Shown piece after piece: positions 1 through 64,000 of a stretch of DNA of 64,000 bases. The notes beneath the pieces are model-generated. The model saw nothing but the letters and a program-made list of their open reading frames with translations, did no database searches and was not told the origin of the DNA. The position numbers and the translations under genes were made by a program. The DNA is taken from positions 3,152,001-3,216,000 of the forward strand of contig NZ_CP091110.1 of assembly GCF_021560175.1 (NCBI RefSeq), given 5' to 3'. Position 1 is the first letter of the stretch; each line of letters begins with the position of its first letter. The DNA comes from Neobacillus drentensis. GTDB taxonomy: Bacteria > Bacillota > Bacilli > Bacillales > Cytobacillaceae.

Positions 1-1
1 A

Positions 2-619
2 GTGTCAGATGAGCGGATAATGGAAGTGGCTAGATTAGTAAAATTAGAAGATTCCATTTACCAAAAGGTTAAGACCTATTCTCTTGGAATGAGGCAAAGG
101 CTAGGGGTAGCTCAGGCGTTATTACATAACCCGTCATTGCTTATTCTCGATGAGCCGACAAATGGATTGGATCCTCAAGGAATTAGAGAATTTAGAGATT
201 ACTTACATAACCTTGCCCATGAAGGGATTTCCGTTCTAGTATCCTCTCATCTTTTAGCTGAAATGCAGTTGATGTGTGATCGTTTTGCCATTATTGAAAA
301 AGGTAAACTAATACATATTTCTTCCATGAAAGAAACGATGGAGGAAGACGAAAAGACTGAGGTAATATTTGAGGTAAGCAATAGTCAGAAAGCAGTAGAG
401 GTGCTAAACGAACAGTTTGCCGGTTCCGAGATTAAGTTGCTTGATGACGACCAATTCTCCGTATATGTAGAAAAAGCTACGATTAGTACCATTAATAAGC
501 TACTAATCTCAAAGGATATCGAGGTCTATGGCATTAGCAGGGTGACCGTCTCGCTAGAAGACCGTTTCTTAGAAATAACGAACAAAGAAGTAAGAGAGAG
601 TGGAGGTGTCATGAAATGA
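2..619 (+). CDS. ABC transporter ATP-binding protein, 5'-truncated by window edge
   Basis: Energises an ABC-2 type exporter with the permease encoded next to it. The visible part holds the ABC signature (YSLGMRQRLG), Walker B with the D-loop (LLILDEPTNGLDP) and the H-loop (SSHLL), followed by the C-terminal extension typical of the BcrA/YxlF-type exporter ATPases. The Walker A/P-loop half lies before the window, so the GTG at position 2 should not be read as the true start. The stop overlaps the permease start by 4 nt (ATGA), so the two are translationally coupled. Family is certain; the exported substrate (peptide antibiotic, lipid or other) cannot be read from the sequence. Confidence 0.93.
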   Translation: MSDERIMEVARLVKLEDSIYQKVKTYSLGMRQRLGVAQALLHNPSLLILDEPTNGLDPQGIREFRDYLHNLAHEGISVLVSSHLLAEMQLMCDRFAIIEKGKLIHISSMKETMEEDEKTEVIFEVSNSQKAVEVLNEQFAGSEIKLLDDDQFSVYVEKATISTINKLLISKDIEVYGISRVTVSLEDRFLEITNKEVRESGGVMK

Positions 620-1560
620 TTGCCTTAATTCGTAATGAACTGATGAAATTGTTTCAAAAAAAATCGAGCTGGATTTATCTAATCATCATCGTATTGGCAG
701 TCATTGTGGCGGGGATTATCTACCATAAAGTACAAGGTGAACCCGACCCGAACTGGCAGGCTGGTATGAAGGCTCAAATTGCTGAGTTGCAGCAGAATGC
801 AAAAACAGCACCAGATCAAGAAAAACAGTTTATTACTAATGAAATTGAACAAAAGCAGAAATATCTGGATGAAAACATTAATCCAAATGCTATTAGTAAC
901 TGGCATTTTATGAATAATGTTGTATTCAGCATGACGACTTTGGTGACCCTGCTTTCGGTGATTGTATGCAGTGCCAGTGTGTCCTCTGAATTTGCAGATG
1001 GAACGATTAAGCAGCTGTTAATTAGACCTCATCAAAGATGGGCGATCCTCCTATCCAAATATCTTTCCTTAATTATCTATTCGCTTATACTTTTAGCGAC
1101 ACTGATTATTGCTGGATACCTTGTTGGTTTAATTACATTTGGTAATGGGGACTTTACTGCAAAAATCTTTGAGATGGCTATAGACGGGCAGAAGGAAGCA
1201 GAAGTCGGCCCGCAGTTCTTCCTTAAGATTGCTTACTATCTTCCAAGTTTGTTGGTTTTAACGGCCATCGCCTTTATGCTTTCCACTTTATTTAAAAGTC
1301 AGGCTTTGGCAGTGGGAATCGGAATCTTTGTCTTGTTTATCTCTTCGACCCTGGGCGGATTAATTGTGCTTCTGGCAGAAAAATACGCATGGGCAAAGTT
1401 TTTAATTTTTCCGCATCTTGATTTAACCATTTATGCATTGCAGGATAAGATTTTGGGGGACATAACACTACCGATCTCATTGGCAATCCTGGCTGTGTAT
1501 TATGCCATTTTTATGATTCTGACTTTTGTGTTTTTCCAGAAGCGGGATATTAGTATTTAA
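616..1560 (+). CDS. ABC-2 type transporter permease
   Basis: Membrane partner of the upstream ATPase. A 314-residue protein with one N-terminal membrane helix (about 20-37), then a hydrophilic charged stretch of roughly 60 residues (40-100, outside if the N-terminus is cytoplasmic), then about five further helices to the C-terminus. The sequence after the loop (SSEFADGTIKQLLIRP) is the amphipathic segment usual in ABC-2 permeases of the BcrB/YxlG class. Start overlaps the ATPase stop. The gene ends the operon, with a hairpin 30 nt downstream. Role as exporter permease is well supported; substrate unknown. Confidence 0.9.
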   Translation: MIALIRNELMKLFQKKSSWIYLIIIVLAVIVAGIIYHKVQGEPDPNWQAGMKAQIAELQQNAKTAPDQEKQFITNEIEQKQKYLDENINPNAISNWHFMNNVVFSMTTLVTLLSVIVCSASVSSEFADGTIKQLLIRPHQRWAILLSKYLSLIIYSLILLATLIIAGYLVGLITFGNGDFTAKIFEMAIDGQKEAEVGPQFFLKIAYYLPSLLVLTAIAFMLSTLFKSQALAVGIGIFVLFISSTLGGLIVLLAEKYAWAKFLIFPHLDLTIYALQDKILGDITLPISLAILAVYYAIFMILTFVFFQKRDISI

Positions 1561-1588
1561 GAGCGAAAAAAGGGTTTTTTAAAAAAAT

Positions 1589-1626
1589 AATCCACCTAGT
1601 AGTAATTGCTTAGGTGGATTTGTTGT
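1589..1626 (+). terminator. Rho-independent terminator after ABC exporter operon
   Basis: Inverted repeat with arms AATCCACCTA and TAGGTGGATT, followed by a T-rich stretch. It lies just after the permease stop. Confidence 0.75.
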
Positions 1627-1728
1627 TTTATCATAGATGATGTTGACTTACCATTTTAGACCTCTTAGTTTAAAAAATAGAAAAAGTTATTTTCAACAAG
1701 ATCAATCTATAGAAAGAATAGGGTGCGT

Positions 1729-2103
1729 ATGAACAAATTTACGATTTTAATTTTTAGCCTAATCATGGTCTTTATGACAGGCTGCAGTTCAACTAACTTT
1801 GACCTAAAGCTAACTACACCAAAATCCTTTACACCGGGCCAAGCTACTCCGATTCAACTAACCATCTTAGATCAGGATGGTAAACCAGTAAAGGGTGCAA
1901 AGGTAAGTGTCCAATTGGATATGCAAGGGATGAGTCATGGAGATATGACAATGAAGATGCAGGAAACAGGAAATGGCGTCTATACTGGCCAAGCAAAATT
2001 TGAGATGGAAGGAGATTATACGGCAAACATTTATATAGATTCCAACGGAGAAAAATGGAAGGGCGAAAAAAGATTTTCGATTGTATACAACAAAGCTCAA
2101 TAG
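1729..2103 (+). CDS. YtkA-like (FixH-type domain) lipoprotein
   Basis: Small secreted lipoprotein of about 124 residues. The N-terminus is a signal peptide ending in a lipobox (FMTGC), so the mature protein should be lipid-anchored on the outer face of the membrane. The rest is a single immunoglobulin-like domain of the YtkA/FixH type (DGKPVKGAKVSVQL, then GMSHGDM and ANIYIDSNGEKWKG). The Met/His-containing loop MQGMSHGDM could bind a metal such as copper; that is inference. I place the start at ATG 1729 with AGGG five bases upstream; the GTG at 1723 has no room for a binding site. Monocistronic, with a terminator downstream. Confidence 0.8.
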   Translation: MNKFTILIFSLIMVFMTGCSSTNFDLKLTTPKSFTPGQATPIQLTILDQDGKPVKGAKVSVQLDMQGMSHGDMTMKMQETGNGVYTGQAKFEMEGDYTANIYIDSNGEKWKGEKRFSIVYNKAQ

Positions 2104-2178
2104 ATTGAAAAATACAACAAACCCTCTATTTATCAGGGAATCCACCGAAGTTCTACCCATTTGGAATGGCAGGCAAAA

Positions 2179-2214
2179 ACCCTCGAAATCCCTCATGATT
2201 TCGAGGGTCTTTTT
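2179..2214 (+). terminator. Rho-independent terminator
   Basis: Perfect 12-bp stem, ACCCTCGAAATC paired with GATTTCGAGGGT, followed by CTTTTT. It ends the lipoprotein transcript. Confidence 0.9.
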
Positions 2215-2575
2215 AAATAAATAATAGCTTTGATCGATATACATTTGAAATGCCATATGTGTTCCTTTGAACAAACCTTTTCTGGCTAAAACGATTATGG
2301 TAAACTAGTTTAGTCTACTAATGCATTTTTGCTTATATATAACAGTTTAATAGAATCTACTACACCAAAATATCTATTAAAAAGTAGAGATAGATTTCAT
2401 GTCTAAGCATTACTCTATCTGCTTCATACATAAATGAGTTAAATAATTGGATGCTGTTCTTTTATAGGATTAATTTTTTCAATCTTCGCTTTTTTGATTA
2501 GTCATCCGCCCTTCAATTGTTACGAACAAGTGTCGAAACGTAATTCATTAAAACAATCAGGAGAATGAGGTCTAT
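2215..2575. other. Intergenic region upstream of signalling operon
   Basis: AT-rich region of about 360 bp. I see no convincing small gene, riboswitch or repeat. The promoter of the four-gene signalling operon must be here, but I could not find a convincing -35/-10 pair. The only clear signal is the AGGAG binding site ahead of the ATG at 2576. Confidence 0.5.
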
Positions 2576-5305
2576 ATGAAATTTCGAACAAAGCTTTATG
2601 GTGGGTTAGGACTAATATTCGTTTTTAACCTTATTTTTCTAGTAATTTTAATTGAAATGATTAATCAACAAACCGTTAGCATGAATTCCGTCGTTTCCGA
2701 TTTAGACCAGCGGAAGTTAATGGCTTCCACGTTGAAGTTTGAAGTAAGCAACATGGGCAGAGAGCTAAGTGAAATTGCCTCGATTCCGCCAGAAAAAGTC
2801 CTTCCTCAAATCGTGAATGAATGGGAGCAATCGAGGTTAACGATTCGCGCCTCGATTGATACACTTGCAAAGGTGGATAGCCGGAAAGAAACACAGGATT
2901 TAATTGCTAAATTTAACACAATCTACAAAACCTATGAGGATGTCGGCAACCAAATTATCATTTTACAAAAAACGGATCGGAACGCTCATTTTGACAAACT
3001 TATTTGGGGAGATATCAAGCGTGATCGCGCTCGGCTTCATCAAATTACCGATTTGTTATTTACCCTGCAGGAACAGGAACTGAAAGACCAACTTTTACGA
3101 ACCAGGCAAACCTATAATCTAGAGTTAAATATGATTTATTTTATCGTCCTTATTGGTCCGCTCATTGGGCTGATTGCCGCGATTTGGATTATTAGGGGGT
3201 TGACCAAAAACTTGCAGCGGGTGACGTCGGTCATGGGCAATGTGGCTCTTTATCAGGGAACACAATTTCCGCGCATTAAGGTTGCTACAAAAGACGAAAT
3301 TGGAGCGATTTCCGTTGCTTATAATCAAATGGCCCAAGCACTGGAAGAAAAAGCGGAACAGGAAAAAGCATTCATCGAAAGGGCGGAGGAGCATAGCTGG
3401 CTGAAATCAAAAGTGGCGCAGATGACTTCCATGTATACGTCCGTTGAAGATTTTTCCACCTTATCCCGATTATTTATCCAAACGATCACACCGATGATCG
3501 ATGCCCATTTTGGTGTCTTTTATATTAAAGAATGTATGAACGGTGACCAGCGTCTGGTCAGCAGAGCTTCCTATGCCTATAACAATGAGTCCGTTACGTC
3601 CAGAAGTTTCCAACTTGGTGAGGGACTTGTTGGTCAATGTGCAGTTGAAAAGAAACCAATCCTGATTTCCGAAATCCCTGACCATTATGTAAAAATTACT
3701 TCTGGAATCGGTGAAGCGGCACCTAAAAATCTATTAATTCTGCCGGCTGAATATGAAGGAGAGGTTCTGGCTGTGCTTGAAGTCGCGTCTTTTAAACCGT
3801 TTACGGCGATTCAACAAGCCCTTCTCCAAGAAGTTTTGGCCCATATCGGTATTACCATCAACAGCATTGGGAATCGAATGCAGGTCAAAAAGTTATTACA
3901 AGAATCACAGGCCTTAACAGAAGAGCTGCAAAGCCAGTCAGAAGAGCTTCAGCAGCAGCAAGAGGAGCTGCGAATCATAAACGAAGAGCTCGAGGATCAG
4001 TATATCCATTCGGAAGAGAAAAACAAGGAATTGGAGAAATTCAGTCTTGCACTGGAGGAGAAAGCACAAGAACTTGCTCTCACCTCCCAGTATAAATCGG
4101 AGTTCCTTGCGAACATGTCCCATGAACTCCGTACCCCTCTGAATAGTTTATTGATTCTGGCTCAAATGCTAATGGAAAAGAAGAATGAAAATTTAACAGA
4201 GAAACAAGTAGAATACATCCAAACCATTTATTCTTCGGGAATTGATTTGCTTCACTTGATTAATGAGGTGTTAGATTTAGCCAAAGTAGAAGCTGGAAAA
4301 ATTGAGGTCATACAGGGAGAAGTTCAATTTGAAACGATTATGACCTTTGCCGAACGATATTTTTCTCCTTTAGCTCGTCAAAAAGGGTTAGAGTTTACTA
4401 TTTTCTTAGATGAGGATCTACCGAATTCCATCTACACCGATGAGCATCGACTGAATCAAATTTTGAGAAATCTTTTGTCTAATGCATATAAGTTCACTGA
4501 AAAAGGAAGAGTTTCCTTACTGATTAAAAAGGGGGTTCCAGTTGATTCAGCAAAGCAGACAGAACCTTTGATCAGTTTTACCATAATGGATACAGGAATT
4601 GGCATTTCAACAGATAAGCAGGAAGTCGTTTTTAATGCGTTTATTCAAGCTGACGGAACGATTAGCCGAAAATATGGCGGGACAGGTTTAGGGTTATCGA
4701 TTAGTCGAGAATTGGCCCAGTTGCTTGGAGGCTTTATCGAACTACAAAGTGAAGAAGGGGCTGGAAGTTCCTTTACGCTTTATTTGCCCCTTCATCAGCC
4801 AAAAGAAAATGAACAGCCCGTTCCAGCCTTCTTAGAAACGGCCGTTGCCCTCCATGAGGAGGAACCCTTGGGTCAGTCTCAACCGGGTAATCACCTGATC
4901 AGCGAAGAAGTAACAAGGGAATACTCGTTAATGAATGGGAAGAAGATTCTGATCGTAGATGATGATATGCGAAATATTTATGCCTTATCCTCTGCACTGG
5001 AGGAATTTGAAATCGATGTTCTTTTTGCAGAGAATGGCAGGGAAGGAATCGAAGTGTTACAGGAAACCCCAGATATTGATCTCATTTTGATGGATATTAT
5101 GATGCCGGAAATGGATGGATTTGAGGCCATCAGCCACATCCGTACGAAACCGGAATTTCAGGATTTACCCATTGTTGCCCTAACAGCCAAGGCAATGAAA
5201 CATAATCGTGAACAATGCATCGAGGCGGGCGCTTCCGATTACATTAGCAAACCCATTGATCTCGATCAGTTGTACTCACTGATCCAAGTTTGGCTATATA
5301 GATAG
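2576..5305 (+). CDS. Hybrid sensor histidine kinase (HAMP-GAF-HisKA-HATPase-REC)
   Basis: Large membrane sensor kinase of 909 residues. Order: membrane helix (about 7-28), external helical sensor of about 150 residues (CHASE3/four-helix-bundle type), second helix (about 183-205), HAMP (208-260), GAF domain (about 290-435), Gln/Glu-rich coiled coil (440-510), HisKA with phosphorylated His516 in NMSHELRTPLN, HATPase with GTGLGLSISREL, and a C-terminal receiver with phospho-acceptor Asp840 in LMDIMMPEMDG. The internal receiver implies a phosphorelay or feedback role. First gene of an operon with CheR, a second REC-kinase and a periplasmic-binding-type protein. No DNA-binding output is encoded nearby, so the output is unknown. 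Confidence 0.93.
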   Translation: MKFRTKLYGGLGLIFVFNLIFLVILIEMINQQTVSMNSVVSDLDQRKLMASTLKFEVSNMGRELSEIASIPPEKVLPQIVNEWEQSRLTIRASIDTLAKVDSRKETQDLIAKFNTIYKTYEDVGNQIIILQKTDRNAHFDKLIWGDIKRDRARLHQITDLLFTLQEQELKDQLLRTRQTYNLELNMIYFIVLIGPLIGLIAAIWIIRGLTKNLQRVTSVMGNVALYQGTQFPRIKVATKDEIGAISVAYNQMAQALEEKAEQEKAFIERAEEHSWLKSKVAQMTSMYTSVEDFSTLSRLFIQTITPMIDAHFGVFYIKECMNGDQRLVSRASYAYNNESVTSRSFQLGEGLVGQCAVEKKPILISEIPDHYVKITSGIGEAAPKNLLILPAEYEGEVLAVLEVASFKPFTAIQQALLQEVLAHIGITINSIGNRMQVKKLLQESQALTEELQSQSEELQQQQEELRIINEELEDQYIHSEEKNKELEKFSLALEEKAQELALTSQYKSEFLANMSHELRTPLNSLLILAQMLMEKKNENLTEKQVEYIQTIYSSGIDLLHLINEVLDLAKVEAGKIEVIQGEVQFETIMTFAERYFSPLARQKGLEFTIFLDEDLPNSIYTDEHRLNQILRNLLSNAYKFTEKGRVSLLIKKGVPVDSAKQTEPLISFTIMDTGIGISTDKQEVVFNAFIQADGTISRKYGGTGLGLSISRELAQLLGGFIELQSEEGAGSSFTLYLPLHQPKENEQPVPAFLETAVALHEEEPLGQSQPGNHLISEEVTREYSLMNGKKILIVDDDMRNIYALSSALEEFEIDVLFAENGREGIEVLQETPDIDLILMDIMMPEMDGFEAISHIRTKPEFQDLPIVALTAKAMKHNREQCIEAGASDYISKPIDLDQLYSLIQVWLYR

Positions 5306-5317
5306 GCGGGGATAACC

Positions 5318-6163
5318 ATGACCAAAATAGATCAAAAACAGGACATTTCTCAGCTCCAGCAAATAGAGATGGAGTTATTACTTGAAGCCGTTTACCGCCA
5401 TTATGGATATGATTTTCGAAACTATTCTGCTCCATTCGTGCAAAGAAGAATTTTGAATCGAATGGTTGCAGAAAAGCAAAGGACAATCTCGGGATTGCAG
5501 GAAAAAGTTCTACATGATCCACTTGTTATGAAAAGGTTGTTTAAGGATTTTTCCATTAATGTAACCGAAATGTTTCGGGATCCCTCTTTTTTTGAGAGTC
5601 TGCGAGAAAAGGTCATCCCGCTAGTAAGAAACTATCCAGCGATCCGTATCTGGCATGTTGGCTGCGGTTCGGGAGAAGAAGTTTATTCAATGGCTATTTT
5701 GCTGCATGAATCCGGAATATTGGATAAAACAAGGATTTACGCCACTGATATCAATCAAGACAATTTAGAAAAAGCGAAACAAGGTTCTTTCCCTTTAGAG
5801 AAAATGAAACTTTACACCACCAACTACATACAATCTGGTGGAGAACAGGCGTTTTCAGAGTATTATTCGGTAAAAAATGATGGAGCGTGTTTTTCTTCTT
5901 TTTTAAAAAAGAATATGGTCTTTTTCCAACACAATGTGGTTACCGATCAATCCTTTAACGAGTTTCATATCATTATTTGCCGAAATGTAATGATTTATTT
6001 TAATAAAAAGTTGCAAAATCATGTTCATCAATTAGTATATGAAAGTCTATTTAATTCCGGTTTTTTAGGGCTTGGAAATAGAGAGGAGATCCGCTTTACC
6101 AATTATGCAGAACACTATGAAGTACTCCATTCAGCAGAAAAGCTTTACCGAAAAATCAACTAA
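5318..6163 (+). CDS. CheR-type protein-glutamate O-methyltransferase
   Basis: Methyltransferase of 281 residues that uses S-adenosylmethionine to methylate glutamates, classically on chemoreceptors. The N-terminal helical CheR_N domain is followed by the catalytic fold with the SAM-binding motif IWHVGCGSGEEVYSMAILL and later YATDINQDNLEKAK and IICRNVMIYF, all typical of CheR. It starts 12 nt after the hybrid kinase. No chemoreceptor, CheB or CheA is present here, so its substrate is probably the neighbouring sensor kinase or another membrane sensor. CheR genes next to multi-sensor kinases are a known arrangement in non-chemotaxis signalling systems. Family assignment is firm; the target is inference. 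Confidence 0.92.
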   Translation: MTKIDQKQDISQLQQIEMELLLEAVYRHYGYDFRNYSAPFVQRRILNRMVAEKQRTISGLQEKVLHDPLVMKRLFKDFSINVTEMFRDPSFFESLREKVIPLVRNYPAIRIWHVGCGSGEEVYSMAILLHESGILDKTRIYATDINQDNLEKAKQGSFPLEKMKLYTTNYIQSGGEQAFSEYYSVKNDGACFSSFLKKNMVFFQHNVVTDQSFNEFHIIICRNVMIYFNKKLQNHVHQLVYESLFNSGFLGLGNREEIRFTNYAEHYEVLHSAEKLYRKIN

Positions 6164-6176
6164 ACCAGACACGGAT

Positions 6177-8198
6177 ATGATTAATATTTTAATGGTGGAC
6201 GATCTTAAGGAAAATTTAGTTGCCTTGGAAGCTGTTCTAACGTCCCCCCGTTATCATTTGGTGACGGCCACGTCTGGTGAAGAAGCGTTAAGATGCATTC
6301 TGAAACAAGACTTTGCCGTCATTTTGCTCGATGTGCAAATGCCTGGACTAAATGGCTTTGACACGGCAAAGCTGATAAAAGCCAGAAAAAAGTCAAAAAA
6401 TATTCCGATTATCTTTATTACCGCGATTAGTCAAGATATGGAACATGTTCTCCATGGGTATTCTGTCGGAGCGATTGATTATATCTTTAAACCGTTTAAT
6501 CCAGAGACTTTAAGACAAAAAGTAGAACAATTTGTGAAAATATATCAGAGTCATGCCGAAAGCTTAAAACAGACCGAATGGAAAAAGACGATTGAGCTGG
6601 AAGAAGTTCAGCTTAAATTGAATCGGACAACTGTGGATTTGGATAAAAATGAGACTCTATCAAAAGTGATCGGGGAAACCTTACTGGATACGATTGTTAC
6701 CTTTGATGAGGCGGGAGTCATTTTATCGGTGAATCCAATCGTTCGAAAAATGTTTGGCTATTTTACTGAGGAATTAATAGGGAAGCATTTAGCTACGCTG
6801 ATTCCAGTGGTAAAGCAAGACGGGGAACGGATGGACTCGTTATCGATTCCTGTTCTTACTACGTTCGCGATTGGAAAAATACTCGAAGGTGTAGCTCTAC
6901 GACAAGATCAAAACCGTTTTCCTGTTGATATTCAAATTGGAAAAGCAACCATCGAAGATCATCCTATTTTTGTCTGCACCATTCGTGATGTGACGGAACG
7001 GAAAGAAATCGAGAGAATCAAAAACCAACAATTTCATCTCCTGAAAAAAGTAGTGGAGGAACGTACACTCGACTTGCTATCAACCAATGAGAAGCTTAAA
7101 GAGGAAATTAGTGAGCGGAAAAAAGTAGCGGATAACTTATTTGTTTCCCATGAACGCTTCAAAAAAATATTTGAAGCGAGTCCTTGTCTAATGGCGATTC
7201 GTTCCCTCCGTGATCAAAGATTTATCGATGTTAACAGCACATGGCTCGATTTTACTGGTTATGAATATGAAGAAGTAAAGGATCAAGTGTTCGACTGGGC
7301 CCTTTTTACGAATATGGATGAGAATAAGGTCGATTTAGCTGCGCTCGAAACGAATGACCCGTTGAGTAATCTAAAGGTGACGTACCAAGCTAAAAACGGG
7401 GAATTACGCAGCGGTTTGTTATCAACGGAAATCATTGAAATTCAAGACGAAGCCTGCGTTCTCATCTTGGTCAATGATATTACGGACCGAGAGCATTTAG
7501 AAAAAGAAATGTTTCGGTTGGACCGATTAAATTTGATTGGCGAAATGGCAGCTGGAATCGCCCATGAAATCCGTAACCCGATGACAACTGTGTATGGTTT
7601 TTTACAAATGTGGAAAAACACCAATGAACGGCTTTCACCTGAATACATTGATCTTATGCTAGATGAATTAAACAGGGCGAATAGTATTATTAAAGAATTT
7701 TTAACGCTTGCCAAAAATAAAGCAAGCAATAAAACGAGACAATCTTTAAATAGAATCATCGAAACGATCCTCCCGTTAATCAATGCAGAAGCGAACCTAG
7801 CTGGAAAACGAGTTCAGCACCAGTTGGTTCCGTGTCCCGATCTGCTCTTAGATGAAAAAGAAATTCGCCAGCTTTTCTTAAATCTTGTCTTAAATGGGCT
7901 TGAGGCGATGGACTTTGGCGGAATTCTTACCGTTAGAACCTATTGTGAGGATGATCAGGTTATTTTAGAAGTAAAGGATGGGGGAAAAGGAATAACTGCC
8001 GACATTTTGGACAAGATGGGAACTCCTTTTTTTACGACAAAAGACCAGGGGACCGGATTGGGACTAGCCGTTTGTTATAGTATCGCCGATCGCCATCAGG
8101 CAAAAATCAACGTGGAGTCTGGAAACGAAGGAACCTGTTTTTCGGTTTGTTTTCCACGTTCACCTGACAAACAATCGTTGCAAGGTGAGTACCAGTGA
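6177..8198 (+). CDS. Response regulator-PAS-sensor histidine kinase fusion
   Basis: Soluble signalling protein of about 673 residues. It begins with a receiver domain (INILMVDD; phospho-acceptor Asp52 in LLDVQMPG), then a coiled coil, a PAS domain (about 165-285), a second coiled coil, a second PAS (about 320-430), and a kinase core with His463 in AGIAHEIRNPM and HATPase motifs NLVLNGLEAM and GTGLGLAV. The kinase core resembles Bacillus sporulation kinases. It probably takes phosphate from, or gives it to, the hybrid kinase in the same operon. Start choice: ATG 6177 sits directly before the conserved receiver and 13 nt after the CheR stop, but has a poor ribosome site; ATG 6105 inside cheR is the alternative. 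Confidence 0.9.
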   Translation: MINILMVDDLKENLVALEAVLTSPRYHLVTATSGEEALRCILKQDFAVILLDVQMPGLNGFDTAKLIKARKKSKNIPIIFITAISQDMEHVLHGYSVGAIDYIFKPFNPETLRQKVEQFVKIYQSHAESLKQTEWKKTIELEEVQLKLNRTTVDLDKNETLSKVIGETLLDTIVTFDEAGVILSVNPIVRKMFGYFTEELIGKHLATLIPVVKQDGERMDSLSIPVLTTFAIGKILEGVALRQDQNRFPVDIQIGKATIEDHPIFVCTIRDVTERKEIERIKNQQFHLLKKVVEERTLDLLSTNEKLKEEISERKKVADNLFVSHERFKKIFEASPCLMAIRSLRDQRFIDVNSTWLDFTGYEYEEVKDQVFDWALFTNMDENKVDLAALETNDPLSNLKVTYQAKNGELRSGLLSTEIIEIQDEACVLILVNDITDREHLEKEMFRLDRLNLIGEMAAGIAHEIRNPMTTVYGFLQMWKNTNERLSPEYIDLMLDELNRANSIIKEFLTLAKNKASNKTRQSLNRIIETILPLINAEANLAGKRVQHQLVPCPDLLLDEKEIRQLFLNLVLNGLEAMDFGGILTVRTYCEDDQVILEVKDGGKGITADILDKMGTPFFTTKDQGTGLGLAVCYSIADRHQAKINVESGNEGTCFSVCFPRSPDKQSLQGEYQ

Positions 8199-9142
8199 AG
8201 ACCAAATGGAAGATTATCCTTGTTTCTGCCTTCTTTTTCTGTGGTTTGTTGGGTTATGTTTACAAAGCATTAGCAGGCGAAAAGCCGACCGTCGCTGTCG
8301 TACTAAAAGATACAAAGTCGGAGTATTGGGCGATTATTGTCGCAGGTGTTGAAAAGGGATTAAAAAACTTTGGCGTGAAGGGAAACATTTATGCTCCTAA
8401 CCAACATAATGAAGATCAACTCTCTATTTTGAAACGGGTCTTAAAGGAAAAACCAGACGCGCTTATTTTCTCGCCGGTCGATCCGCCAGCCTCGATACCT
8501 GTATTAAAGGAATTTAAAAAGAATCATATTCCGGTGTTGCTTGTGGATACGCCGGTCAATTGGTCCGGTCAAACCTCCTTTATTGGAACCGATAACCCCT
8601 CCTTAGGAGAAAAAGCGGGGGAGTTATTGTCCTCGATGCTGCAGCCTGGAGACAAGGTCGCATTAATCAGCAGGAATTCACCAGATAACGTGGGCAAGGA
8701 GCGGATTCAAGGAGCAAAAGGGGCTTTACATACCGTTGGAATGGAAACCGTTGGCGGGAATCTCCAGGTTGGTTTTGCCGATGCCAAAGTGATTCCTGTT
8801 ATCGCTCAATTGCTGAAGGATCATCCTGATCTAAAAGGCGTGTTTGCCTCTGATGACCGTTTGGCTTTAGAAGTCATTAAGTATGTAAAACAAAAAGGAT
8901 TGAACATCCCCGTTGTAGGGGCAGACGGAATTATTCAAATGCTCAAGTATCACGAAGATGGAACGTTGAAAGGCTCTGTAGCGCAGAATCCCTATGATAT
9001 GGGCTATATTAGTGTCCAAAATGCTTTAAAGGCGATTAAAGGGCAAAGAGTGGAAAAAAAGATTAACAGTGATGTGGACATTATTACAGCCGATAATGCT
9101 AAAAGTAAGATAGATTTTATAAAAGATATCTTAAAAAAGTAG
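8195..9142 (+). CDS. Periplasmic-binding-protein-like sugar/ligand sensor (RbsB type)
   Basis: Secreted or membrane-tethered ligand-binding protein of 315 residues. The N-terminus has an uncleaved-looking signal anchor (IILVSAFFFCGLLGYVY) without a proper lipobox, followed by the type I periplasmic-binding fold: PTVAVVLKDTKSEYWAIIVAG, then IFSPVDPPASIPVL, GVFASDDRLALEVI and VGADG, as in ribose-type binding proteins. It starts with GTG overlapping the kinase stop by 4 nt. No permease or ATPase for sugar import is adjacent, so the likely role is to present a ligand to the external domain of the hybrid kinase. That partnership is inference from operon context. Confidence 0.88.
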   Translation: MKTKWKIILVSAFFFCGLLGYVYKALAGEKPTVAVVLKDTKSEYWAIIVAGVEKGLKNFGVKGNIYAPNQHNEDQLSILKRVLKEKPDALIFSPVDPPASIPVLKEFKKNHIPVLLVDTPVNWSGQTSFIGTDNPSLGEKAGELLSSMLQPGDKVALISRNSPDNVGKERIQGAKGALHTVGMETVGGNLQVGFADAKVIPVIAQLLKDHPDLKGVFASDDRLALEVIKYVKQKGLNIPVVGADGIIQMLKYHEDGTLKGSVAQNPYDMGYISVQNALKAIKGQRVEKKINSDVDIITADNAKSKIDFIKDILKK

Positions 9143-9240
9143 AGAACTCTATAGTGGCATCGATCAATTGGCCGATTGACTCTCTATCTATTAATCAGGC
9201 AATTGGGGGATAACTTTTCTTTTGTTATAAAATAGGTGAG

Positions 9241-9267
9241 GAAGCAGGAGAACCGTCCCCATGCTTC
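9241..9267 (+). promoter_or_regulatory. Short hairpin just before the macro-domain gene
   Basis: GAAGCA and TGCTTC form a short inverted repeat immediately upstream of the AAGGAGG ribosome site. The loop contains GAACCGTCCCC, a sequence I associate with dispersed intergenic elements in Bacillaceae, from memory and not checked. It could tune translation or be a dispersed-repeat remnant. Confidence 0.3.
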
Positions 9268-9283
9268 AAGGAGGTAAACATTT

Positions 9284-10285
9284 ATGCCGTTAGAGATGGT
9301 TCGCCATGATATTACGAAGATGAATGTGGATGCGATTGTGAATGCGGCGAATACGGGGCTGCTTATTGGCGGGGGTGTCTGTGGTGCGATTTTTCAGGCC
9401 GCAGGTGTCCGCGCGTTACAACAGGCATGTGATCAAATTGGCGGCTGCCACACGGGAGATGCGGTTATTACGGATGGGTTTAACTTAGATGCCAAATATA
9501 TCATCCATACTCCAGGACCTATTTGGGAAGGAGGAAACCACCAGGAAGACGCATTATTAAAGGCTTGTTACCTTAACTCCTTGGAGTTGGCGAAAAATCA
9601 TCAATGTGAATCGATTGCTTTTCCGTTAATATCAACGGGCATCTATGGTTTTCCAAAGGAACAAGCTTTACAGATTGCGGTTTCCGCCATCAGTTCCTTT
9701 TTACTAAACCATGATATACTAGTTTACCTAGTGGTTTTTGATAAACGTTCATTCGGGTTAACGAAGAAATTGTTTTCTTCGATTAATGAATACATCGATG
9801 AGCATTACGTAGAAGAAGCAGAAATTTCGTTTACTCGGAATCGAGAAGCGCCCTCTATATTAGAACAGCGGCAAGAAGCAGATATTCTCCAGCATGATTT
9901 GTTTCAAGAAGCAGAGTATTCCTTAGTTGAACTGTTAGACCAGCTCAATGAATCTTTTTCGGATCGGTTGTTACGGTTTATTGATGAGAAAGGCTTGACG
10001 GATGTCGAAACCTATAAACGGGCCAACATCGACCGGCGGTTATTCTCAAAAATTCGCAATGAAGTTGATTATACGCCGAAAAAGAAAACTGCTGTTGCGT
10101 TTGCGATTGCATTACAATTAAGTTTAGCGGAAACGAATGAGCTGCTCGAGGCGGCCGGCTATACCTTGTCACGCAGCAGTAAGTTTGATGTGATTATTGA
10201 GTTCTTTGTTGAACAAGCCAACTACAATATCCATGAAATTAATGGAGCCTTATTTGCTTTTGATCAGCCGATCCTCGGTGCTTAA
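9284..10285 (+). CDS. Macro domain protein with conserved C-terminal helical domain
   Basis: A 333-residue protein. Residues 1-150 form a macro (Appr-1''-p-processing type) domain, which binds or hydrolyses ADP-ribose derivatives: DAIVNAANTGLLIGGGVCGA is the NAAN/GGG ligand loop and PLISTGIYGFPKEQA the second loop. A charged linker (about 165-215) leads to a C-terminal helical domain (about 220-333; DRLLRFIDEKGLTDVETYKR, then FAIALQLSLAETNELLEAAG) that looks like a degenerate XRE-type helix-turn-helix and recurs in Firmicute macro proteins. It precedes a vWA gene. Likely role: ADP-ribose signalling or stress; the substrate is not known. Strong AAGGAGG site supports ATG 9284. Confidence 0.88.
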   Translation: MPLEMVRHDITKMNVDAIVNAANTGLLIGGGVCGAIFQAAGVRALQQACDQIGGCHTGDAVITDGFNLDAKYIIHTPGPIWEGGNHQEDALLKACYLNSLELAKNHQCESIAFPLISTGIYGFPKEQALQIAVSAISSFLLNHDILVYLVVFDKRSFGLTKKLFSSINEYIDEHYVEEAEISFTRNREAPSILEQRQEADILQHDLFQEAEYSLVELLDQLNESFSDRLLRFIDEKGLTDVETYKRANIDRRLFSKIRNEVDYTPKKKTAVAFAIALQLSLAETNELLEAAGYTLSRSSKFDVIIEFFVEQANYNIHEINGALFAFDQPILGA

Positions 10286-10363
10286 AAATGTCGCTTTCCA
10301 AGCGACCAATCTCTCACTGTTGAATGGTATCCTTTGTTTATCAACGCACAAAGGATGATGATC

Positions 10364-11017
10364 ATGAAAAACAATCTAACCGAATTAGTGTTTATTTTAG
10401 ATCGGAGCGGCTCGATGGCAGGGCTAGAAGCGGATACGATCGGCGGCTATAATGCCATGTTAAAGAAACAGCAAAAAGCAGAAGGTGAAGCCATTGTCAC
10501 GACCGTATTATTCGATCATCAATACGAGCTTTTACATGACCGGATCCATATCAAGGGCATATCCCTTCTTACAGAAAAGGATTATGAAGTAGGCGGCACC
10601 ACTGCCTTATTCGACGCGATTGGCTTTACGATTCAAAAAATTGTCAATGTCCAAAAGCGAACGAGGAAGGGAGAACAGGCCGAAAAGGTACTGTTTGTCA
10701 TTACCACAGACGGAATGGAAAATGCCAGCCGCGAATTTACAGCGGAGAAGATTAAAAAAATGGTTCACCATCAAAAAGAACACTATGGCTGGGATTTCTT
10801 GTTCCTGGGTGCGAATATTGACGCTATCTCAACAGCTGCACGATTTGGAATTGAGGAGGATTTCGCTGTCGATTACCATGCCGATGATGTCGGAACGCAA
10901 TTAAATTATGAAGCGGTAAATGAAGCAGTCAGCAGCCTTCGAAGCGGCAAAAAGATTGATCGAAATTGGAAAAAAGGAATCGAGAGCGATTATAATCGGC
11001 GTTCGAGGAATAGATAG
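10364..11017 (+). CDS. von Willebrand factor A (vWA) domain protein
   Basis: Cytosolic vWA protein of 217 residues with no signal peptide. The metal-ion-dependent adhesion site is complete: DRSGSM near the N-terminus, the Thr in GGTTALFDAIG, and the Asp in VITTDGMEN. Such intracellular vWA proteins (TerY-like) act as scaffolds or chaperone-like factors in stress modules. It lies 78 nt after the macro-domain gene on the same strand and may be co-transcribed. ATG 10364 is preferred because AAAGG stands nine bases upstream; the earlier TTG and ATG codons lack spacing. Function beyond protein interaction is inference. Confidence 0.88.
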   Translation: MKNNLTELVFILDRSGSMAGLEADTIGGYNAMLKKQQKAEGEAIVTTVLFDHQYELLHDRIHIKGISLLTEKDYEVGGTTALFDAIGFTIQKIVNVQKRTRKGEQAEKVLFVITTDGMENASREFTAEKIKKMVHHQKEHYGWDFLFLGANIDAISTAARFGIEEDFAVDYHADDVGTQLNYEAVNEAVSSLRSGKKIDRNWKKGIESDYNRRSRNR

Positions 11018-11176
11018 ATCATCCTTTTATCCATGATTCTTATTAGAGATCGATTGATATGATTAAAGACGATAAGGTGTTAAATTTCTGAAGGGTTGCC
11101 TACGGTGATCCTTTTTCTTGTGGAGCAAACCTATAGGATCAGACAAAAAACTTTAATTACCTACATTTTTACCAAC

Positions 11177-11221
11177 AAAAGTCGACAAAGGTTCATCATT
11201 TTAAGGTATAATTGGTATAAT
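11177..11221 (+). promoter_or_regulatory. Putative promoter with Spo0A-box-like site upstream of KinB-like kinase
   Basis: Two TATAAT hexamers at 11207-11212 and 11216-11221. Upstream on the opposite strand is TTTGTCGACTTTT (rc of 11177-11189), close to the Spo0A box TTTGTCGAAAA. No strong -35 is seen (TCGACA at 19 bp). The region 11018-11318 holds nothing else I can support. Confidence 0.4.
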
Positions 11222-11318
11222 TAGGTACTATCTACCATGTTTGTAGGAATTGACCATTACAAAAATCGACCTATCTGGCAGGATTCAAATATAGAACACA
11301 CGATGAAAGGTAACAAAG

Positions 11319-12569
11319 ATGAGTATAATAAAGGATTTTTTGCTGCAGCTAACACTTATGGTAATACCCATATTTACTTACTACACCTTTTTGACAGAGT
11401 GGGTTAAGAGTAGGAGGAATAGAATCGCCCTCATGTCCATTTTATGGGGAATCTCTATCCTATTTTGCATGTCCTTCCCAGTGGATTTTGGGGAAAATGC
11501 ACGGATCGAATTAAGAATTATTCCTTTCTTATTAGGGACTCTTTACGGAGGAGTTTGGCCAGGTATCTTCCTATCCGTTCTTATTATCCTTTATCGACTT
11601 TATTTTGGATTCAGTGTAGGATTTTATAATACGCTGCTTGTCCTATTATTTTCGCTGCCTGTTATCTTATTTTTTCAAAAATCATTTGCGCGTTCGAAAA
11701 AAGCTAAACGGGTCAAAATTGCGGTTGGCCTAGCCTTTTATTACTGTCTGATTGGCCTGACGATTTTTGGTATTCTAAGAGGTTTTACCATCGATTATCT
11801 GAAAGTACAGAGCATTCATCTTCTCTTTGCGGTGGTAGTTACTTGGTTCTTTACAGTTCTCAATGAAACCATCAGGGAGATTTACCAGTTACGGGCAGAG
11901 ATGGAAAACACGGAAAAATTACGAGTGATCAGTGAGTTAACCAGTGTTTTCGCTCATGAAATTAGAAATCCGATGCAAGTGACGCGTGGTTTTCTGCAGC
12001 TTCTCAACGAACCTGAGTTGCCGAATGATAAGAAGAAATATTTGCAGCTATCCATTGAAGAATTAGATCGGGCGAATGAAATTATCAATGATTTTTTAAC
12101 GTTAGGAAAACCCACTATCGATCATAACCAGAGAATCGACGTAAGTTATCAGGTACAACGCGTTGTGAATATCCTGCAAAGTTACTCCCAGAACCATAAT
12201 GTCGAGATTAAAACCGATTTTTTGGATAACTGTTGGATTTATGCCAATCCTCAAAAATTAAACCAGTCGCTGATTAATATATTGAAAAATGCGATTGAGG
12301 CTATGCCGACTGGTGGAATGGTATGGGTTGGTTGTACGTCAACCGATGATGGATATATAAAGATTTGCATAAAGGACCAAGGCATTGGTATGACTAGAGC
12401 GCAAATTGATCGACTTGGGTCTCCGTTTTATTCCTTAAAAGAAAGTGGGACAGGACTGGGAATGATGGTCAGTTATCAAATTGTCCGATCATTCAAAGGC
12501 AAAATTCAAGTCAATAGTGAAGAGGGAAAGGGGACAGAATTTATCATTCTTTTGCCCCGGATACCCTAA
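11319..12569 (+). CDS. KinB-type multi-pass sensor histidine kinase
   Basis: A 416-residue membrane sensor kinase. The first 190 residues form a 5TM-5TMR_LYT-type sensor with about six hydrophobic helices and short loops, followed directly by HisKA with phosphorylated His213 in SVFAHEIRNPMQ and a HATPase domain (NILKNAIEAMP; DQGIGM; GTGLGMMVS). This layout matches Bacillus KinB, which feeds phosphate into the Spo0F/Spo0B/Spo0A relay at the onset of sporulation. There is no response regulator beside it, which also fits a phosphorelay kinase. No kapB follows. An own terminator shows it is monocistronic. A role in sporulation is inferred from domain layout. Confidence 0.85.
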   Translation: MSIIKDFLLQLTLMVIPIFTYYTFLTEWVKSRRNRIALMSILWGISILFCMSFPVDFGENARIELRIIPFLLGTLYGGVWPGIFLSVLIILYRLYFGFSVGFYNTLLVLLFSLPVILFFQKSFARSKKAKRVKIAVGLAFYYCLIGLTIFGILRGFTIDYLKVQSIHLLFAVVVTWFFTVLNETIREIYQLRAEMENTEKLRVISELTSVFAHEIRNPMQVTRGFLQLLNEPELPNDKKKYLQLSIEELDRANEIINDFLTLGKPTIDHNQRIDVSYQVQRVVNILQSYSQNHNVEIKTDFLDNCWIYANPQKLNQSLINILKNAIEAMPTGGMVWVGCTSTDDGYIKICIKDQGIGMTRAQIDRLGSPFYSLKESGTGLGMMVSYQIVRSFKGKIQVNSEEGKGTEFIILLPRIP

Positions 12570-12574
12570 TGATA

Positions 12575-12627
12575 AAGGCTAAGAGCGAACATCCCTTGGA
12601 TGTTTGCTCTTAGCCTTTATTTTTTTC
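12575..12627 (+). terminator. Strong Rho-independent terminator
   Basis: Long stem, AAAGGCTAAGAGC...ACATCC paired with GGATGT...GCTCTTAGCCTTT, followed by ATTTTTTT. It separates the kinase from the convergent gene. Confidence 0.92.
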
Positions 12628-12643
12628 TAATGAGGATAAACTT

Positions 12644-13048
12644 TTAAAAGGAAGGTTTATCAAACTTTCTCTTTAGGACACCTTTTTTGACCAGGTTGAC
12701 GAGAATCCCTTTATTTTTAAATTTGTTGTAGGCTATTAATCTATTTAAATCCTTCACAGTCAACTTAGCCGTATCGATGGCCAGTTCAAAATTCCTTGTC
12801 TTCTCAATTAAGGTTAGAGCAAATTCAACCTGTTTAGGTGTTAACGAGTAGTCCTCTTGATCTTGTGCTTGAACCGCAGAATTCACTTTTTCTGTCACTG
12901 ATTGCTCAATTGTCGCCGCGTGCTCCCTTAACTTGGCCGCTACGATTGCCTCAACCTGCTCTTGGCTGACCGATTTTACCTCTGGCTGGGGAGGTTTTTG
13001 ATTTGTATTTCGTAACCTTTCTAGGATTCCCTTCAACAATATTGACAC
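12644..13048 (-). CDS. Hypothetical protein, coiled-coil then basic C-terminal domain
   Basis: I do not recognise this 134-residue protein. The first third is charged and Gln/Ala/Glu-rich and probably helical. The C-terminal half (YSLTPKQVEFALTLIEKT onward to KKGVLKRKF) is predicted helical and basic, which could suit nucleic-acid or partner binding. The GTG start at 13048 has only a weak GAAAG upstream. It converges on the KinB-like gene and diverges from the NERD-helicase with about 210 bp between. No signal peptide or membrane segment. Codon use looks like its neighbours, so I believe it is a real gene. Confidence 0.6.
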   Translation of the reverse strand: MSILLKGILERLRNTNQKPPQPEVKSVSQEQVEAIVAAKLREHAATIEQSVTEKVNSAVQAQDQEDYSLTPKQVEFALTLIEKTRNFELAIDTAKLTVKDLNRLIAYNKFKNKGILVNLVKKGVLKRKFDKPSF

Positions 13049-13262
13049 ATCGCTTTCTTTTCTATTTCCATTTATATGTAGGTAAGTTATTCCTTGTAAT
13101 CTATTATTAAAGCATTGCAGCGAAAAAACAATACTTTTGGAGTAATTTGTTGCTAGATTTTGTAGAAAAACCAGGATTTAAAAGGTATTTAATGTAATTA
13201 TTTAGGTGAATGTTCCTAATTGTAGTATAATGGAGAAAAATGCAAATTTTGGAGCGGTTATT

Positions 13263-15170
13263 ATGGCAGTTACGATTCCCGAATCGATCCGTTCGTCCGC
13301 TACGGCTGGTGAACGTTTATTATTTCGGACTTTAAAAACCTTTTTACCCGATGATTATATTGTCTACTATGAACCTGAAATCCAAGGAAAGAGACCTGAT
13401 TTTGTCATTATTGGTCCGGATCTAGGGATTGTGGTTCTTGAAGTTAAGGATTACACGAAAAATACCTTGCTGCAGGTTAATCACGATGAATGGCATATTG
13501 TAGCCACTTCAGAGGAGCAAGCAATCATCAAAAGCCCTATGAAACAAGCACGTGATTATACATTTCATCTGGTAGACGTATTAAAAAAAGATAAAAACCT
13601 TATCCAGCTAGACGGGAAATATAAATTTAATTTAAAGTTTCCCTATGGTCATGGAGTTGTTTTTACAAGAATGACTTCCAAAGATTTTATTAAACATAAC
13701 CTATATACAGTCATTGAACCAAATCTTTGCTTAACCAGAGATGAGATCGATCCAGACAAGGAAGAGTTTTCCGAAGAAATTCTCATGGAGAAGATCTTAA
13801 ATATGTTTGTTGTCCCATTCCGTTTAAAAGAACCTCTTTCAATGGAGGATATTAATGCGATTCGCTATCATCTATTCCCGGAAGTTCGTATTAGTGCGGA
13901 ATTTAAAGCACCGATCCCTTATCAAGATCAACTTTTATTATCGTTACATGATATCAAAACGATGGACCTTCATCAGGAAAACTTGGCAAAGCAAATCGGT
14001 GATAAAAACCGCTTAATTCGAGGCGTTGCTGGCAGTGGTAAAACGATCATTTTAGCGAGCCGGGCAAAGATGTTGTTAAAACAAAATCCAAATTGGAAGA
14101 TTCTCATTCTTTGCTATAATATCTCACTTGCGAATTCTATCCAGCAGATGATCCATCATATGTTAAATGAACCTGAGGATTTATTTGATTTTGATCCGAA
14201 TGCGAAGGCAGTCCAAAATCAGAACATTATTGTCCGTAATTTTCATGCCTGGTTGAAGAATGATTTAAAAATTAAAGAGAACAATCTTTCTCAAATCATT
14301 GAAAAAATCGAACAAAGGGAGACGATTCTTCCCACCTATGACGCCGTTCTAATTGACGAAGGCCAGGATTTTGAAGCAGATTGGCTCCGTTTGGTTAGTT
14401 TACTGATTAATGCCGATACACAGTCACTTTTATTAGTAGAAGACAGGGCGCAAACCATTTATAAGCGGAAGCGGTCTTATTTACAAGATACCGGGTTAAG
14501 TTTTCAGGGCAGATCAAAGGTGTTATCGATTAATTATCGTAATACCTCCCAAATTGTAAAATTTGCATGGGACTTTTACCGTAAGCATTCGGTGTTTAAA
14601 AGTAAGGTCGTGAACCGCGAGCTTGATGGTGAAATCATTGCTCCCCAAAGTACGAAAAGAAAAGGCCCAGAACCTGGGATAATCAAAGCAGCCAATTTTT
14701 TTGATGAGATGAGGCTGGTTTCCAGGCAAATAAAGAAGCTTCATGAAGAGCGAAAAGTGCCGCTTGATGAAATTCTAATTCTATATCGTGTTAAACGAAA
14801 CCATAAGTATCCGATCATCGACTTGATTAAACGATCGTTAGATGAATATAAGATTCCATTCTATTGGATCACAGAGAATGATGTTTCCAAGCGTTCTTTT
14901 AAAAAAGATGATGGAAAAGTGAAGATTAGTACCATTGATAGCAGCAAGGGGCTTGATTTTCAGGCCGTCTTTATTGTTAATGTTGATTCGATGCCGTTTC
15001 CATTAGAAGAAGATAAGGAAAGAGAAGTTTCTCTTTTATACATAGGGATGACAAGAGCAAAGCAATTTCTTTGCCTGTCATATTCAGGTGAATCTGAGTT
15101 TACTAACTATCTGGATGCTAAACTATTGGAGAGGAAACAGCTGAAGGATGGAATAGTAATAGTAAATTAA
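13263..15170 (+). CDS. NERD nuclease-like domain fused to UvrD/Rep-type helicase
   Basis: A 635-residue protein. The N-terminal NERD domain (about 10-120; GERLLFRTLK, RPDFVIIGPDLGIVVLEVKDY) has the Asp and Glu-x-Lys residues of a PD-(D/E)XK nuclease fold. The rest is a superfamily 1 helicase: Walker A GVAGSGKT, Walker B LIDEGQDFE, SINYRNTSQI, STIDSSKGLDF and the arginine-finger motif LLYIGMTRAKQ. It should bind DNA and couple ATP use to unwinding, and may cleave. NERD-helicases occur in DNA repair and anti-phage contexts. ATG 13263 has GGAG at good spacing; the longer frame upstream overlaps a TATAAT and is less likely. Confidence 0.9.
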   Translation: MAVTIPESIRSSATAGERLLFRTLKTFLPDDYIVYYEPEIQGKRPDFVIIGPDLGIVVLEVKDYTKNTLLQVNHDEWHIVATSEEQAIIKSPMKQARDYTFHLVDVLKKDKNLIQLDGKYKFNLKFPYGHGVVFTRMTSKDFIKHNLYTVIEPNLCLTRDEIDPDKEEFSEEILMEKILNMFVVPFRLKEPLSMEDINAIRYHLFPEVRISAEFKAPIPYQDQLLLSLHDIKTMDLHQENLAKQIGDKNRLIRGVAGSGKTIILASRAKMLLKQNPNWKILILCYNISLANSIQQMIHHMLNEPEDLFDFDPNAKAVQNQNIIVRNFHAWLKNDLKIKENNLSQIIEKIEQRETILPTYDAVLIDEGQDFEADWLRLVSLLINADTQSLLLVEDRAQTIYKRKRSYLQDTGLSFQGRSKVLSINYRNTSQIVKFAWDFYRKHSVFKSKVVNRELDGEIIAPQSTKRKGPEPGIIKAANFFDEMRLVSRQIKKLHEERKVPLDEILILYRVKRNHKYPIIDLIKRSLDEYKIPFYWITENDVSKRSFKKDDGKVKISTIDSSKGLDFQAVFIVNVDSMPFPLEEDKEREVSLLYIGMTRAKQFLCLSYSGESEFTNYLDAKLLERKQLKDGIVIVN

Positions 15171-15204
15171 ACTAGGAAAAAACAAACTCTAGATTCCTGA
15201 AAAC

Positions 15205-15245
15205 CTAAAATCCCCTGATTTTTCAATTCAGGGGATTTTAGATTA
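15205..15245. terminator. Bidirectional terminator
   Basis: Perfect 14-bp stem CTAAAATCCCCTGA / TCAGGGGATTTTAG between two convergent genes. On the minus strand it is followed by GTTTT. Confidence 0.8.
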
Positions 15246-15287
15246 TTAGTTAAATGAGCGATGCCCAATGGTAACGATAGTGCAAGA

Positions 15288-15671
15288 TTACGTTTGAAGT
15301 TGTTCCACGATTTGTTCACCATTCATCCCAAGGTAAATTGCTCTCTTTTCGTTAATATTCACGTTATAAGTCTTAATTCCTGCGTTAGCTATCTCTCTAA
15401 GAAAGTCCAAAAAGGGGATGGTCATGTTTCCAATGACTTGTAGTGCCTGATCTCGATCAAAGTCTTTTGAAATCACAAAGTCAACTTGAGGATCCGTTTT
15501 TAGCTCTGAGTGTTCACTTTTGTAGGTCGCTTCACCCGTAGCAACATCAATATCGTATTCTGTAACCCCGCTATTAGCTAATTCATCCAAAAATTCCACA
15601 AAGCTGGTCTTTCCTGTGCTTCTTCTTTCAATAATCTTATGCAACTCTTTCTCCGTTAAATTGTCATTCAT
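15288..15671 (-). CDS. DUF1398-like protein
   Basis: A 127-residue cytosolic protein that resembles the DUF1398 (YbcV-like) family. It contains two related segments, FVEFLDELANSGVTEYDIDVATGEATY and FLDFLREIANAGIKTYNVNINEKRAIY, spaced about 65 residues apart, which suggests an internal duplication of one alpha/beta unit. No biochemical role is established for the family. The ATG at 15671 follows a GGAGGAAAGA-type site read on the minus strand. It is a single gene, convergent with the NERD-helicase. The family call is by eye and moderate; the duplication is directly visible. Confidence 0.6.
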   Translation of the reverse strand: MNDNLTEKELHKIIERRSTGKTSFVEFLDELANSGVTEYDIDVATGEATYKSEHSELKTDPQVDFVISKDFDRDQALQVIGNMTIPFLDFLREIANAGIKTYNVNINEKRAIYLGMNGEQIVEQLQT

Positions 15672-15876
15672 GATCTTTCCTCCATCATAGCGATTGTCTT
15701 CATCATTTTAACCTTAATAAGGTAAAAGCAATCACCACAAAGATGTTGAGTAATTCATTTTAACCTTTTCCAAAAACAAAATATGGGTTAAATTATAAGT
15801 TATGAAACTCATTACTTTGATACAAAAAGAAGTTTGAACATCAAATTGTTAGGTTTGAATTGGATGGTGATCACGG

Positions 15877-16599
15877 ATGACGGAAACAAAAAAGCTGCAA
15901 GAGATGGATTTATATAAACCAATTCAGACATTTTTCGCAAAAGAAGGCTACGAAGTTTACGGTGAAGTAAAAGATTGTGATATCGTTGCCGTAAAAGATG
16001 ACGAAATCGTTGTGATTGAATTGAAGCTTACGTTAAGTGTTGATTTGCTTATCCAGGCGGCCAAACGCCAGCGAATAACAGATCAAGTTTATATTGCCAT
16101 CCCCAAACCAAAGCATCGTTTAAATTCTCGAAAGTGGGCGGATAAATGCCACTTGATTAGAAGGCTGGAACTGGGGTTAATTTTGGTTTCAAGCCCATCA
16201 AAACGAGGGAAGGCAGAGGTAGTATTTCATCCATCGACGTTTAACCGCCGTAAGAGTATGGGGCAAAGCAAAGTAAAGAGAGCAGCTGTGTTGAAGGAAA
16301 TTAATGGGCGAAGTGCAGACTTCAATGTGGGCGGCAGCAATCGAACCAAAATCATGACTGCCTATAAAGAGAATTGTATCATGATTGCTTGTTATCTAAT
16401 GGATTTGGGTCCCTTATCTCCGAAAGCATTAATGCAATTAGGAACGGGCGACAAAACTTCCTCCATTCTTGTTAAAAACTATTATCGTTGGTTTGAAAGA
16501 ATTAAGAGAGGTACCTATGTGATAAGCGAAAAGGGCAGGGAAGAAATAAAAGAATATCCTGATCTTTTGAATTATTATTTAAATAGTTTAAAAAACTAG
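15877..16599 (+). CDS. DUF2161 PD-(D/E)XK-type putative phosphodiesterase
   Basis: A 240-residue cytosolic protein. The N-terminal half has a PD-(D/E)XK nuclease-like core: a helix (LYKPIQTFFAKEGYEVYGEV), a metal-binding Asp in CDIVAVKDDE, and the ELK triad end in IVVIELKLTLS. The C-terminal part (about 165-240) looks like a winged-helix. This pattern matches the DUF2161 phosphodiesterase-like family common in Bacillaceae, whose substrate is not established. Possible roles are nucleic-acid repair or restriction of foreign DNA. It follows the NERD-helicase region but has its own start and no shared transcript. The 52-bp repeat array begins about 100 bp downstream. Confidence 0.72.
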   Translation: MTETKKLQEMDLYKPIQTFFAKEGYEVYGEVKDCDIVAVKDDEIVVIELKLTLSVDLLIQAAKRQRITDQVYIAIPKPKHRLNSRKWADKCHLIRRLELGLILVSSPSKRGKAEVVFHPSTFNRRKSMGQSKVKRAAVLKEINGRSADFNVGGSNRTKIMTAYKENCIMIACYLMDLGPLSPKALMQLGTGDKTSSILVKNYYRWFERIKRGTYVISEKGREEIKEYPDLLNYYLNSLKN

Positions 16600-16696
16600 C
16601 AATTACATACACTTGGGATGGACCTTGGTACTTCAGACGGAAAACTCTGAAAATAGGTCAGCTTTGAACAGTATAAGGAAAAATTATATCTGGTGT

Positions 16697-16900
16697 ACCC
16701 GAAGTCGAGGCATCTTCGGACAGCAGAAAGCTAAATTTCTTCTGTCCTGTCCGAAGTCGAGGCATCTTCGGACAGCGGCTGGCTAAATTTCCTCAGTTCT
16801 GTCCGAAGTCGTGGCATCTTCGGACAGCAGGTGGCCAAATTTCTTCAGTCCTGAACGAAGTCGTGGCGTCTTCGGACAGCTGATAGTTCTGACCGAGGTT
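16697..16900 (+). repeat. Tandem array of 52-bp hairpin repeats (array 1)
   Basis: Units begin at 16697, 16749, 16801 and 16853 (period exactly 52), with a degenerate partial near 16891. Each unit opens with an inverted repeat, GTCCGAAG...CTTCGGAC, around a GTCGAGGCAT-like centre, followed by a spacer (GCTAAATTTC core) that is similar but not identical between units. The array fills the 735-bp gap between the DUF2161 gene and the MFS exporter. A related array with the same period lies at 40957. Confidence 0.9.
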
Positions 16901-16940
16901 AGGAATTCTTCTTACAAATAAGTTTTCCGACAGGCTATAA

Positions 16941-16970
16941 AAAAAGCTCGGTTTCCCGAGCGTTTTTTTG
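16941..16970 (+). terminator. Rho-independent terminator after repeat array
   Basis: Stem GCTCGG / CCGAGC with a short loop, followed by GTTTTTTT. Confidence 0.85.
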
Positions 16971-17195
16971 CTAATTCACTTGCTAATTTTCGTACGAATC
17001 GATAACTGAACTACTTAGGCTATTTCCCAAGCTCCTTTTATCTGATTTCGAACGTAATATTTAGGTATTAAACTGTCCTTTACCTCGAACAAATTAATAA
17101 TTTGATTCAAATAAATTTAATTGTTTACCACTGAGCAATATCGGGTTATAATAAACATTATTTTATTTAGGATGTCGAAATAATTGGAAAAGTTC

Positions 17196-17288
17196 TTTCG
17201 TTACATTAGGGAACAATTGGGTACAGACATATAGGAGGGGATTCTATAAATCATCCAATTTGCAGACAACAGGGGTAATGTAACGAAA
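17196..17288 (+). promoter_or_regulatory. Structured leader upstream of the MFS exporter
   Basis: A perfect 13-bp inverted repeat (TTTCGTTACATTA at 17196, TAATGTAACGAAA at 17276) encloses a second, nested one (AATTGGG at 17215, TCCAATT at 17254). The loop carries a strong ribosome site AGGAGGGG (17233-17240) with no normal start codon after it, only ATA or ATT. The real gene has its own site at 17321. The design suggests leader-based attenuation of a drug exporter; this is inference. Confidence 0.5.
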
Positions 17289-17334
17289 AAAGATACAACA
17301 TAAGAAAATACTTTTTTTAGAAAGGCGATGGACA

Positions 17335-18582
17335 TTGAATAAACCGAGTGGAAAGAAACGAATACAGCTGGCAATACTTTTAGGATCACTTGGACTTTTG
17401 GGACCTTTTACAATTGATACGTATTTACCATCCTTTCCAACGATTGTAAAAGATTTTGATACTACCGCATCACTGGTACAGATTAGTTTAACATCCTGCT
17501 TACTAGGCTTGGGATTGGGGCAATTAGTGATAGGTCCTTTGAGTGATGTAAAAGGACGCAGGAAACCCTTGCTATTGTTTATCACCTTGTACTTACTGGC
17601 TTCCATAACATGCTCGTTTGCGCCAAATATTTATTTCCTTATCATCGCGCGTTTAGTCCAGGGCTTTGCTGCAGCAGGTGGACTGGTCATCTCGAGAGCG
17701 ATTGTTCGAGATCTTTTCAGCGGAAGGGAACTGACCAAGTTCTTTACGATGATGGTGTTAGTCGGGAACCTCGGGCCAATCGTGGCACCGATTGCTGGAG
17801 GGGGGATCCTTGCTTTTTCCAATTGGCATGGCGTTTTTGTTGTTTTGGCCTGTATCGGCGCGGTGTTGCTCTTCGTTGTTTCATTAAAATTAGAAGAAAC
17901 ATTACCTGAAGAAAACCGTGTTCCAAGTAATTTACCACAAATTATGAAGAATTTTGGTTCTTTATTCAGGGATCGAACATTCATGGGGTACGCACTGATA
18001 CAAGGTTTTACGACGGCAGGGATCTTTGCCTATGTATCTGGAATTCCATTTGTCTATCAGAATATTTATGGAGTAACTCCACAGCAATTTAGTTTATTAT
18101 TCGGGACAAATGGGGTAGCGTTAATTATTGGGAGCCAGCTGGTCGGCCGCTTTGCTGACGTGATTTCGGAGCGGACGTTCTTAAAGATTGGCTTAGCCCT
18201 TTCTAATCTAGCCGGGGCTTGGTTACTAATCGCCTTGCTCTTAAAAGCTCCGCTTCTGGCTGTCGCGATTCCCATTTTCTTTTTTATCGGTTCGATCAGT
18301 ATTATTGGAACCACATCGTTTGCTTTAGCGATTGAAACGCAAGGCCATATTGCCGGCAGTGCTTCCGCCTTATTAGGATTATTGCCATTTGTTCTGGGCT
18401 CATTAGCGGCTCCACTTGTGGGCGTTGCAGGGGCGTTTACAGGTGTTCCTATGGGCGTGATCATCTTTGCTGCAAGTTTTCTGGCCTTCCTTTGCTATTA
18501 TGGATTAGTAAGAAGAGCTTCTCTAAAAATGCAGCTCTCCAAGGACCAGTGTGCATTAAAGAAAACCGTTTCTAAAATATAA
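17335..18582 (+). CDS. Bcr/CflA family MFS drug exporter
   Basis: A 415-residue proton-driven efflux transporter with 12 predicted membrane helices. The early segment GLLGPFTIDTYLPSFPTI is the family hallmark, and GPLSDVKGRRKPLL is the MFS loop 2-3 motif A. Helix 5 carries GNLGPIVAPIAGG, the antiporter motif C. Relatives export bicyclomycin, chloramphenicol or other small molecules; the substrate here is not known. The start is TTG 17335 with AAAGG nine bases upstream. An unusual nested inverted-repeat leader precedes it and may control expression. Monocistronic, ended by a strong terminator. Confidence 0.9.
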   Translation: MNKPSGKKRIQLAILLGSLGLLGPFTIDTYLPSFPTIVKDFDTTASLVQISLTSCLLGLGLGQLVIGPLSDVKGRRKPLLLFITLYLLASITCSFAPNIYFLIIARLVQGFAAAGGLVISRAIVRDLFSGRELTKFFTMMVLVGNLGPIVAPIAGGGILAFSNWHGVFVVLACIGAVLLFVVSLKLEETLPEENRVPSNLPQIMKNFGSLFRDRTFMGYALIQGFTTAGIFAYVSGIPFVYQNIYGVTPQQFSLLFGTNGVALIIGSQLVGRFADVISERTFLKIGLALSNLAGAWLLIALLLKAPLLAVAIPIFFFIGSISIIGTTSFALAIETQGHIAGSASALLGLLPFVLGSLAAPLVGVAGAFTGVPMGVIIFAASFLAFLCYYGLVRRASLKMQLSKDQCALKKTVSKI

Positions 18583-18586
18583 ATAA

Positions 18587-18635
18587 AAAGGAGAACACAT
18601 TTCATCAATCGGTGAATGTGTTCTCCTTTATTTGT
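18587..18635 (+). terminator. Rho-independent terminator after MFS exporter
   Basis: AAAGGAGAACACATT pairs with GAATGTGTTCTCCTTT, followed by ATTTG. Confidence 0.88.
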
Positions 18636-18699
18636 CTACTATTAATCTTAATAAGAACATAAAGGTAGGATGTTTCCTTTCTTTATTATTTATTTAAGG

Positions 18700-18873
18700 T
18701 TAATCCGTATATCTAACACCTTTTAACATCATACCGACATTGATTTTCGCATCTTGGACAATATTTTTTCGAAATTCTTTTGCTTTCTTAAAAGCTTCCA
18801 TCATTCCTGATGCTAATATCTTAATCTCTCTTGTTCCGACTGGTTCTTCTAGTAAGAAAATATATTCTTTCAT
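18700..18873 (-). CDS. Small hypothetical protein (57 aa)
   Basis: I do not recognise this protein. It is 57 residues, starts MKEYIFLLEEPVGTREIK and continues with a Lys-rich helix (AFKKAKEFRKNIVQDAK), so it is probably alpha/beta and soluble. The gene is supported by GAAAGGTGA seven bases before the ATG and by two adjacent cre-like sites in the promoter region upstream. It sits alone between the MFS exporter and the amine oxidase. CcpA control would suggest a link to carbon supply, but this rests on the sites only. Confidence 0.65.
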   Translation of the reverse strand: MKEYIFLLEEPVGTREIKILASGMMEAFKKAKEFRKNIVQDAKINVGMMLKGVRYTD

Positions 18874-18921
18874 GCTGTTTCACCTTTCTAGTTGTAATTT
18901 TAATATAATTATATAGGATAT

Positions 18922-18958
18922 TGTAAGCGATTACCACTATTTTTTGTGAACGTTTTCA
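18922..18958 (-). promoter_or_regulatory. Two tandem cre-like (CcpA) sites
   Basis: TGTAAGCGATTACC at 18922-18935 and TGTGAACGTTTTCA at 18945-18958 each match 13 of 14 positions of the cre consensus TGWAANCGNTNWCA. They lie 50-85 bp upstream of the 57-aa gene, next to a TATAAT on the minus strand, which would favour repression by CcpA. Confidence 0.55.
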
Positions 18959-19037
18959 AAAAAATATAAGGACGTGTTAAATTTTTCACATCTCAGTGTA
19001 CTATTGGAGGGAGAATGCTTGATATTGAATAAACTAA

Positions 19038-19066
19038 AAGGTTGCTCGTATCTCAAGCAACCCTTC
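19038..19066 (-). terminator. Terminator of the amine oxidase gene
   Basis: On the minus strand GGTTGCT pairs with AGCAACC, followed by TTTTAG. It lies just after the oxidase stop. Confidence 0.75.
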
Positions 19067-19076
19067 CTATCGGTGA

Positions 19077-20546
19077 TTATTTTGGCAGATCATTCACTTC
19101 ATAAGCTACGCGGATTCCCGATTCAATGGCACCTTGCATCCACCCATGAGTAATGGTCGTATGTTCACCCGCAAAGTGGACTCTTCCTTCCGGTCTGGTG
19201 ATATAAGGAAACAACTCATTTTCCTGACCCGGTTCGAAAGTGGCTAACGCTCCAGTCGAGTAGGGATTATCGACCCAGCTAAAAGAAGTTCCAACGATAT
19301 ACTCAGAATAAACTTGGTCTCCATAAATCTCAGCTAAGTTCCGTAAAGCATATTGAATGCGGTCCTCATCTGATAAGCCATCCCATGTCAAAGCCTCATC
19401 CGCCCATGTATAACTGGCCACCACAACAGCAGGTCCACTTGTCCCAATCCCCTGACTCGGGTAATAGGTGAAGCGGATCGGTAGGTCCGTTATCGACTTA
19501 CCTCCACGTTGATTGAACCGTTCCCAAAACCTGCTTTTAAATTCTATTCCGATTTTGGTTGCTGCCATATAATTCAATTCCCGAATCGCTCGCCGCTTAT
19601 AGTAGGAAAAAGAATGGTAGGGCTCTACTTGAACAAATCTAAGTACGGAAAAGGGAATGGTGATGATGGCAAGATCACTGGTGATGGTGGAAGGAGCTAA
19701 TGTTTTAGGATGGGAGGAATGGATCGATACACTAGTGGGATGTTGGCTAATTTTAGTCATCCTTTGATTCAATCGAATGACATCCTTTAATTGTGGTAGA
19801 AAAGCTTTCGGAAGCAAATCCATTCCACCGGTGATCTCATAGTAACGAGTTGTTCGGAATTGCGAGGCTTCTCGCAAAACTTCAAGAAAGGACATTCCCA
19901 TATAGGCTTCATAATCAAGGAGCACACCAATCATATCAACCGCTCCATCTGAAAATGTCGTTCCATATTGATAATGATAAAATTTTAGGAACGAGCCAAA
20001 GGTGTAATCACTAAATTCTTTTTCAATGAAGCGCCAATTTTTTTGAGGATCTTTGTTAATAAAATCGACAATGGGCTGTAAAGCTAAATTTAACAGGTCT
20101 TCGGCGCTTTTCCCTTTTTCGTTTGGGGCTACAGGAAAATGAAGCATATCTGGATAACGTTCAAAAATGTTCAGTCGTGTTTTGATTCCGTTGACATAAA
20201 GAATATCGACATCGGTTCGGTTAATAAATACGTTTAAATTTAACCCGAATTTCTTACAATACTCGAAGGTTAACTCATGTGATTCCGGAATACGCATCGG
20301 TCCAGCGTTCATATACAGGCCGTTGTGAAAAGGGGAACGGATGGTATAGATGCGGCCGCCTACATTGTCACTGGCTTCCAGGAGGATGATATTATGACCG
20401 GCATCTTTCAATAGGGAAGCGGCAACCAGTCCTGCTATCCCGGCTCCGACGATCGTAATATTCTTCGGTACTTTTGACTTATTCAGCCCGTTTCTAATTA
20501 TGCTGATCATTTGTGGAGTTGTTAACGGATTATATTGATCAGGCAT
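19077..20546 (-). CDS. FAD-dependent amine oxidase / L-amino-acid oxidase family
   Basis: A 489-residue flavoenzyme that should oxidise an amine or L-amino acid, giving ammonia and hydrogen peroxide. The dinucleotide-binding motif is ITIVGAGIAGLVAASLLKDAG, followed by LLEASDNVGGRIYTIR, and the C-terminus has the FAD-contact motif FAGEHTTITHGWMQGAIESG. Overall pattern (MNAGPMRIPESHELTFEYCKKFG) resembles L-amino-acid oxidases such as Bacillus YobN. There is no signal peptide, so it acts in the cytosol. GGGGGGATGGG precedes the start. Its promoter region is shared with a divergent CBS gene. Substrate cannot be fixed by eye. Confidence 0.9.
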   Translation of the reverse strand: MPDQYNPLTTPQMISIIRNGLNKSKVPKNITIVGAGIAGLVAASLLKDAGHNIILLEASDNVGGRIYTIRSPFHNGLYMNAGPMRIPESHELTFEYCKKFGLNLNVFINRTDVDILYVNGIKTRLNIFERYPDMLHFPVAPNEKGKSAEDLLNLALQPIVDFINKDPQKNWRFIEKEFSDYTFGSFLKFYHYQYGTTFSDGAVDMIGVLLDYEAYMGMSFLEVLREASQFRTTRYYEITGGMDLLPKAFLPQLKDVIRLNQRMTKISQHPTSVSIHSSHPKTLAPSTITSDLAIITIPFSVLRFVQVEPYHSFSYYKRRAIRELNYMAATKIGIEFKSRFWERFNQRGGKSITDLPIRFTYYPSQGIGTSGPAVVVASYTWADEALTWDGLSDEDRIQYALRNLAEIYGDQVYSEYIVGTSFSWVDNPYSTGALATFEPGQENELFPYITRPEGRVHFAGEHTTITHGWMQGAIESGIRVAYEVNDLPK

Positions 20547-20760
20547 CCCATCCCCCCTTGTAAATAATTTAATACATTGTATTCACCTATAGAGGCACCT
20601 ATGTGTTTTGGAGGATTTTGAGCCATGATTAGGGATGTATATTTTCAAAAGGTCTTGGGATAGCATGCTTTTCATAGGACTACTCTATTTTCTTGTTAGG
20701 ATTATGGTTATAATAAATTTAAGATTTTGTGGAAAAGGAGATTTCTCGGAGGGGATTAGT

Positions 20761-21573
20761 ATGACAGTCATACCAGTACAGCAGCGCGATAATGTCAGTT
20801 CGTATCAAAATCTTCGTTCCTTATATGAACAAAATATCACTGTTAATAGTATTGCCGAACATTTAGATACATGTAAGCTGCATGATGATGCTAATGCTAT
20901 TAAACAGATGATGGTAACGAAAGACTTTGATATTTTGGGTGTAGAAGAGAACGGAATTGTCATTGGTTATGTAGTAAGAGAGGAGCTGCGCGAAGGAACC
21001 TGTAAAGAATCCTATCGTAGGTTTAGTCCGACTGAGCTTGTATCAGAATCCACGTCACTTTTACAGACGCTGTTTATTTTCAAAGAAATCGAACGAATTT
21101 TTATTCTAGAAGGGAATCGAATAACAAAAGTGGTCACCTTGGCGGACCTACAAAAGCAGCCGATTCGGATGCTGCTTTTTGGATTGATTTCCTTATTAGA
21201 GATGCATTTATATCGGATTATAAATGATTATTTTCCAAATGATACCTGGAAGCACCATTTAAATTCTAATCGGATCAAATTTGCGGAAGATCTCTATGCT
21301 CTTCGAAAATCCAAAAATGAAGCGATTCAATTAAGTGATTGCTTGCAGATTTGCGATAAAAGAGACATCGTCCTAAATGAGGATTCATTGAGAGAACAGT
21401 TGGGGATTGAGAACAAGACGAAGGGGAAACAGTTTTTCAAAAAGCTGGAAGAACTTCGGAACAATCTGGCTCATTCTCAGGATATCAACACGGAAAACTC
21501 TTGGAATGAAACGTTCTCCTTAATCGAACAGACAGAAAATATATTAGAGAAATGTGAAAAGATAAAGAAGTAA
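20761..21573 (+). CDS. CBS-domain protein with HEPN-like C-terminus
   Basis: A 270-residue cytosolic protein. The first half contains a CBS pair (ITVNSIAEHLDTCKLHDDAN...FDILGVEENGIVIGYVVREEL, then ERIFILEGNRITKVVTLADLQ), the usual adenine-nucleotide sensor. The C-terminal half is helical and carries LEELRNNLAHSQD, where Arg233 and His238 form the R-x4-H spacing of HEPN ribonucleases. This combination suggests a nucleotide-gated RNase or an RNA/nucleotide-binding regulator; it is inference. ATG 20761 has GGAGGGG eight bases upstream; the longer frame from 20635 encodes a hydrophobic stretch that I think is untranslated leader. Confidence 0.75.
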   Translation: MTVIPVQQRDNVSSYQNLRSLYEQNITVNSIAEHLDTCKLHDDANAIKQMMVTKDFDILGVEENGIVIGYVVREELREGTCKESYRRFSPTELVSESTSLLQTLFIFKEIERIFILEGNRITKVVTLADLQKQPIRMLLFGLISLLEMHLYRIINDYFPNDTWKHHLNSNRIKFAEDLYALRKSKNEAIQLSDCLQICDKRDIVLNEDSLREQLGIENKTKGKQFFKKLEELRNNLAHSQDINTENSWNETFSLIEQTENILEKCEKIKK

Positions 21574-21576
21574 TTT

Positions 21577-21614
21577 GAAGTTGGTGCTAGACAATAGCGC
21601 CAACTTTTTTATAT
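21577..21614 (+). terminator. Rho-independent terminator
   Basis: AAGTTGGTGC pairs with GCGCCAACTT, followed by TTTT. Between here and 21873 I see no further gene. Confidence 0.88.
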
Positions 21615-21873
21615 AACTAGGTACAATGACATTAGGATGTAGTCGTTCATAAGTTTAAAAAGCTACTGTCTATATTCATTAAGTGACCATGCTTTTCAGC
21701 CGTATATGGATTAGATTTTACACCTATCCACCAAAATATTACGACATAATTGTAAGGGTCTTTTAGGAAATCCATGATAATTGGGTAATACCGATTAGGT
21801 TGGACAAAATATGTTATGGGAATGGTGCAAACCTGAGTTAGCTCATTCCTATACAACAAGGGAGTGAAAATAG

Positions 21874-22254
21874 ATGACTGAAAATAACGAACGCAATCAA
21901 TATGGTAGAAACGCTACGAATCAAGCTGATAACAATGCAACGAACCAAGCTGATAACAATGCAACAAACCAAGCAGGCAACAATGCAACAAACCAAGCAG
22001 GCAACAATGCAACAAACCAAGCTGGTAACAATGCAACGAACCAAGGCGGAAGTGACGTTGGTGAAGCGGTAGGTACGGTAGGCGGCGGTGCAGCTGGGGC
22101 AATGGTTGGATCTATTTTAGGACCAATCGGTACTGTTGCAGGTGGACTTGCAGGCGGTGCACTTGGAAACCAAATCGGTGAAGAAGCTGGCGGGGATAAC
22201 AATGCTTCTAAAAACCGAAATGCCACCAATAACAGCGGTTCTATGAACGAGTAG
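21874..22254 (+). CDS. Asn-rich repeat / glycine-zipper protein
   Basis: A 126-residue protein. Residues 13-59 are six copies of an 8-residue unit, NATNQA(D/G)N, rich in Asn and free of charge. Residues 66-105 form a glycine zipper (AVGTVGGGAAGAMVGSILG and GTVAGGLAGGALGNQIG), the pattern of membrane-inserting helices. The tail is again Asn/Ser-rich. There is no signal peptide. Such proteins in spore formers are often stress- or spore-associated, but no function is established for this one. GGGAGTGA precedes the ATG. The Asn repeats could vary in number by slippage. Confidence 0.8.
   Translation: MTENNERNQYGRNATNQADNNATNQADNNATNQAGNNATNQAGNNATNQAGNNATNQGGSDVGEAVGTVGGGAAGAMVGSILGPIGTVAGGLAGGALGNQIGEEAGGDNNASKNRNATNNSGSMNE
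21910..22050 (+). repeat. In-frame 24-bp tandem repeats
   Basis: Five full copies and one shortened copy of a 24-bp unit (core AATGCAACAAACCAAGC) inside the glycine-zipper gene. Third-position changes (ACG/ACA, GCT/GCA, GAT/GGC/GGT) show the copies are diverging. The middle copies are almost identical, so recent expansion is likely. Confidence 0.92.
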
Positions 22255-22280
22255 TAGGTATAATGTTATCTTAAAAAGAT

Positions 22281-22331
22281 TTCAGCCAGATCATAACGGT
22301 TAATTCCGTCATAGTCTGGCTGATTTTTTTC
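22281..22331 (+). terminator. Rho-independent terminator
   Basis: CAGCCAGA pairs with TCTGGCTG, with an inner AACGG/CCGT stem, followed by ATTTTTTT. Confidence 0.85.
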
Positions 22332-22452
22332 GTAAGTAAACAGTCTTGCTAAGATTATAAATTTATTGAAAACTTTTCCACTAATACTTTCTCATTTATA
22401 AACAGAGAATACATTTGTTAATGAAATTATAATCAAGGGAGGGGAATGAAAG

Positions 22453-22656
22453 TTGACAGTTGTTACTCAAGTAAATCAAACTTTAGCGGGTTTAAAAAGT
22501 GCACAAGCTAGTTTTGAAACCTTTGCTTTACAAACTGAAAATAAAAAGGCAAAGCAATTGTATCAAAATGCTGCAGAACAAACTCAATCGATTATTGACA
22601 GTCTAGTACCGCGTTTAGAGGAAATACAAAAAGAAGAACCACAATATAATCAGTAA
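22453..22656 (+). CDS. DUF1657 small protein (first copy)
   Basis: A 67-residue helical protein of the DUF1657 family (VNQTLAGLKSAQASFETFALQT, ending EEPQYNQ). Family members are encoded with SpoVA-type and DUF421 genes in spore-forming bacteria, including the mobile spoVA-2mob type operon linked to spore heat resistance. The TTG start at 22453 follows a strong GGGAGGGG. It heads a unit with a second DUF1657 gene, a DUF421 protein and a small His/Tyr-rich protein. The molecular role is not known; presence in the spore inner membrane region is inferred from the family. Confidence 0.85.
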   Translation: MTVVTQVNQTLAGLKSAQASFETFALQTENKKAKQLYQNAAEQTQSIIDSLVPRLEEIQKEEPQYNQ

Positions 22657-22723
22657 ATGATGGGTTGGCTTATGCTAACCCCTTTTCTAGTAAAAAAAAG
22701 TTCTAAACGATAGGAAGTTCATG

Positions 22724-22930
22724 ATGACGATATATTCCAACGTAAAACAATGCTTAGTATCGATCAAAGGAATTGAAGCACAACTTTCAACTTTTGCTTT
22801 AAATTCCCAGGATGAAAAAGCTCAAGAAACATTTCACAATGCCATGTTAATAGTAGGAGAAGTGAAAGAAGATTTACAAAAACGGATTACTGAATTGGAA
22901 GTTCAAGAACCTCAATATAAACCATCTTAA
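22724..22930 (+). CDS. DUF1657 small protein (second copy)
   Basis: A 68-residue paralogue of the preceding protein (MTIYSNVKQCLVSIKGIEAQ, then STFALNSQDEKAQETFHNA, ending EPQYKPS). It shares the FALxxxxxKAxxxxxxNA core and the EPQY tail. Of two adjacent ATG codons the second, at 22724, has the better seven-base spacing to AGGAA. Two DUF1657 copies flanking or preceding a DUF421 gene is the order seen in spoVA-2mob-type operons; the spoVAC, spoVAD and spoVAE genes expected there are absent. Probably sporulation-expressed in the forespore, by family. Confidence 0.85.
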   Translation: MTIYSNVKQCLVSIKGIEAQLSTFALNSQDEKAQETFHNAMLIVGEVKEDLQKRITELEVQEPQYKPS

Positions 22931-22946
22931 GCTCGAGGTGAAATAT

Positions 22947-23807
22947 GTGATTGATTGGGTTGAAGTTGCCTTACGGTCATTGTTGTTTATTGCTGTATTA
23001 TTTTTAATGACCAAACTTGTGGGTTCTAAACAAATTTCTCAGCTTTCTTTTTTTGAATATATCTCAGGTATTACAATTGGCAGTGTAGCCGCTGAAGTTA
23101 TTACCGGTGTTGATGTAAAAATCATGCATGGAATTATTGTGCTTATTCTTTTTGGAGGGATCACCTACGCTGTTGATGTTCTTTCTTTAAAGAGTAAAAA
23201 ATTTAGAGATTTCGCAGAAGGAAAATCAACTGTCTTTATTAAAGATGGGAAGGTAATGGAAGACAGCTTAAAAAAGAAATATTACAGCATTGATGATTTA
23301 AATTCATTACTAAGGAAACAAAATGTGTTTAAAGTAGCAGATGTAGAGTTTGCCGTTTTAGAACAAAATGGGGACTTAAATGTTCTCTTAAAAAAAGAAA
23401 ATCAACCGGTTACTCTAAAAGATTTAAATATAAAGGTTGGGAATGAAAAAGTTCCTCAGACGGTCATAATGGACGGGAAAATTATGGATCATTCTCTTAC
23501 AGAAGCCAAAAAGAACCGTGAGTGGTTAGATATTGAATTAAAAAAACTTGGTGTCATGCTTGATAATGTATTTATGGCACAAGTAGATTCATATGGACAA
23601 TTAACCATAGATGTTTATGATGACAAAATCAAAATCCCGTCTCCACAACAAAAGCCTTTATTAATGTCATCATTAAAAAAATGCCAAGCCGATCTAGAAT
23701 CTTTTTCGTTACAAACTGATTCTAAAGCTGCGAAAAAATTATATAAGGAAAATGCCGAAAAATTGCAAGATGCCATTGATTTACTTATTCCTTATTTAAA
23801 AGGTTAA
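22947..23807 (+). CDS. DUF421 (YetF-type) membrane protein with DUF1657-like tail
   Basis: A 286-residue inner-membrane protein. Three membrane helices (about 3-22, 35-55, 60-82, with LVGSKQISQLSFFEYISGITIG between, the DUF421 hallmark) are followed by two YetF-like soluble repeats (FIKDGKVMEDSL and VIMDGKIMDHSL mark their starts). The last 50 residues (LLMSSLKKCQADLESFSLQTDSKAAKKLYKEN) look like the DUF1657 proteins encoded just upstream, so the gene appears to be a natural fusion. I prefer GTG 22947 with GAGGTG six bases upstream over GTG 22938. Likely part of a spore-membrane complex with the DUF1657 proteins. Confidence 0.85.
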   Translation: MIDWVEVALRSLLFIAVLFLMTKLVGSKQISQLSFFEYISGITIGSVAAEVITGVDVKIMHGIIVLILFGGITYAVDVLSLKSKKFRDFAEGKSTVFIKDGKVMEDSLKKKYYSIDDLNSLLRKQNVFKVADVEFAVLEQNGDLNVLLKKENQPVTLKDLNIKVGNEKVPQTVIMDGKIMDHSLTEAKKNREWLDIELKKLGVMLDNVFMAQVDSYGQLTIDVYDDKIKIPSPQQKPLLMSSLKKCQADLESFSLQTDSKAAKKLYKENAEKLQDAIDLLIPYLKG

Positions 23808-23810
23808 GCT

Positions 23811-23978
23811 TTGAATAAAAATAGTAAGGGTAGAAATGATCCTTATTATGGTTCATTTGGTTACCCTATGATGGGCTATGGTTATCATCCTTATGGTTAC
23901 GGTTTTCACCATCACCATTATCCTTTCCATGGTGGTTTTGGATTCTACCATTCTTGGCATCACGGATACTGTTTTTAA
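23811..23978 (+). CDS. Small His/Tyr/Gly-rich protein (55 aa)
   Basis: A 55-residue protein, TTG start, AAAGG about eight bases upstream and only 3 nt after the DUF421 stop. After a short polar N-terminus the composition is almost only Gly, Tyr, His, Phe and Pro (YGYHPYGYGFHHHHYPF), ending in a single Cys. Such low-complexity aromatic proteins are common in spore coats and outer layers, where tyrosines cross-link; the His cluster could bind metal. No family name can be given. Placement in the DUF1657-DUF421 operon supports a spore role. Confidence 0.65.
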   Translation: MNKNSKGRNDPYYGSFGYPMMGYGYHPYGYGFHHHHYPFHGGFGFYHSWHHGYCF

Positions 23979-24106
23979 AGGAAAATAGATTATCTGGGGA
24001 GGATATGGGGTAGCCCGATCCTCTACTACATACTTTTGAAATCCTTTTTCTGAAAATGATTTATCCAAAAATATTTTGATAAATCTCTTAACTTTATGAA
24101 CGGCTT

Positions 24107-24132
24107 AAAAAAAGAAGGTAATTCTACCTTCC
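24107..24132 (-). terminator. Terminator for the minus-strand small gene
   Basis: On the minus strand AAGGTA pairs with TACCTT, followed by CTTTTTTT. Confidence 0.75.
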
Positions 24133-24155
24133 TAATCATTTTTAACCAATGAATT

Positions 24156-24338
24156 TTACGTTCGCTGAATGGTAGAGAGTGAGAAATTTTTCACCATCTT
24201 TTGCAAGTTCCGATGACCTTCTCTTAATTTTATCGTTTCTTCGATGATTTTTTGAAATCCTTCCAAATCCCGATCAGATGCATTTAATAAAGACTTTGGA
24301 AGACCTTCGACGAGTTGTTGTAGGGTTAGTTCATTCAA
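24156..24338 (-). CDS. Small hypothetical protein (60 aa)
   Basis: I do not recognise this 60-residue protein. It is wholly helical by composition (NELTLQQLVEGLPKSLL, then LEGFQKIIEETIKLREG, then a basic end LQKMVKNFSLSTIQRT), soluble, and has no signal. I place the start at TTG 24338 because GAAAGGTGG lies seven bases before it. The upstream TTG at 24356 overlaps that site. A terminator follows. It is transcribed toward the DUF1657 unit. Confidence 0.6.
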   Translation of the reverse strand: MNELTLQQLVEGLPKSLLNASDRDLEGFQKIIEETIKLREGHRNLQKMVKNFSLSTIQRT

Positions 24339-24732
24339 GGATATACCACCTTTCAACTTATTCGTAAGACATCTGTTCTGTCTTATTTTTAATATTTTGT
24401 ATAGAGATGATTTTTTCCTGCCCCCACGTTATAAAACTTATCTACATGAATCTCCATATTTTATAAAGAATAGAAAAAATACTCCTTTTTCTTGCAAATT
24501 AAGACGGTAAATCCAAGCAGGCTTCTGCTAATTGTAGAAAAATATTATTCTCAATTGTCTTTATTTTTGTATCGCAATTTAAGCTATTTATGCTTTGGAA
24601 CTATTATATGAATCATTTATTTTTTTCAAAAACAATTTAATAGGATTTCAGAGAGAGCAAATCAATTGCTTAGTGCAAAATGATTCTTAATTTAACAGAG
24701 GAGACATAATATAAGTTAAAAGCTAAAATAAG
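24339..24732. other. Intergenic region without recognised genes
   Basis: About 390 bp of AT-rich sequence between divergent genes. I see no open frame with a ribosome site, no stable hairpin and no repeat. Promoters for both flanking genes should be here but cannot be assigned. Confidence 0.5.
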
Positions 24733-25308
24733 GTGATTGTTATTCTTCAAAAATTTGTCGCTACTCTTATCGGGAGTTTATTATTAGGAATTGGGGTAAA
24801 TGGATTTTTAGTTCCTAACCACTTGATCGATGGGGGAATCATCGGAATAGCTCTTATTCTTCATTACTATTTTGAAGTTCAGATAGGAATGACAATGTTT
24901 ATATTAAGTCTTCCAATTTGCATGCTTTCATCAGTATTTTATAAAGGATATTTTTTTAATAGTTTGCAAGGGTTATTGATTTCTTCTTTATTTATCGATT
25001 TACTTTCTCCAATCAGTTCCCAATTCGATGTTTCTAGCTTAGAAGGTGCTTTAATTGGAGGAGTTTTAATCGGTGTAGGAGTGGCACTTATGCTTAGATA
25101 TGAGACAAGCACTGGGGGAACTGATTTACTCGCTAAAGTTATTTCAAAAACTACTTCGGTCAATATTGCAATTGTTATTATATTAATTGACGGGCTTATC
25201 GTCTTGGCGGGGTTTGCTTTATTTGATTTAGAAAGATTTCTTTGTTCTTGTCTGGCAATCGTAATAATCGATTTAATCACCTCATTAATGGTAAAAAAAA
25301 TTGAATAG
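24733..25308 (+). CDS. YitT family membrane protein lacking the DUF2179 domain
   Basis: A 191-residue membrane protein with five to six helices, matching the membrane half of the YitT/DUF161 family (GSLLLGIGVNGFLVPNHLIDGGIIGIAL and RYETSTGGTDLLAKVIS are hallmarks). Most relatives are about 280 residues and end in a cytosolic DUF2179 domain; here the frame stops right after the last helix, so that domain is missing. No leftover DUF2179 sequence is evident in the next 300 bp, so this is a short family version or an old truncation. The GTG start is weakly supported. The transported substrate, if any, is unknown. Confidence 0.78.
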   Translation: MIVILQKFVATLIGSLLLGIGVNGFLVPNHLIDGGIIGIALILHYYFEVQIGMTMFILSLPICMLSSVFYKGYFFNSLQGLLISSLFIDLLSPISSQFDVSSLEGALIGGVLIGVGVALMLRYETSTGGTDLLAKVISKTTSVNIAIVIILIDGLIVLAGFALFDLERFLCSCLAIVIIDLITSLMVKKIE

Positions 25309-25381
25309 ATCTATAACATTGTAGAATTAGTAAAAAACGACCGTATAAAGGAAAAAGGACTTAAGTTAAGTGTTGAAGCTG

Positions 25382-25412
25382 AAAAAGAGTTGCTTGGCGA
25401 CTCTTTTTTTTG
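25382..25412 (+). terminator. Rho-independent terminator
   Basis: AAAAAGAGT pairs with ACTCTTTTT, followed by more T. It lies about 75 bp after the YitT gene. The remaining 25413-25614 stretch shows only the upstream region of the subtilisin gene. Confidence 0.8.
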
Positions 25413-25614
25413 TGTTATATTAACAGGTCAGTCTAAGCTTTCATTTTCCAATATTTTTGTATAAATAGTAGCAGAAAAGGGCAGATATCATAAAATAGGA
25501 GAATAGAACAGGAACAAATGTACGTAAAAAGAATCTGTTTTAAGAGAACAGAAAGGGTTACACTATTAGTATCATCCTAGAATCACTTCAATGAAACTAT
25601 CAGGAGGGGATAAT

Positions 25615-26589
25615 ATGGAACGAAAAGTACGCTTAATTCCTTACCGATTGATTGCTGAGGTAGAAGAAGTAACCGAGGTGCCAAAGGGAATCGAAATGAT
25701 TCAGGCCCCAAAGGTCTGGGAACAAACAAAAGGAAAGGGCATGACCGTTGCGATCCTCGATACCGGCTGTGATGTCACTCATCCTGACTTGAAAGAACGG
25801 ATTATCGGCTGCAGGAATTTCACGAATGATGATAATGGGAATAAAGAGGTTTATCGGGATTATAATGGTCACGGGACCCATGTAGCTGGCACAATCGCAG
25901 CGACAGAAAATCAACAAGGGGTTGTCGGCGTTGCTCCAGAAGCTAATCTATTAATTGTCAAGGTCCTCGATAAAAACGGGTCGGGCCAATACGAATGGAT
26001 TATTAATGGAATCTACTATGCAATTGAACAAAAGGTTGATGTTATTTCGATGAGTCTGGGCGGTCCTGAGGATGTTCCAGCGTTACATGAAGCCATTCAA
26101 AAGGCAGTCGAGAATCATATTCTTGTCGTATGTGCGGCCGGCAATGAAGGGGATGGACAGGATGCTACCAATGAATTTGATTATCCTGGATCATACAATG
26201 AAGTAATCAGTGTGGGAGCCATCAACCTGGACCGACGAATCTCTGACTTTAGTAATTCCAATAATGAAGTCGATCTCGTCGCTCCTGGCGAAACGATTCT
26301 GTCCACTTATTTGGATGGGAAGTATGCGAAGCTCAGTGGAACGTCCATGGCCACTCCGCATGTCTCCGGTGCATTAGCGCTTATCAAAGCGATTGCGACC
26401 GAATCCTTTGAGAGAGATTTAACTGTGACTGAACTCTATGCGCAATTAATCAAAAGAACGGTTCCCCTCGGTGATTCACCTAAGTTAGAAGGAAATGGGC
26501 TGCTATTTCTAACGACCGCTGATTATTTAAAGCAAGTATTCAGTAATCAGGTTAAAGCAGCGGTGGCTGAAGTTTTAGTGAAAAACTAG
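25615..26589 (+). CDS. isp: Intracellular subtilisin-like serine protease
   Basis: A 324-residue S8 family protease without a signal peptide, so it acts in the cytosol. The short N-terminal pro-segment contains LIPY (residues 7-10), the inhibitory motif of Bacillus intracellular subtilisins, which must be removed for activity. Catalytic triad: Asp49 (VAILDTGCD), His86 (GHGTHVAGT) and Ser244 (SGTSMATPH); the oxyanion Asn is in AAGNEGD. Length fits Isp (about 320). In Bacillus, Isp is the main cytosolic protease in stationary phase and sporulation. ATG 25615 has AGGAGGGG seven bases upstream. Monocistronic. Confidence 0.95.
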   Translation: MERKVRLIPYRLIAEVEEVTEVPKGIEMIQAPKVWEQTKGKGMTVAILDTGCDVTHPDLKERIIGCRNFTNDDNGNKEVYRDYNGHGTHVAGTIAATENQQGVVGVAPEANLLIVKVLDKNGSGQYEWIINGIYYAIEQKVDVISMSLGGPEDVPALHEAIQKAVENHILVVCAAGNEGDGQDATNEFDYPGSYNEVISVGAINLDRRISDFSNSNNEVDLVAPGETILSTYLDGKYAKLSGTSMATPHVSGALALIKAIATESFERDLTVTELYAQLIKRTVPLGDSPKLEGNGLLFLTTADYLKQVFSNQVKAAVAEVLVKN

Positions 26590-26678
26590 GTTCTTCGTTT
26601 TATCATAAAAAATGGAGTGCCCAATGAGTTCAATAAAGGGTTCCGTTTGCGGGTATGGTAGATATTATAGGGAGTGGG

Positions 26679-27278
26679 ATGTTTTTGGAAGATAAAATAC
26701 TTAGTATAGCTAAAAAAATTCCTAAACTTGAACAAGGTGAAAGAATTATTCTTGGAATAGACGGACTAAGCCGTTCAGGGAAAACTACATTGACAAATAA
26801 AGTTGGACTACATCTGCAAGAAAAAAACATTTCAGTTTGCTTTCTTCATATTGACGCCTATATTGTAGAGAGAAAAAAGCGTTATAACACTGGTTATGAA
26901 GAGTGGTATGAGTATTACAACTTACAATGGGATGCTAAGTATTTAAAAGACAATTTATTCGCAAAACTAAAGAAGTCTAAGGAATTACAGTTACTTACTT
27001 ATGATTACGGCTCCGATGCTCAAAGAATTGAGATAACTGATATACCTGATACTTGTGTAATAATTATCGACGGAGTATTTTTACAAAGGAAAGAGTGGAG
27101 AAATTTCTACGATATTATAATTTATTTAGATAGTTCGAGAGAAAAGAGATTCAATCGTGAAAATGAAGCCACCCAAAGTAATATAGAAAAATTTCAAAAT
27201 AGATACTGGAAAGCCGAAGATTATTATATGGAGGCCGAAACCCCTTTGGCACAAGCTGATTTAGTTATTAAAAATTAA
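26679..27278 (+). CDS. Uridine-kinase-like P-loop kinase
   Basis: A 199-residue soluble protein with a clear P-loop (GIDGLSRSGKTTLTNK) and the layout of the uridine kinase/phosphoribulokinase group: FLHIDAYIVERKKRYNTGYEEW after the second strand, VIIIDGVFLQRKEW as Walker B region, and a lid segment (SSREKRFNREN). It should phosphorylate a small molecule such as a nucleoside or sugar; the substrate is not known. ATG 26679 is chosen because GGGAG lies four bases before it; an in-frame ATG at 26655 has no ribosome site and TTG 26685 is another option. Confidence 0.75.
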   Translation: MFLEDKILSIAKKIPKLEQGERIILGIDGLSRSGKTTLTNKVGLHLQEKNISVCFLHIDAYIVERKKRYNTGYEEWYEYYNLQWDAKYLKDNLFAKLKKSKELQLLTYDYGSDAQRIEITDIPDTCVIIIDGVFLQRKEWRNFYDIIIYLDSSREKRFNRENEATQSNIEKFQNRYWKAEDYYMEAETPLAQADLVIKN

Positions 27279-27287
27279 AATATTAAA

Positions 27288-27330
27288 ATGGAAAAGCAAT
27301 GGTACGAACTCCATTGCTTTTTCCATTAAA
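27288..27330. terminator. Terminator between convergent genes
   Basis: AATGGAAAAGCAATGG pairs with CCATTGCTTTTTCCATT around an 8-nt loop. Confidence 0.85.
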
Positions 27331-27434
27331 TTCAAAAATAGGAGATTTTGCTTTGCATAATCGGAAAAACTACCCTTATTCAGCCCTAAACAAGCTCCAT
27401 TCTGCATTTAACCGAAAAATCTCCGCTTATCCAT

Positions 27435-27698
27435 TTAAAACAAACCATCCCCCGGTTCCCGATACTGTAGGACTCCATAGTGAACACCTTCCAACGGAAT
27501 TTCCTTTTCTTTCAGATTCATATTTTTGTTGTAAGGAATAATTATGTAGGTTTCTCCGTCCTCTTTGTTTACCTCTCGTCTAAATTTCTTGTATAAGAGA
27601 TCACGCGCGACCTCTAAAGAAGAAGCTTCTATTGAGTCCACTATTCGATATCTATATCTTCCATTCCCATTTTTCGTTTTTAAAATAATATATTTCAT
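27435..27698 (-). CDS. Hypothetical protein (87 aa)
   Basis: I do not recognise this 87-residue soluble protein. It starts MKYIILKTKNGNGRYRYRIVDS with alternating basic and hydrophobic residues (beta strands), has a helix (SSLEVARDLLYKKFRRE) and ends LEGVHYGVLQYREPG. The layout suggests a small alpha/beta fold. The ATG at 27698 is preceded by AAAAGGA. It points away from the formate dehydrogenase operon and converges on the kinase gene. No neighbour suggests a function. Confidence 0.6.
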   Translation of the reverse strand: MKYIILKTKNGNGRYRYRIVDSIEASSLEVARDLLYKKFRREVNKEDGETYIIIPYNKNMNLKEKEIPLEGVHYGVLQYREPGDGLF

Positions 27699-27768
27699 CA
27701 AGATTCGTCCTTTTCTTAGTTATTTACCACAATTTCACAGTTTGCAAACCTGATTTCAACATTATTTT

Positions 27769-27802
27769 TATACACTCCCCTGATTTGGTGTGTATTTTTT
27801 AA
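27769..27802 (+). terminator. Hairpin with T-run upstream of fdhF
   Basis: ATACAC pairs with GTGTAT, followed by TTTTTT. It could be a terminator or an attenuator in the fdhF leader; no gene lies on the plus strand just before it, so a regulatory role is possible. Confidence 0.4.
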
Positions 27803-27867
27803 ACGATGGGGTATTAAAAAGGGGAGAATCTTCTATCTATCCTATTAGTAGAAAGGGTGAAGCCATA

Positions 27868-30825
27868 TTGGTAAAAAACATAGTGGTTACGATTAACGGA
27901 GAGATTGTTCCTGCAGCGGCAGGCCAGACGGTCCTCCAATACCTCAACGACAACTCCATTGAAGTTCCGCAGGTGTGCTACCATCCCAGTCTCGGGCCAA
28001 TTGAAACTTGCGACACTTGTATCGTCGAGGTAAATGGTGAACTTGTCCGGTCCTGTTCGACTCCGTTAAAGGAGGGAGATGAGATCAGTACGACGAGCCC
28101 CCTTGTGAAAAAGTCGCAAACAGCGGCGATGGACAACATTCTCCGTAATCATGAATTATATTGTACGGTTTGTGATTACAACAACGGTGGCTGCGAAATA
28201 CATAACACCGTAAAGGAGATGCGCATTAACCATCAGAGCATTCCTTGGAAGGAGAAACCGTATCAAGAGGATATGTCGAACCCGTTTTATCGTTATGATC
28301 CTGATCAATGTATCTTGTGTGGACGCTGTGTCGAGGCCTGTCAGGATGTACAGGTCACCGAAACCCTGAGAATTGATTGGGATAGGGCACATCCACGGGT
28401 CATCTGGGATAATGACGTACCCATAAACGAATCGTCCTGTGTATCGTGCGGGCATTGTTCGACCGTTTGTCCTTGTAATGCGATGATGGAAAAAGGAATG
28501 ATTGGGGAAGCCGGCTATTTGACTGGGATTGAAAAAGGAACACTCCGTTCGATGATTGAATTGACCAAAGGAGTGGAGACCGGTTATGGTTCGATCCTGA
28601 CGGTTTCTGACATGGAATCCGCCATGCGTGATGCGCGAGTGAAACGCACCAAAACGGTCTGTACGTTTTGCGGTGTCGGCTGCAGCTTTGATGTCTGGAC
28701 AAAAGGACGCGAGATTTTAAAAGTGGAACCAAATGCAGAAGCACCGGCGAATGGGATTTCCACTTGTGTGAAAGGAAAATTCGGGTGGGATTTTGTTAAT
28801 AGTCAAGAACGGCTGACGAAGCCGCTGATCCGGGAAGGTGACAGCTTCCGTGAAGCAGAATGGGAGGAGGCGCTGAATTTAATCGCCAAGCGTTTCCGCG
28901 AGATTCGAAGTCAATATGGACCACAATCGCTTGGCTTTATCACTTCCTCTAAATGTACAAATGAAGAATCCTACTTAATGCAAAAATTAGCCCGTCAGGT
29001 GATTGGCACAAACAACGTCGATAACTGCTCCCGTTATTGCCAGACACCGGCAACGGTTGGTCTGCACAGAACGGTTGGTTATGGCGGTGATGCTGGTTCC
29101 ATTAAGGACATAGCTAAGGCCGGCCTTGTCATCATTGTCGGATCGAATACAGCGGAAGCCCACCCTGTTTTAGCCACAAGGGTGAAGCGTGCCCATAAAC
29201 TAAACGGTCAAAAATTGATTGTGGCAGACCTGCGGGAGCATGAGATGGCGGCCCGTGCTGACTTATTCATTCACCCAAACGCTGGTTCCGATTTGGTGTG
29301 GCTTTCTTCTGTAACCAAATACATCATCGATATGGGCTGGGCAGATGAGGAGTTTATCGTAAAGCATGTAAATAGCTTTGAAGAATACAGAAAAAGCCTT
29401 GCTCCCTATACATTGGGTTATGCCGAAGAGGTAACAGGTCTTCCGAAAGAGACCCTCATCCAAATCGCGGAAATGATTCATGAGGCAGATGGAACAGCGA
29501 TTCTTTGGGCAATGGGTGTGACGCAGCATTTGGGCGGAAGTGACACAAGTACAGCCATTTCGAACTTGTTGCTGGTTACGGGTAACTATGCACGGCCAGG
29601 TGCAGGATCATATCCGCTCCGCGGCCATAATAACGTGCAAGGTGCAGGCGACATGGGCAGCGCGCCGGAAAATTTTCCGGGATATCAGCGTGTCGACGAC
29701 CCTGAGGTGCTGGCAAAATTTGAACAAGCATGGGGCGTGAAGCTTTCATCGGAAGTTGGCATTAATAATCACGATATGATTGAGGGAATTCACGAAGGCA
29801 CAATGAAAGCCATGTATGTAAAAGGTGAGGAGATGGGATTAGTTGATTCCAACATTAACCATGTCCATGCGGCTTACGAAAAGCTTGACTTCTTTGTGGT
29901 TCAAGATATCTTCTTTTCGCGTACGGCCCAATATGCGGATGTCGTCCTGCCAGCCAGTCCAAGCCTTGAAAAAGAAGGAACCTTTACCAATACGGAACGC
30001 CGTATTCAAAGACTGTATCAAGTATTTGAACCGCTGGGTGATTCTAAGCCGGACTGGGAAATTATTCAGTTAGTGGCAAACCGGCTTGGTGCCAATTGGA
30101 ATTACCAACATCCAAGTGACATCATGGAGGAAGCCGCGATGCTGATGCCGATTTATGCAGGTGTCACGTATGAAAGATTAGCAGGTTACAAGAGTTTGCA
30201 ATGGCCGGTAAGATCGGATGGGACCGATACGCCGCTGCTCTACACAGATGGATTTCATTTCCCAGATCGAAAAGCACGACTCTATCCAGTCCAATGGACC
30301 AAGCCGCTTGTTTTTGAAGAGCAATATGATCTCCATCTTAACAATGGCCGCCTATTGGAGCACTTTCATGAAGGAAATCTTACGTACAAATCAAAAGGTA
30401 TTTCAGAAAAGACGCCGGAGGTTTTCCTTGAGGTATCACCTGAACTTGCCGCACAACGCGGCTTAAATGACGGAACACTCGTCCGCCTGACTTCACCGTT
30501 TGGTAATGTAAAAGTTAAATGTACGATTACCGCCCGAGTTAAGGGCAATGAAGTGTATCTGCCAATGAATGATACAGGGGACGGAGCTGTCAATTACTTG
30601 ACAAGCAGTGCAGCGGATAAGGATACCGACACACCAGCCTACAAGGACACTCGGGTTAAAATGGAGATTTTACAGCAAGATGGGATCAATCCATTGCCAC
30701 ACATTAATTTCCGGTATGGAAATCCTCAGCCGCAAATAGGTGTTCAGGTGCAAAAGAAATGGGCCCGAAAGGACTATGTCTTCCCGGGTGATCTTGTCAA
30801 GGAAAGGGAGCGGTCGAATGGCTAA
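27868..30825 (+). CDS. fdhF: Formate dehydrogenase alpha subunit (molybdopterin, iron-sulfur; YrhE/YjgC type)
   Basis: A 985-residue molybdoenzyme oxidising formate to CO2. Order: [2Fe-2S] domain ([16 protein letters not shown]), His/Cys cluster domain ([14 protein letters not shown]), two [4Fe-4S] ferredoxin motifs ([24 protein letters not shown]), the 4Fe-4S motif of the catalytic domain ([12 protein letters not shown]), then the bis-MGD domains. The active-site residue is Cys391 (CSRYCQTPA), not selenocysteine. Length and order match Bacillus YrhE/YjgC. TTG 27868 with AAAGGGTGA eight bases upstream is preferred over the longer frame from 27790. It overlaps the DUF1641 gene by 8 nt; fdhD follows. 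Confidence 0.95.
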
Positions 30826-31360
30826 GGCAATCAAGCAAATCGAGCGAATCGAGATTACGGAAGAGGAGCAGCGTAAACAAGATCTACAAGAAATAGAAGA
30901 CTCCTTGTTAAAAAATAAGGATGCGTTGCTTGATACACTTGATTTGCTGAACCATATGCATGATCGGGGTGTGATTCCTTTATTGAGCGGATTATTTGCC
31001 GAGGGAGACAAAGTCCTGCAAATCCTTATTAAAAAGGCCGACACGAAGGAAACCGCCAATACGTTAAAAAATCTTTTGTTAATGGTGGGGGTACTAGGTA
31101 CCATCAATGTAAAACAGCTTGAGCCGATTCTTCTCAAATTGAACGCCGGAATCGCAAGAGTGGCAGAGAGCAAGGATGATGATGACACGATTGGTTACTT
31201 TGATATCGTCAGGTCGTTGAAGGACCCTGAAATTAACCGTTCGATTGCCTTATTCTTTGAATTTTTGAAAGGGATGGGAAGCGCTACGGAACATTTAGAG
31301 CGGACCACTCAACTGCCAGAACATCAGGCCCAGCATGCCAATCCCGACCACCGTTTCTAA
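30818..31360 (+). CDS. DUF1641 protein, formate dehydrogenase partner (YrhD/YjgD type)
   Basis: A 180-residue helical cytosolic protein of the DUF1641 family ([35 protein letters not shown] is the conserved block). In Bacillus the YrhD and YjgD homologues are always encoded with the FdhF-type subunit, and the family is thought to be a partner or small subunit of the enzyme; the exact function is not established. The start ATG at 30818 overlaps the fdhF stop and has AAAGGGAG upstream, so translation is coupled. Confidence 0.9.
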
Positions 31361-31425
31361 ATCGGTTCAAACGAAACTATCCGTAAAGCTTTCGGGATTT
31401 TAAAGCGATGAGAGGGGTGAAGACT

Positions 31426-32214
31426 GTGTTAAATGAAATCACAACTTCTCAACACATTGTTAAATATAATGGACTTACCTTTATCGAAGAGGAGGATAAC
31501 ATTGCCGTGGAATCGGCATTAACCATTATTCTTGATGGAGAAGAGTTTGCTACTATGGTTTGTACTCCATCTAAATTAAAAGAATTGGTGGTGGGCTTCC
31601 TGGCTTCGGAGGGTGTGATTCGCGTTTTTCAAGACATCCTTTCTATTCAAATTGATGAAGGGAAGGGCTTCGCGTATGTGGAACTAGTCAAAAAGCAATC
31701 GAACCAAAAAAATTTCCATTCCAAGAGATTCATTGGTTCCTGTTGTGGAAAGGGACGGCAATTTTATTTTCATAATGATGTGATGACCGCTAAGACCATT
31801 TTGACGAAGTTAACGATTACACCAGAACATTGCCATCAATTAATGACGCAGCTGCAGGAGAGTTCAGTAGAGTTTCAAGAAACGGGTGGGGTCCATAATG
31901 CCGCCTTATGTACCAAGGACGGAATCGTGATTTCAAGGACGGATATTGGCCGGCATAATGCGTTAGATAAACTTTTTGGATACTGCCTGATTCATAAGAT
32001 TTCCTTAAAGGATAAAATCCTTGCTTTTAGCGGAAGAATATCTTCAGAAGTCCTGCTTAAAGCAGCCAAGATTGGTGTAGGGATCATTTTGTCTAAATCT
32101 GCTCCGACAAACCTTGCCTTAAGTCTTGCAGAGGATCTTGGTATTACGGCAGTTGGTTTTATAAGGAGAAGAGGCTTCAATGTTTATACCCACCAGGAGC
32201 GAATTCAGGGATAG
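31426..32214 (+). CDS. fdhD: Formate dehydrogenase accessory sulfurtransferase FdhD
   Basis: A 262-residue protein needed to activate formate dehydrogenase: it passes sulfur from a cysteine desulfurase to the bis-MGD cofactor. The conserved double-Cys loop is visible in FIGSCCGKGRQ, followed by QETGGVHNAALCTKDG and RTDIGRHNALDKLFGYCL, all family hallmarks. GTG 31426 is preferred, with GAGGGGTGA six bases upstream; ATG 31408 overlaps that site. It is the last gene of the fdhF-DUF1641-fdhD operon, which supplies both the enzyme and its maturation factor. Confidence 0.95.
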   Translation: MLNEITTSQHIVKYNGLTFIEEEDNIAVESALTIILDGEEFATMVCTPSKLKELVVGFLASEGVIRVFQDILSIQIDEGKGFAYVELVKKQSNQKNFHSKRFIGSCCGKGRQFYFHNDVMTAKTILTKLTITPEHCHQLMTQLQESSVEFQETGGVHNAALCTKDGIVISRTDIGRHNALDKLFGYCLIHKISLKDKILAFSGRISSEVLLKAAKIGVGIILSKSAPTNLALSLAEDLGITAVGFIRRRGFNVYTHQERIQG

Positions 32215-32269
32215 ACTATATTAGTCCTAGGCCAAATACTTTTAAAAAAGCAGGAGGCTGACCCAAAAG

Positions 32270-32407
32270 GTGGCTGTAAAAGAGGCTTTTGGTGAGAATG
32301 CTGTCTTTTTTGAAAACCCAACGATGGGTGGAGAGGATTTCACTTTAATTAAATTAAATATGGGTTTGTTATTCGCTGGAAAGAAGAAACTGGTTGAAAT
32401 TTTTTAA
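32270..32407 (+). pseudogene. Remnant of an M20-family amidohydrolase C-terminus
   Basis: An open frame of 45 codons reads VKEAFGENAVFFENPTMGGEDF and ends at a TAA. The block PTMGGEDF is the conserved C-terminal motif of M20 aminoacylase/amidohydrolase enzymes, where the Glu helps hold the metal site. The catalytic N-terminus and the dimerisation domain are missing, and the part after GGEDF is degenerate. It probably marks a deleted gene downstream of fdhD. Identification is by motif only and moderate. Confidence 0.45.
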
Positions 32408-32414
32408 AAATAAA

Positions 32415-32458
32415 AAGGCGTGGATTTCTCCGTCATGATGGAGACTTCTCCACGCCCA
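32415..32458 (-). terminator. Terminator of the minus-strand small gene
   Basis: GGCGTGGA pairs with TCCACGCC with an inner TCTCC/GGAGA stem; on the minus strand it is followed by TTTTTATTTTT. Confidence 0.85.
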
Positions 32459-32461
32459 ATC

Positions 32462-32644
32462 TTAAATTAAAGGTTTTCCTGCATCTGGCGAAAGATTTGG
32501 GTCGCCTCCTCCAATAATAACAGAGCTGTCTGTATATTGGTCATTTTCTGATACATTGCTTACGTCCTTCTGATTAGCTCTCCCCGTTAAATCCCCTTTT
32601 AAGTCATTTTGAAATTCTTGAGGAGTATGGTTATCCTTGTTCAT
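32462..32644 (-). CDS. Small Asn/Asp-rich hydrophilic protein (60 aa)
   Basis: I do not recognise this 60-residue protein. It is strongly hydrophilic and probably disordered (MNKDNHTPQEFQNDLKGDL, ending IIGGGDPNLSPDAGKPLI), with no hydrophobic core, signal or cysteine. The composition resembles small spore-associated proteins, but no SASP motif is present. GGTGGTGG lies upstream of the ATG and a strong terminator follows the stop, which supports a real gene. It is divergent from the M4 protease unit. Confidence 0.6.
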   Translation of the reverse strand: MNKDNHTPQEFQNDLKGDLTGRANQKDVSNVSENDQYTDSSVIIGGGDPNLSPDAGKPLI

Positions 32645-32815
32645 TCTGCCACCACCTTTTAGTGGTATTGTTTGTTAAAGTAAGTCATTTATTCGGAAAG
32701 CAATTTCACAGCTAACTCCACTTATTAATCAGAAAAACAAGGCGAAAAAACACTTTCAATACGATTTTCATAGATTAATTAAAAAAATATAAAATTTTTA
32801 TCCATAGATCTGCAG

Positions 32816-32841
32816 GTTTTTATCATAAAAACATGGGGTAG
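32816..32841 (+). promoter_or_regulatory. Sigma-B-type promoter candidate upstream of M4 protease
   Basis: GTTTTT, 14-bp spacer, GGGTAG; the sigma-B consensus is GTTTAA-N12-15-GGGTAT. It lies about 98 bp before the protease start and would make the protease/inhibitor pair part of the general stress response. Confidence 0.45.
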
Positions 32842-32938
32842 TTAAAAAGGAAAAAATAAGAAGAGCCCACACAGAAACTGCGCTCCATAGAAAGCGAATG
32901 ATTTTTATAAAAAATGTTTTATGAAAGGGCGGGAAAAT

Positions 32939-34003
32939 ATGAAATCAAAGCGCTGTTCACAGAATAATTGTCAATGTTTTATCATTCCTAGCTATATTCT
33001 TGAAAATTTGGCCAAAAACAATATAGAAGAAGCACGGATTAGTTTATCCAAAAGCCGCCAGGTAAGAGTACGCAGAAAAATAAAGGAATTCGATATTACG
33101 GGTATTGTGGATCTCACAAATGAGGTATATAGACCATATTCAGAATCCGCACGTCATGTATATGACTGTAAAGGCGGAACAAAACTGAGAGCGATGGAGG
33201 TTAGGAAAGAAGGAGACCGTTCATCTACTCAGGATTCTGCGGTGAATCATGCATACGATTATGCAGGGATTGTGCGCGATTACTACCTGAACGTATTTTT
33301 GCGCAATTCGATTGATAATAATGGACTTGATCTTGTTCTAAACGTTCATTACGGGCATAATTTTATGAATGCCTTTTGGGATGGCGATGAAATGGTATTT
33401 GGAGATGGAGATGGGGAGATTTTTATTAACTTTACGAATGCTCTCGATGTTATTGGACATGAATTGACACACGGTGTCACACAGTTTACGAATGGCTTAG
33501 AGTATGCAGGCCAGTCTGGAGCGTTAAATGAGCATATCTCAGATGTATTTGGAATTGCCATTAAGCAGAACTATTTAAAACAAACAGCACAAGATGCGGA
33601 TTGGCTGATTGGTGCAGATATTATGGGTCCATCATTAAAAGGACAAGCCCTCCGTTCAATGAAAGCCCCGGGAACTGCGTTTGATAATAAATTAATGGGG
33701 AAGGATCTGCAGCCTGACCACATGAAAAACTATTACCAGGGAGAAGACGATAATAATGGAGTCCATATCAACAGCGGCATACCAAATAAGGTCTTCTATC
33801 TTGTTTCAATGGAAATCGGAACGGATCAAGCAGCGTTGATCTGGTATCATGCGATACAAAGCTTATATGCAACAGCAAATTTCAATCAATTTGTGGACAT
33901 GGTTGAGACCGCAGCACAAAAACTTGCTGACAGCGGAGTGGTTCCTGCCACAGCAGCCAAGACAGTAAAAACTGCTTTTAATACAGTTGGATTACCTTAT
34001 TAA
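32939..34003 (+). CDS. Protealysin-like M4 metalloprotease
   Basis: A 354-residue thermolysin-family zinc protease. Zinc ligands are His174 and His178 in VIGHELTHGVTQF and Glu198 in ALNEHISDVFG; the later DNNGVHINSGIPNKVFYL is the transition-state His region. There is no signal peptide, and the pro-segment is only about 45 residues, with the CFIIPSYILENLAKN motif typical of protealysin-like proteases. Such enzymes act inside the cell or leave by a non-classical route. ATG 32939 has GGGCGGG upstream. The next gene encodes an emfourin-like protein, the family of protealysin inhibitors, 32 bp away. Confidence 0.93.
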   Translation: MKSKRCSQNNCQCFIIPSYILENLAKNNIEEARISLSKSRQVRVRRKIKEFDITGIVDLTNEVYRPYSESARHVYDCKGGTKLRAMEVRKEGDRSSTQDSAVNHAYDYAGIVRDYYLNVFLRNSIDNNGLDLVLNVHYGHNFMNAFWDGDEMVFGDGDGEIFINFTNALDVIGHELTHGVTQFTNGLEYAGQSGALNEHISDVFGIAIKQNYLKQTAQDADWLIGADIMGPSLKGQALRSMKAPGTAFDNKLMGKDLQPDHMKNYYQGEDDNNGVHINSGIPNKVFYLVSMEIGTDQAALIWYHAIQSLYATANFNQFVDMVETAAQKLADSGVVPATAAKTVKTAFNTVGLPY

Positions 34004-34035
34004 TCTGATTGGTTGGTTGAAATGGAGGCTTAAAT

Positions 34036-34353
34036 ATGTACATTCAATTTAGTTGTACAGGGGGAATCGCCAACCTCAGCTTAATGTTTGAATGTGAAAT
34101 TCAGGAGCTGCCTGATGAAAAAGCGGAGAAATTGTTGGACTTACTTAAGGAATCCAAAATGCTGGAAATGAAATCCATGACTAAGGCTAATGTTTCACGT
34201 ACAGGAGCAGATGCTTTTACCTATTTAGTAAAAATAGAAAATGGAATGGAAAAATTGGCTTTTTCGTGTACGGATCTAACAGCTCCGAAAGAAGTGCGTC
34301 CCTTATTAGAATATTTACGTAATATGGCCATTGCCGTGAAAATGGATCCATAG
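34036..34353 (+). CDS. Emfourin-like protease inhibitor
   Basis: A 105-residue cytosolic protein resembling emfourin, the inhibitor encoded beside protealysin-like M4 proteases. The start (IQFSCTGGIANLSLMFE), the acidic middle (LPDEKAEKLLDLLKES) and the end (LTAPKEVRPLLEYLRNMA) follow the family pattern, and the position directly after a protealysin-like gene is the diagnostic context. It should bind the protease active site and hold it inactive in the cytosol. Spacing of 32 nt indicates one transcript. Assignment rests on context plus short motifs, so it is good but not certain. Confidence 0.8.
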   Translation: MYIQFSCTGGIANLSLMFECEIQELPDEKAEKLLDLLKESKMLEMKSMTKANVSRTGADAFTYLVKIENGMEKLAFSCTDLTAPKEVRPLLEYLRNMAIAVKMDP

Positions 34354-34471
34354 AGGAGTAATAGATAAATTAAATATTTTGATTCTGCTAAGGGAAACGA
34401 AAGGTAATTTTAACATATAGTGTAGTTTGGATCTGCTAACGTGACAGTTGAAAAAAGGACTAAAAACAAAA

Positions 34472-34513
34472 TAAGAGAACCGAGATCGTTTTAACACTGT
34501 CTCGGTTCTCTTA
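34472..34513. terminator. Bidirectional terminator
   Basis: TAAGAGAACCGAGA pairs with TCTCGGTTCTCTTA. On the minus strand it is followed by TTTTGTTTTT, so it ends the 79-aa gene; it also stops the M4 unit. Confidence 0.88.
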
Positions 34514-34585
34514 TAACTTAACTAATCATGGTCTTCCACTAAAGGTCTTTTACGAGTTGAAAGTTTTTACTAGGATTGGTTGACA

Positions 34586-34825
34586 CTATTTATTCCCGAA
34601 ATCTCCAGAAAATTGCTTCACAACGGCTTGTACTTCCTCTAGTTTTTCAGGTTTTAATAGACTAATCATCTTAGGGATAAACACTTGAATATCTTCTTGT
34701 GAAAAAGTGCCTTCCGATTGTTTTCTGAAGTTTTCGGTAAGTATTTCTTTTGCTTCATCCTCTTTGCCTTCTTGAACCCTTTGTAAAATAAAAGTTAAAA
34801 ACTTTTCTTGTCCTTGCTTGTCCAT
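34586..34825 (-). CDS. Small helical hypothetical protein under an operator-rich promoter
   Basis: I do not recognise this 79-residue soluble protein. It is all helical (EKFLTFILQRVQEGKEDEAKEILTE, then FIPKMISLLKPEKLEEVQAVVKQF). TAGGAGG precedes the ATG. Its promoter is unusually good (TTGACA, 16 bp, TATAAT) and carries two copies of an AACACC-N4-GG inverted motif, so it is strongly expressed when a repressor is absent. No regulator is encoded next to it. The function is unknown; the tight control is the notable feature. Confidence 0.7.
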   Translation of the reverse strand: MDKQGQEKFLTFILQRVQEGKEDEAKEILTENFRKQSEGTFSQEDIQVFIPKMISLLKPEKLEEVQAVVKQFSGDFGNK

Positions 34826-34851
34826 TTCGATTGCCTCCTAAAGAACGTAAG

Positions 34852-34907
34852 ATTATAACACCTTTTGGTTTCGTCTTTTATTATAACACCAAAGGGTGTC
34901 ATGTCAA
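34852..34907 (-). promoter_or_regulatory. Strong promoter with two operator-like inverted repeats
   Basis: On the minus strand: -35 TTGACA (34907-34902), 16-bp spacer, -10 TATAAT (34885-34880). The spacer is the inverted repeat GACACC-CTTT-GGTGTT; a second imperfect copy with another TATAAT (34857-34852) lies 28 bp downstream. A repressor bound here would block RNA polymerase. Confidence 0.65.
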
Positions 34908-34987
34908 TTATATTTCTAAACTACGATCAGTCATAAATTCTCTGTAAACGGAAGAAACATTAATATATTGTCCATTTTTTTAAATTT

Positions 34988-35017
34988 TGAGTGATTTAAG
35001 TCAACTAATACATACTA
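34988..35017 (+). promoter_or_regulatory. Sigma-G/F-type promoter candidate
   Basis: TGAGTG, 17-bp spacer, CATACTA. The -10 is a perfect forespore sigma-G element; the -35 matches TGAATA at four of six positions. It lies about 50 bp before the DUF3231 gene. Confidence 0.5.
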
Positions 35018-35068
35018 AAGGTAATTTATGGGGAAGGTAGTTTTAGGAGATTTTTGTGGAGGTTATTT

Positions 35069-36091
35069 ATGTTGGAAAAAGAAAAGCAGATTAGGCTGAC
35101 AGCGGGTGAGATTGGTCAACTCTGGCTTCAATACTTAAATGATAGCTCAAGCATATGTATTCTTTCATATTTTTTAGAAAAAGCTGAGGATGTTGAAATT
35201 AAGCCTCTAATTGAATTTGCTCTAGAATTATCAACGTCACATATTCAAAAGATTACATCCATACTAACAGAGGAAAAAAATGTAGTTCCAAATGGTTTTA
35301 GTATAAAGGAGGATGTTGATTTAACTGCTCCTCGGCTTTATTCCGACAGTTTTGTTCTCAATTTTTTACAGCACATGTCTAAGGTTGGACTTACAACCTA
35401 TGCTGGTAGTGTTGGAACATCTGTCAGAAGTGATATTAAATCCTATTACATGGATTGCCTTACAGAAACCATGCAATTATATGATAAAGCAACTGATTTA
35501 CTATTGACCAAAGGATTGTTTATCCGATCTCCGAACCTGCCTAATTTGGAAAAGGTTCAATTTGTCAAAAAACAATGGTTTATGTTAGATGTGATCGGAG
35601 AAAAAAGACCATTAGTGGCAGCCGAAGTCGATCATTTATTTGCAAATCTACAAAGAAATTCTTTGGGAGTAGCGGCACTTACTGGTTTTAGTCAGGTTGC
35701 CAAGGATAAGGATGTAAAACAATTCTTTTTAAAGGGTTTAGAAGTTGGGAATAAACATATTAAATTATTTAGAGGGAAGCTTGAGGAATGTAAACTTCCT
35801 GCACCGATGGGGTGGGATTCAGAAATCACCAATAGTACGGCCTATACTTTTTCCGATAAGCTGATGATGTTCTTTACAAGCGGATTGATTGCTTTGAGTG
35901 TTGGCTATTACGGTACAGCTGTTAGTCTAAGTCCTAGAGGCGATCTTAGTTCATTGTATAACAGGCTATCCTTAGAAGTTCAGATGTATTCTGAAGATGG
36001 AGCTAATATCATGATAAAAAATCGATGGTTGGAACAGCCACCCATGGCATCCGATCGGGATGAATTAATCAGAAAAAAGAACCAATTGTAA
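35069..36091 (+). CDS. DUF3231 family protein
   Basis: A 340-residue protein with two copies of a roughly 165-residue helical domain (first: LTAGEIGQLWLQYLNDSSS; second: LVAAEVDHLFANLQRNSLG), the normal layout of DUF3231. Each copy forms a ferritin-like four-helix bundle, but I do not see a full set of metal ligands. Members are abundant in spore formers, with no defined function. ATG 35069 has GGAGG six bases upstream. A sigma-G-like promoter in front suggests forespore expression. Terminator follows directly. Confidence 0.85.
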   Translation: MLEKEKQIRLTAGEIGQLWLQYLNDSSSICILSYFLEKAEDVEIKPLIEFALELSTSHIQKITSILTEEKNVVPNGFSIKEDVDLTAPRLYSDSFVLNFLQHMSKVGLTTYAGSVGTSVRSDIKSYYMDCLTETMQLYDKATDLLLTKGLFIRSPNLPNLEKVQFVKKQWFMLDVIGEKRPLVAAEVDHLFANLQRNSLGVAALTGFSQVAKDKDVKQFFLKGLEVGNKHIKLFRGKLEECKLPAPMGWDSEITNSTAYTFSDKLMMFFTSGLIALSVGYYGTAVSLSPRGDLSSLYNRLSLEVQMYSEDGANIMIKNRWLEQPPMASDRDELIRKKNQL

Positions 36092-36100
36092 ACCACATGA

Positions 36101-36136
36101 AAGTTCTTCTGCATTTAGCAGTAAGAGCTTTTTTGC
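36101..36136 (+). terminator. Rho-independent terminator after DUF3231 gene
   Basis: AAGTTCTTCTGC pairs with GCAGTAAGAGCTT, followed by TTTTG. Confidence 0.85.
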
Positions 36137-36208
36137 TATCAGCATGAATTTCTGTCTGTTAGTAGAAGGTATACTGTATCCCTTAAGGATTGCGGTGGCG
36201 ATTCACCC

Positions 36209-36236
36209 GAAAAAAAGCATCCGATTAATCGGATGC
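36209..36236 (-). terminator. Terminator overlapping a minus-strand stop codon
   Basis: Palindrome GCATCCGATTAATCGGATGC; on the minus strand it is followed by TTTTTTT. The stem begins inside the last codons of the 69-aa gene. Confidence 0.85.
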
Positions 36237-36434
36237 ATACTTAATGATACCCTGTATATAAACTGTGTTTTCTTTTTGTAAATACTCTCTTAATTTAATT
36301 CTTTTTTCTGTTTCTAATACGCTAATCAATTCTTGAATCTCTTTTTCATTTTCTAGTGTAGTAGAGATCTCTACTGAAAACATATTACCTTGACTACTAT
36401 TTAGTAATTTTTTTAATAACTCAACTTTATTCAT
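36225..36434 (-). CDS. Small hypothetical protein (69 aa)
   Basis: I do not recognise this protein of 69 residues. It has an N-terminal helix (NKVELLKKLLNSSQ), a strand (MFSVEIST), a long charged helix (LENEKEIQELISVLETEKRIKLREYLQKE) and a final strand (TVYIQGIIKYASD). It is soluble and could be a small alpha/beta regulator. AAGGAG lies before the ATG, and the terminator starts within the end of the gene, a compact arrangement that supports it as real. Confidence 0.65.
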   Translation of the reverse strand: MNKVELLKKLLNSSQGNMFSVEISTTLENEKEIQELISVLETEKRIKLREYLQKENTVYIQGIIKYASD

Positions 36435-36572
36435 TGGATAACTCCTTTATCTCCATATATTCGACATAAAGGCGGCGTTTTCCTTGGACCATCTTAAAAT
36501 TGTTTTAAGTTTTTCCTATTCCCAATAAAAAATCTTATAGGTGCTTTGGCAAGAAGGAGGTAGTTTTGTTAG

Positions 36573-36758
36573 TTAGCTTTTTCGATAACTACCTTCCACT
36601 AATCTAATCATATCACGCCCAGCTATTTTTTCTGTTTCATGATTACCTTCTTCATCTCGCAAACTCAAGTACCAGCTGCTATCGATATCTTCATTTAACC
36701 TATATACCTTATTGGTAAAAACATTTGTATAAAAATCTCCATTTCTTAGCCTCATCAT
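36573..36758 (-). CDS. Small hypothetical protein (61 aa)
   Basis: I do not recognise this 61-residue protein (or 60, if the second ATG is used). It is beta-rich and charged (RLRNGDFYTNVFTNKVYRLNE, then WYLSLRDEEGNHE) like an SH3-type or PRC-type small barrel. AAAGAGGG lies upstream of the start. No signal peptide. It stands alone between another small gene and the LysM-3D gene. Confidence 0.6.
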   Translation of the reverse strand: MMRLRNGDFYTNVFTNKVYRLNEDIDSSWYLSLRDEEGNHETEKIAGRDMIRLVEGSYRKS

Positions 36759-36942
36759 ATCCCTCTTTCTACTGTATTTAAACGTATTATGCCCAATCTA
36801 ATAACTTGGAGCCGTTAGACATATATTGCCAAATAATATGGATTTACATGGGAAGTAAGGAATAGAGGGGGAAGGTAAAGCATGAAGTTCGGGCTGGGTG
36901 AATTTTACCATGTCCCAAGCCGCCACTTTTTTACATCTGAGT

Positions 36943-36974
36943 AGAAAAAAACTCGCCAACTTGTGACGAGTTTC
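36943..36974 (-). terminator. Terminator of the LysM-3D gene
   Basis: On the minus strand AACTCG pairs with CGAGTT, followed by TTTTTTC. Confidence 0.75.
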
Positions 36975-37025
36975 GCTGTTTTATATTCATCATGAAGACA
37001 AAACATTTTGACGAAGAGAAGCTGC

Positions 37026-37598
37026 TTAGTTCAAAATTTGTATTTTTACTGTTTTTCGGCCCCACTGGATGGCTGCTTTTTGAGAAGGAATAAACACATC
37101 AATTTTATTTCCTTTAATGGCACCACCAGTATCTGCTGCAATTGCATACCCATAACCAGGGACATACACCTTTGAACCTAGCTTAATGACTTTCGGATCA
37201 ACGGAGATTACCTTTTGATTGGGATTTTTCTTCAAGTTGATCCCGGTAGCTGTTATACCTGTGCAACGGGCAAAGTTTAACGTGTAAGCAGAAGCACTGA
37301 CTGTGATTTGTTTAATTGCCTTCACAGGAGTAGTCTTCACTGGCGTAGTCTTAACAGGTGAACTTTTCACGGTTGTTCCAGGATTTACTATTTTTAAACT
37401 TTGATTTACTTTAATGAGATCTGATGACAGATGGTTCCATTGTTTTAAATTACTGACAGTAATATGATAAGTTTTGGCAATTTTCGAAAGAGAATCGCCT
37501 TTTTTTACGGTATATGTATTAGAGGAGGCAGAAGCACCACTACTAATTCCAAAAAGCAACATAAGAGAGGTTGAAATCGTTACCAGGGATTTTTTCAC
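37026..37598 (-). CDS. LysM and 3D domain secreted cell-wall protein (YocH-like)
   Basis: A 190-residue secreted protein. Signal peptide (1-25, ending ASASS), one LysM peptidoglycan-binding domain (28-72; YTVKKGDSLSKIAKTY), a Thr/Pro/Lys linker with three VKTTP-type repeats, then a C-terminal 3D domain (about 100-190) with the catalytic-type aspartates in IAADTGGAIKGNKIDVF. The layout equals Bacillus YocH, a putative muralytic enzyme related to the resuscitation/MltA fold and usually under WalRK control. I did not find a clear WalR box upstream. Active in the cell wall. Confidence 0.9.
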   Translation of the reverse strand: MKKSLVTISTSLMLLFGISSGASASSNTYTVKKGDSLSKIAKTYHITVSNLKQWNHLSSDLIKVNQSLKIVNPGTTVKSSPVKTTPVKTTPVKAIKQITVSASAYTLNFARCTGITATGINLKKNPNQKVISVDPKVIKLGSKVYVPGYGYAIAADTGGAIKGNKIDVFIPSQKAAIQWGRKTVKIQILN

Positions 37599-37729
37599 TA
37601 TTAAAACTCCTTTGTTTTACGATAATAAAATAATACCAAAGTAATGTTTCAGTTCTGTTTCAATAGTTTACTATTTTCGTGACATTCGTTATTGTAACTT
37701 TTCCGAATAAAAAAGGTTAGGTTTTCATA

Positions 37730-37800
37730 CCTTTATGTATACTTTACTTTACATCATGCATATCATACTTTACACGATGTATAAGTGACCTTACAGGGAG
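37730..37800 (+). promoter_or_regulatory. Repeat-containing promoter region of the membrane protein/XRE pair
   Basis: The motif ATACTTTAC occurs twice (near 37737 and 37767) and TACATC/GATGTA form an inverted pair between them. Such repeats just upstream of a gene pair that includes an XRE regulator suggest autoregulation. Confidence 0.35.
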
Positions 37801-37808
37801 TGTACACT

Positions 37809-38255
37809 ATGACGTATCAAGAAAAGAAGAGCATCGTAACGTTGATCAGCGCTATCCTCATTTTCGCTGCTTATTGCTCATACATGTACCCGCGGCTGCC
37901 CGAAGGGGGATTAGAGTCGACAGAAACCTTTCACTTTTGGGGTTCTTTCGTCCTCAAACTAACGTTGTATTCAATCATCGCGCATATCATTATCAGCATT
38001 ATTTTTAACATTATCTTTAGAATGACGACCCAAGAAAAGCTCCCGACCTTTGCAGATGAACTGGATAAGTTAATAGAATTGAAGGCTCACAGAAACTCTT
38101 TTTTTGTATTTATTGTCGGCTTTCTTCTTGCAATGGGATCGCTGATCATCGTTCAGCCGTCACAAGTGATGTTCATGATCCTGATTATTTTTGGATTCAT
38201 TTCTGATGTGACTGGATCCGTTACCAAACTTTATCATTATCGGAAAGGAGTTTAA
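37809..38255 (+). CDS. Four-helix membrane protein paired with XRE regulator
   Basis: A 148-residue membrane protein with four predicted helices (about 9-26, 46-72, 95-115, 118-135) and a short cytosolic loop. I cannot name the family with certainty; it resembles the DUF2178-type proteins that precede small XRE regulators in many Firmicutes. ATG 37809 has GGGAGTG eight bases upstream. Its stop is 1 nt before the start of the regulator, so the pair is translationally linked. Such pairs may act as a membrane signal sensor and its regulator. Confidence 0.75.
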   Translation: MTYQEKKSIVTLISAILIFAAYCSYMYPRLPEGGLESTETFHFWGSFVLKLTLYSIIAHIIISIIFNIIFRMTTQEKLPTFADELDKLIELKAHRNSFFVFIVGFLLAMGSLIIVQPSQVMFMILIIFGFISDVTGSVTKLYHYRKGV

Positions 38256-38256
38256 G

Positions 38257-38478
38257 ATGGGCAAAAAACTTGTCGGCAATCATATTCGAAAATTACGATT
38301 CAACCAGGATGAAATGACCCAGCAGCAGTTAGCTGACAAGGTAGGGGTAACAAGACAAACCATTGTGGCGCTCGAAAAAGGGAACTACTCCCCATCTCTA
38401 GAACTCGCCTTTCGAATTGCGCACGCCTTTGACTTGCCGTTGGAACAGGTATTCTTCTACGGGGAGAACACTAAATAG
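38257..38478 (+). CDS. Small XRE-family transcriptional regulator
   Basis: A 73-residue DNA-binding protein consisting almost only of an XRE helix-turn-helix (IRKLRFNQDEMTQQQLADKVGVTRQTIVALEKGNYSPSLELAFRIAHAFD), with the short tail PLEQVFFYGEN common to this YozG-type class. It overlaps no other gene but follows the membrane protein by 1 nt and has AAAGGAG. It probably controls its own operon, perhaps through the repeats at 37737-37790, and may respond to the membrane partner. Confidence 0.93.
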   Translation: MGKKLVGNHIRKLRFNQDEMTQQQLADKVGVTRQTIVALEKGNYSPSLELAFRIAHAFDLPLEQVFFYGENTK

Positions 38479-38512
38479 TAGAGCAATTTACGAAAAGAAG
38501 GGGAGAGAGGGT

Positions 38513-39220
38513 ATGAATTCAAATCAAAAAGCAGCAAAGATCGTAGGAGCACTGTTTATCCTTGCAGCCATTACGGCGGTAGTAGGCCTTAATTTATATA
38601 ATCCTATCCTAAAAGGCCCTGATTACCTGATGAATGGCGCCAAACACGCCAATCAGGTGGTACTTGGTGCGGTTATGGAGTTAATTCTTGTCGTATCAGC
38701 TATTGGGACTTCCACTACCATGTTTCCCATTTTAAGAAAATATAATGAAACAATCGCTCTATGGCATGTTTGCTTCCGGTTTCTTGAAGCGATTATCATT
38801 ACGGTGGGGGTAATCAGTGTACTGTCTCTATTGACCTTAAGCCGGGAATTTGTCGCAGCAGGAGCCCCGGATCCGGCCTCATTTCAAGCTTCAGGTATCG
38901 TCTTAAAAGCGATCCACGACTGGACGTTTATGCTGGGCCCACTTTTCATGCTGGGTATCAATACCATAATGTACAGTTATATTTTTTATAAAACCAAGCT
39001 GGTTCCAAGGTTTATATCCATCTTGGGTATGACAGGAGCAACTTGTGTATTTGTATGTGCCTTGTTAGTAATGTTTGGTGTAATTGAACAAATTTCTGTT
39101 TGGGGTGGTATATTGGCGCTGCCAGTGGCAGCGAATGAAATGATCCTAGCCGTATGGCTCATCGTTAAAGGATTCAATGAAACCGCACTTTTGTCCTTGT
39201 CTGCAAACCGTTTCAATTAA
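38513..39220 (+). CDS. DUF4386 family membrane protein
   Basis: A 235-residue membrane protein with about six helices. The start NQKAAKIVGALFILAAITAVVGLNLYNPIL and the block RFLEAIIITVGVISVLSL are typical of DUF4386. The function of this family is unknown. It follows the XRE regulator by 34 nt, so it is likely in the same operon. ATG 38513 has GGGAGAGAGG upstream; the longer frame overlaps the regulator. The 3' end overlaps the convergent gene by 4 bp. Confidence 0.85.
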   Translation: MNSNQKAAKIVGALFILAAITAVVGLNLYNPILKGPDYLMNGAKHANQVVLGAVMELILVVSAIGTSTTMFPILRKYNETIALWHVCFRFLEAIIITVGVISVLSLLTLSREFVAAGAPDPASFQASGIVLKAIHDWTFMLGPLFMLGINTIMYSYIFYKTKLVPRFISILGMTGATCVFVCALLVMFGVIEQISVWGGILALPVAANEMILAVWLIVKGFNETALLSLSANRFN

Positions 39221-39699
39221 TACTTAAATTCATTGGCAAGGGTTGACCTTTTTTCTAATTTCACCATCCATTTATAATATCCTAACAAAATCATCAGTAG
39301 AATGGGATTGATGATTAGCGAATGCCATAATGTCCACCAGCCATAATGAAAAAAGCCCCATGGTTCAGGAAGTAACGTAATTGCCTCGTAAAGTAATAAA
39401 ACAATTTCCCAACTAGTGAGATAGAGAATTTTCTTCCTTAGTGCCTTCTTATAAGGAAAGAAATTTAAATAGACAACATTTACCGGTGGTACTAAAAAGA
39501 TTGCAATGAATGATTTCCAGTCCACACCTTTTGAAAAATACCAATATCCGTGATATTTAAAATCAATATAAACATCAAAGACGGTTTGAAAGGCAATCGT
39601 AAATGTCCAAATATGGTACATTTGGATTAGAGATAGCCGTTTTTTGATTTTGAGTGCGATTCCATTAAAAATAATAAGTGCGATGAGGAGACCTACCAT
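39217..39699 (-). CDS. CBO0543-like membrane protein
   Basis: A 160-residue membrane protein with four to five helices and several aromatic motifs (FDVYIDFKYHGYWYFSKGVDW, LLPEPWGFFHYGWW) that mark the CBO0543 family. This family is widespread in spore formers and has no known role. The ATG at 39699 is used. The stop overlaps the DUF4386 gene from the other strand. Family call by eye. Confidence 0.75.
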   Translation of the reverse strand: MVGLLIALIIFNGIALKIKKRLSLIQMYHIWTFTIAFQTVFDVYIDFKYHGYWYFSKGVDWKSFIAIFLVPPVNVVYLNFFPYKKALRKKILYLTSWEIVLLLYEAITLLPEPWGFFHYGWWTLWHSLIINPILLMILLGYYKWMVKLEKRSTLANEFKY

Positions 39700-39800
39700 A
39701 CTAACATCCTTTTACAAATTACTCTGTATAAGTCATTCTAACCAATTTAAAATATTCGATTCTTGATATAGTACTTATTTATCATGCGCTAGGTATAAAA

Positions 39801-39850
39801 GAAGCCTGTAATCGTTAATTCTGACTCATTAACAATTACAGGCTTACTTT
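39801..39850. terminator. Long terminator hairpin between minus-strand genes
   Basis: AAGCCTGTAATCGTTAAT pairs with ATTAACAATTACAGGCTT with one mismatch. It lies just downstream of uppP on the minus strand. Confidence 0.85.
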
Positions 39851-39867
39851 TCTTATTTTATTAATTC

Positions 39868-40665
39868 CTAGAGGATAACAAAGATAATGAATAGGGCTGA
39901 CAACACAATGCGGTAATAAGCGAAAATGGTTAAACCAATTTTTTCGATCAATTTAATGAATACAATGGCTACTAACAACGCCACCACAAAGGCAGTGATA
40001 AAGCCAATCGCGAACATCGGAATGTCGCTTGAATGCAAGAACGGTAAACTCTTAACAAAGTCCAATCCTGTTGCACCCACCATAATAGGAAGGGCGACTA
40101 AAAAGGAAAATTCGGCCGACGTTTTATGATTAGCCCTTGCGAGTAATCCTCCTGAAATAGTGGAACCAGCACGAGAAAAACCAGGGATGACCGCTAAGCA
40201 TTGAAATAATCCAATGATTAACGCTTGCTTATAACTTAATTCATCTACTGTGTTAGAAGTGAAGTTGCCATGTTTTTTTTCTGCAAAGATCATTAATAGT
40301 GCACCAGCAATGAGGCTGATCACTACAACATTGGGTGAAAATAATTGAGTTTTGATAAAGTCATGCAACACTAAACCAACTAATGCAGCAGGGAAGACCC
40401 CTAATATTATATGTATGACGTCTAGTTTCTTTTTTGGTTTTCCAATTGTGCTGAAATTTAATAAAGACAAGAATCTTTTCCAATACAGGACCAAAATAGC
40501 TAGCATGGAACCAAGTTGGATAATGACCTCAAAGGTATTTGCCTTTTCCCCCGTAAATCCTAACAAATGACCTACTAAAATTAAGTGCCCTGTAGAGGAT
40601 ACAGGTAAAAACTCTGTTAACCCTTCTACAATTCCTAAAATAAAGGCTATGATATGTTCGCTCAT
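39868..40665 (-). CDS. uppP: Undecaprenyl-diphosphatase UppP (BacA)
   Basis: A 265-residue, seven-to-eight-helix membrane enzyme that removes a phosphate from undecaprenyl diphosphate to recycle the lipid carrier for peptidoglycan and other wall polymers. The two hallmark motifs are present: GIVEGLTEFLPVSSTGHLIL near the N-terminus, with the catalytic Glu residues, and PGFSRAGSTISGGLLA in the second half, with the catalytic Ser/Arg. Overproduction gives bacitracin resistance in relatives. Length matches the family (about 270). Monocistronic. Acts on the outer face of the membrane. Confidence 0.96.
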   Translation of the reverse strand: MSEHIIAFILGIVEGLTEFLPVSSTGHLILVGHLLGFTGEKANTFEVIIQLGSMLAILVLYWKRFLSLLNFSTIGKPKKKLDVIHIILGVFPAALVGLVLHDFIKTQLFSPNVVVISLIAGALLMIFAEKKHGNFTSNTVDELSYKQALIIGLFQCLAVIPGFSRAGSTISGGLLARANHKTSAEFSFLVALPIMVGATGLDFVKSLPFLHSSDIPMFAIGFITAFVVALLVAIVFIKLIEKIGLTIFAYYRIVLSALFIIFVIL

Positions 40666-40956
40666 GTTTTTCCTTCTTCCCTTATAATGTTGTTATGTAT
40701 TTTGCATTAAAAATACAATTTCCTCTAAAATTATACAAAAAATGCGATCTTCTGCATAAGGAAGTATAGTATCCGAAGATCTATAATTCAAGCAGAAGTA
40801 ATAAATTCACACAAACTTAAGATTACAATATGATAGGAAATCTAGCAACAGCAAAACAACAATTAATCCTAACGGAGATCGATATAGTGAAAATAATGAT
40901 GTGCAGATTTGCGCTCAGAACAAAACAACAATTTCTTCATATATAAGAACGGTGGT
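40666..40956. other. Intergenic region upstream of uppP and before repeat array 2
   Basis: AT-rich. It holds the uppP promoter region. I see no small gene and no clear operator. Confidence 0.5.
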
Positions 40957-41112
40957 GTCCGAAGTCGAGCCAACTTCAGACAAGGAAGAGCCAAAAGAGC
41001 GAGATGGTGTCCGAAGTCAAACCAACTTCAGACAGGGAAGAGCTGAAAGAGCGAGGTTGCGTCCGAACTTGAGTCAGCATCGGACAAGGAAGAGCCAAAA
41101 GAGCGAGATTCT
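40957..41112 (+). repeat. Tandem array of 52-bp hairpin repeats (array 2)
   Basis: Three units start at 40957, 41009 and 41061, period exactly 52. Each opens with GTCCGAAG/AC and an inverted CTTCAGAC-like arm, then a spacer with AAGGAAGAGCCAAAAGAGCG. The hairpin half is related to array 1 at 16697, the spacer half is different. An open frame crosses the array but codes only for the repeat and is not a gene. Confidence 0.88.
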
Positions 41113-41246
41113 GGATTTTCCATGCAGTTTCGACAAAAAAATCACAACACCAGGATTTTCGGACTACCAAAATTTACAGCTAGCTTCCAAATGGGGGAGA
41201 TGTTATAGTTTTTCATGTAAGTTGTTAACAATAATCTTTTTTTCAC

Positions 41247-41337
41247 AGAGAAGTACTCAAGTGGCTGAAGAGGCGCCCCTGCTAAGGGTGTAGGTCGGGT
41301 AACCGGCGCGAGGGTTCAAATCCCTTCTTCTCTGCCA
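41247..41337 (+). tRNA. tRNA-Ser (anticodon GCT)
   Basis: Acceptor stem AGAGAAG/CTTCTCT, long variable arm typical of serine, anticodon loop CTGCTAA with GCT at 41281-41283, T-arm GAGGGTTCAAATCCCTT, CCA encoded at 41335-41337. It ends only 8 nt before the tmRNA, so both probably share a transcript. Reads AGC/AGU codons. Confidence 0.96.
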
Positions 41338-41345
41338 TTTTATAT

Positions 41346-41706
41346 GGGAATGTCATGGTATCGACAGGGATAGTTTGAGCTTATATGGCGAGTCGAGGGA
41401 TTCGGCCTCGTAAAAACGATAAAGCCGATAACTGGCAAACAAAACAACAACTTCGCTTTCGCTGCTTAATAACAGCCGATAGCGGTTCCTCCATCCATCG
41501 TCCATGTGGTATGGTAAGGGACTCATTTTTAAGTGGACTACGCCAGAATCCGCTGTCTGAGGATGAAGGGAAGAGAATAACCAGACTAGCTGCTTCCATG
41601 CCTGTCAGTGGGCTAAAGAAGTGAGTGAACTTAAAACTGCTGACTACACTCGTAGAAGTATAAGTGGCAATATCTTTGCACACGGGTTCAACTCCCGTCA
41701 TTTCCA
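41346..41706 (+). ncRNA. ssrA: Transfer-messenger RNA (tmRNA)
   Basis: Rescues stalled ribosomes by acting as tRNA-Ala and mRNA. Tha tRNA-like end pairs GGGAATG (41346) with CATTTCC (41699-41705); the 5' part has TATCGACAGGGATAG and the 3' part the T-arm CGGGTTCAACTCCCG. CCA is not encoded. The tag reading frame begins at GGC 41434 and reads GKQNNNFAFAA, followed by tandem TAA stops (41467-41472). The usual Bacillus tag ends in LAA; here the last residues are FAFAA. smpB, the usual neighbour, is not in the window. Two long open frames that overlap this region are artefacts. Confidence 0.95.
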
Positions 41707-41727
41707 CTAATTTTTTTAAAAAATATC

Positions 41728-41756
41728 TTGATTAGATTTTGGGTAATTTGTATAAT
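41728..41756 (+). promoter_or_regulatory. Sigma-A promoter inside the RNA island
   Basis: TTGATT (41728-41733), exact 17-bp spacer, TATAAT (41751-41756). Transcription would start near 41763, so the half tRNA-Thr at 41778 lies at the 5' end of the transcript that carries tRNA-Thr, tRNA-Asn and the SRP-type RNA. Confidence 0.8.
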
Positions 41757-41777
41757 ATATTCATGACGCAAAAAGTT

Positions 41778-41803
41778 GCCGGTTTAGCTCAATTGGTAGA
41801 GCA
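41778..41803 (+). pseudogene. 5' half-copy of tRNA-Thr
   Basis: Twenty-six bases identical to the 5' end of the intact tRNA-Thr at 41927 (acceptor strand plus D-arm). The anticodon arm, T-arm and 3' acceptor strand are missing. The following stretch to 41926 is not tRNA: it can form hairpins TAGGCT...AGCCTA and CTGACC...GGTCAG (the latter with an inner GCTT/AAGC). It may be a partial duplication, the scar of an insertion, or a leader that mimics tRNA. Confidence 0.85.
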
Positions 41804-41926
41804 CGACCGAATAGGCTTCCTGAATAGCCTACAGCATACTGACCGAGCTGCTGCTTGCATAAGCATTCTGAGGTCAGGATGACGTTTACTATCCATCGTG
41901 TTTAAACTTATTATATCTCAAATTTG

Positions 41927-42002
<76 letters not shown>

Positions 42003-42036
42003 GAATTTTTTGCATAAGCAAAATAACTTAGTTTAT

Positions 42037-42108
42037 TCCGCAGTAGCTCAGTGGTAGAGCTATCGGCTGTTAACCGATCGGTCGTAGGTTCGAGTCCTAC
42101 CTGCGGAG
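42037..42108 (+). tRNA. tRNA-Asn (anticodon GTT)
   Basis: Acceptor TCCGCAG/CTGCGGA, anticodon GTT at 42069-42071 in loop CTGTTAA, T-arm TAGGTTCGAGTCCTA. CCA is not encoded (TCA follows the discriminator G). Confidence 0.95.
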
Positions 42109-42110
42109 TC

Positions 42111-42186
42111 ATAGTCCAACAAGGACACTAGGAACAGGTCAGGGCGGGAACGCAGCAGCCATAACTAGTGAAATTGTGTGGACTAT
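42111..42186 (+). ncRNA. Compact SRP-type RNA (4.5S-like, no Alu domain)
   Basis: A 76-nt rod starting 2 nt after tRNA-Asn. Ends pair ATAGTCCA/TGGACTAT; an inner stem CACTAG/CTAGTG leads to the SRP domain IV signature: GGTCAGG, a GCG-GGAA-CGC apex, and AGCAGCC. These are the conserved Ffh-binding asymmetric and symmetric loops with a GGAA tetraloop. Bacilli normally use a long SRP RNA of about 270 nt with an Alu domain, encoded elsewhere; this short form is therefore unusual. A strong terminator follows. Confidence 0.8.
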
Positions 42187-42202
42187 TACATAGGACGAAC
42201 TA

Positions 42203-42240
42203 AAAACGCTAGACTCACATTGAGTTTAGCGTTTTTTCTT
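42203..42240 (+). terminator. Terminator of the RNA island
   Basis: AACGCTAGACTCA pairs with TGAGTTTAGCGTT with one G-T pair, followed by TTTTCTTTT. Confidence 0.92.
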
Positions 42241-42333
42241 TTACTTTAAGCAGCGAAAATGATTAAATAAAAAAAGCGACAACAAGATTTTACTATTGAG
42301 TCAAGTGTCTAAAGTAGAAAAGGAGTTGTGACA

Positions 42334-42552
42334 ATGAAAAATGATAAAGATGTCATTTCCTTTAGTGCCAATAAAAAATGGCTATCAATCCCTGAAGAAA
42401 CTCGTAGAATGCTGGAAAAAAATGTTTGGTGTGGATCTTGTTCGGAAGCAGTTACAATCGAAAAATATACGGTTGAAGGCTCGCCTCACGGCATCGTATT
42501 GCGCGGTCAATGCAAAAAATGCGGACATGCCGTAGCAAGGGTGATAGATTAA
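42334..42552 (+). CDS. Small zinc-ribbon-like protein
   Basis: A 72-residue cytosolic protein with two CxxC pairs, CGSC and CKKC (in VWCGSCSEAV and GQCKKCGHAVARV), about 30 residues apart, which should hold one zinc ion. The family is not recognised. AAGGAGTTGTGACA precedes ATG 42334. A DUF1904 gene starts 38 nt later and is likely co-transcribed. A role in nucleic-acid or protein binding is possible for such ribbons, but nothing more can be said. Confidence 0.75.
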   Translation: MKNDKDVISFSANKKWLSIPEETRRMLEKNVWCGSCSEAVTIEKYTVEGSPHGIVLRGQCKKCGHAVARVID

Positions 42553-42590
42553 AGCTGCTTACATCTATACAAGCTTCTGGAGGAAATAGT

Positions 42591-42920
42591 ATGCCACAAA
42601 TAATTTTTAAAGGGATTTCAGTAGATGAAGTCAAAAAAATCAGTTCCTCGCTAGTTTTGGAATTAGCCCACCTTTGTCAGTGTGAAACGGACAATTTCAC
42701 CTTAGAAATCATCCATTCTACCTTCGTATTTAATCAAAATGAGGTCGAAGGATTTCCTTTTATCGAGGTAAAATGGTTTGACCGAGGTCAGGAAATTCAA
42801 GACCAATTTGCTGGTATCATCACGAAACAGCTCCAATCCATAGGCATTTCTGAATTAGAAGTTGCCTTTACTATTTTCTTGGAGTCTGCTTATTACTTAA
42901 ATGGAAAAAATTTCGCTTAA
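42591..42920 (+). CDS. DUF1904 family protein
   Basis: A 109-residue cytosolic protein of the DUF1904 family (MPQIIFKGISVDEVKKISSSL, then FTLEIIHSTFVF and PFIEVKWFDRGQEIQD). The fold resembles tautomerase/4-oxalocrotonate-like alpha/beta proteins, with the N-terminal Pro after Met; catalytic activity is not established. Strong GGAGG before ATG 42591; the longer frame overlaps the zinc-ribbon gene and is not used. Confidence 0.82.
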   Translation: MPQIIFKGISVDEVKKISSSLVLELAHLCQCETDNFTLEIIHSTFVFNQNEVEGFPFIEVKWFDRGQEIQDQFAGIITKQLQSIGISELEVAFTIFLESAYYLNGKNFA

Positions 42921-42949
42921 GTCAAGTTTTTTGAAGAAGTCTTTCGAGC

Positions 42950-42980
42950 AGCACATCCTTTGTGCTGTTTTTTGTTTGCC
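42950..42980 (+). terminator. Rho-independent terminator
   Basis: GCAGCACA pairs with TTGTGCTGT, followed by TTTTTG. Confidence 0.85.
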
Positions 42981-43045
42981 CATTTTTAAAGGGTTAGGAT
43001 TTTATACATGGTTAGATTCAGGAAGTTAGGATTGTCTATCAAATA

Positions 43046-43088
43046 AGGAAACCCACCTTTTTGTTGAAGCTAAGGTGGGTTTCCTTTC
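43046..43088. terminator. Second terminator-like hairpin
   Basis: GGAAACCCACCTT pairs perfectly with AAGGTGGGTTTCC, followed by TTTCC. No gene lies directly before it on either strand. Confidence 0.7.
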
Positions 43089-43415
43089 CTAAGTAGATTA
43101 TTCCCCCACATTCAGTAAACCACCTATTATTTGACTTTAATCTATTTCCGAACGTTCGTGTTTTACTACATGTTTCATAAAAATATACTATCCAAAACAA
43201 TAAAAAGCAATAATGATATTGTAATATAACTGTATATTCTTTATAATAATAAAAAAGATAGATTTAAAAAACACGAACAATTATGACTTAATAATGATAT
43301 ATTGTTCAGTTTCTTACTTCATTAGGTAATGTCACACTAGTGAGGTAGGCCGATATATAGAGAGTTATGGACAAAGGACTGATGAAAAATAAACTACAAC
43401 TAGGGGGAACAATCT
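43089..43415. other. Intergenic region upstream of sstT
   Basis: About 330 bp, very AT-rich. It must hold the sstT promoter, but I see no riboswitch, operator or small gene that I can support. Confidence 0.5.
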
Positions 43416-44654
43416 TTGAAAACTGTCGTCAAAAAATGGAATCAAATTAGTTTGGTCAAGCAAATTATTATCGGTTTAATTATCGGTATCATTCTAGCCG
43501 TAACCATTCCAGAAACAGCAAAACCCATTACAATCCTTGGTTCTTTATTTGTAGGTGCCCTTAAAGCAATAGCACCCGTACTGGTACTCTTCTTAGTTAT
43601 GTCAGCCATCGCGCAACACAAAAAAGGTCACCAAACGAACATGAAATCCATTATTATCCTATACCTTTTAGGAACCTTTTTAGCTGGATTCATTGCCGTG
43701 ATTGTCAGTTTTATCTTTCCTGTCAGTATCTCCCTTGCAAAGGGTGCGGAGGATGTTACTGCTCCTGGCGGTGTTGTCGAAGTTCTCAAAACATTATTGT
43801 TGAACGTAGTGGATAACCCTGTTAAAGCGATCTACAATGCCAACTATATCGGTATTTTAGCTTGGGCAGTCCTTCTTGGAATGGCATTAAAAAATGCCTC
43901 TGACACGACAAAAACATTGATTGTTAACTTTTCAGATGCAGTATCCAAGATGGTGACCTGGGTCATCAAATTCGCACCATTTGGGATTATGGGGTTGGTA
44001 ATCGAGTCGATTACTACAAATGGAATCGGATCGTTAGTAAGCTATGGTAAATTACTGGCTGTATTGATTGGCTGTATGCTCTTTGTTGCTTTTGTAGTCA
44101 ATCCCATTATCGTGTTTGTGAACATTCATCAGAATCCCTATCCACTTGTATTTAAATGTTTGAAGGAAAGTGCCATTACCGCATTCTTTACCCGCAGTTC
44201 GGCTGCCAACATTCCCGTCAATATGCGATTATGTGAAGACCTGCAATTGGATAAAGATTCTTATTCGGTATCAATTCCATTAGGAGCAACGATTAATATG
44301 GCCGGGGCAGCAGTTACGATTTCTGTTCTGACACTTGCCGCGGTTCATACATTACACATCCATGTAGACATTCCTACAGCGATCATTCTTAGCGTTTTAT
44401 CTGCTGTATGTGCTTGCGGTGCTTCAGGGGTTGCTGGCGGTTCACTATTATTAATACCACTGGCATGCAGCTTATTTGGAATTCCAGCCGATGTTGCCAT
44501 GCAAGTAGTAGGAGTCGGTTTTATTATCGGTGTGTTACAGGATTCTTTTGAAACGGCCTTAAACTCTTCAACTGATGTCCTGTTTACAGCAACCGCTGAA
44601 TTTAAAAAGTGGCGCAAAGAAGGAAAAGCGATCCAAATCAAAAAAGTATCCTAA
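43416..44654 (+). CDS. sstT: Serine/threonine:Na+ symporter SstT
   Basis: A 412-residue membrane transporter of the dicarboxylate/amino acid:cation symporter family that imports serine and threonine with sodium. Eight helices plus two re-entrant loops are expected; the substrate loops are visible as [19 protein letters not shown] (the SstT-specific form with SSAAN) and [18 protein letters not shown]. Length and motifs match SstT rather than GltT. The TTG start has AGGGGG upstream. Monocistronic, with a strong terminator. Confidence 0.93.
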
Positions 44655-44670
44655 TCCAAGAAGATTGAGG

Positions 44671-44702
44671 TTGAGCTGCCAGTTGCTGGCAGCTTTTTTT
44701 CT
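44671..44702 (+). terminator. Rho-independent terminator after sstT
   Basis: GCTGCCAG pairs with CTGGCAGC across a 3-nt loop, followed by TTTTTTT. Confidence 0.93.
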
Positions 44703-44757
44703 CATTCAGTTGAAATGATCGAAATAAGAAATTATCCAAAATTTTTTGAGAATTCAA

Positions 44758-44818
44758 TTGACTTAATGTATACAATCGTATACATTATAAATATAACTTG
44801 TGTATACGATTGTATACA
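44758..44818 (+). promoter_or_regulatory. Promoter flanked by two 18-bp palindromic operators
   Basis: TGTATACAATCGTATACA at 44767-44784 and its exact reverse complement TGTATACGATTGTATACA at 44801-44818. The -35 TTGACT (44758-44763) with 17-bp spacer gives -10 TACATT (44781-44786), so the first operator covers the core promoter and the second the early transcribed region. The shape fits a GntR- or TetR-type repressor dimer; the regulator is not encoded beside it. Confidence 0.8.
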
Positions 44819-44836
44819 CCGAAGGGAGCTGCTTTT

Positions 44837-45214
44837 ATGAAAGACGAAGAATTTAAGGATCCTACTAAAGACTTCCATCCTAGAGGAAAACATCATCGAA
44901 AAGACCATGATCATCACCATCACCATCGTGGTGCAAAAACGTTCCGACGCGGTAGAGCAATTGCCTTTTTAGAGATGATGAATTTAAAACGATCTACTTT
45001 AAAGAGTCAACTCGATGCTCCAGAATTTCAATCGATTAAGCCCATCCTAATCGGCGAATTAAAAGCTCTTGAAATGGTCATTAACGAATTTATGCAATTA
45101 TTTGAACTTCACGAAGAAGAAGCAGCGAAAACAGAACCTAATCATCCGGAAGAAGCAATAGCTTCAGTACCTGATACAGATTCTCAAGATAGCAGTGAGG
45201 AAAAAGAGGACTGA
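44837..45214 (+). CDS. His-rich small protein upstream of hmoA
   Basis: A 125-residue cytosolic protein. The N-terminus is basic with a histidine run (HHRKDHDHHHHHRG) that could bind heme or metal. The middle (KTFRRGRAIAFLEMMNLKRS, then LKALEMVINEFMQLFELHEEE) is helical, and the C-terminus is acidic and disordered. I do not recognise the family. GGGAG before ATG 44837. The next gene, 46 nt on, is the heme-degrading monooxygenase HmoA, so a heme- or iron-related role is plausible. Confidence 0.7.
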   Translation: MKDEEFKDPTKDFHPRGKHHRKDHDHHHHHRGAKTFRRGRAIAFLEMMNLKRSTLKSQLDAPEFQSIKPILIGELKALEMVINEFMQLFELHEEEAAKTEPNHPEEAIASVPDTDSQDSSEEKED

Positions 45215-45260
45215 TTTTTGTCCTTCTTCGCTAATAAATAAAAAGATAGGGGATGTATGT

Positions 45261-45581
45261 ATGTTCGTTCAATTACGTAAAGTAACCGTGGCAGAAGGAT
45301 ATGCCGAACAAGTAATCAAGCAGTTTGCTGGAAAAGGGATTATTGAAGAACAGGAAGGATTTATTGATTTAACCGTCATGGAGAAAAAGGTCCGAAAAGG
45401 GGAAGAGGAAGTCGTCGTCATGATTCGCTGGGAAACAGAGGAATACTGGAAACAATGGGAAAAGAGTGATGTTCATATCGCAAACCATAAAGCAAACCTC
45501 GGTAAGCCAAAGCCAGACTATATTTTAAATACAGAAGTTGGGAAATACGAAGTAAAAGCCGTCAAACAACCAGCTAATTAA
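45261..45581 (+). CDS. hmoA: Heme-degrading monooxygenase HmoA
   Basis: A 106-residue protein of the ABM/IsdG-like superfamily, closest in length and pattern to Bacillus HmoA (YetG). It should open heme to release iron, acting in the cytosol as a dimer. Visible elements: FVQLRKVTVAEGYAEQVIKQF (first strand-helix), EQEGFIDLTVMEK, VVVMIRWETEEYWKQWEKSD and a His in the second helix (HIANHKANLG). ATG 45261 is used, with GGGGATG-type purines upstream. It is the second gene of the unit controlled by the 18-bp operators. Confidence 0.82.
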   Translation: MFVQLRKVTVAEGYAEQVIKQFAGKGIIEEQEGFIDLTVMEKKVRKGEEEVVVMIRWETEEYWKQWEKSDVHIANHKANLGKPKPDYILNTEVGKYEVKAVKQPAN

Positions 45582-45582
45582 T

Positions 45583-45615
45583 CTAGAGGGAGCCAAAAGG
45601 CTTCTTTTTTGTCTC
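45583..45615 (+). terminator. Rho-independent terminator after hmoA
   Basis: GGGAGCC pairs with GGCTTC across AAAA with weak pairs, followed by TTTTTTG. Confidence 0.75.
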
Positions 45616-45704
45616 TTAGAAAAAGCCCGAACCTATTATTTATATAGTAAAGGGGATAGTAACAAAATTATTTTCAAAAATAAATATCAGTTTATAACGA
45701 TAAG

Positions 45705-45726
45705 TTAAGCTTTTCTTAAGCTTTTC
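45705..45726 (+). promoter_or_regulatory. 11-bp direct repeats (response-regulator-type site)
   Basis: TTAAGCTTTTC occurs twice in perfect tandem, period 11 bp, 50-70 bp upstream of the DUF4405 gene. This spacing is typical of OmpR/PhoB-family response regulator sites. Confidence 0.5.
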
Positions 45727-45776
45727 CCCCTAAAATCTGAAACAGTTAGGTTATTTATTTATATGGGGGAATTTTT

Positions 45777-46607
45777 TTGAAGAAAAATTATACAAAGATT
45801 GTACTTGATTTAATGATGGCGATCACATTTGTGTTACTAATGAATCCAAGAGTATTAAATGGATTACCCTTTCATGAAATTGCGGGTGTGATCATAGGAG
45901 TAGCTATTCTCTTCCACATCGGATTAAACTTTCGCTGGGTGATTACTACTACCAAAAAGATTTTTGACCCGAAACTCCCTAAAAAAACTCGATTTAGTTT
46001 TCTGTTAAATATCCTGCTATTAATTTCGATGGCAACTGTCATTGTAACGGGTATTCTCATTTCCAGAGTTGTTTTTCCAAGCCTTGCCATTCAAGGGGGA
46101 CATTCGATACGCGGTATCCATGGACTGTCAGCTGATGCTACACTTGCGCTAGTAGGACTTCATATCGGGGTTCATTGGCAATGGATCATGAGTATTTGTA
46201 AAAGAGCGTTCAAGTCGAAGGAAGGCAAACTTAGGAAGGGTGTTCTTGCGTCAGTAATCCTGTCTCTTGCCATTTTAGCTGGTGGTATTCAGTGGTTTGC
46301 GTCAACTGCTACTACAAGCATGGGGGATTTCAATAAGGCACCAATACAGCAAAATAGCCAATCATCCACTAATGGGGGCACAGGAACAATTAACCAAAAT
46401 CCACCTAATGGAGATTTTCAAGGGGAAAAGTTCGAGCATGATGGAAGAGGAGGAAAAGAAGGACATGGGGGCAGCAGCAGTCCATTCCTTGTCGTTCTTA
46501 ACTACTTTGCGATTTGGGCAGCGATTATTATTCCAACTTACTATCTAGAAAAACGAATTTTAAGGAAAAGACGGAAATCGAATGATCTGCATCCGAAAGT
46601 ATCTTAA
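45777..46607 (+). CDS. DUF4405 membrane protein, possible cytochrome-b-like
   Basis: A 276-residue membrane protein with four main helices in the first 165 residues, each with histidines at the membrane edge (LPFHEIAGVI, ILFHIGLNFRWV, HSIRGIHGLSADATLALVGLHIGVHWQW), the DUF4405 pattern, which suggests a heme-b-binding four-helix bundle. After helix five comes an external Gln/Asn/Gly-rich, low-complexity loop (about 190-240; His/Gly/Asp-rich), then a last helix and a basic tail. TTG start with GGGGGAA upstream. Adjacent to hmoA. A redox role is inference. Confidence 0.8.
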   Translation: MKKNYTKIVLDLMMAITFVLLMNPRVLNGLPFHEIAGVIIGVAILFHIGLNFRWVITTTKKIFDPKLPKKTRFSFLLNILLLISMATVIVTGILISRVVFPSLAIQGGHSIRGIHGLSADATLALVGLHIGVHWQWIMSICKRAFKSKEGKLRKGVLASVILSLAILAGGIQWFASTATTSMGDFNKAPIQQNSQSSTNGGTGTINQNPPNGDFQGEKFEHDGRGGKEGHGGSSSPFLVVLNYFAIWAAIIIPTYYLEKRILRKRRKSNDLHPKVS

Positions 46608-46661
46608 TGGATATTAAAGTCAAGTCGTGATCTCTCAACAGGGAATTTTTCCTCCTATTAA

Positions 46662-46704
46662 AAAATAGCAGAGTTGATTCATCTTTGAATCCTCTGCTAT
46701 TTAA
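46662..46704. terminator. Bidirectional terminator
   Basis: AAATAGCAGAG pairs with CTCTGCTATTT with an inner GATTCA/TTGAATC stem. Confidence 0.88.
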
Positions 46705-46756
46705 TTACTCTGCCTCGTTGTTACATAGATATTGCCTTGAGTTGGTAGTGCCTTTT

Positions 46757-46996
46757 TTATAGCAACAAATTGATAATTGCCTTCAATGCTTCCTCATCGT
46801 CATCACCTTTAGTCGTGATGGTTACGTCAATTCCGGCCCTTACGATGGTTAGGACACCAATAATACTTTTGGCATCGACCGTGAAATTCGCTCTTTTAAT
46901 TTTTATATTACTTTCAAATTTATTGGCCGTTTCAATAAACTTGATTAATTCATCTACAGATAGGTTTTTCTTAACTGTTATGTCTTTCACTCTCAT
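46757..46996 (-). CDS. HPr-like protein without the active-site histidine
   Basis: A 79-residue protein with the HPr fold: IKFIETANKFESNIKI corresponds to HPr helix A and strand B, and DAKSIIGVLTIVRAGIDVTITTKGDDDEEALKAI to the regulatory half. Ser44 in KSIIGV aligns with HPr Ser46, the HPr-kinase site. The N-terminal loop reads NLSVDEL where HPr has GIHARPA, so the phosphocarrier His15 and Arg17 are absent. It is therefore Crh-like: it could be a regulatory cofactor (for example of CcpA) but not a sugar-phosphate relay. GGAGAAG before the ATG. Single gene. Confidence 0.8.
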   Translation of the reverse strand: MRVKDITVKKNLSVDELIKFIETANKFESNIKIKRANFTVDAKSIIGVLTIVRAGIDVTITTKGDDDEEALKAIINLLL

Positions 46997-47340
46997 GTGC
47001 TTTCTTCTCCTGTGAATGTTATTTAGCTAATAAATTTTGGGCTTTTTTTAAAACCTCCCCTAAAAATCACTAATGTTTAAAGTTTCTCCATCTAAATTCA
47101 TTTTTCCTGCCCAATTCCTCAATTGAAAAAATGGATAGATCAAACATCTTCTTCCTTGCCTATTGAAAGTGGCTCTTAGAGATGAAGAATTTTATTTAAT
47201 TGTAATTCTTTTCAAGTGGCAACATAATCACAGGGATAACTGGGGAAAATTAAGACGGCTATTTATATTAACTTAGATAATGGTTTACCGGAATTAGGCA
47301 CTGTTCGTCAAATTATCTCTTAAGGAGGAAGGATGGAACG
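46997..47340. other. Intergenic region between HPr-like and a small gene
   Basis: About 340 bp of AT-rich sequence. I see no gene or stable structure; the AAGGAGGAAGG site of the next gene lies at its end (47322-47332). Confidence 0.5.
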
Positions 47341-47520
47341 ATGGATCAAACCAAACAAAAGACCTTCTCTGTTGAATATGAGTTAGGCGGGGTCGTTTTT
47401 TATAAAAATGTAAATGCTGCAAGTGAGGAAGATGCGAAGAATCAGATTCAAGCACAACAAACAAACGCAACCATTCATGGTGTATCCATTATTGAAGAAA
47501 ATGAAAACTATGCAGGGTAG
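47341..47520 (+). CDS. Small hypothetical protein (59 aa)
   Basis: A 59-residue soluble protein, not recognised. It has a strand-rich start (KTFSVEYELGGVVFYKNVNA), a helix (SEEDAKNQIQAQQTNA) and a final strand (THGVSIIEENENY-type end), so it may be a small alpha/beta domain. A very strong ribosome site (AGGAGGAAGG) precedes the ATG and a perfect-stem terminator follows the stop, both supporting a real gene. Confidence 0.7.
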   Translation: MDQTKQKTFSVEYELGGVVFYKNVNAASEEDAKNQIQAQQTNATIHGVSIIEENENYAG

Positions 47521-47556
47521 AAGTGCGTGGCCGGAACTGACCTTTCACCCCTTAAT

Positions 47557-47588
47557 GGTATACGGATATCCGTATGCCGTTTTTTTGT
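47557..47588 (+). terminator. Rho-independent terminator
   Basis: GGTATACGGAT pairs with ATCCGTATGCC, followed by GTTTTTTT. Confidence 0.9.
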
Positions 47589-47746
47589 TTTTTAGCCTAA
47601 ATTATAAATAATGATTAGAATTTTTCGTGAATAGTTAACAGGAAATATTGACCTTTTTTAATCCAAGGCATATTCTATATTTAGATAATTATCTAAATAC
47701 CTAATAAAGGATCATGGAGATTTTTAATAAGAAAAGAGGCTTTAAC

Positions 47747-48025
47747 ATGAATGATGCTTTTAAGGCATTATCCGATCCAAGCAGAAGGAAAATTCTCCAC
47801 TTACTAAAAAAGAAAGACTTATCTGCTGGAGAAATCGCTGAGCATTTTAATATGACCAAGCCTAGCATTTCGCACCATTTGAATTTATTAAAACAGGCAA
47901 ATTTGGTCGATTCGGAAAAAAAGGGCCAGCAAGTGATCTATTCTCTCAATACAACGGTATTTGAAGATGTCGTCACGTGGTTTATGGACTTTCTTAGAAA
48001 GGATGAAGAGGGGGAGTTGAAATGA
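47747..48025 (+). CDS. sdpR: ArsR-family regulator, SdpR-like
   Basis: A 92-residue winged-helix repressor of the ArsR group (FKALSDPSRRKILHLLKKKDLSAGEIAEHFNMTKPSISHHLNLLKQANLV). No cysteine metal site is visible. The gene overlaps the SdpI gene by 4 nt (ATGA), the same order as the Bacillus sdpRI operon, where SdpR represses its own operon until the membrane protein SdpI senses SDP toxin and sequesters it. ATG 47747 with AAGAGG upstream. The toxin genes sdpABC are not in the window. Confidence 0.88.
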   Translation: MNDAFKALSDPSRRKILHLLKKKDLSAGEIAEHFNMTKPSISHHLNLLKQANLVDSEKKGQQVIYSLNTTVFEDVVTWFMDFLRKDEEGELK

Positions 48026-48648
48026 AAAAATATGGGTTTGGATTGGCTGTCTTAATAATGAGCATTATTGTAACGTTTATTTCTTATCCGTATTTACCAG
48101 AACAGATCGCCGTGCATTGGAACTATAAAGGTGTACCAGATGACTTTGATCATAAATCCTTTGGTTTATTTCTATTCCCTGGAATCATGTTCGTTTTGTA
48201 TCTATTAACAATTGTATTACCTAAAATTGATCCAAAGAAAAGTAATTTCCAGCGCTTTCAAGGACCCTATTTTCGAATTATGAATGGAATATTATTCTTT
48301 CTTTTCTTAGTTCAGTTGGTGCAAATTACAAGCGGATTAGGAATCGTGAACCCAAAATACGTCGTTCCTGAACTTGTTGGTATATTATTTATCTTTATTG
48401 GCAACTTGAGTCCCAAATTCAAACCTAATTATTTCGTTGGAATTCGAACACCGTGGACCTTAGCCAATGAGGAGGTTTGGAAAAAAACGCACCGGTTTGG
48501 CGGGAAGGTCTTTGTGATCACAGGTTTATTGCAGTTATTGGTTCCATTTGTACCAGCTGCCATCCAAGCAGCCCTTGTATTTTCAATCATTATCATTTGC
48601 CTAATCCTTATAGTTGTTTCTTCTTATTATTTTTTTATTAAACTATAA
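48022..48648 (+). CDS. sdpI: SdpI-family immunity/signal membrane protein
   Basis: A 208-residue, six-helix membrane protein with an N-terminal DUF1648 segment (YPYLPEQIAVHWNYKGVPDDF) and the SdpI hallmark block NYFVGIRTPWTLANEEVWKKTHRFGGKVF. In Bacillus subtilis SdpI gives immunity to the SDP cannibalism toxin and inactivates SdpR. Since the toxin genes are absent here, it may defend against toxin from neighbours or serve another role. Translationally coupled to sdpR. Assignment to family is firm; the ligand is inference. Confidence 0.9.
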   Translation: MKKYGFGLAVLIMSIIVTFISYPYLPEQIAVHWNYKGVPDDFDHKSFGLFLFPGIMFVLYLLTIVLPKIDPKKSNFQRFQGPYFRIMNGILFFLFLVQLVQITSGLGIVNPKYVVPELVGILFIFIGNLSPKFKPNYFVGIRTPWTLANEEVWKKTHRFGGKVFVITGLLQLLVPFVPAAIQAALVFSIIIICLILIVVSSYYFFIKL

Positions 48649-48655
48649 AATTATG

Positions 48656-48694
48656 TGCCCATTTACTCATTTGTAAAATGGGCCTTCTTTAATT
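48656..48694 (+). terminator. Rho-independent terminator after sdpI
   Basis: GCCCATTTTA pairs with TAAAATGGGC with mismatched loop, followed by CTTCTTT. Confidence 0.8.
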
Positions 48695-48834
48695 TAAGAA
48701 GATTGTGGGGCAACAATCCGTGAATTCACTGTATTTTCATACAAAAAGGCAAATAAACTTCATTTGGAAGAGCCCTTACACCTTTTGAATTTCATCATAC
48801 TTTGTAGGGAGTAGTTGCAAAGGAGGTTTTTGAT

Positions 48835-48948
48835 ATGGATGGAGCAGGATATGGCGGAGGATTCGCCTTAGTGGTTGTATTATTTATCCTTCTAATTATT
48901 ATCGGTGCGTCCTTTATGGGCGGAGGATATGGCGGAGGATTTTATTAA
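48835..48948 (+). CDS. YjcZ-family small membrane protein (37 aa)
   Basis: A 37-residue protein: a short Gly-rich start (AGYGGGF), one membrane helix ([17 protein letters not shown]) and a Gly/Tyr end (GGGYGGGFY). This is the YjcZ family of sporulation-associated tiny proteins of bacilli. AAGGAGG precedes ATG 48835. A sequence CATACTTTG lies about 40 bp upstream, near the sigma-K -10 pattern CATANNNTA. The role in the spore is not established. Confidence 0.85.
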
Positions 48949-48980
48949 TTAAAAAATACGAATAGAAAGGGGTTTTATGT

Positions 48981-49136
48981 ATGTTCGGTTACGGAGGATT
49001 TGGTGGATTTGGTGGCGGCTGCGGCTGCGGAGGTTACGGATACGGCGGCGGTGGCTTTGGTTACGGCGGCGGCTTTGCATTAATCGTTGTATTGTTCATT
49101 TTGTTAATCATCATTGGAGCAACTTGCTTTTATTAA
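48981..49136 (+). CDS. YjcZ-family small membrane protein (51 aa)
   Basis: A 51-residue paralogue of the previous gene. The N-terminal half is a Gly/Tyr/Phe/Cys repeat ([20 protein letters not shown]), the C-terminal half a membrane helix ([19 protein letters not shown]) nearly identical to the first copy. AAAGGGG before the ATG. The two genes are 32 nt apart and share a terminator. Typical of the YjcZ family expressed late in sporulation. Confidence 0.85.
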
Positions 49137-49170
49137 TTAAAAGTTAGCTACAACTATCGCTTAAAATGAG

Positions 49171-49202
49171 AAAAAGCCTTCTTGGGCTTTTTCTTATTTT
49201 TT
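49171..49202 (+). terminator. Rho-independent terminator
   Basis: AGAAAAAGCC pairs with GGGCTTTTTCT, followed by TATTTTTT. Confidence 0.88.
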
Positions 49203-49222
49203 GTCTTGATGAATAAACAAAT

Positions 49223-49248
49223 GTTTCATTCCTCCTCCATGCGGGTAT
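49223..49248 (+). promoter_or_regulatory. Sigma-B promoter of the general stress protein gene
   Basis: GTTTCA, 14-bp spacer, GGGTAT; this is a near-consensus sigma-B promoter 38 bp before the start of a general-stress-type gene. Confidence 0.8.
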
Positions 49249-49285
49249 TTGTAATAAGGACTACTCGTCCAAAGGAGGAATTTCA

Positions 49286-49870
49286 ATGTATGAACATGAA
49301 AAGCACCTGGTGGGAGTGTACGATACTGAAAATGAAGCCATCCAGGCAGTCGAAGATTTAAAACGTCAGGGTTATGCACCTGAGGATATTTCGGTAATCG
49401 GGAAAAACAAAGACGAAGTAAACGGAATTAATGATGCTACTGGTACGAAGACAGAAGAAGGTCTTGCTGCCGGTGCGGCCACAGGCGGTGTACTTGGCGG
49501 ACTTGTCGGCTTGCTGGCAGGCGTAGGAGCTCTTGCGATACCCGGTGTCGGGCCGATTCTAGCTGCTGGACCAATTGCCGCAACCTTAACTGGGGCAGCT
49601 GTTGGAGCAGGAGCAGGCGGATTAGCTGGCGCTTTAATTGGAATGGGAATTCCTGAAGAAGAAGCGGATCGTTATGAAGGTTATGTTAAAGAAGGGAAAA
49701 TCCTGGTTGTTGTTAAACGACGTGAAAACCTTGTCGGTGATAACCATTTTGATGGTGGTGTCAACGTACACCTTCCAGATGGAAACGTGACATCAGACGA
49801 TCCAATCAATTCGGGAATCAATTATAACCAACCCGTTTCCACTCGTATGGACAACAACAGAGGTATCTAA
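49286..49870 (+). CDS. General stress protein 17M / YflT-type protein
   Basis: A 194-residue protein. The first 45 residues (HLVGVYDTENEAIQAVEDLKRQGYAPEDISVIGKN) are the general stress protein 17M/YflT domain. The middle is a long glycine-zipper (AAGAATGGVLGGLVGLLAGVGALAIPGVGPILAAGP), likely membrane-active or oligomerising, followed by EADRYEGYVKEGKILVVV, which repeats the first strand pattern. GGAGG before the ATG; a good sigma-B promoter lies upstream, as expected for this family. Exact function not known. Confidence 0.9.
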   Translation: MYEHEKHLVGVYDTENEAIQAVEDLKRQGYAPEDISVIGKNKDEVNGINDATGTKTEEGLAAGAATGGVLGGLVGLLAGVGALAIPGVGPILAAGPIAATLTGAAVGAGAGGLAGALIGMGIPEEEADRYEGYVKEGKILVVVKRRENLVGDNHFDGGVNVHLPDGNVTSDDPINSGINYNQPVSTRMDNNRGI

Positions 49871-49925
49871 GCAAACAACTATATAAAGAGTTATATCGAA
49901 AGATAAATTTAAATTAGTGTCAAAT

Positions 49926-49980
49926 AGGCTATTCAAAAAGTCAGTTACGTAAAGACTTTTTGAATAGCCTTTTTTGTTCT
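49926..49980 (+). terminator. Long Rho-independent terminator
   Basis: AGGCTATTCAAAAAGTC pairs with GACTTTTTGAATAGCCT, followed by TTTTTG. Confidence 0.93.
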
Positions 49981-50059
49981 TCTCCTATTAAAATAAAAAA
50001 TATAAAGTATTACTATTTTCTCGAGCGAACAGTATAATCAGAAATGGGAGTTGAAACGA

Positions 50060-51229
50060 ATGAATAAAAAAGACATTGCTAATATCCGAAAACAATTTAA
50101 ACTAGACAACTATCTTCTGCAAATTAAAGAAATCTTTAATGTTTATGTAAAAAAAGAAACAGGTGAAATCTACCACCAGATTAGCCAGCCATTTCAAATG
50201 CTAGAACACGAAGCACAGGAATTGTTTTTAACAAACTTTAAAAAAGTTCTTTCTGGCCATCTGGATGCCAAACTATTTGAACTGAAATTCAGGCGGGATG
50301 TAGAAGGCAGCACACAAACCATCCTGTTCGAAGGCTTACGGACAGATTCTCCGGATGAGTGGCAAGAGAACATGCTGCAAATCGTCGAAAAAATGTTCTC
50401 TCATGCTGTCTATGAATTTGATACCGTGGTTACATTTATCCGTGGTGAATACCGGATGGCAACGAAAAAACGAGATTTAGAATCGGAGCAGGGCGGGGAT
50501 GATGAGGTTTATTCCAGCGAGTTTATCCTTTGCAGTCTTAATAAAACCGATCAGCCTAAAAAAGCTTTGCTGTTTGATTATATCGAGAAAGAATTCAAAT
50601 CGAATAACGCCGTTGATCCGATTATTAATTTAACCGCTCCGTTATCTGGTTTTCTGTTCCCTGCCTTTAATGAAAATGCGGCGGATGTGAACCACATTCT
50701 CTATTACGGCGGAAAAGTGAATCAACCAGATGATTCCTTTATCGAACAGGTTCTCAACTGCGAAGAAATTATTACCGCGGTGGAGGATAAGGACAGCTTC
50801 GAACAAATCTTAAAGATTGTGATGGGTGACGAAGTGGATTCCAGGGTCATTTCGAATGTCTATGAAGAAATTGATAAGATTGTCCAGGAGTACGAAGAAA
50901 GTGAAGATCGCGATGAAAGTGAAACGCCTATGTTGGATTCTCGGGATATTGAACATATCCTAGAGATCAGTGGGGTGGAGGATGTCGATACTGCGAAGGT
51001 AGAACATGCCTTTAAAAGTGTGGTAGACGATGAAAAACATGAAATTAAAGCCACCAATATCCTTCCAAAAGCCATTAAGATTAATACCAAGGTGGCAGAT
51101 CTATCGATTAGCCCGAAGGAACTGAAAAATATGCAATATATTACTTACAATGGCAAACGGTGTCTATTAATTGAAATCGATGAAGATGTGATCGTCGAAG
51201 GATTTAAATTGGAGACTCGACAGCTCTAA
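50060..51229 (+). CDS. DUF4317 family protein
   Basis: A 389-residue cytosolic protein of the DUF4317 family (MNKKDIANIRKQFKLDNYLLQIKEIFNVYVKKETGEI is the conserved start). The middle holds SSEFILCSLNKTDQPKK and a PxxGFLFPAFNENAADVN block, the end a helical region and KYKNMQYITYNGKRCLLI-type strand. No catalytic motif is recognised and no function is known. GGGAG before ATG 50060. The stop overlaps the SDR gene start by one base (TAATG), so the two are co-translated. Confidence 0.8.
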   Translation: MNKKDIANIRKQFKLDNYLLQIKEIFNVYVKKETGEIYHQISQPFQMLEHEAQELFLTNFKKVLSGHLDAKLFELKFRRDVEGSTQTILFEGLRTDSPDEWQENMLQIVEKMFSHAVYEFDTVVTFIRGEYRMATKKRDLESEQGGDDEVYSSEFILCSLNKTDQPKKALLFDYIEKEFKSNNAVDPIINLTAPLSGFLFPAFNENAADVNHILYYGGKVNQPDDSFIEQVLNCEEIITAVEDKDSFEQILKIVMGDEVDSRVISNVYEEIDKIVQEYEESEDRDESETPMLDSRDIEHILEISGVEDVDTAKVEHAFKSVVDDEKHEIKATNILPKAIKINTKVADLSISPKELKNMQYITYNGKRCLLIEIDEDVIVEGFKLETRQL

Positions 51230-51993
51230 TGGAGAGTAAGAGACAGGTTCCTAATAACATTGCACTCGTCACTGGAGCAAGTAGTCCACGAGATATAGGG
51301 ACTGCCATTTGTAGAAAATTTGCTTCACAGGGTTTATCTATTTTCTTTACTTATTGGAAAGCTGATCCTGCTTGGATTGAAGAATTCCAACAAACGATTA
51401 CGAATATGGGCGTCCGTTGTGAAAGCTTAGAAATTGACTTATCCAACCCGAATGCTGCCTATGAGATCCTTGATTCAGTGGAAACGAAAGTAAGGTTTCC
51501 TTCCATCTTGATAAATAATGCGGCCCATTCAAAGAGTGATGGGTATTTACACCTTGATGCTCAAACACTTGATCACCATTATGCCGTCAATATGCGATCT
51601 ACTTTTTTACTTTGTGTGGAATTTGCGCGCCGTTTTGAAAAATCGGATTTAGATACAGGTAGAATCATTAATTTAACATCGGGACAAGATTTAGGACCAA
51701 TGCCTGGGGAGCTAGCTTATGCAGCAACTAAAGGTGCTATATCAGCCTTTACCAGGTCTCTTTCTCAAGAACTTGCCCCGTTAGGAATTACGGTGAATGC
51801 TGTAAACCCCGGACCAACAGATTCAACTTGGATGACGGACGAAATAAGAGAGCAGCTACTGCCTAAATTTCCTATGGGACGGATTGGATTACCGGAAGAT
51901 GTCGCACAAACCATCGCTTTTCTTGCTAGTGAGGAAGCAAAATGGATAACGGGTCAAATTATAAATTCAGAAGGTGGATTTATCCGAGGTTAG
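51229..51993 (+). CDS. Short-chain dehydrogenase/reductase (FabG-like)
   Basis: A 254-residue NAD(P)H-dependent oxidoreductase. The cofactor site is a variant of TGxxxGIG (ALVTGASSPRDIGTAICRKF), with NNAAHSK as the adenine-ring motif, a catalytic Ser in NLTSGQDLG and YAATKGAIS as the YxxxK pair. The C-terminus (WITGQIINSEGGFI) is typical of 3-oxoacyl-ACP reductase-like SDRs. The substrate is unknown. Coupled to the DUF4317 gene. Acts in the cytosol. Confidence 0.9.
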   Translation: MESKRQVPNNIALVTGASSPRDIGTAICRKFASQGLSIFFTYWKADPAWIEEFQQTITNMGVRCESLEIDLSNPNAAYEILDSVETKVRFPSILINNAAHSKSDGYLHLDAQTLDHHYAVNMRSTFLLCVEFARRFEKSDLDTGRIINLTSGQDLGPMPGELAYAATKGAISAFTRSLSQELAPLGITVNAVNPGPTDSTWMTDEIREQLLPKFPMGRIGLPEDVAQTIAFLASEEAKWITGQIINSEGGFIRG

Positions 51994-52016
51994 AACAATA
52001 CGTATCAAAGAAATAA

Positions 52017-52068
52017 AGAAGCTGTACTAATGCTTAAAATAGCCATTGGTTCAGCTTTTTTGTTTAAA
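52017..52068 (+). terminator. Rho-independent terminator
   Basis: AAGCTGTACTAATG pairs imperfectly with CATTGGTTCAGCTT, followed by TTTTG. Confidence 0.82.
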
Positions 52069-52207
52069 AAATATAGTCTCGTTAAGTAATTATCATCTTA
52101 TTTTGGTAGGCTAGTTTTGGATTGCCGGCTTGGGTATATAGTAGAATATAGATAAGAGGAACCATGGTACTATTCTTTTTTACAATTGAAAGGAGATGCA
52201 GATTTCA

Positions 52208-53089
52208 TTGAGGAAGGGCTGGAAGTTTTTATTTGTTGGAATCATGCTGTTATTGAGTGCTTGTAATCAAAATGAGCCAAAGAATCAAACTAGTCAAGAA
52301 AAGACTGTACATAAAGAGGAAGAAAAAGCGAACCTGCCGAAAATTGATCATATTTTAATCGTTGTGGAGGAAAACCATTCTAAAAGTCAGATTGAACATA
52401 ACTCATCCGCACCCTATATAAATTCATTAATGAAGCAGGGCGCGAATTTCACCAATTATCATGCAATCCAACATCCAAGCCAGCCCAATTATTTGGCTTT
52501 ATTTTCGGGGTCCACTCAAGGAGTAACGGATGATAAGATGCCAAAATCTAAATTCTCGACCGCTAACTTAGCGAGTGAATTAATCGAGAAAAATTACTCC
52601 TTTAAGGGGTTTTCAGAGGGACAACCTTCTGTCGGTTATGATAAGGAGTCTGCCGGAAATGGGTATGCCCGGAAGCACAATCCTTGGACAAACTTTACGA
52701 ATGTCCCTAAGGAGTCTAATCAACCATTTAAGAATTTCCCAAAGGACTTTTCCACCTTACCAACCGTCTCATTTGTCATTCCAAATCTTGATTATGATAT
52801 GCATGACGGTACCATCCAAGATGCCGATCAATGGTTAAAAAATAACATTGATCCGTATGTCCAATGGGCAAAAACACATAATAGCCTTTTGATTGTTACC
52901 TGGGATGAAGATGAGGGATCGAACAAAAATATAATTCCAACCTTCTTTGTGGGGCCGATGGTAAAAGCAGGAGTATACAAGGAAGATGTTAATCACTATA
53001 ATTTATTAAGAACGATAGAAGATATATACGGGTTATCCCATGCAGGCCAGGCAAAAACCAGCCAGCCAATTATGAGTAGTTGGAACTGA
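52208..53089 (+). CDS. Phosphoesterase-family lipoprotein (acid phosphatase type)
   Basis: A 293-residue secreted lipoprotein. Signal peptide with lipobox LLLSAC, a polar linker, then a phosphoesterase (phospholipase C/acid phosphatase type, alkaline-phosphatase-like fold) domain: HILIVVEENHSKSQI at the first metal site, HPSQPNYLALFSGS with the likely nucleophile Ser, and LIVTWDEDEGSNKNI at the second metal site. It likely hydrolyses phosphate esters outside the cell. The AAAGGAG site touches ATG 52196, so I prefer TTG 52208, 12 bases downstream of it; ATG 52196 is the alternative. Confidence 0.85.
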   Translation: MRKGWKFLFVGIMLLLSACNQNEPKNQTSQEKTVHKEEEKANLPKIDHILIVVEENHSKSQIEHNSSAPYINSLMKQGANFTNYHAIQHPSQPNYLALFSGSTQGVTDDKMPKSKFSTANLASELIEKNYSFKGFSEGQPSVGYDKESAGNGYARKHNPWTNFTNVPKESNQPFKNFPKDFSTLPTVSFVIPNLDYDMHDGTIQDADQWLKNNIDPYVQWAKTHNSLLIVTWDEDEGSNKNIIPTFFVGPMVKAGVYKEDVNHYNLLRTIEDIYGLSHAGQAKTSQPIMSSWN

Positions 53090-53101
53090 ATTTAATGCTA
53101 T

Positions 53102-53134
53102 AAAGAGGGCCGTCATACTTGACGGCCCTCTTTA
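53102..53134. terminator. Bidirectional terminator
   Basis: AAAGAGGGCCGTCA pairs perfectly with TGACGGCCCTCTTT around a 4-nt loop between convergent genes. Confidence 0.93.
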
Positions 53135-53135
53135 G

Positions 53136-54749
53136 CTAATTCGCCCCGTGAAAGGGCAAATTTATGGTTAGTTGAATCACTTGATTTTTATAATCGACAT
53201 GGATGGTACCATGATGCAGCTCGATGATACTTTTTGTAATGGCCAATCCTAATCCGGCTCCAGACTTGTTAGAAGAACGAGAGGTATCGACTCGATAGAA
53301 GCGATCAAATAATCTGGTAACCTCTTCTTCAGACAGAGATTCGCATGGGTTTGAGACAGAAATCTGGACAGAATGTTTGTTTTTGTACATTTGCACATGA
53401 ATGTCGCCATGGGGCGTACTATATTTAATTGCGTTGGTTAACACATTCTCCAATGCTCGCACTATTTGATTCGGGTCGACATCCATCAAGATTTGTTCTT
53501 TTGGGAGATCAACGCTAAACATAACATGGCGATCGTTTGCAATAGGATCAAGTTCGTCGATTAATTGTCTAATCATTTGATTTAGACTAACTTTTTCTTT
53601 CTTAAGCTGTACACCTTGATACGTTAACCGTGTAAAGTCAAAAAGATCCTCAACTAACTTTTTTAATTGTTCGGATTTTCCGTAGGCAATATCAATGTAT
53701 TCTTCTAATTGTACTTGGGTGTTGAACTGATGGTCTTTTACAAGTCTCAAATACCCCATAATAGAAGTTAGCGGCGTCCGTAAATCATGGGAAACATTGG
53801 TGATCAACTCATCCTTTAACTTTTCGGTCTGTCTCTGTCTTTCAATCATTTCGTCTAATTCAGAAGCCATGTAATTGATATTGGTTGCAAGCGAACCCAC
53901 TTCATCGCTGCTTTTCTCCCGAATCCGATAATGTAAATTTCCCTTTGCTATTTCCATTAACCCTAAAGCGATTTCCTCAATTTCTTTCATTTTCCGTTTG
54001 GTAATCAAATAAAAACAGAGGATAAAAGTAACAAGTCCAAGTAGATAAGGCGTAACACCAGTTTCTTTAATATAAACAGCCGTGGATTTAGGGACTCCCA
54101 AGACAATTAAATAGTCCTTTCCTCCATCAAGGGTTATCGGGTATAGCCTTGTAACAGTGGGATGGTCATTATGGTCTTTTCCGACAAGTGTCTTTTTTGC
54201 ATTTGTCCCTACACTTTGAAGATCGACCTCTGTTTCACTTACTCCTTTGGACTTATATAGGACCTTTCCATATGAATTTGTTATGAGTGCATTGATATTG
54301 TTTCTTTGGTTAGGTGTATTGATTATATATTGGATTAATTCCATTCTTGTTAAATGATAAACCGATCCTGGTCCGTTTGGCACCGTTATCCATCTTTCAT
54401 TTCCACCTCTAAATGAAACTGAACGGTTTAGAAACTTCTTTTTAAAGGCAGGATCTTCATCTCCTAATTCGATTACGAGGCCGTTTATATCTTGATTCAT
54501 CTGGCTGAACTTTATTTCCAACTCTCGTGCACTTTCATCAATGGAAACAACCCCTTCCGTAAAATCAAGTCTGCGATCTTCATTCACAAAGAAAGGGCTT
54601 GCGACTAAACCAACAAGAGTGGAAGCTAGAATACATAGTGCAAAAGCTAAAATAACTTGAATTCGCAAGCTTGTTTTCACAAGATGGACAAGTTTATCCA
54701 AATAATTACCTCTCGGAAGGAAAGGTAAAAATCGTTTCTTATTGTTCAA
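53136..54749 (-). CDS. Sensor histidine kinase of an OmpR-type two-component system
   Basis: A 537-residue membrane kinase. Membrane helix near residues 30-50, an external sensor of about 165 residues (PAS/dCache-like, with WITVPNGPGSVYHLTRMELIQYI), a second helix, HAMP (LGLMEIAKGNLHYRIREKSSDEVGSL), HisKA with NVSHDLRTPLTSIMGYL, and HATPase (NVLTNAIKYSTP; GAGLGLAITKSI). Class resembles VanS/YkoH-type kinases. It overlaps the regulator gene by 11 nt when started at TTG 54749, which has GGGGAG 12 bases upstream; TTG 54761 is adjacent to that site and less likely. Divergent from an envelope operon it probably controls. Confidence 0.92.
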   Translation of the reverse strand: MNNKKRFLPFLPRGNYLDKLVHLVKTSLRIQVILAFALCILASTLVGLVASPFFVNEDRRLDFTEGVVSIDESARELEIKFSQMNQDINGLVIELGDEDPAFKKKFLNRSVSFRGGNERWITVPNGPGSVYHLTRMELIQYIINTPNQRNNINALITNSYGKVLYKSKGVSETEVDLQSVGTNAKKTLVGKDHNDHPTVTRLYPITLDGGKDYLIVLGVPKSTAVYIKETGVTPYLLGLVTFILCFYLITKRKMKEIEEIALGLMEIAKGNLHYRIREKSSDEVGSLATNINYMASELDEMIERQRQTEKLKDELITNVSHDLRTPLTSIMGYLRLVKDHQFNTQVQLEEYIDIAYGKSEQLKKLVEDLFDFTRLTYQGVQLKKEKVSLNQMIRQLIDELDPIANDRHVMFSVDLPKEQILMDVDPNQIVRALENVLTNAIKYSTPHGDIHVQMYKNKHSVQISVSNPCESLSEEEVTRLFDRFYRVDTSRSSNKSGAGLGLAITKSIIELHHGTIHVDYKNQVIQLTINLPFHGAN

Positions 54750-55455
54750 TTTTATATCCAACTCCCCAAACGGTCTTTATAAACCTAGGTGTTCGTGGGT
54801 TATCTTCAAGTTTCTCTCGAAGATTACGAATGTGAACCATTACAGTGTTTTCTGATTCATAAAATGGTTCATTCCAAACTCGTTCGTAGATTTTTTCCGT
54901 ACTAAACACGACGCCAGGATTCCGGGCCAAAAGTTCTAAGATGGCAAATTCCCTTGGTGTTAACTTTATGTCTTTTCCTTCTACTGTGACCTCATGAGTA
55001 GAGATATTGATTAATAGGTCATCTATCGAAATCACATCCAATTGTTGGTTAGAATTTATGGGAGAATTTCCATCCATCTGATTAAAACGAAGGTAACGGC
55101 GGAGCTGCGATTTTATTCTGGCCACTAATTCCAAAGGTTGAAACGGTTTCGTGACATAATCATCCGCTCCCGTTGTTAATCCCATAATCTTATCCATATC
55201 CTGCGATTTAGCAGATAGCATAATAATAGGAACATTCCGGCTTTCTCTGATTTTCATACATGCTTGAATTCCATCTAGCCGCGGCATCATGATGTCTAAA
55301 ACGACCAAATGAACAGTATTTTCTTCCAGGCACTTTAACCCCTCCAATCCATCTGCTGCTTTTAGAACGTTATACCCCTCATTAATAAGATAGATCCCTA
55401 TTAAATCTCGTATTTCTTTTTCATCATCAATGATTAGAATGGTTTCTTGTGACAT
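54739..55455 (-). CDS. OmpR-family response regulator
   Basis: A 238-residue DNA-binding regulator. Receiver domain with Asp10-Asp11 (LIIDDEKEI), phospho-acceptor Asp54 (VVLDIMMPRLDG), Thr/Ser and Lys switch residues (MLSAKSQD, DDYVTKPFQPLEL), then a winged-helix domain (LTPREFAILELLARNPGVVFS, VWNEPFYESENTVMVHIRNLREKL). Pairs with the kinase gene that follows. It likely binds the 11-bp repeats in the 182-bp divergent gap and controls both its own operon and the PAP2-glycosyltransferase operon. Confidence 0.95.
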   Translation of the reverse strand: MSQETILIIDDEKEIRDLIGIYLINEGYNVLKAADGLEGLKCLEENTVHLVVLDIMMPRLDGIQACMKIRESRNVPIIMLSAKSQDMDKIMGLTTGADDYVTKPFQPLELVARIKSQLRRYLRFNQMDGNSPINSNQQLDVISIDDLLINISTHEVTVEGKDIKLTPREFAILELLARNPGVVFSTEKIYERVWNEPFYESENTVMVHIRNLREKLEDNPRTPRFIKTVWGVGYKIEQ

Positions 55456-55517
55456 TGTAACCGCTCCTTTCTAATGCCTAAAGTTTACTCTTTTCCTCTT
55501 AAGAAAAGACAGTAGAA

Positions 55518-55570
55518 TTTCTGAAGATTTTCTGAAGATTTCCCTTAACAATTAAGAAAATCTTCAGAAG
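55518..55570. promoter_or_regulatory. Response-regulator boxes in divergent promoter region
   Basis: TTTCTGAAGAT repeated twice in exact 11-bp tandem (55518-55539), followed by an inverted copy ATCTTCAGAA (55560-55569). The spacing suits an OmpR-type dimer. Both the two-component genes and the PAP2 operon read away from it. Confidence 0.7.
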
Positions 55571-55637
55571 GAATGGTATTTTTCCTTAAGAAGTTTTTTG
55601 TAACATACATACAGAGAGACCGAGGAGGAAATCGGGG

Positions 55638-56300
55638 ATGAATAAAAAATGGAAAATTGTTGGCATGCTTTGTTTTTTGCTAAGTATACCAGCGATTATG
55701 TTGATTTATCCATATTTAAATACACCGAGTCGCGGTGTTCATACGCTTGTTACAAGTTTAGATAAAGCCATTCCTGTTGTGAAATGGTTTGTGATTCCAT
55801 ACGTAGCTTGGGTTGGTTACGTAACGATAACATTGATCTATTTCTGTTTTAAAGATCCTGCCCTTGCCTTTAAAACGATTCTCGTTTTTGACTTGGGATT
55901 ACTAGCTTGTTTTCTTATTTATTATTTTTATCAAACAGTGGGACCTGTACGCCCTGAGATTATTGGGCATGATGTTCTTTCACAACTGTTGCAGTATGTT
56001 TATCAAATTGATCAACCATACAACTGCTTTCCAAGTATTCATGTAATGAGTAGCTATCTAATGATACGAGCTGTTCGTAACCATCCACGGTTAAACAAGT
56101 GGATCAACTGGATCATCATTTGTTTCTCAACATCTATTATCCTTGCCACATTGTTTATAAAACAACATGTGATTATGGATGTAGTTGCCTCGATTTTATT
56201 AGTGAATGGTTTATATAAAATCGTAGAACTCGTGACTGGATGGTTGTTATTACCAAAACGGAACCTAAAACCTGTTACCGAGAATACTTTGTCTATTTAA
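55638..56300 (+). CDS. PAP2-family membrane phosphatase
   Basis: A 220-residue membrane protein with six helices and the PAP2 acid phosphatase motifs: CFPSIHVMSSYL (second motif, with the catalytic His) and LFIKQHVIMDVVAS (third motif), while the first motif is reduced (KDPALAFKT/GPVRPE). It should remove phosphate from a lipid phosphate such as undecaprenyl or phosphatidic acid derivatives outside the membrane. First gene of the four-gene envelope operon. GAGGAGG before the ATG. Confidence 0.88.
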   Translation: MNKKWKIVGMLCFLLSIPAIMLIYPYLNTPSRGVHTLVTSLDKAIPVVKWFVIPYVAWVGYVTITLIYFCFKDPALAFKTILVFDLGLLACFLIYYFYQTVGPVRPEIIGHDVLSQLLQYVYQIDQPYNCFPSIHVMSSYLMIRAVRNHPRLNKWINWIIICFSTSIILATLFIKQHVIMDVVASILLVNGLYKIVELVTGWLLLPKRNLKPVTENTLSI

Positions 56301-56362
56301 CCATTTTTGCTCATGACGCACGTCATAGATAGAAATAACACAATTTAAAGGAGTGGAGATAA

Positions 56363-57535
56363 ATGAAGGTAGTGAATAAGGAAAAAATTTTAATCCTTAC
56401 TGGAAATTACGGAGATGGCCACATTCAAGTAGCCCAAGCCCTAAATGATGCAATCCAAATAAGATACCCATCATTAGAACCTGTGATTTTCGATTTTATG
56501 GAATGGGTTCATCCTTATTCCAATCAGTTTAGCCGTTTCATTTACCTCCAGGGTGTGAAAAAATTCCCTAGTTTTTATGGCTATATTTATCAAAAAACAA
56601 GAAAAGTAAACAAATTATCCAATGTAATGAAGACTATTTTATCGACAGGAGTCGGCCGGATGCTTAAATTGATTGAAGAAGTACAGCCAACAGTAGTTGT
56701 AAGTACATTTCCTTTGGCTGCAGCTGTCATGTCAAAGGTAAAATCCTTAGGATTAACCGATATTCCTAGCGTCACCACCATAACGGACCATACAGATCAT
56801 AGCTGCTGGATTTATCCTTTTACGGACCAATATCTTGTCGGTTCAAGTATTGTCCGCGATTCACTCCTCACATTAGGCGTGGAAGAGAATCAAATTACTC
56901 AAACAGGGATACCGATTCGACAGCCATTTTCTCAATCGTATCGACGAGAGGAGATTTATGAGAAATTCGGTTTAGATCCCCACATACCTACTTTATTAGT
57001 GATGGGAGGCGGGTGTGGCATGATTGGGGATGGGAATTCCACCATTCAGGAGATTGATGCATTACCAAAACCGATTCAATTAATTATTGTTTGTGGACAT
57101 AATGAAAAACTTCGACTGCAATTGCAAGAAAAGCTAAAGAATTCCAAACATCATATTCTTCTCACTGGTTATATTGATTACGTGCATGAGTTAATGGCCA
57201 TTTCTGATCTGATGATCACAAAGCCAGGAGGAGTAACTACTTTTGAAGCGATTGCGATGGAATTGCCCATGCTTCTTTATAAACCCATTCCTGGTCAGGA
57301 ACAGGATAATGCAAAATTTCTCGTTCATTCTGGGGTTGCCGTTCAAGCGGTAAACGATCAAAATTTAGTTCAGCATTTATCAGGATTATTGAACAATCGT
57401 GAACTACTTCAACAGATGAGGGAGAATTCGAAGCAGTTTCATCCGAAAGAATCAGCATTTGCATCAGTAGAGGTCATTATGAATGCTAAAGAAACCCATA
57501 ACCGTTTGGGCGAACTATTGTATACGTTTGGTTAA
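56363..57535 (+). CDS. UgtP/MGDG-synthase-like glycosyltransferase
   Basis: A 390-residue GT28-type glycosyltransferase of the processive diacylglycerol glucosyltransferase/MGDG synthase group. The N-terminal MGDG_synth domain shows ILILTGNYGDGHIQVAQAL and FDFMEWVHPYSNQFSR, the C-terminal nucleotide-sugar domain LLVMGGGCGMIGDG and MITKPGGVTTFEAIAMELPMLLYKPIPGQE (donor-binding). It should move a sugar from UDP-sugar to diacylglycerol or a similar lipid at the inner face of the membrane. Operon mates (PAP2, VTT, deacetylase) suggest glycolipid or wall polymer remodelling. Confidence 0.9.
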   Translation: MKVVNKEKILILTGNYGDGHIQVAQALNDAIQIRYPSLEPVIFDFMEWVHPYSNQFSRFIYLQGVKKFPSFYGYIYQKTRKVNKLSNVMKTILSTGVGRMLKLIEEVQPTVVVSTFPLAAAVMSKVKSLGLTDIPSVTTITDHTDHSCWIYPFTDQYLVGSSIVRDSLLTLGVEENQITQTGIPIRQPFSQSYRREEIYEKFGLDPHIPTLLVMGGGCGMIGDGNSTIQEIDALPKPIQLIIVCGHNEKLRLQLQEKLKNSKHHILLTGYIDYVHELMAISDLMITKPGGVTTFEAIAMELPMLLYKPIPGQEQDNAKFLVHSGVAVQAVNDQNLVQHLSGLLNNRELLQQMRENSKQFHPKESAFASVEVIMNAKETHNRLGELLYTFG

Positions 57536-57554
57536 TCAATTAGGAAGTAGGTGA

Positions 57555-58280
57555 ATGATGGAAACTATCATGGTAGTTTCACACAAGGAAAAAAGGTCAA
57601 CGATCACACGTTCTCTGTCCATTGTCAGTTTAGTTATCTTCTTACTTTTTACGGGACTTTATTTATATTTTCTTCATACAGGCACGGCGAAAGTATGGCT
57701 TGAATCAATTCGTCATTTGGGTGTGTTTGGGGTAGTAGTCGCTATTTTGATTCAAACGATCGTAAATGTCATCCCTGCGCCTGGCGAATTTGTTTCTCTT
57801 TTTCTTATCGAAATATACGGTCCAGTTGCAGGTGGATTCTATTCTTGGATTGGTGGTATATTAGGGGCTTTCCTTGCGTATCAATTATCCAATTGGATTG
57901 CTCGCCCCATTATTGAACCATTGGCAAAACCTTATCTAGAAAAAATTGATCGATGGTTGAGAATACAAGGGGATATAGGACTTTTAATTATCCGTTTTGT
58001 ACCTTTGGTTCCTTATCATTTCATCAATTATGGTGCAGGTATATTAAGGGTGAACAAAAAGGCTTTTATATGGACGACAGCCTTAGGAATATTGCCTTAT
58101 ACGATATCGGTAAGTACTTTATTTGCAGGGGTGCGACATGGAAGATTGATTCCTTTTATAATTGGCGCTGGACTTTTTATTTTGTCCTCTGTCATAAGCA
58201 TAGTCTTACGAAAAAAGATGGATAAAGGCACTAAAAAGGTAGAAAATGATCGAAAAAGGGGGAGTACAGGAAATGATTAA
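57555..58280 (+). CDS. TVP38/TMEM64 (VTT domain, DedA superfamily) membrane protein
   Basis: A 241-residue membrane protein with six predicted helices. The VTT hallmark is present: VIPAPGEFVSLFLIEIYGPVAGGFYSWIGGILGAFLAYQLSNW, then RFVPLVPYHFINYGAGILRVNKKAF, with the F/G-x-R-F/P pattern. Members of this superfamily act as lipid scramblases or flippases, including recyclers of undecaprenyl phosphate. In this operon it could move the glycolipid or its carrier across the membrane. The stop overlaps the deacetylase start by 8 nt. Confidence 0.88.
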   Translation: MMETIMVVSHKEKRSTITRSLSIVSLVIFLLFTGLYLYFLHTGTAKVWLESIRHLGVFGVVVAILIQTIVNVIPAPGEFVSLFLIEIYGPVAGGFYSWIGGILGAFLAYQLSNWIARPIIEPLAKPYLEKIDRWLRIQGDIGLLIIRFVPLVPYHFINYGAGILRVNKKAFIWTTALGILPYTISVSTLFAGVRHGRLIPFIIGAGLFILSSVISIVLRKKMDKGTKKVENDRKRGSTGND

Positions 58281-58962
58281 GTTCGTGTTACTTGTATTGT
58301 TCCTTGTAGGAGTTTACTGGGTGATCCCATTTATCCTAACTGCCGGTGCCGGAATCGGAGTCTTAAAAAGGAAAGCTACTTCTGATAAAATTGCCTTTAC
58401 TTTTGATGATGGTCCAAATCCGGTCTATACGCCGCAGCTTTTAGACCTGTTAAAGAAACATAATATTAAAGCGACCTTTTTTGTGGTTGGTTCTAAAGCA
58501 GAGAAGTACCCAGAGTTAATCGCAAGAATGCACGCCGAGGGACACTTAATTGGCATTCATAATTACGTCCACAAATCTAACTGGGTGATGGCTCCTTGGA
58601 CGACTCTACGTCATCTAAATAAGACTGCTTCGATCATTGAAAGAATTACGGGCGAACGTCCGATTTACTATCGTCCACCATGGGGATTATTAACTCTATT
58701 AGATTTTCTGCTATTGAAACAGTACCAAATCATCCATTGGTCGGTTATGGCGGAAGATTGGCGCAGTAGAGGCGGGAGTGAAAAAGTAGAGAAGAGATTA
58801 TTACAAACCATCAAAAATGGGGATGTTGTCCTACTACATGATTGTGGAGAAACGGCTGGGGCTGATGTAGATGCTCCGAAGAATACCATTCATGCCTTAA
58901 TAAATGTCTTCAAAGAACTGTCAAATCAAAGTTTAGCTTGTGTAAGACTTGATGAATTGTAA
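58273..58962 (+). CDS. Polysaccharide deacetylase family protein
   Basis: A 229-residue protein with an N-terminal signal anchor (FVLLVLFLVGVYWVIPFIL) and a NodB-type deacetylase domain outside: IAFTFDDGPNPVYTPQLLDLL (motif 1 with catalytic Asp), GIHNYVHKSNW (motif 2, a variant of HSxxH with N in place of S), YYRPPWG (motif 3). It would remove acetyl groups from a sugar polymer or glycolipid at the cell surface. ATG 58273 has GGGGGAG eight bases upstream. Last firm gene of the envelope operon. Confidence 0.9.
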   Translation: MIKFVLLVLFLVGVYWVIPFILTAGAGIGVLKRKATSDKIAFTFDDGPNPVYTPQLLDLLKKHNIKATFFVVGSKAEKYPELIARMHAEGHLIGIHNYVHKSNWVMAPWTTLRHLNKTASIIERITGERPIYYRPPWGLLTLLDFLLLKQYQIIHWSVMAEDWRSRGGSEKVEKRLLQTIKNGDVVLLHDCGETAGADVDAPKNTIHALINVFKELSNQSLACVRLDEL

Positions 58963-59100
58963 ATGAATAGAATAGAGAGGAGGGGTAGGTTTACAACTAA
59001 TATCCCATTTCCGATTTTTAATATCCTGAATCAAAAATCGTTTAGGACCGAGGAATTTTTCATGAACTATCTTAAAAAAAGAAGTTTTATCCCTGAATAA
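58963..59100 (+). CDS. Possible small basic protein (45 aa), doubtful
   Basis: An ATG directly after the deacetylase stop opens a 45-codon frame (starting MNRIERRGRF, ending KKRSFIPE). It is basic and not recognised. The ribosome site would have to lie inside the end of the deacetylase gene, where none is clear. Kept as a low-confidence candidate because the spacing suits re-initiation. The rest of 59101-59404 holds only hairpins. Confidence 0.2.
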   Translation: MNRIERRGRFTTNIPFPIFNILNQKSFRTEEFFMNYLKKRSFIPE

Positions 59101-59224
59101 GAAAATTTTTATATACATTGAACCAATTTAACCAGATAACATATCCTAACAATAGGTGGTACACTAAAAAAAGACCATGTCTCGGAACGACACGGTCATA
59201 AAACAACATAATCGGTGAGTCAGA

Positions 59225-59264
59225 AATCCATCCTCGTCTGCACACAGGGTGGATTTTTTTTGAT
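59225..59264 (+). terminator. Terminator of the envelope operon
   Basis: AATCCATCC pairs with GGGTGGATT, followed by TTTTTTG. A weaker hairpin, GACCATGTC/GACACGGTC, lies just before (59169-59193). Confidence 0.8.
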
Positions 59265-59404
59265 CCAACATGTGAACATCACTCTTTCTTTCATATGAAC
59301 TTTTTGTTTGTTTTACGGTAATTGAATGGTTTTAATAGGCTCTACATTCCGTAATAAAGGTGCTCCATTACCTGTCCTTTCATTCTCCTTTTCTAATCTT
59401 TGTC

Positions 59405-60766
59405 TTATTGTTGAAGTACACCGCCAAAAAGCCATGAAACCCAATAATATAATACGACTAATGTAAATAATACAGTAGGAGGGATTACTACACCTGTAAT
59501 TTTTACATACTCCCACCAAGTGATTTTCACTTTTCCTTTTCTAACAATGTGCATCCACATCAACGTAGCGAGTGTACCCATCGGAAGCAATAATGCCCCC
59601 ATATCGCTGCCAATCACGTTTGCCAGATAAGCAATTTTCAAGGAGAGTAAATCTAGATGCATATGCGTTAACGTAAGTGTTCCAACCATGAGCGCTGGGT
59701 GATTATTAAAAATATTAGAGAGTACAGTTAGAAGAACCCCCATCATCACACTCGCATGCAACAGGCTTCCGGAAACAATTGGCTGCATAAACGTAATCAG
59801 CCAATCAGTTAGCCCAATGTTATTCAGACCGTAAATGATGACATACATACAAAAAGCAAAAACGATGATATACCAAGGCGTTTTTTTCAACATATCGCCA
59901 GGCGGGATTTTTAAATAAGCCCATCTCCATGCTAACAGAACAAGTGATCCGAATACGGCCATAAGCGAAACGGGAATGTTTACAAACGAGGCGACAAAGA
60001 GACTGATTCGGACAGCGAACACGAATAATAGTACATTTCGCATAAATCTGGAACGGTCTTTGTCTGAGCCATGCTGAAGGACTGGTTTGAGTGGATGGTA
60101 GGATTTTGACGACAATCCTGTAATTTTCGTTGGGATGGTTTTCGGCAGGACTTTGTAAAACCGTAAGAACAGAAGACCCACTAGTAGGAGCAGACCTAGC
60201 GTTGCGGGTACAAACATCATCGCAGTATGCAAATACAAACTCATGTGCACAATTTTTAGAGCAATTAAGTTCACAATATTACTCACACCGATTGGAGCAC
60301 TCGAGGCTGTGGCAATTAACCCCCCTGAAAGCAAATAAGGGATTTTTTGATGATTTTTCAATCCCATGTTGTTTAATAACATGACCAAAATGGGGGTGGT
60401 GATTAAGATACTTCCATCATTATTAAAAAACAGAGTCATGAGAAAACATAAAAGGTTGACATACCAGAATAAACGGATCCCTGAACCTTTAGCCTTGGCA
60501 GCCAATTTTTCCGCAACCCAATTAAAGAAACCAAAACTTTCTAAAACAATCGCCATAACAATGGTTGCCATAATCGTAATGGCGGCACCACTTATCGTTT
60601 CTGCAATAATCCCCAGGTCTGATAACGAGACACCTCCACAAAGTACGACTATAAAGGCTCCAATTGCCGCAGGTATCGCTTCGTTCATACCTTTAGGTCT
60701 CCAAAGAATAAACCCGAGGGTAACCAAAAAGGTGATGATGGTTATCCATATGGTTAAATCATTCAT
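59405..60766 (-). CDS. ArsB/SLC13-type (ion transporter superfamily) efflux permease
   Basis: A 453-residue membrane transporter with about 11-12 helices. The block FNNDGSILITTPILVMLLNNMGL with the N-terminal GAFIVVLCGGVSL and the C-terminal ANVIGSDMGALLLPMGTLATLMWMHI are typical of the ArsB arsenite-exporter branch and of the Bacillus YdfA-like group. It may export arsenite or an organic/inorganic anion. No ArsR, ArsC or ArsA gene is adjacent, so arsenic specificity is not certain. AAAGGAG before the ATG; the leader carries direct repeats. Confidence 0.82.
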   Translation of the reverse strand: MNDLTIWITIITFLVTLGFILWRPKGMNEAIPAAIGAFIVVLCGGVSLSDLGIIAETISGAAITIMATIVMAIVLESFGFFNWVAEKLAAKAKGSGIRLFWYVNLLCFLMTLFFNNDGSILITTPILVMLLNNMGLKNHQKIPYLLSGGLIATASSAPIGVSNIVNLIALKIVHMSLYLHTAMMFVPATLGLLLLVGLLFLRFYKVLPKTIPTKITGLSSKSYHPLKPVLQHGSDKDRSRFMRNVLLFVFAVRISLFVASFVNIPVSLMAVFGSLVLLAWRWAYLKIPPGDMLKKTPWYIIVFAFCMYVIIYGLNNIGLTDWLITFMQPIVSGSLLHASVMMGVLLTVLSNIFNNHPALMVGTLTLTHMHLDLLSLKIAYLANVIGSDMGALLLPMGTLATLMWMHIVRKGKVKITWWEYVKITGVVIPPTVLFTLVVLYYWVSWLFGGVLQQ

Positions 60767-60869
60767 AATAATCTCCTTTCATCTAGCTGATCATTCAGGA
60801 TGTACCCTGAGACGACACTACCTCCATTGCAGCTGTGCTATTGTCCCTCCCTGCCATCTATCCATCTTG

Positions 60870-60924
60870 TAGGTTTGTACTGTATTTATATGTATCACGA
60901 AGGAGACAGGCTTTAGGTTTGTAC
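60870..60924 (-). promoter_or_regulatory. Direct repeats flanking the promoter of the ArsB-like gene
   Basis: TAGGTTTGTAC at 60870-60880 and again at 60914-60924 (44 bp apart), with a TATAAA on the minus strand between them. The transcribed leader (about 60878-60767) can fold, for example GAGGGACA...TGTCGTCTC and TCAGG/CCTGA. I see no known riboswitch class. Confidence 0.45.
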
Positions 60925-61033
60925 CCTTTTTCCCAAAAAATCAACTTATGTCTAAATAATGATGGATTTATAGACGGGATATAGAAAGGGACTCTAAAGA
61001 AAAAATGGGAAGGGAAAGAAAGGACGCAAAATA

Positions 61034-61066
61034 AAAAACAGGATGGATGTCCTGTTTTTGTTTTTG
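61034..61066. terminator. Bidirectional terminator
   Basis: AAAAACAGGA pairs with TCCTGTTTTT, followed by GTTTTTG on the plus strand and TATTTT on the minus strand. It ends the small minus-strand coat-like gene. Confidence 0.88.
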
Positions 61067-61104
61067 TAATCCTATTGAAGAGTGAAATGACTCGTGTAAG
61101 GTAT

Positions 61105-61266
61105 TTACTTTATGCTGGAATAATAGTTTTTTCGAACTGTGTAGGGCACTAATAAATTCCGGTAGGTAACGGCAGCAGGCGGTACCGGTGGTGGAGGAAT
61201 AATAATGGGAACTCCGTAATGGCTATACCACGGATGGTAGTGATGTATATATATGTATGGATACAT
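61105..61266 (-). CDS. Small Tyr/Pro/His-rich coat-like protein (53 aa)
   Basis: A 53-residue protein: MYPYIYIHHYHPWYSHYG, then VPIIIPPPPVPPAA, then a Tyr/Lys/Arg end (VRKNYYSSIK). The extreme Tyr/Pro content is that of spore coat proteins, which become cross-linked through tyrosine. GGAAAGGATG before the ATG. A perfect sigma-K -10 pattern (CATAGTCTA) lies 30 bp upstream on the same strand and a strong terminator follows. No family name, but a late mother-cell coat role is a good guess. Confidence 0.7.
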   Translation of the reverse strand: MYPYIYIHHYHPWYSHYGVPIIIPPPPVPPAAVTYRNLLVPYTVRKNYYSSIK

Positions 61267-61295
61267 AAATATCATCCTTTCCTTTAAAGTTACAG

Positions 61296-61304
61296 TAGAC
61301 TATG
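61296..61304 (-). promoter_or_regulatory. Sigma-K-type -10 element
   Basis: CATAGTCTA on the minus strand fits the sigma-K -10 consensus CATANNNTA exactly. Transcription would start about 22 nt before the coat-like gene. Confidence 0.5.
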
Positions 61305-61525
61305 AGTGATTACCTTATCATGATTGGACAAAAGCCTAATTTTAACGTTATTCTCCACAACATCCCATTTAATGCTTTTTTAGTGAAGAAACACACTGTT
61401 TTTTCCTCTTTGGCTGTTTATCGAAAATAAAGTGGTTTATAATGGAAATGGTTGAAACTAAGTTCGATTAAGATAATCCTTTTTTAATAATGTTTAAGAA
61501 TAAAAGAATATCCTGAGGTGATCAT

Positions 61526-61822
61526 GTGGATGAATTAGTCATTCTGGGAATTATCGGAGTGGGCCTCTTATTAACTAGTATCATAAGTTCCATTAGTCAA
61601 TTAAGAAGTGACCTTGCTCGTACCAACGCAACATTAAATAAAATGGCCAAACATATTGGCCTTCCTGATGAAGTTACAGCAGATTTACATGATGAATTAA
61701 TCAGCCTAATTGCGGAGGGTAAAAAAATTAAAGCCATTAAAAGATATCGAATGGAAACCGGACTTGGTTTAAAGGAAGCAAAAGATTATGTGGATTCCTT
61801 AAGTGCAAAAACAAAGTTATGA
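61526..61822 (+). CDS. Membrane-anchored protein with ribosomal L7/L12 C-terminal-like domain
   Basis: A 98-residue protein: one N-terminal membrane helix (VILGIIGVGLLLTSIISSI), a short linker helix, and a C-terminal domain (LISLIAEGKKIKAIKRYRMETGLGLKEAKDYVDSL) that matches the L7/L12 CTD with its conserved GLGLKEAKxxV motif. In ribosomes this domain recruits GTPase factors; in these membrane proteins its partner is unknown. GTG start with GAGGTGATC upstream. Monocistronic. Confidence 0.82.
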   Translation: MDELVILGIIGVGLLLTSIISSISQLRSDLARTNATLNKMAKHIGLPDEVTADLHDELISLIAEGKKIKAIKRYRMETGLGLKEAKDYVDSLSAKTKL

Positions 61823-61875
61823 AAAAAACTGGCTCAATGGCGGCAACTGCCTATTGAGCCAGTTTTTTTATTTGT
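61823..61875. terminator. Bidirectional terminator
   Basis: AAAACTGGCTCAAT pairs with ATTGAGCCAGTTTT, followed by TTTATTTG. Confidence 0.93.
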
Positions 61876-61880
61876 TCAAC

Positions 61881-63110
61881 CTAATTAAGGATCCGTTTTT
61901 CTCCTTGAATTTCCTGGATCGAGCTAATATTTTGCGTGAATTCAAGCGTTCCCACATATTGACCCGCTTCATCCCTTACGGCAAAGTAACGGATATACAC
62001 GTATTTATCTTTAAATTTAATATAAAAATCCTCACAATCTTTGATGCCTGCTTTAAAGTCATGTAATAATTCTTCGACGACATGAACACTTTTTGGCGGA
62101 TGACAGTTTTGAACGGTTCTGCCAATTACAGCTTTTGTTCGAGCAAAGATTCGTTCTTTGCCATGTGAAAAATAGCGAACCACATCATCTTGGTCGATAA
62201 AGGTGATATCAACAGGTAAGTGGTTTAACATCAGTTCCAGTTGTTTTAACGAAAGAATCCCTGTTTCTAAACGAATGTATCCTTCGGTCAGCGCATTTTC
62301 TTCAATAGCCTTTCGTTCCGGCTTCCATACACCCGCTGGTCCAGCGATACAAAAACCAATTTCATCACTTTCATGTGCTATTTTGACCCATTCATCTTCC
62401 GTTAAGGTTTGTAAGGCCATCGGGAATAAGATGTTTTCCTCTTTAAAAATCATTTCACTAACTTCTCGAATCACGAAATATAGGGCGTCGATTACAGCTT
62501 GTTTGTCACCTTTATAGTTCGTTAATTTCTCTTTTGCCTCTTTTATGGCGGCACGTATTCCGTCATCCACTCCCCACATTACTTGAGTAGGGCCCATGAT
62601 TCCGTACTTTTCTAAATAAGGGAAGAGCAAATTTTCTTTCCGGCTATAGTGTTTGTCAATGTCTAATAAAAGGTTTAAATCGTCTAGTAACTTAAATTTG
62701 TTGTCCGCGCTGTCTTCTTTTTCAAAACGTTCGAAATGGAGCTGTAATTTAAAGTTTACTAACCGATCAATCTCTTTATTTTCTAATTTAAAGGTGTGAA
62801 TAGGGTGTCCCTGCTGTTCTTCCGGTTTTTCAGAACGATGTATTTCTTCAATCGATCCTTTAAAAATTGCCGTATGAACCGAACAGAGGCGCTGGACTTC
62901 TTGAACAGGAATACCCTCTTCTTCCATCAGTGCTTGTTCTAATTTAGAAATCTCCGCTACGGAAATATTCCCAGCAGCTTCTTCAAAGCGAGCCTTTACT
63001 TCCTCCACACTTTTGCCGTTGTGCAGGTCTTTGATAATCTCTTTTAAAACCGTTTGTCTCTCTAATTGTGTAATCATTTCTTGTTCACGATTATTAATCA
63101 TTTCACTCAT
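61881..63110 (-). CDS. DUF438 / hemerythrin-like / PAS protein
   Basis: A 409-residue cytosolic protein. Order: DUF438 domain (about 15-90; LKEIIKDLHNGKSVEEVKARFEE), a hemerythrin-like HHE region (about 110-250; HPIHTFKLENKEIDRLV, DIDKHYSRKENLLFPYLEKYG, EENILFPMAL: His/Glu ligands for a di-iron centre), and a C-terminal PAS domain (ITFIDQDDVVRYFSHGKERIF onward). Relatives are linked to nitric oxide, oxygen or iron-sulfur stress sensing. It follows the DUF1858 gene by 13 nt on the minus strand, under a Fnr-type site. Confidence 0.88.
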   Translation of the reverse strand: MSEMINNREQEMITQLERQTVLKEIIKDLHNGKSVEEVKARFEEAAGNISVAEISKLEQALMEEEGIPVQEVQRLCSVHTAIFKGSIEEIHRSEKPEEQQGHPIHTFKLENKEIDRLVNFKLQLHFERFEKEDSADNKFKLLDDLNLLLDIDKHYSRKENLLFPYLEKYGIMGPTQVMWGVDDGIRAAIKEAKEKLTNYKGDKQAVIDALYFVIREVSEMIFKEENILFPMALQTLTEDEWVKIAHESDEIGFCIAGPAGVWKPERKAIEENALTEGYIRLETGILSLKQLELMLNHLPVDITFIDQDDVVRYFSHGKERIFARTKAVIGRTVQNCHPPKSVHVVEELLHDFKAGIKDCEDFYIKFKDKYVYIRYFAVRDEAGQYVGTLEFTQNISSIQEIQGEKRILN

Positions 63111-63123
63111 TTTAGGTGCTCCT

Positions 63124-63351
63124 CTACTTGTTTATAGTAAATCCATTATTTTCAAATGTTTGGATGACTTTATCTAAGGAAATACCTTTCATCCGGCAGC
63201 CATTTGGCAGTGTCATAACACGCCCGGCCGTTTTTAGCATAGTTGGATTGGTGATATTCTCAAAACCAAGTTGCTTCATTATCGGGATGATTTCTGGATA
63301 CTCGGTACATAGTTGAAGGACCGGTTGTTGAATATTCAATACTTTTGACAT
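63124..63351 (-). CDS. DUF1858 small protein
   Basis: A 75-residue cytosolic protein of the DUF1858 family (VLNIQQPVLQLCTEYPEIIPIMKQLGFENITNPTMLKTAGRVMTLPNGC). This domain also occurs at the N-terminus of the ScdA/RIC iron-sulfur repair proteins and with DUF438, which supports a role with the next gene in nitrosative or redox stress. ATG 63351 has TAGGAGTGA upstream; the GTG at 63360 overlaps that site. Confidence 0.88.
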   Translation of the reverse strand: MSKVLNIQQPVLQLCTEYPEIIPIMKQLGFENITNPTMLKTAGRVMTLPNGCRMKGISLDKVIQTFENNGFTINK

Positions 63352-63393
63352 ACTTTTCACTCCTAAAAGAGGGTGATAACTTTTCTCAATAGG

Positions 63394-63436
63394 AATATAC
63401 CATAGACATATTTTTTAAATTGTGATTGGTATCACT
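63394..63436 (-). promoter_or_regulatory. Fnr/CRP-type site with promoter in class II position
   Basis: TGTGATTGGTATCACT at 63421-63436 matches TGTGA-N6-TCACA except for the last base. On the minus strand a -10 TATATT lies at 63399-63394, giving a start near 63387 and the site centre at about -41. This is the classical activation distance for Fnr. Confidence 0.75.
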
Positions 63437-63527
63437 TATGAAACTATAGATGTTACGTAAATGTGAACAAGTAGATTCGATAAGGACAAGAAGGGAGTCA
63501 TAAATCCTATTTGATTAGTAAAACTAA

Positions 63528-63585
63528 TTGACAATCATTCTCACAGATAATATGATGGAGATAGATGATATTGAAATTCATTATC
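63528..63585 (+). promoter_or_regulatory. Sigma-A promoter with two Fur-type boxes
   Basis: TTGACA (63528-63533), 17-bp spacer, TATGAT (63551-63556). Fur-like sites: TGACAATCATTCTCA (63529-63543, 13 of 15 to the 7-1-7 consensus) over the -35, and GATATTGAAATTCATTATC (63567-63585, 16 of 19) just after the start point. Confidence 0.8.
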
Positions 63586-63617
63586 ACTTAATACTTATAG
63601 ACAACTAGGGGGACCCT

Positions 63618-64000
63618 ATGGGCAAGAAATTATTACTTTTAATATCTATCCTTCTATTAATTTTTGGTATGGGGGTACATACTCCTGCGTTAGCAGATGG
63701 AAATTCAAAAGAAGAGATGAAGAAGGCGAACGTATCAGTTGATCAAGCCATAGATTTAGCATCGAAAGGGGACCTTTCGGGAGCAAAAAAGGCATATGAT
63801 CAATTTAACAAGTCCTGGAGACAAATTGAAGAAGGGATAAAAGCAGATTCAACTACTGCTTATCGAGATATTGAATCAAATATGGGAAAGGTCGTTTACG
63901 CCTTAACTATTAAAAAACCAGATCAAGTTTTAGTGGCATTAAAAGATTTAAAAGCAACTAACGACAAATTTTCAGCTGGTGGTTATCCAAAGGTAGCAGC
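63618..64000 (+). CDS. efeU: FTR1-family iron permease, N-terminal part (truncated by window edge)
   Basis: First 127 residues of a protein with a cleavable signal peptide (LLLLISILLLIFGMGVHTPALA) and a helical external domain (KANVSVDQAIDLASKGDLSGAKKAYDQFNKSWRQIEEGI, then DIESNMGKVVYALTIKKPDQVL). This is the N-terminal domain of Bacillus FTR1/EfeU-type iron transporters (YwbL), which import ferric iron after oxidation of ferrous iron. The membrane part with REGLE motifs lies beyond the window, so the call is by the N-terminus and the Fur-type promoter. AGGGGG before the ATG. Confidence 0.75.
   Translation, partial: MGKKLLLLISILLLIFGMGVHTPALADGNSKEEMKKANVSVDQAIDLASKGDLSGAKKAYDQFNKSWRQIEEGIKADSTTAYRDIESNMGKVVYALTIKKPDQVLVALKDLKATNDKFSAGGYPKVA

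Follow-up and report, generated by a model that had tools for sequence, protein, structure and literature searches.

A genome normally has one gene each for SRP RNA, tmRNA and RNase P RNA. In the window, the whole 64-kb stretch of DNA analyzed here (C1:3152001–3216000 of a 6.26-Mb genome in a single contig), a compact SRP-like RNA lies directly behind a tRNA gene, at the end of a run that also holds a tmRNA. The locus raises the questions of what this RNA is, whether it is retained as an SRP RNA beside the long form, how its ends would be made and what it could contribute to the cell.

Identification of a short SRP RNA

A cmscan of the 64-kb window placed the RF00169 family (Bacteria_small_SRP) at positions 42108–42192 of the plus strand, with a score of 50.0 bits, where the gathering score is 40, and an E-value of 6.8e-8. 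The compact SRP-type RNA that an earlier note had proposed from the sequence alone thus passes the curated threshold of the family (40 bits). The RNA (42109–42192, plus strand) folds as a single rod at -29.3 kcal/mol (z -5.86), a fold equalled by none of 200 shuffled sequences, and its outermost pair, 42111/42186, delimits exactly the 76-nt rod that the earlier note had described. The Ffh-binding apex occupies the tip of the rod (42137–42160) and is composed of GGTCAGG (42137–42143), the GCG/CGC stem with its GGAA loop (42144–42153) and AGCAGCC (42154–42160). The domain IV signature had therefore been correctly recognized, and the RNA displays the RF00169 trait of GGTCAGG/AGCAGCC loops under a GNRA-type tetraloop. 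The discriminator base of tRNA-Asn is 42108, so the rod begins 2 nt later, in agreement with the spacing originally reported.

The Alu domain, a trait of the RF01854 family (Bacteria_large_SRP), is absent: a genome-wide RF01854 search gives only two long copies, and the end of tRNA-Asn directly abuts the start of the short RNA. One long SRP RNA, taken as native, is encoded at C1:27171–27435 (251.5 bits), and the other at C1:2674980–2675245 (214.2 bits), 1.2 kb from the second RNase P RNA. The short RNA is therefore the third SRP gene of the genome; the idea of an additional Alu-less copy beside the long SRP RNA stands, but not its count as the second gene. The earlier note would have been refuted by a genome lacking a long SRP RNA or by a score below threshold; the short RNA passes the small SRP model, and the genome does contain long SRP RNAs. 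These searches, together with the covariation over 28 copies, the promoter element and the gene arrangement described below, support a separate Alu-less variant. The ffh gene is single in the genome, as judged by a TIGR00959 profile search; the other match, at 233.5 bits, falls under the cut-off of 473.2 and was taken to be FtsY rather than a second Ffh.

The RNA resembles the 4.5S type (RF00169) in its domain IV signature, its rod fold, its lack of an Alu domain and its score above the family threshold, but it differs in measuring about 84 nt, in coexisting with long SRP RNAs and in lying inside a tRNA/tmRNA unit. E. coli 4.5S RNA has a far longer helix, and the distal site of GTPase activation may be missing here. 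With the Bacillus scRNA type (RF01854) it shares the same Ffh-binding apex, whereas it lacks the Alu part and has a G-C apical pair where the native long RNAs have U-A.

At the second long SRP RNA of this genome, two ORFs lie opposite and between that RNA and the second RNase P RNA (L085 7371–8314). One of them is ADP-ribosyltransferase-like (ART-PolyVal, 33.6 bits, cut-off 31.2), and the same family is also found near accessory RNAs in genomes G009 and G012, being seen at 3 of the 13 loci listed.

Organization and transcription signals of the unit

The unit runs in one direction, on the plus strand, in the order tRNA-Ser, a second tmRNA (tmRNA-2), tRNA-Thr, tRNA-Asn, SRP RNA and terminator. 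It is preceded by a promoter element of short-SRP units at 41167–41207, CCAAAATTTACAG...TTCC...TG-T-TATA, which has an extended -10 and lacks a TTGACA-like -35. A CCA end is encoded in both tRNA-Ser (gct; 41247–41337, found by ARAGORN and Rfam) and tRNA-Thr (tgt; 41927–42002, ARAGORN). Between them, tmRNA-2 (41346–41709; 195.9 bits in Rfam) specifies the tag GKQNNNFAFAA and has CTA, not CCA, at its 3′ end, while tRNA-Asn (gtt; 42037–42108), which abuts the SRP RNA, is followed by TCA at 42109–42111, where CCA would be expected. An intrinsic terminator of 16 pairs and a T run ends the unit (42202–42236). It is the sole terminator-like site in 40700–42400, although shuffled versions of the region average 1.3, so that the count alone proves nothing; the same scan revealed no terminator-like site between the upstream genes of the unit. 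Hairpins with T runs were seen by eye 3′ of many other short-SRP copies.

A possible internal promoter of the sigma-A type, TTGATT-17-TATAAT (41728–41756; 10 of 12 positions), precedes tRNA-Thr. The region contains six promoter-like sites as compared to 4.0 (sd 2.0) in shuffles, and the scan alone proves nothing; a similar pair was seen by eye in five of six aligned rows. The SRP RNA may thus have two promoters, in which case its transcript need not start at the tRNA-Ser promoter.

The promoter element in front of tRNA-Ser recurs at constant spacing, as CCAAA(A/T)TTTACAG...TTCC...TGNTATA, before other tRNA-Ser-led units and before solo short SRP RNAs. A 41-bp pattern built from the short-SRP copies was searched in 60 genomes with up to 2 mismatches, and gave 27 matches in 19 of them, against 3 for the reversed control. 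At no more than one mismatch there were 25 matches in 18 of the 60 genomes, every one at a short-SRP unit. The two matches outside short-SRP units both carry 2 mismatches and look like chance, and a wider regulon was set aside. By this pattern, the element is specific to the short-SRP unit and no mark of a wider regulon in the genomes searched. It precedes 25 of the 27 Neobacillus short-SRP copies, and is missing from the G006 unit and from the tRNA-Thr-led copy of G034, which has, by eye, an internal promoter-like pair before tRNA-Thr; the Litchfieldia genome G054 gave no match to the pattern. Given that the element also stands before solo copies that have no tRNA, it is the SRP RNA itself that is kept with the promoter. 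The promoter of the second RNase P RNA (RNase P RNA-2) differs from this element; a loose likeness in the -35 region was seen, for which we claim no kinship.

The gene neighbourhoods of the units vary between genomes. Among the 10 neighbour genes of the window unit, 7 match Pfam families that are neither toxin nor defence, and 3 match none. The widest family considered as a conserved protein partner, DUF1904, occurred in 9 of 26 sources and was read as shared synteny.

Between tmRNA-2 and tRNA-Thr, the stretch 41778–41884 (plus strand) comprises a tRNA-Thr 5′ half and about 80 nt of conserved sequence. By alignment it is nearly identical in G018 (L061) and missing from four other aligned units, and among the 246 loci fetched an exact 28-mer of it is limited to loci of these two genomes. 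Its fold is not unusually stable (z -1.3); the stretch is possibly a small RNA.

Conservation and distribution

Short SRP RNAs are present as 27 copies in 19 of 36 Neobacillus genomes, this one included, and 14 of the 27 have a tmRNA in the same unit. When second long copies are counted as well, 26 of the 36 genomes have an accessory SRP RNA; none was seen, with stricter filters, in the other 10, implying that the accessory SRP is dispensable. A pattern search over 84,980 species returned 27 stretches, of which 24 are from Neobacillus or Bacillus sp., one is from Litchfieldia salsa and two are from one 'Paenibacillus sp.', but the pattern was built from these same copies and more distant forms would escape it.

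An alignment of 28 copies (27 distinct), 27 from Neobacillus and one from Litchfieldia, has standard pairs in 98.1% of pair cells. Two-sided changes affect 11 of its 24 pairs, as compared to a mean of 2.8 in shuffles, none of 500 of which was as high, and to at most 3 in slid structures; the copies are related, and these counts are not independent. The two short SRP-like RNAs of G039, the one of G267 and the short SRP RNAs of G098, G348 and G418 do not belong to this alignment. GGTCAGG is present in 28/28 copies, and AGCAGCC and the GGAA tetraloop in 27/28 each. The compensatory changes and the near-invariant motif argue that the RNA is under selection as an SRP-like structure, and a rod-like helix upheld by covariation is a further trait of RF00169. 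On this comparative evidence, the RNA of the window is a real, conserved gene.

In G039, the two short SRP-like RNAs are near-identical and lie 47 kb apart (L067 5396–7416 and L068 3343–8762), each near a phage-type integrase gene. One is beside tRNA-Val, and the other is some 4 kb from a CRISPR-associated gene.

Short and long SRP lineages

All 28 short copies have G-C as their apical pair. In the native long RNAs the pair is U-A in each of the 29 that were matched, from a set of 30 loci taken as native by score. For loci selected through model R1, or through blastn queries of the short RNA, the contrast is biased to G-C; its unbiased part is that G-C also occurs in 6 of 8 Neobacillus second long copies examined. 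The remaining two, from this genome and from G012, are similar to the native RNA.

The two accessory forms also share a position. A long SRP RNA follows RNase P RNA-2 by 56–94 nt in six genomes (G007, G008, G014, G015, G016 and G019), and a short one follows it by 94 nt in G006. In the Litchfieldia-type genomes G054, G098 and G348, an RNase P RNA lies about 86–105 nt before the short SRP RNA, and in G418 an RNase P RNA also precedes it, with a tRNA in between. These sequences are most simply read as showing descent of the short form from a long accessory SRP RNA that lost its Alu domain. The short SRP-like RNAs of G267 and G039, which have U-A, look like separate events.

Second lineages of tmRNA and RNase P RNA

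The genome has spare copies of all three usually single RNAs, namely SRP RNA, tmRNA and RNase P RNA. The native tmRNA (C1:5326031–5326365) stands beside a SmpB-like ORF. Its T loop is interrupted after GGTTCGATT, with an HNH-type ORF behind (L083 3288–4366, within C1:5322000–5330000), and the interruption is probably a group I intron; tmRNA-2 of the window is uninterrupted. In a tree, a single clade (100/100) unites 13 Neobacillus tmRNA-2 sequences with the tmRNA of G160, which belongs to an SRP/6S cluster in a different family, and 13 native tmRNAs lie outside it. At least two tmRNAs were found in 8 of 22 Neobacillus genomes.

A second RNase P RNA was found in 15 of 22 Neobacillus genomes; the other RNase P RNA of this genome is at C1:4263871. 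In a tree whose bootstrap had not settled, and to which the RNase P RNAs of G098, G348 and G418 do not belong, the 15 second copies group as a single clade (100/100) that a long branch separates from 18 native ones. The RNase P RNA of Litchfieldia salsa (G054) falls outside this clade, on a long branch and with an unsure placement. Since the tmRNA of the unit is itself a second one and a second RNase P RNA is present too, the thing to be explained is a set of RNAs, not one RNA.

The abutting tRNA and the 5′ end of the SRP RNA

In Neobacillus, all 21 units with an SRP-abutting tRNA found by ARAGORN lack CCA in that tRNA, whereas CCA is present in 26/26 other tRNAs of the same units. For the remaining 6 of the 27 copies (L064:9524, L072:6915, L073, L078, L079 and L080), an abutting tRNA is either absent or not detected by ARAGORN. 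In the more distant G418, a tRNA-Gln that abuts the short SRP RNA likewise lacks CCA, as do some other tRNAs of that genome. The idea that CCA loss marks SRP-abutting tRNAs alone is weakened by tmRNA-2, which lacks CCA in 13/13 Neobacillus copies examined and keeps its G3-U70 pair, by eye.

The tRNAs of Bacillus that lack CCA are matured by RNase Z, which cuts behind the discriminator base. With a CCA-less tRNA in front of the SRP RNA, the 5′ end of the latter is therefore predicted to be made by RNase Z, in this unit by a cut just after 42108 that would leave the 5′ end of the SRP RNA at 42109.

Among 18 SRP-abutting genes of the tRNA-Asn type compared, 13 are identical, counting that of the window, which served as the reference, and 5 differ. 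These 5 tRNA bodies carry 32 changes, of which the D arm has 10 and the anticodon arm 11, far more than the T arm with 1 and the 3′ acceptor strand with 3. Remnants of a tRNA that, by eye, keep the acceptor and T arm and have lost the anticodon arm are present in G006 and at the Litchfieldia-type loci. We take this as the abutting tRNA turning into a processing handle. However, the 13 identical bodies may simply be working tRNAs, and the solo short SRP RNAs, which have no tRNA in front, imply that the handle is not needed everywhere. At one locus (L059 19551–19625), the SRP-abutting tRNA combines an Asn-type body with a Ser (gct) anticodon and may no longer decode properly.

Possible roles of the short SRP RNA

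We assign a probability of about 0.6 to the reading that 42109–42192 is a working, Alu-less SRP RNA encoded by the last gene of an accessory stable-RNA unit. It would be a second type of SRP RNA, with domain IV on a short helix and no Bacillus-type Alu domain. Transcription would proceed from the promoter element through tRNA-Ser, tmRNA-2, tRNA-Thr, tRNA-Asn and the SRP RNA to the terminator, possibly with a second start before tRNA-Thr. RNase P and RNase Z would cut the precursor at the tRNAs, the RNase Z cut behind the CCA-less tRNA-Asn would set the SRP 5′ end, and the terminator hairpin would be trimmed off the 3′ side. The short RNA would be loaded with the only Ffh of the genome, giving a second SRP population that targets ribosomes but has no Alu domain for slowing elongation. 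More speculatively, the set of SRP RNA, tmRNA-2, RNase P RNA-2 and tRNAs might supplement or replace the native RNAs under some condition.

The near-invariant Ffh-binding motif fits a working SRP RNA and a decoy alike. As a decoy or regulator, the short RNA would bind Ffh and leave the targeting cycle incomplete, so that its level would set the availability of the Alu-type SRP; the helix is very short, and with one ffh only, competition would be unavoidable if the short RNA is expressed. We consider this role unlikely. The GGAA tetraloop, presumably the FtsY/NG docking site, is kept in 27/28 copies, and a mere decoy would need it less, yet folding could also keep it; the outer helix is upheld by compensatory changes, and the short SRP RNA often travels with tmRNA-2 and tRNAs, which are no Ffh decoys. 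The compensatory changes in the SRP fold also speak against a mere passenger, that is, a transcribed but functionless remnant of an integrated plasmid or tRNA array, as do the conserved promoter element and the fact that tmRNA-2 and RNase P RNA-2, which have high model scores, each fall into a clade of their own. The patchy distribution, the varied neighbourhoods and the decayed tRNAs of some units would suit a passenger, which we regard as very unlikely overall.

A different kind of alternative concerns purpose, and is compatible with a working SRP RNA: tRNAs, tmRNA-2, RNase P RNA-2 and SRP RNA-2 could be a backup or anti-defence set that replaces native RNAs damaged by toxins or defence systems. 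Such a purpose has been proposed likewise for tRNA array units, described in the main text of the two sources as putative antidefense (PMC12803027) and, in some cases, as containing tmRNA (PMC5966550). The interrupted T loop of the native tmRNA with its adjoining HNH-type ORF, the non-native lineages of tmRNA-2 and RNase P RNA-2, and the Priestia plasmids that carry SRP RNA with rRNA, 6S and tRNA genes are all consistent with it. On the other hand, the units show no link to a toxin or defence gene: their neighbourhoods vary, the present one has 7 of 10 neighbours in other Pfam families and 3 unmatched, and the ADP-ribosyltransferase-like family is at just 3 of 13 loci listed. The backup purpose is a tentative option.

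Returning to the working SRP RNA, a broader and rather doubtful extension is that Bacillaceae share horizontally a second set of core noncoding RNAs (SRP RNA, long or Alu-less, tmRNA, RNase P RNA, 6S and tRNAs) of non-native lineages, which works with the single native protein partners. Switched on by its own promoters, this set might lend different properties to translation, targeting and rescue, or sustain them during an attack on the native RNAs. The 5′ end of its Alu-less SRP RNA would be supplied by a tRNA, reduced in some species to no more than a processing handle.

The data suggest an accessory set of core RNAs in some bacteria, many Neobacillus having second lineages of SRP RNA, tmRNA and RNase P RNA. 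Where an Alu-less SRP RNA exists next to an Alu-type one, with one Ffh in the genome searched, the function of the bacterial Alu domain can be addressed in a natural setting; in B. subtilis, sporulation depends in part on the Alu domain. The system also allows one to ask if different SRP RNA isoforms use the same protein and what keeps spare stable RNAs in a genome, and the tRNA-abutted SRP gene is a clean test case for the maturation by bacterial RNase Z of an RNA other than tRNA.

Relation to mobile elements, tRNA arrays and other genera

When the SRP part was compared by blastn with 50,697 phage and 72,556 plasmid records, no match covered 80% of it. The phage matches listed are short pieces with E-values of 3 to 9, and three Priestia plasmid matches proved to be long SRP RNAs. 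With a wider query including tRNA-Asn, the matches listed cover only the tRNA-Asn part and a few adjoining bases. In viral contigs, the strict SRP core gave 0 matches. A loose core matched 8 stretches, half of which (4) are 77-bit small SRP RNAs, whereas the other 4 have no SRP match at the gathering score. A phage or plasmid origin of the exact window RNA is thus unsupported by the phage, plasmid and viral-contig searches. The 'plasmid' matches for RNase P RNA, tmRNA and SRP RNA that were opened have native-type neighbours (a DivIVA-type gene, smpB and dnaX) and were set aside.

Plasmids of Bacillus/Priestia megaterium, such as pBM400, carry rRNA operons. PMC10645730 likewise bears on such operons. 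In the Priestia plasmids that we inspected, the arrangement is either 6S, long SRP RNA and 5S with a run of tRNAs, or 16S-23S-5S with 6S and long SRP RNA. The window unit is like these operons in grouping stable-RNA genes, there on plasmids, but it is chromosomal, lacks rRNA and has the short form of SRP RNA. A 9.8-kb plasmid of Priestia megaterium H2 (L133 598–8126) carries 16S-23S-5S, 6S, a long SRP RNA and two integrase genes.

The tRNA array units known from Mycobacterium, as presented in the main text of PMC5966550 and PMC12803027, are clusters of spare tRNAs on chromosomes, plasmids and phages, some of which contain tmRNA (PMC5966550) and some another structured RNA. The window unit resembles them as a cluster of spare tRNAs with a tmRNA. 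It differs in having few tRNAs, three and a tmRNA where the arrays are characterized in these texts as dense runs of about 20 or more tRNAs, in its SRP RNA and in the second RNase P RNA elsewhere in the genome. The phrase 'signal recognition' has 0 occurrences in the main text of both papers. Titles and abstract openings in the literature, mostly outside subscription papers, likewise yielded no accessory SRP RNAs in such clusters, which is weak evidence of novelty.

In other genera, SRP RNAs occur with tRNA runs, 6S, 5S, tmRNA or RNase P RNA, as seen in a scan of 20 loci from the 55 genomes with an R1 match. Their scores are mostly below those of native genes in these 20 loci. Sixteen of the 20 order-wide R1 loci are long SRP RNAs, so R1 counts must not be taken as short SRP RNAs. 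In G418 (L187 and L215–L217), a run of 11 tRNAs is accompanied by RNase P RNA, Bacillaceae-1 RNA and the short SRP RNA, and two further tRNA runs have SRP RNAs that look long by eye.
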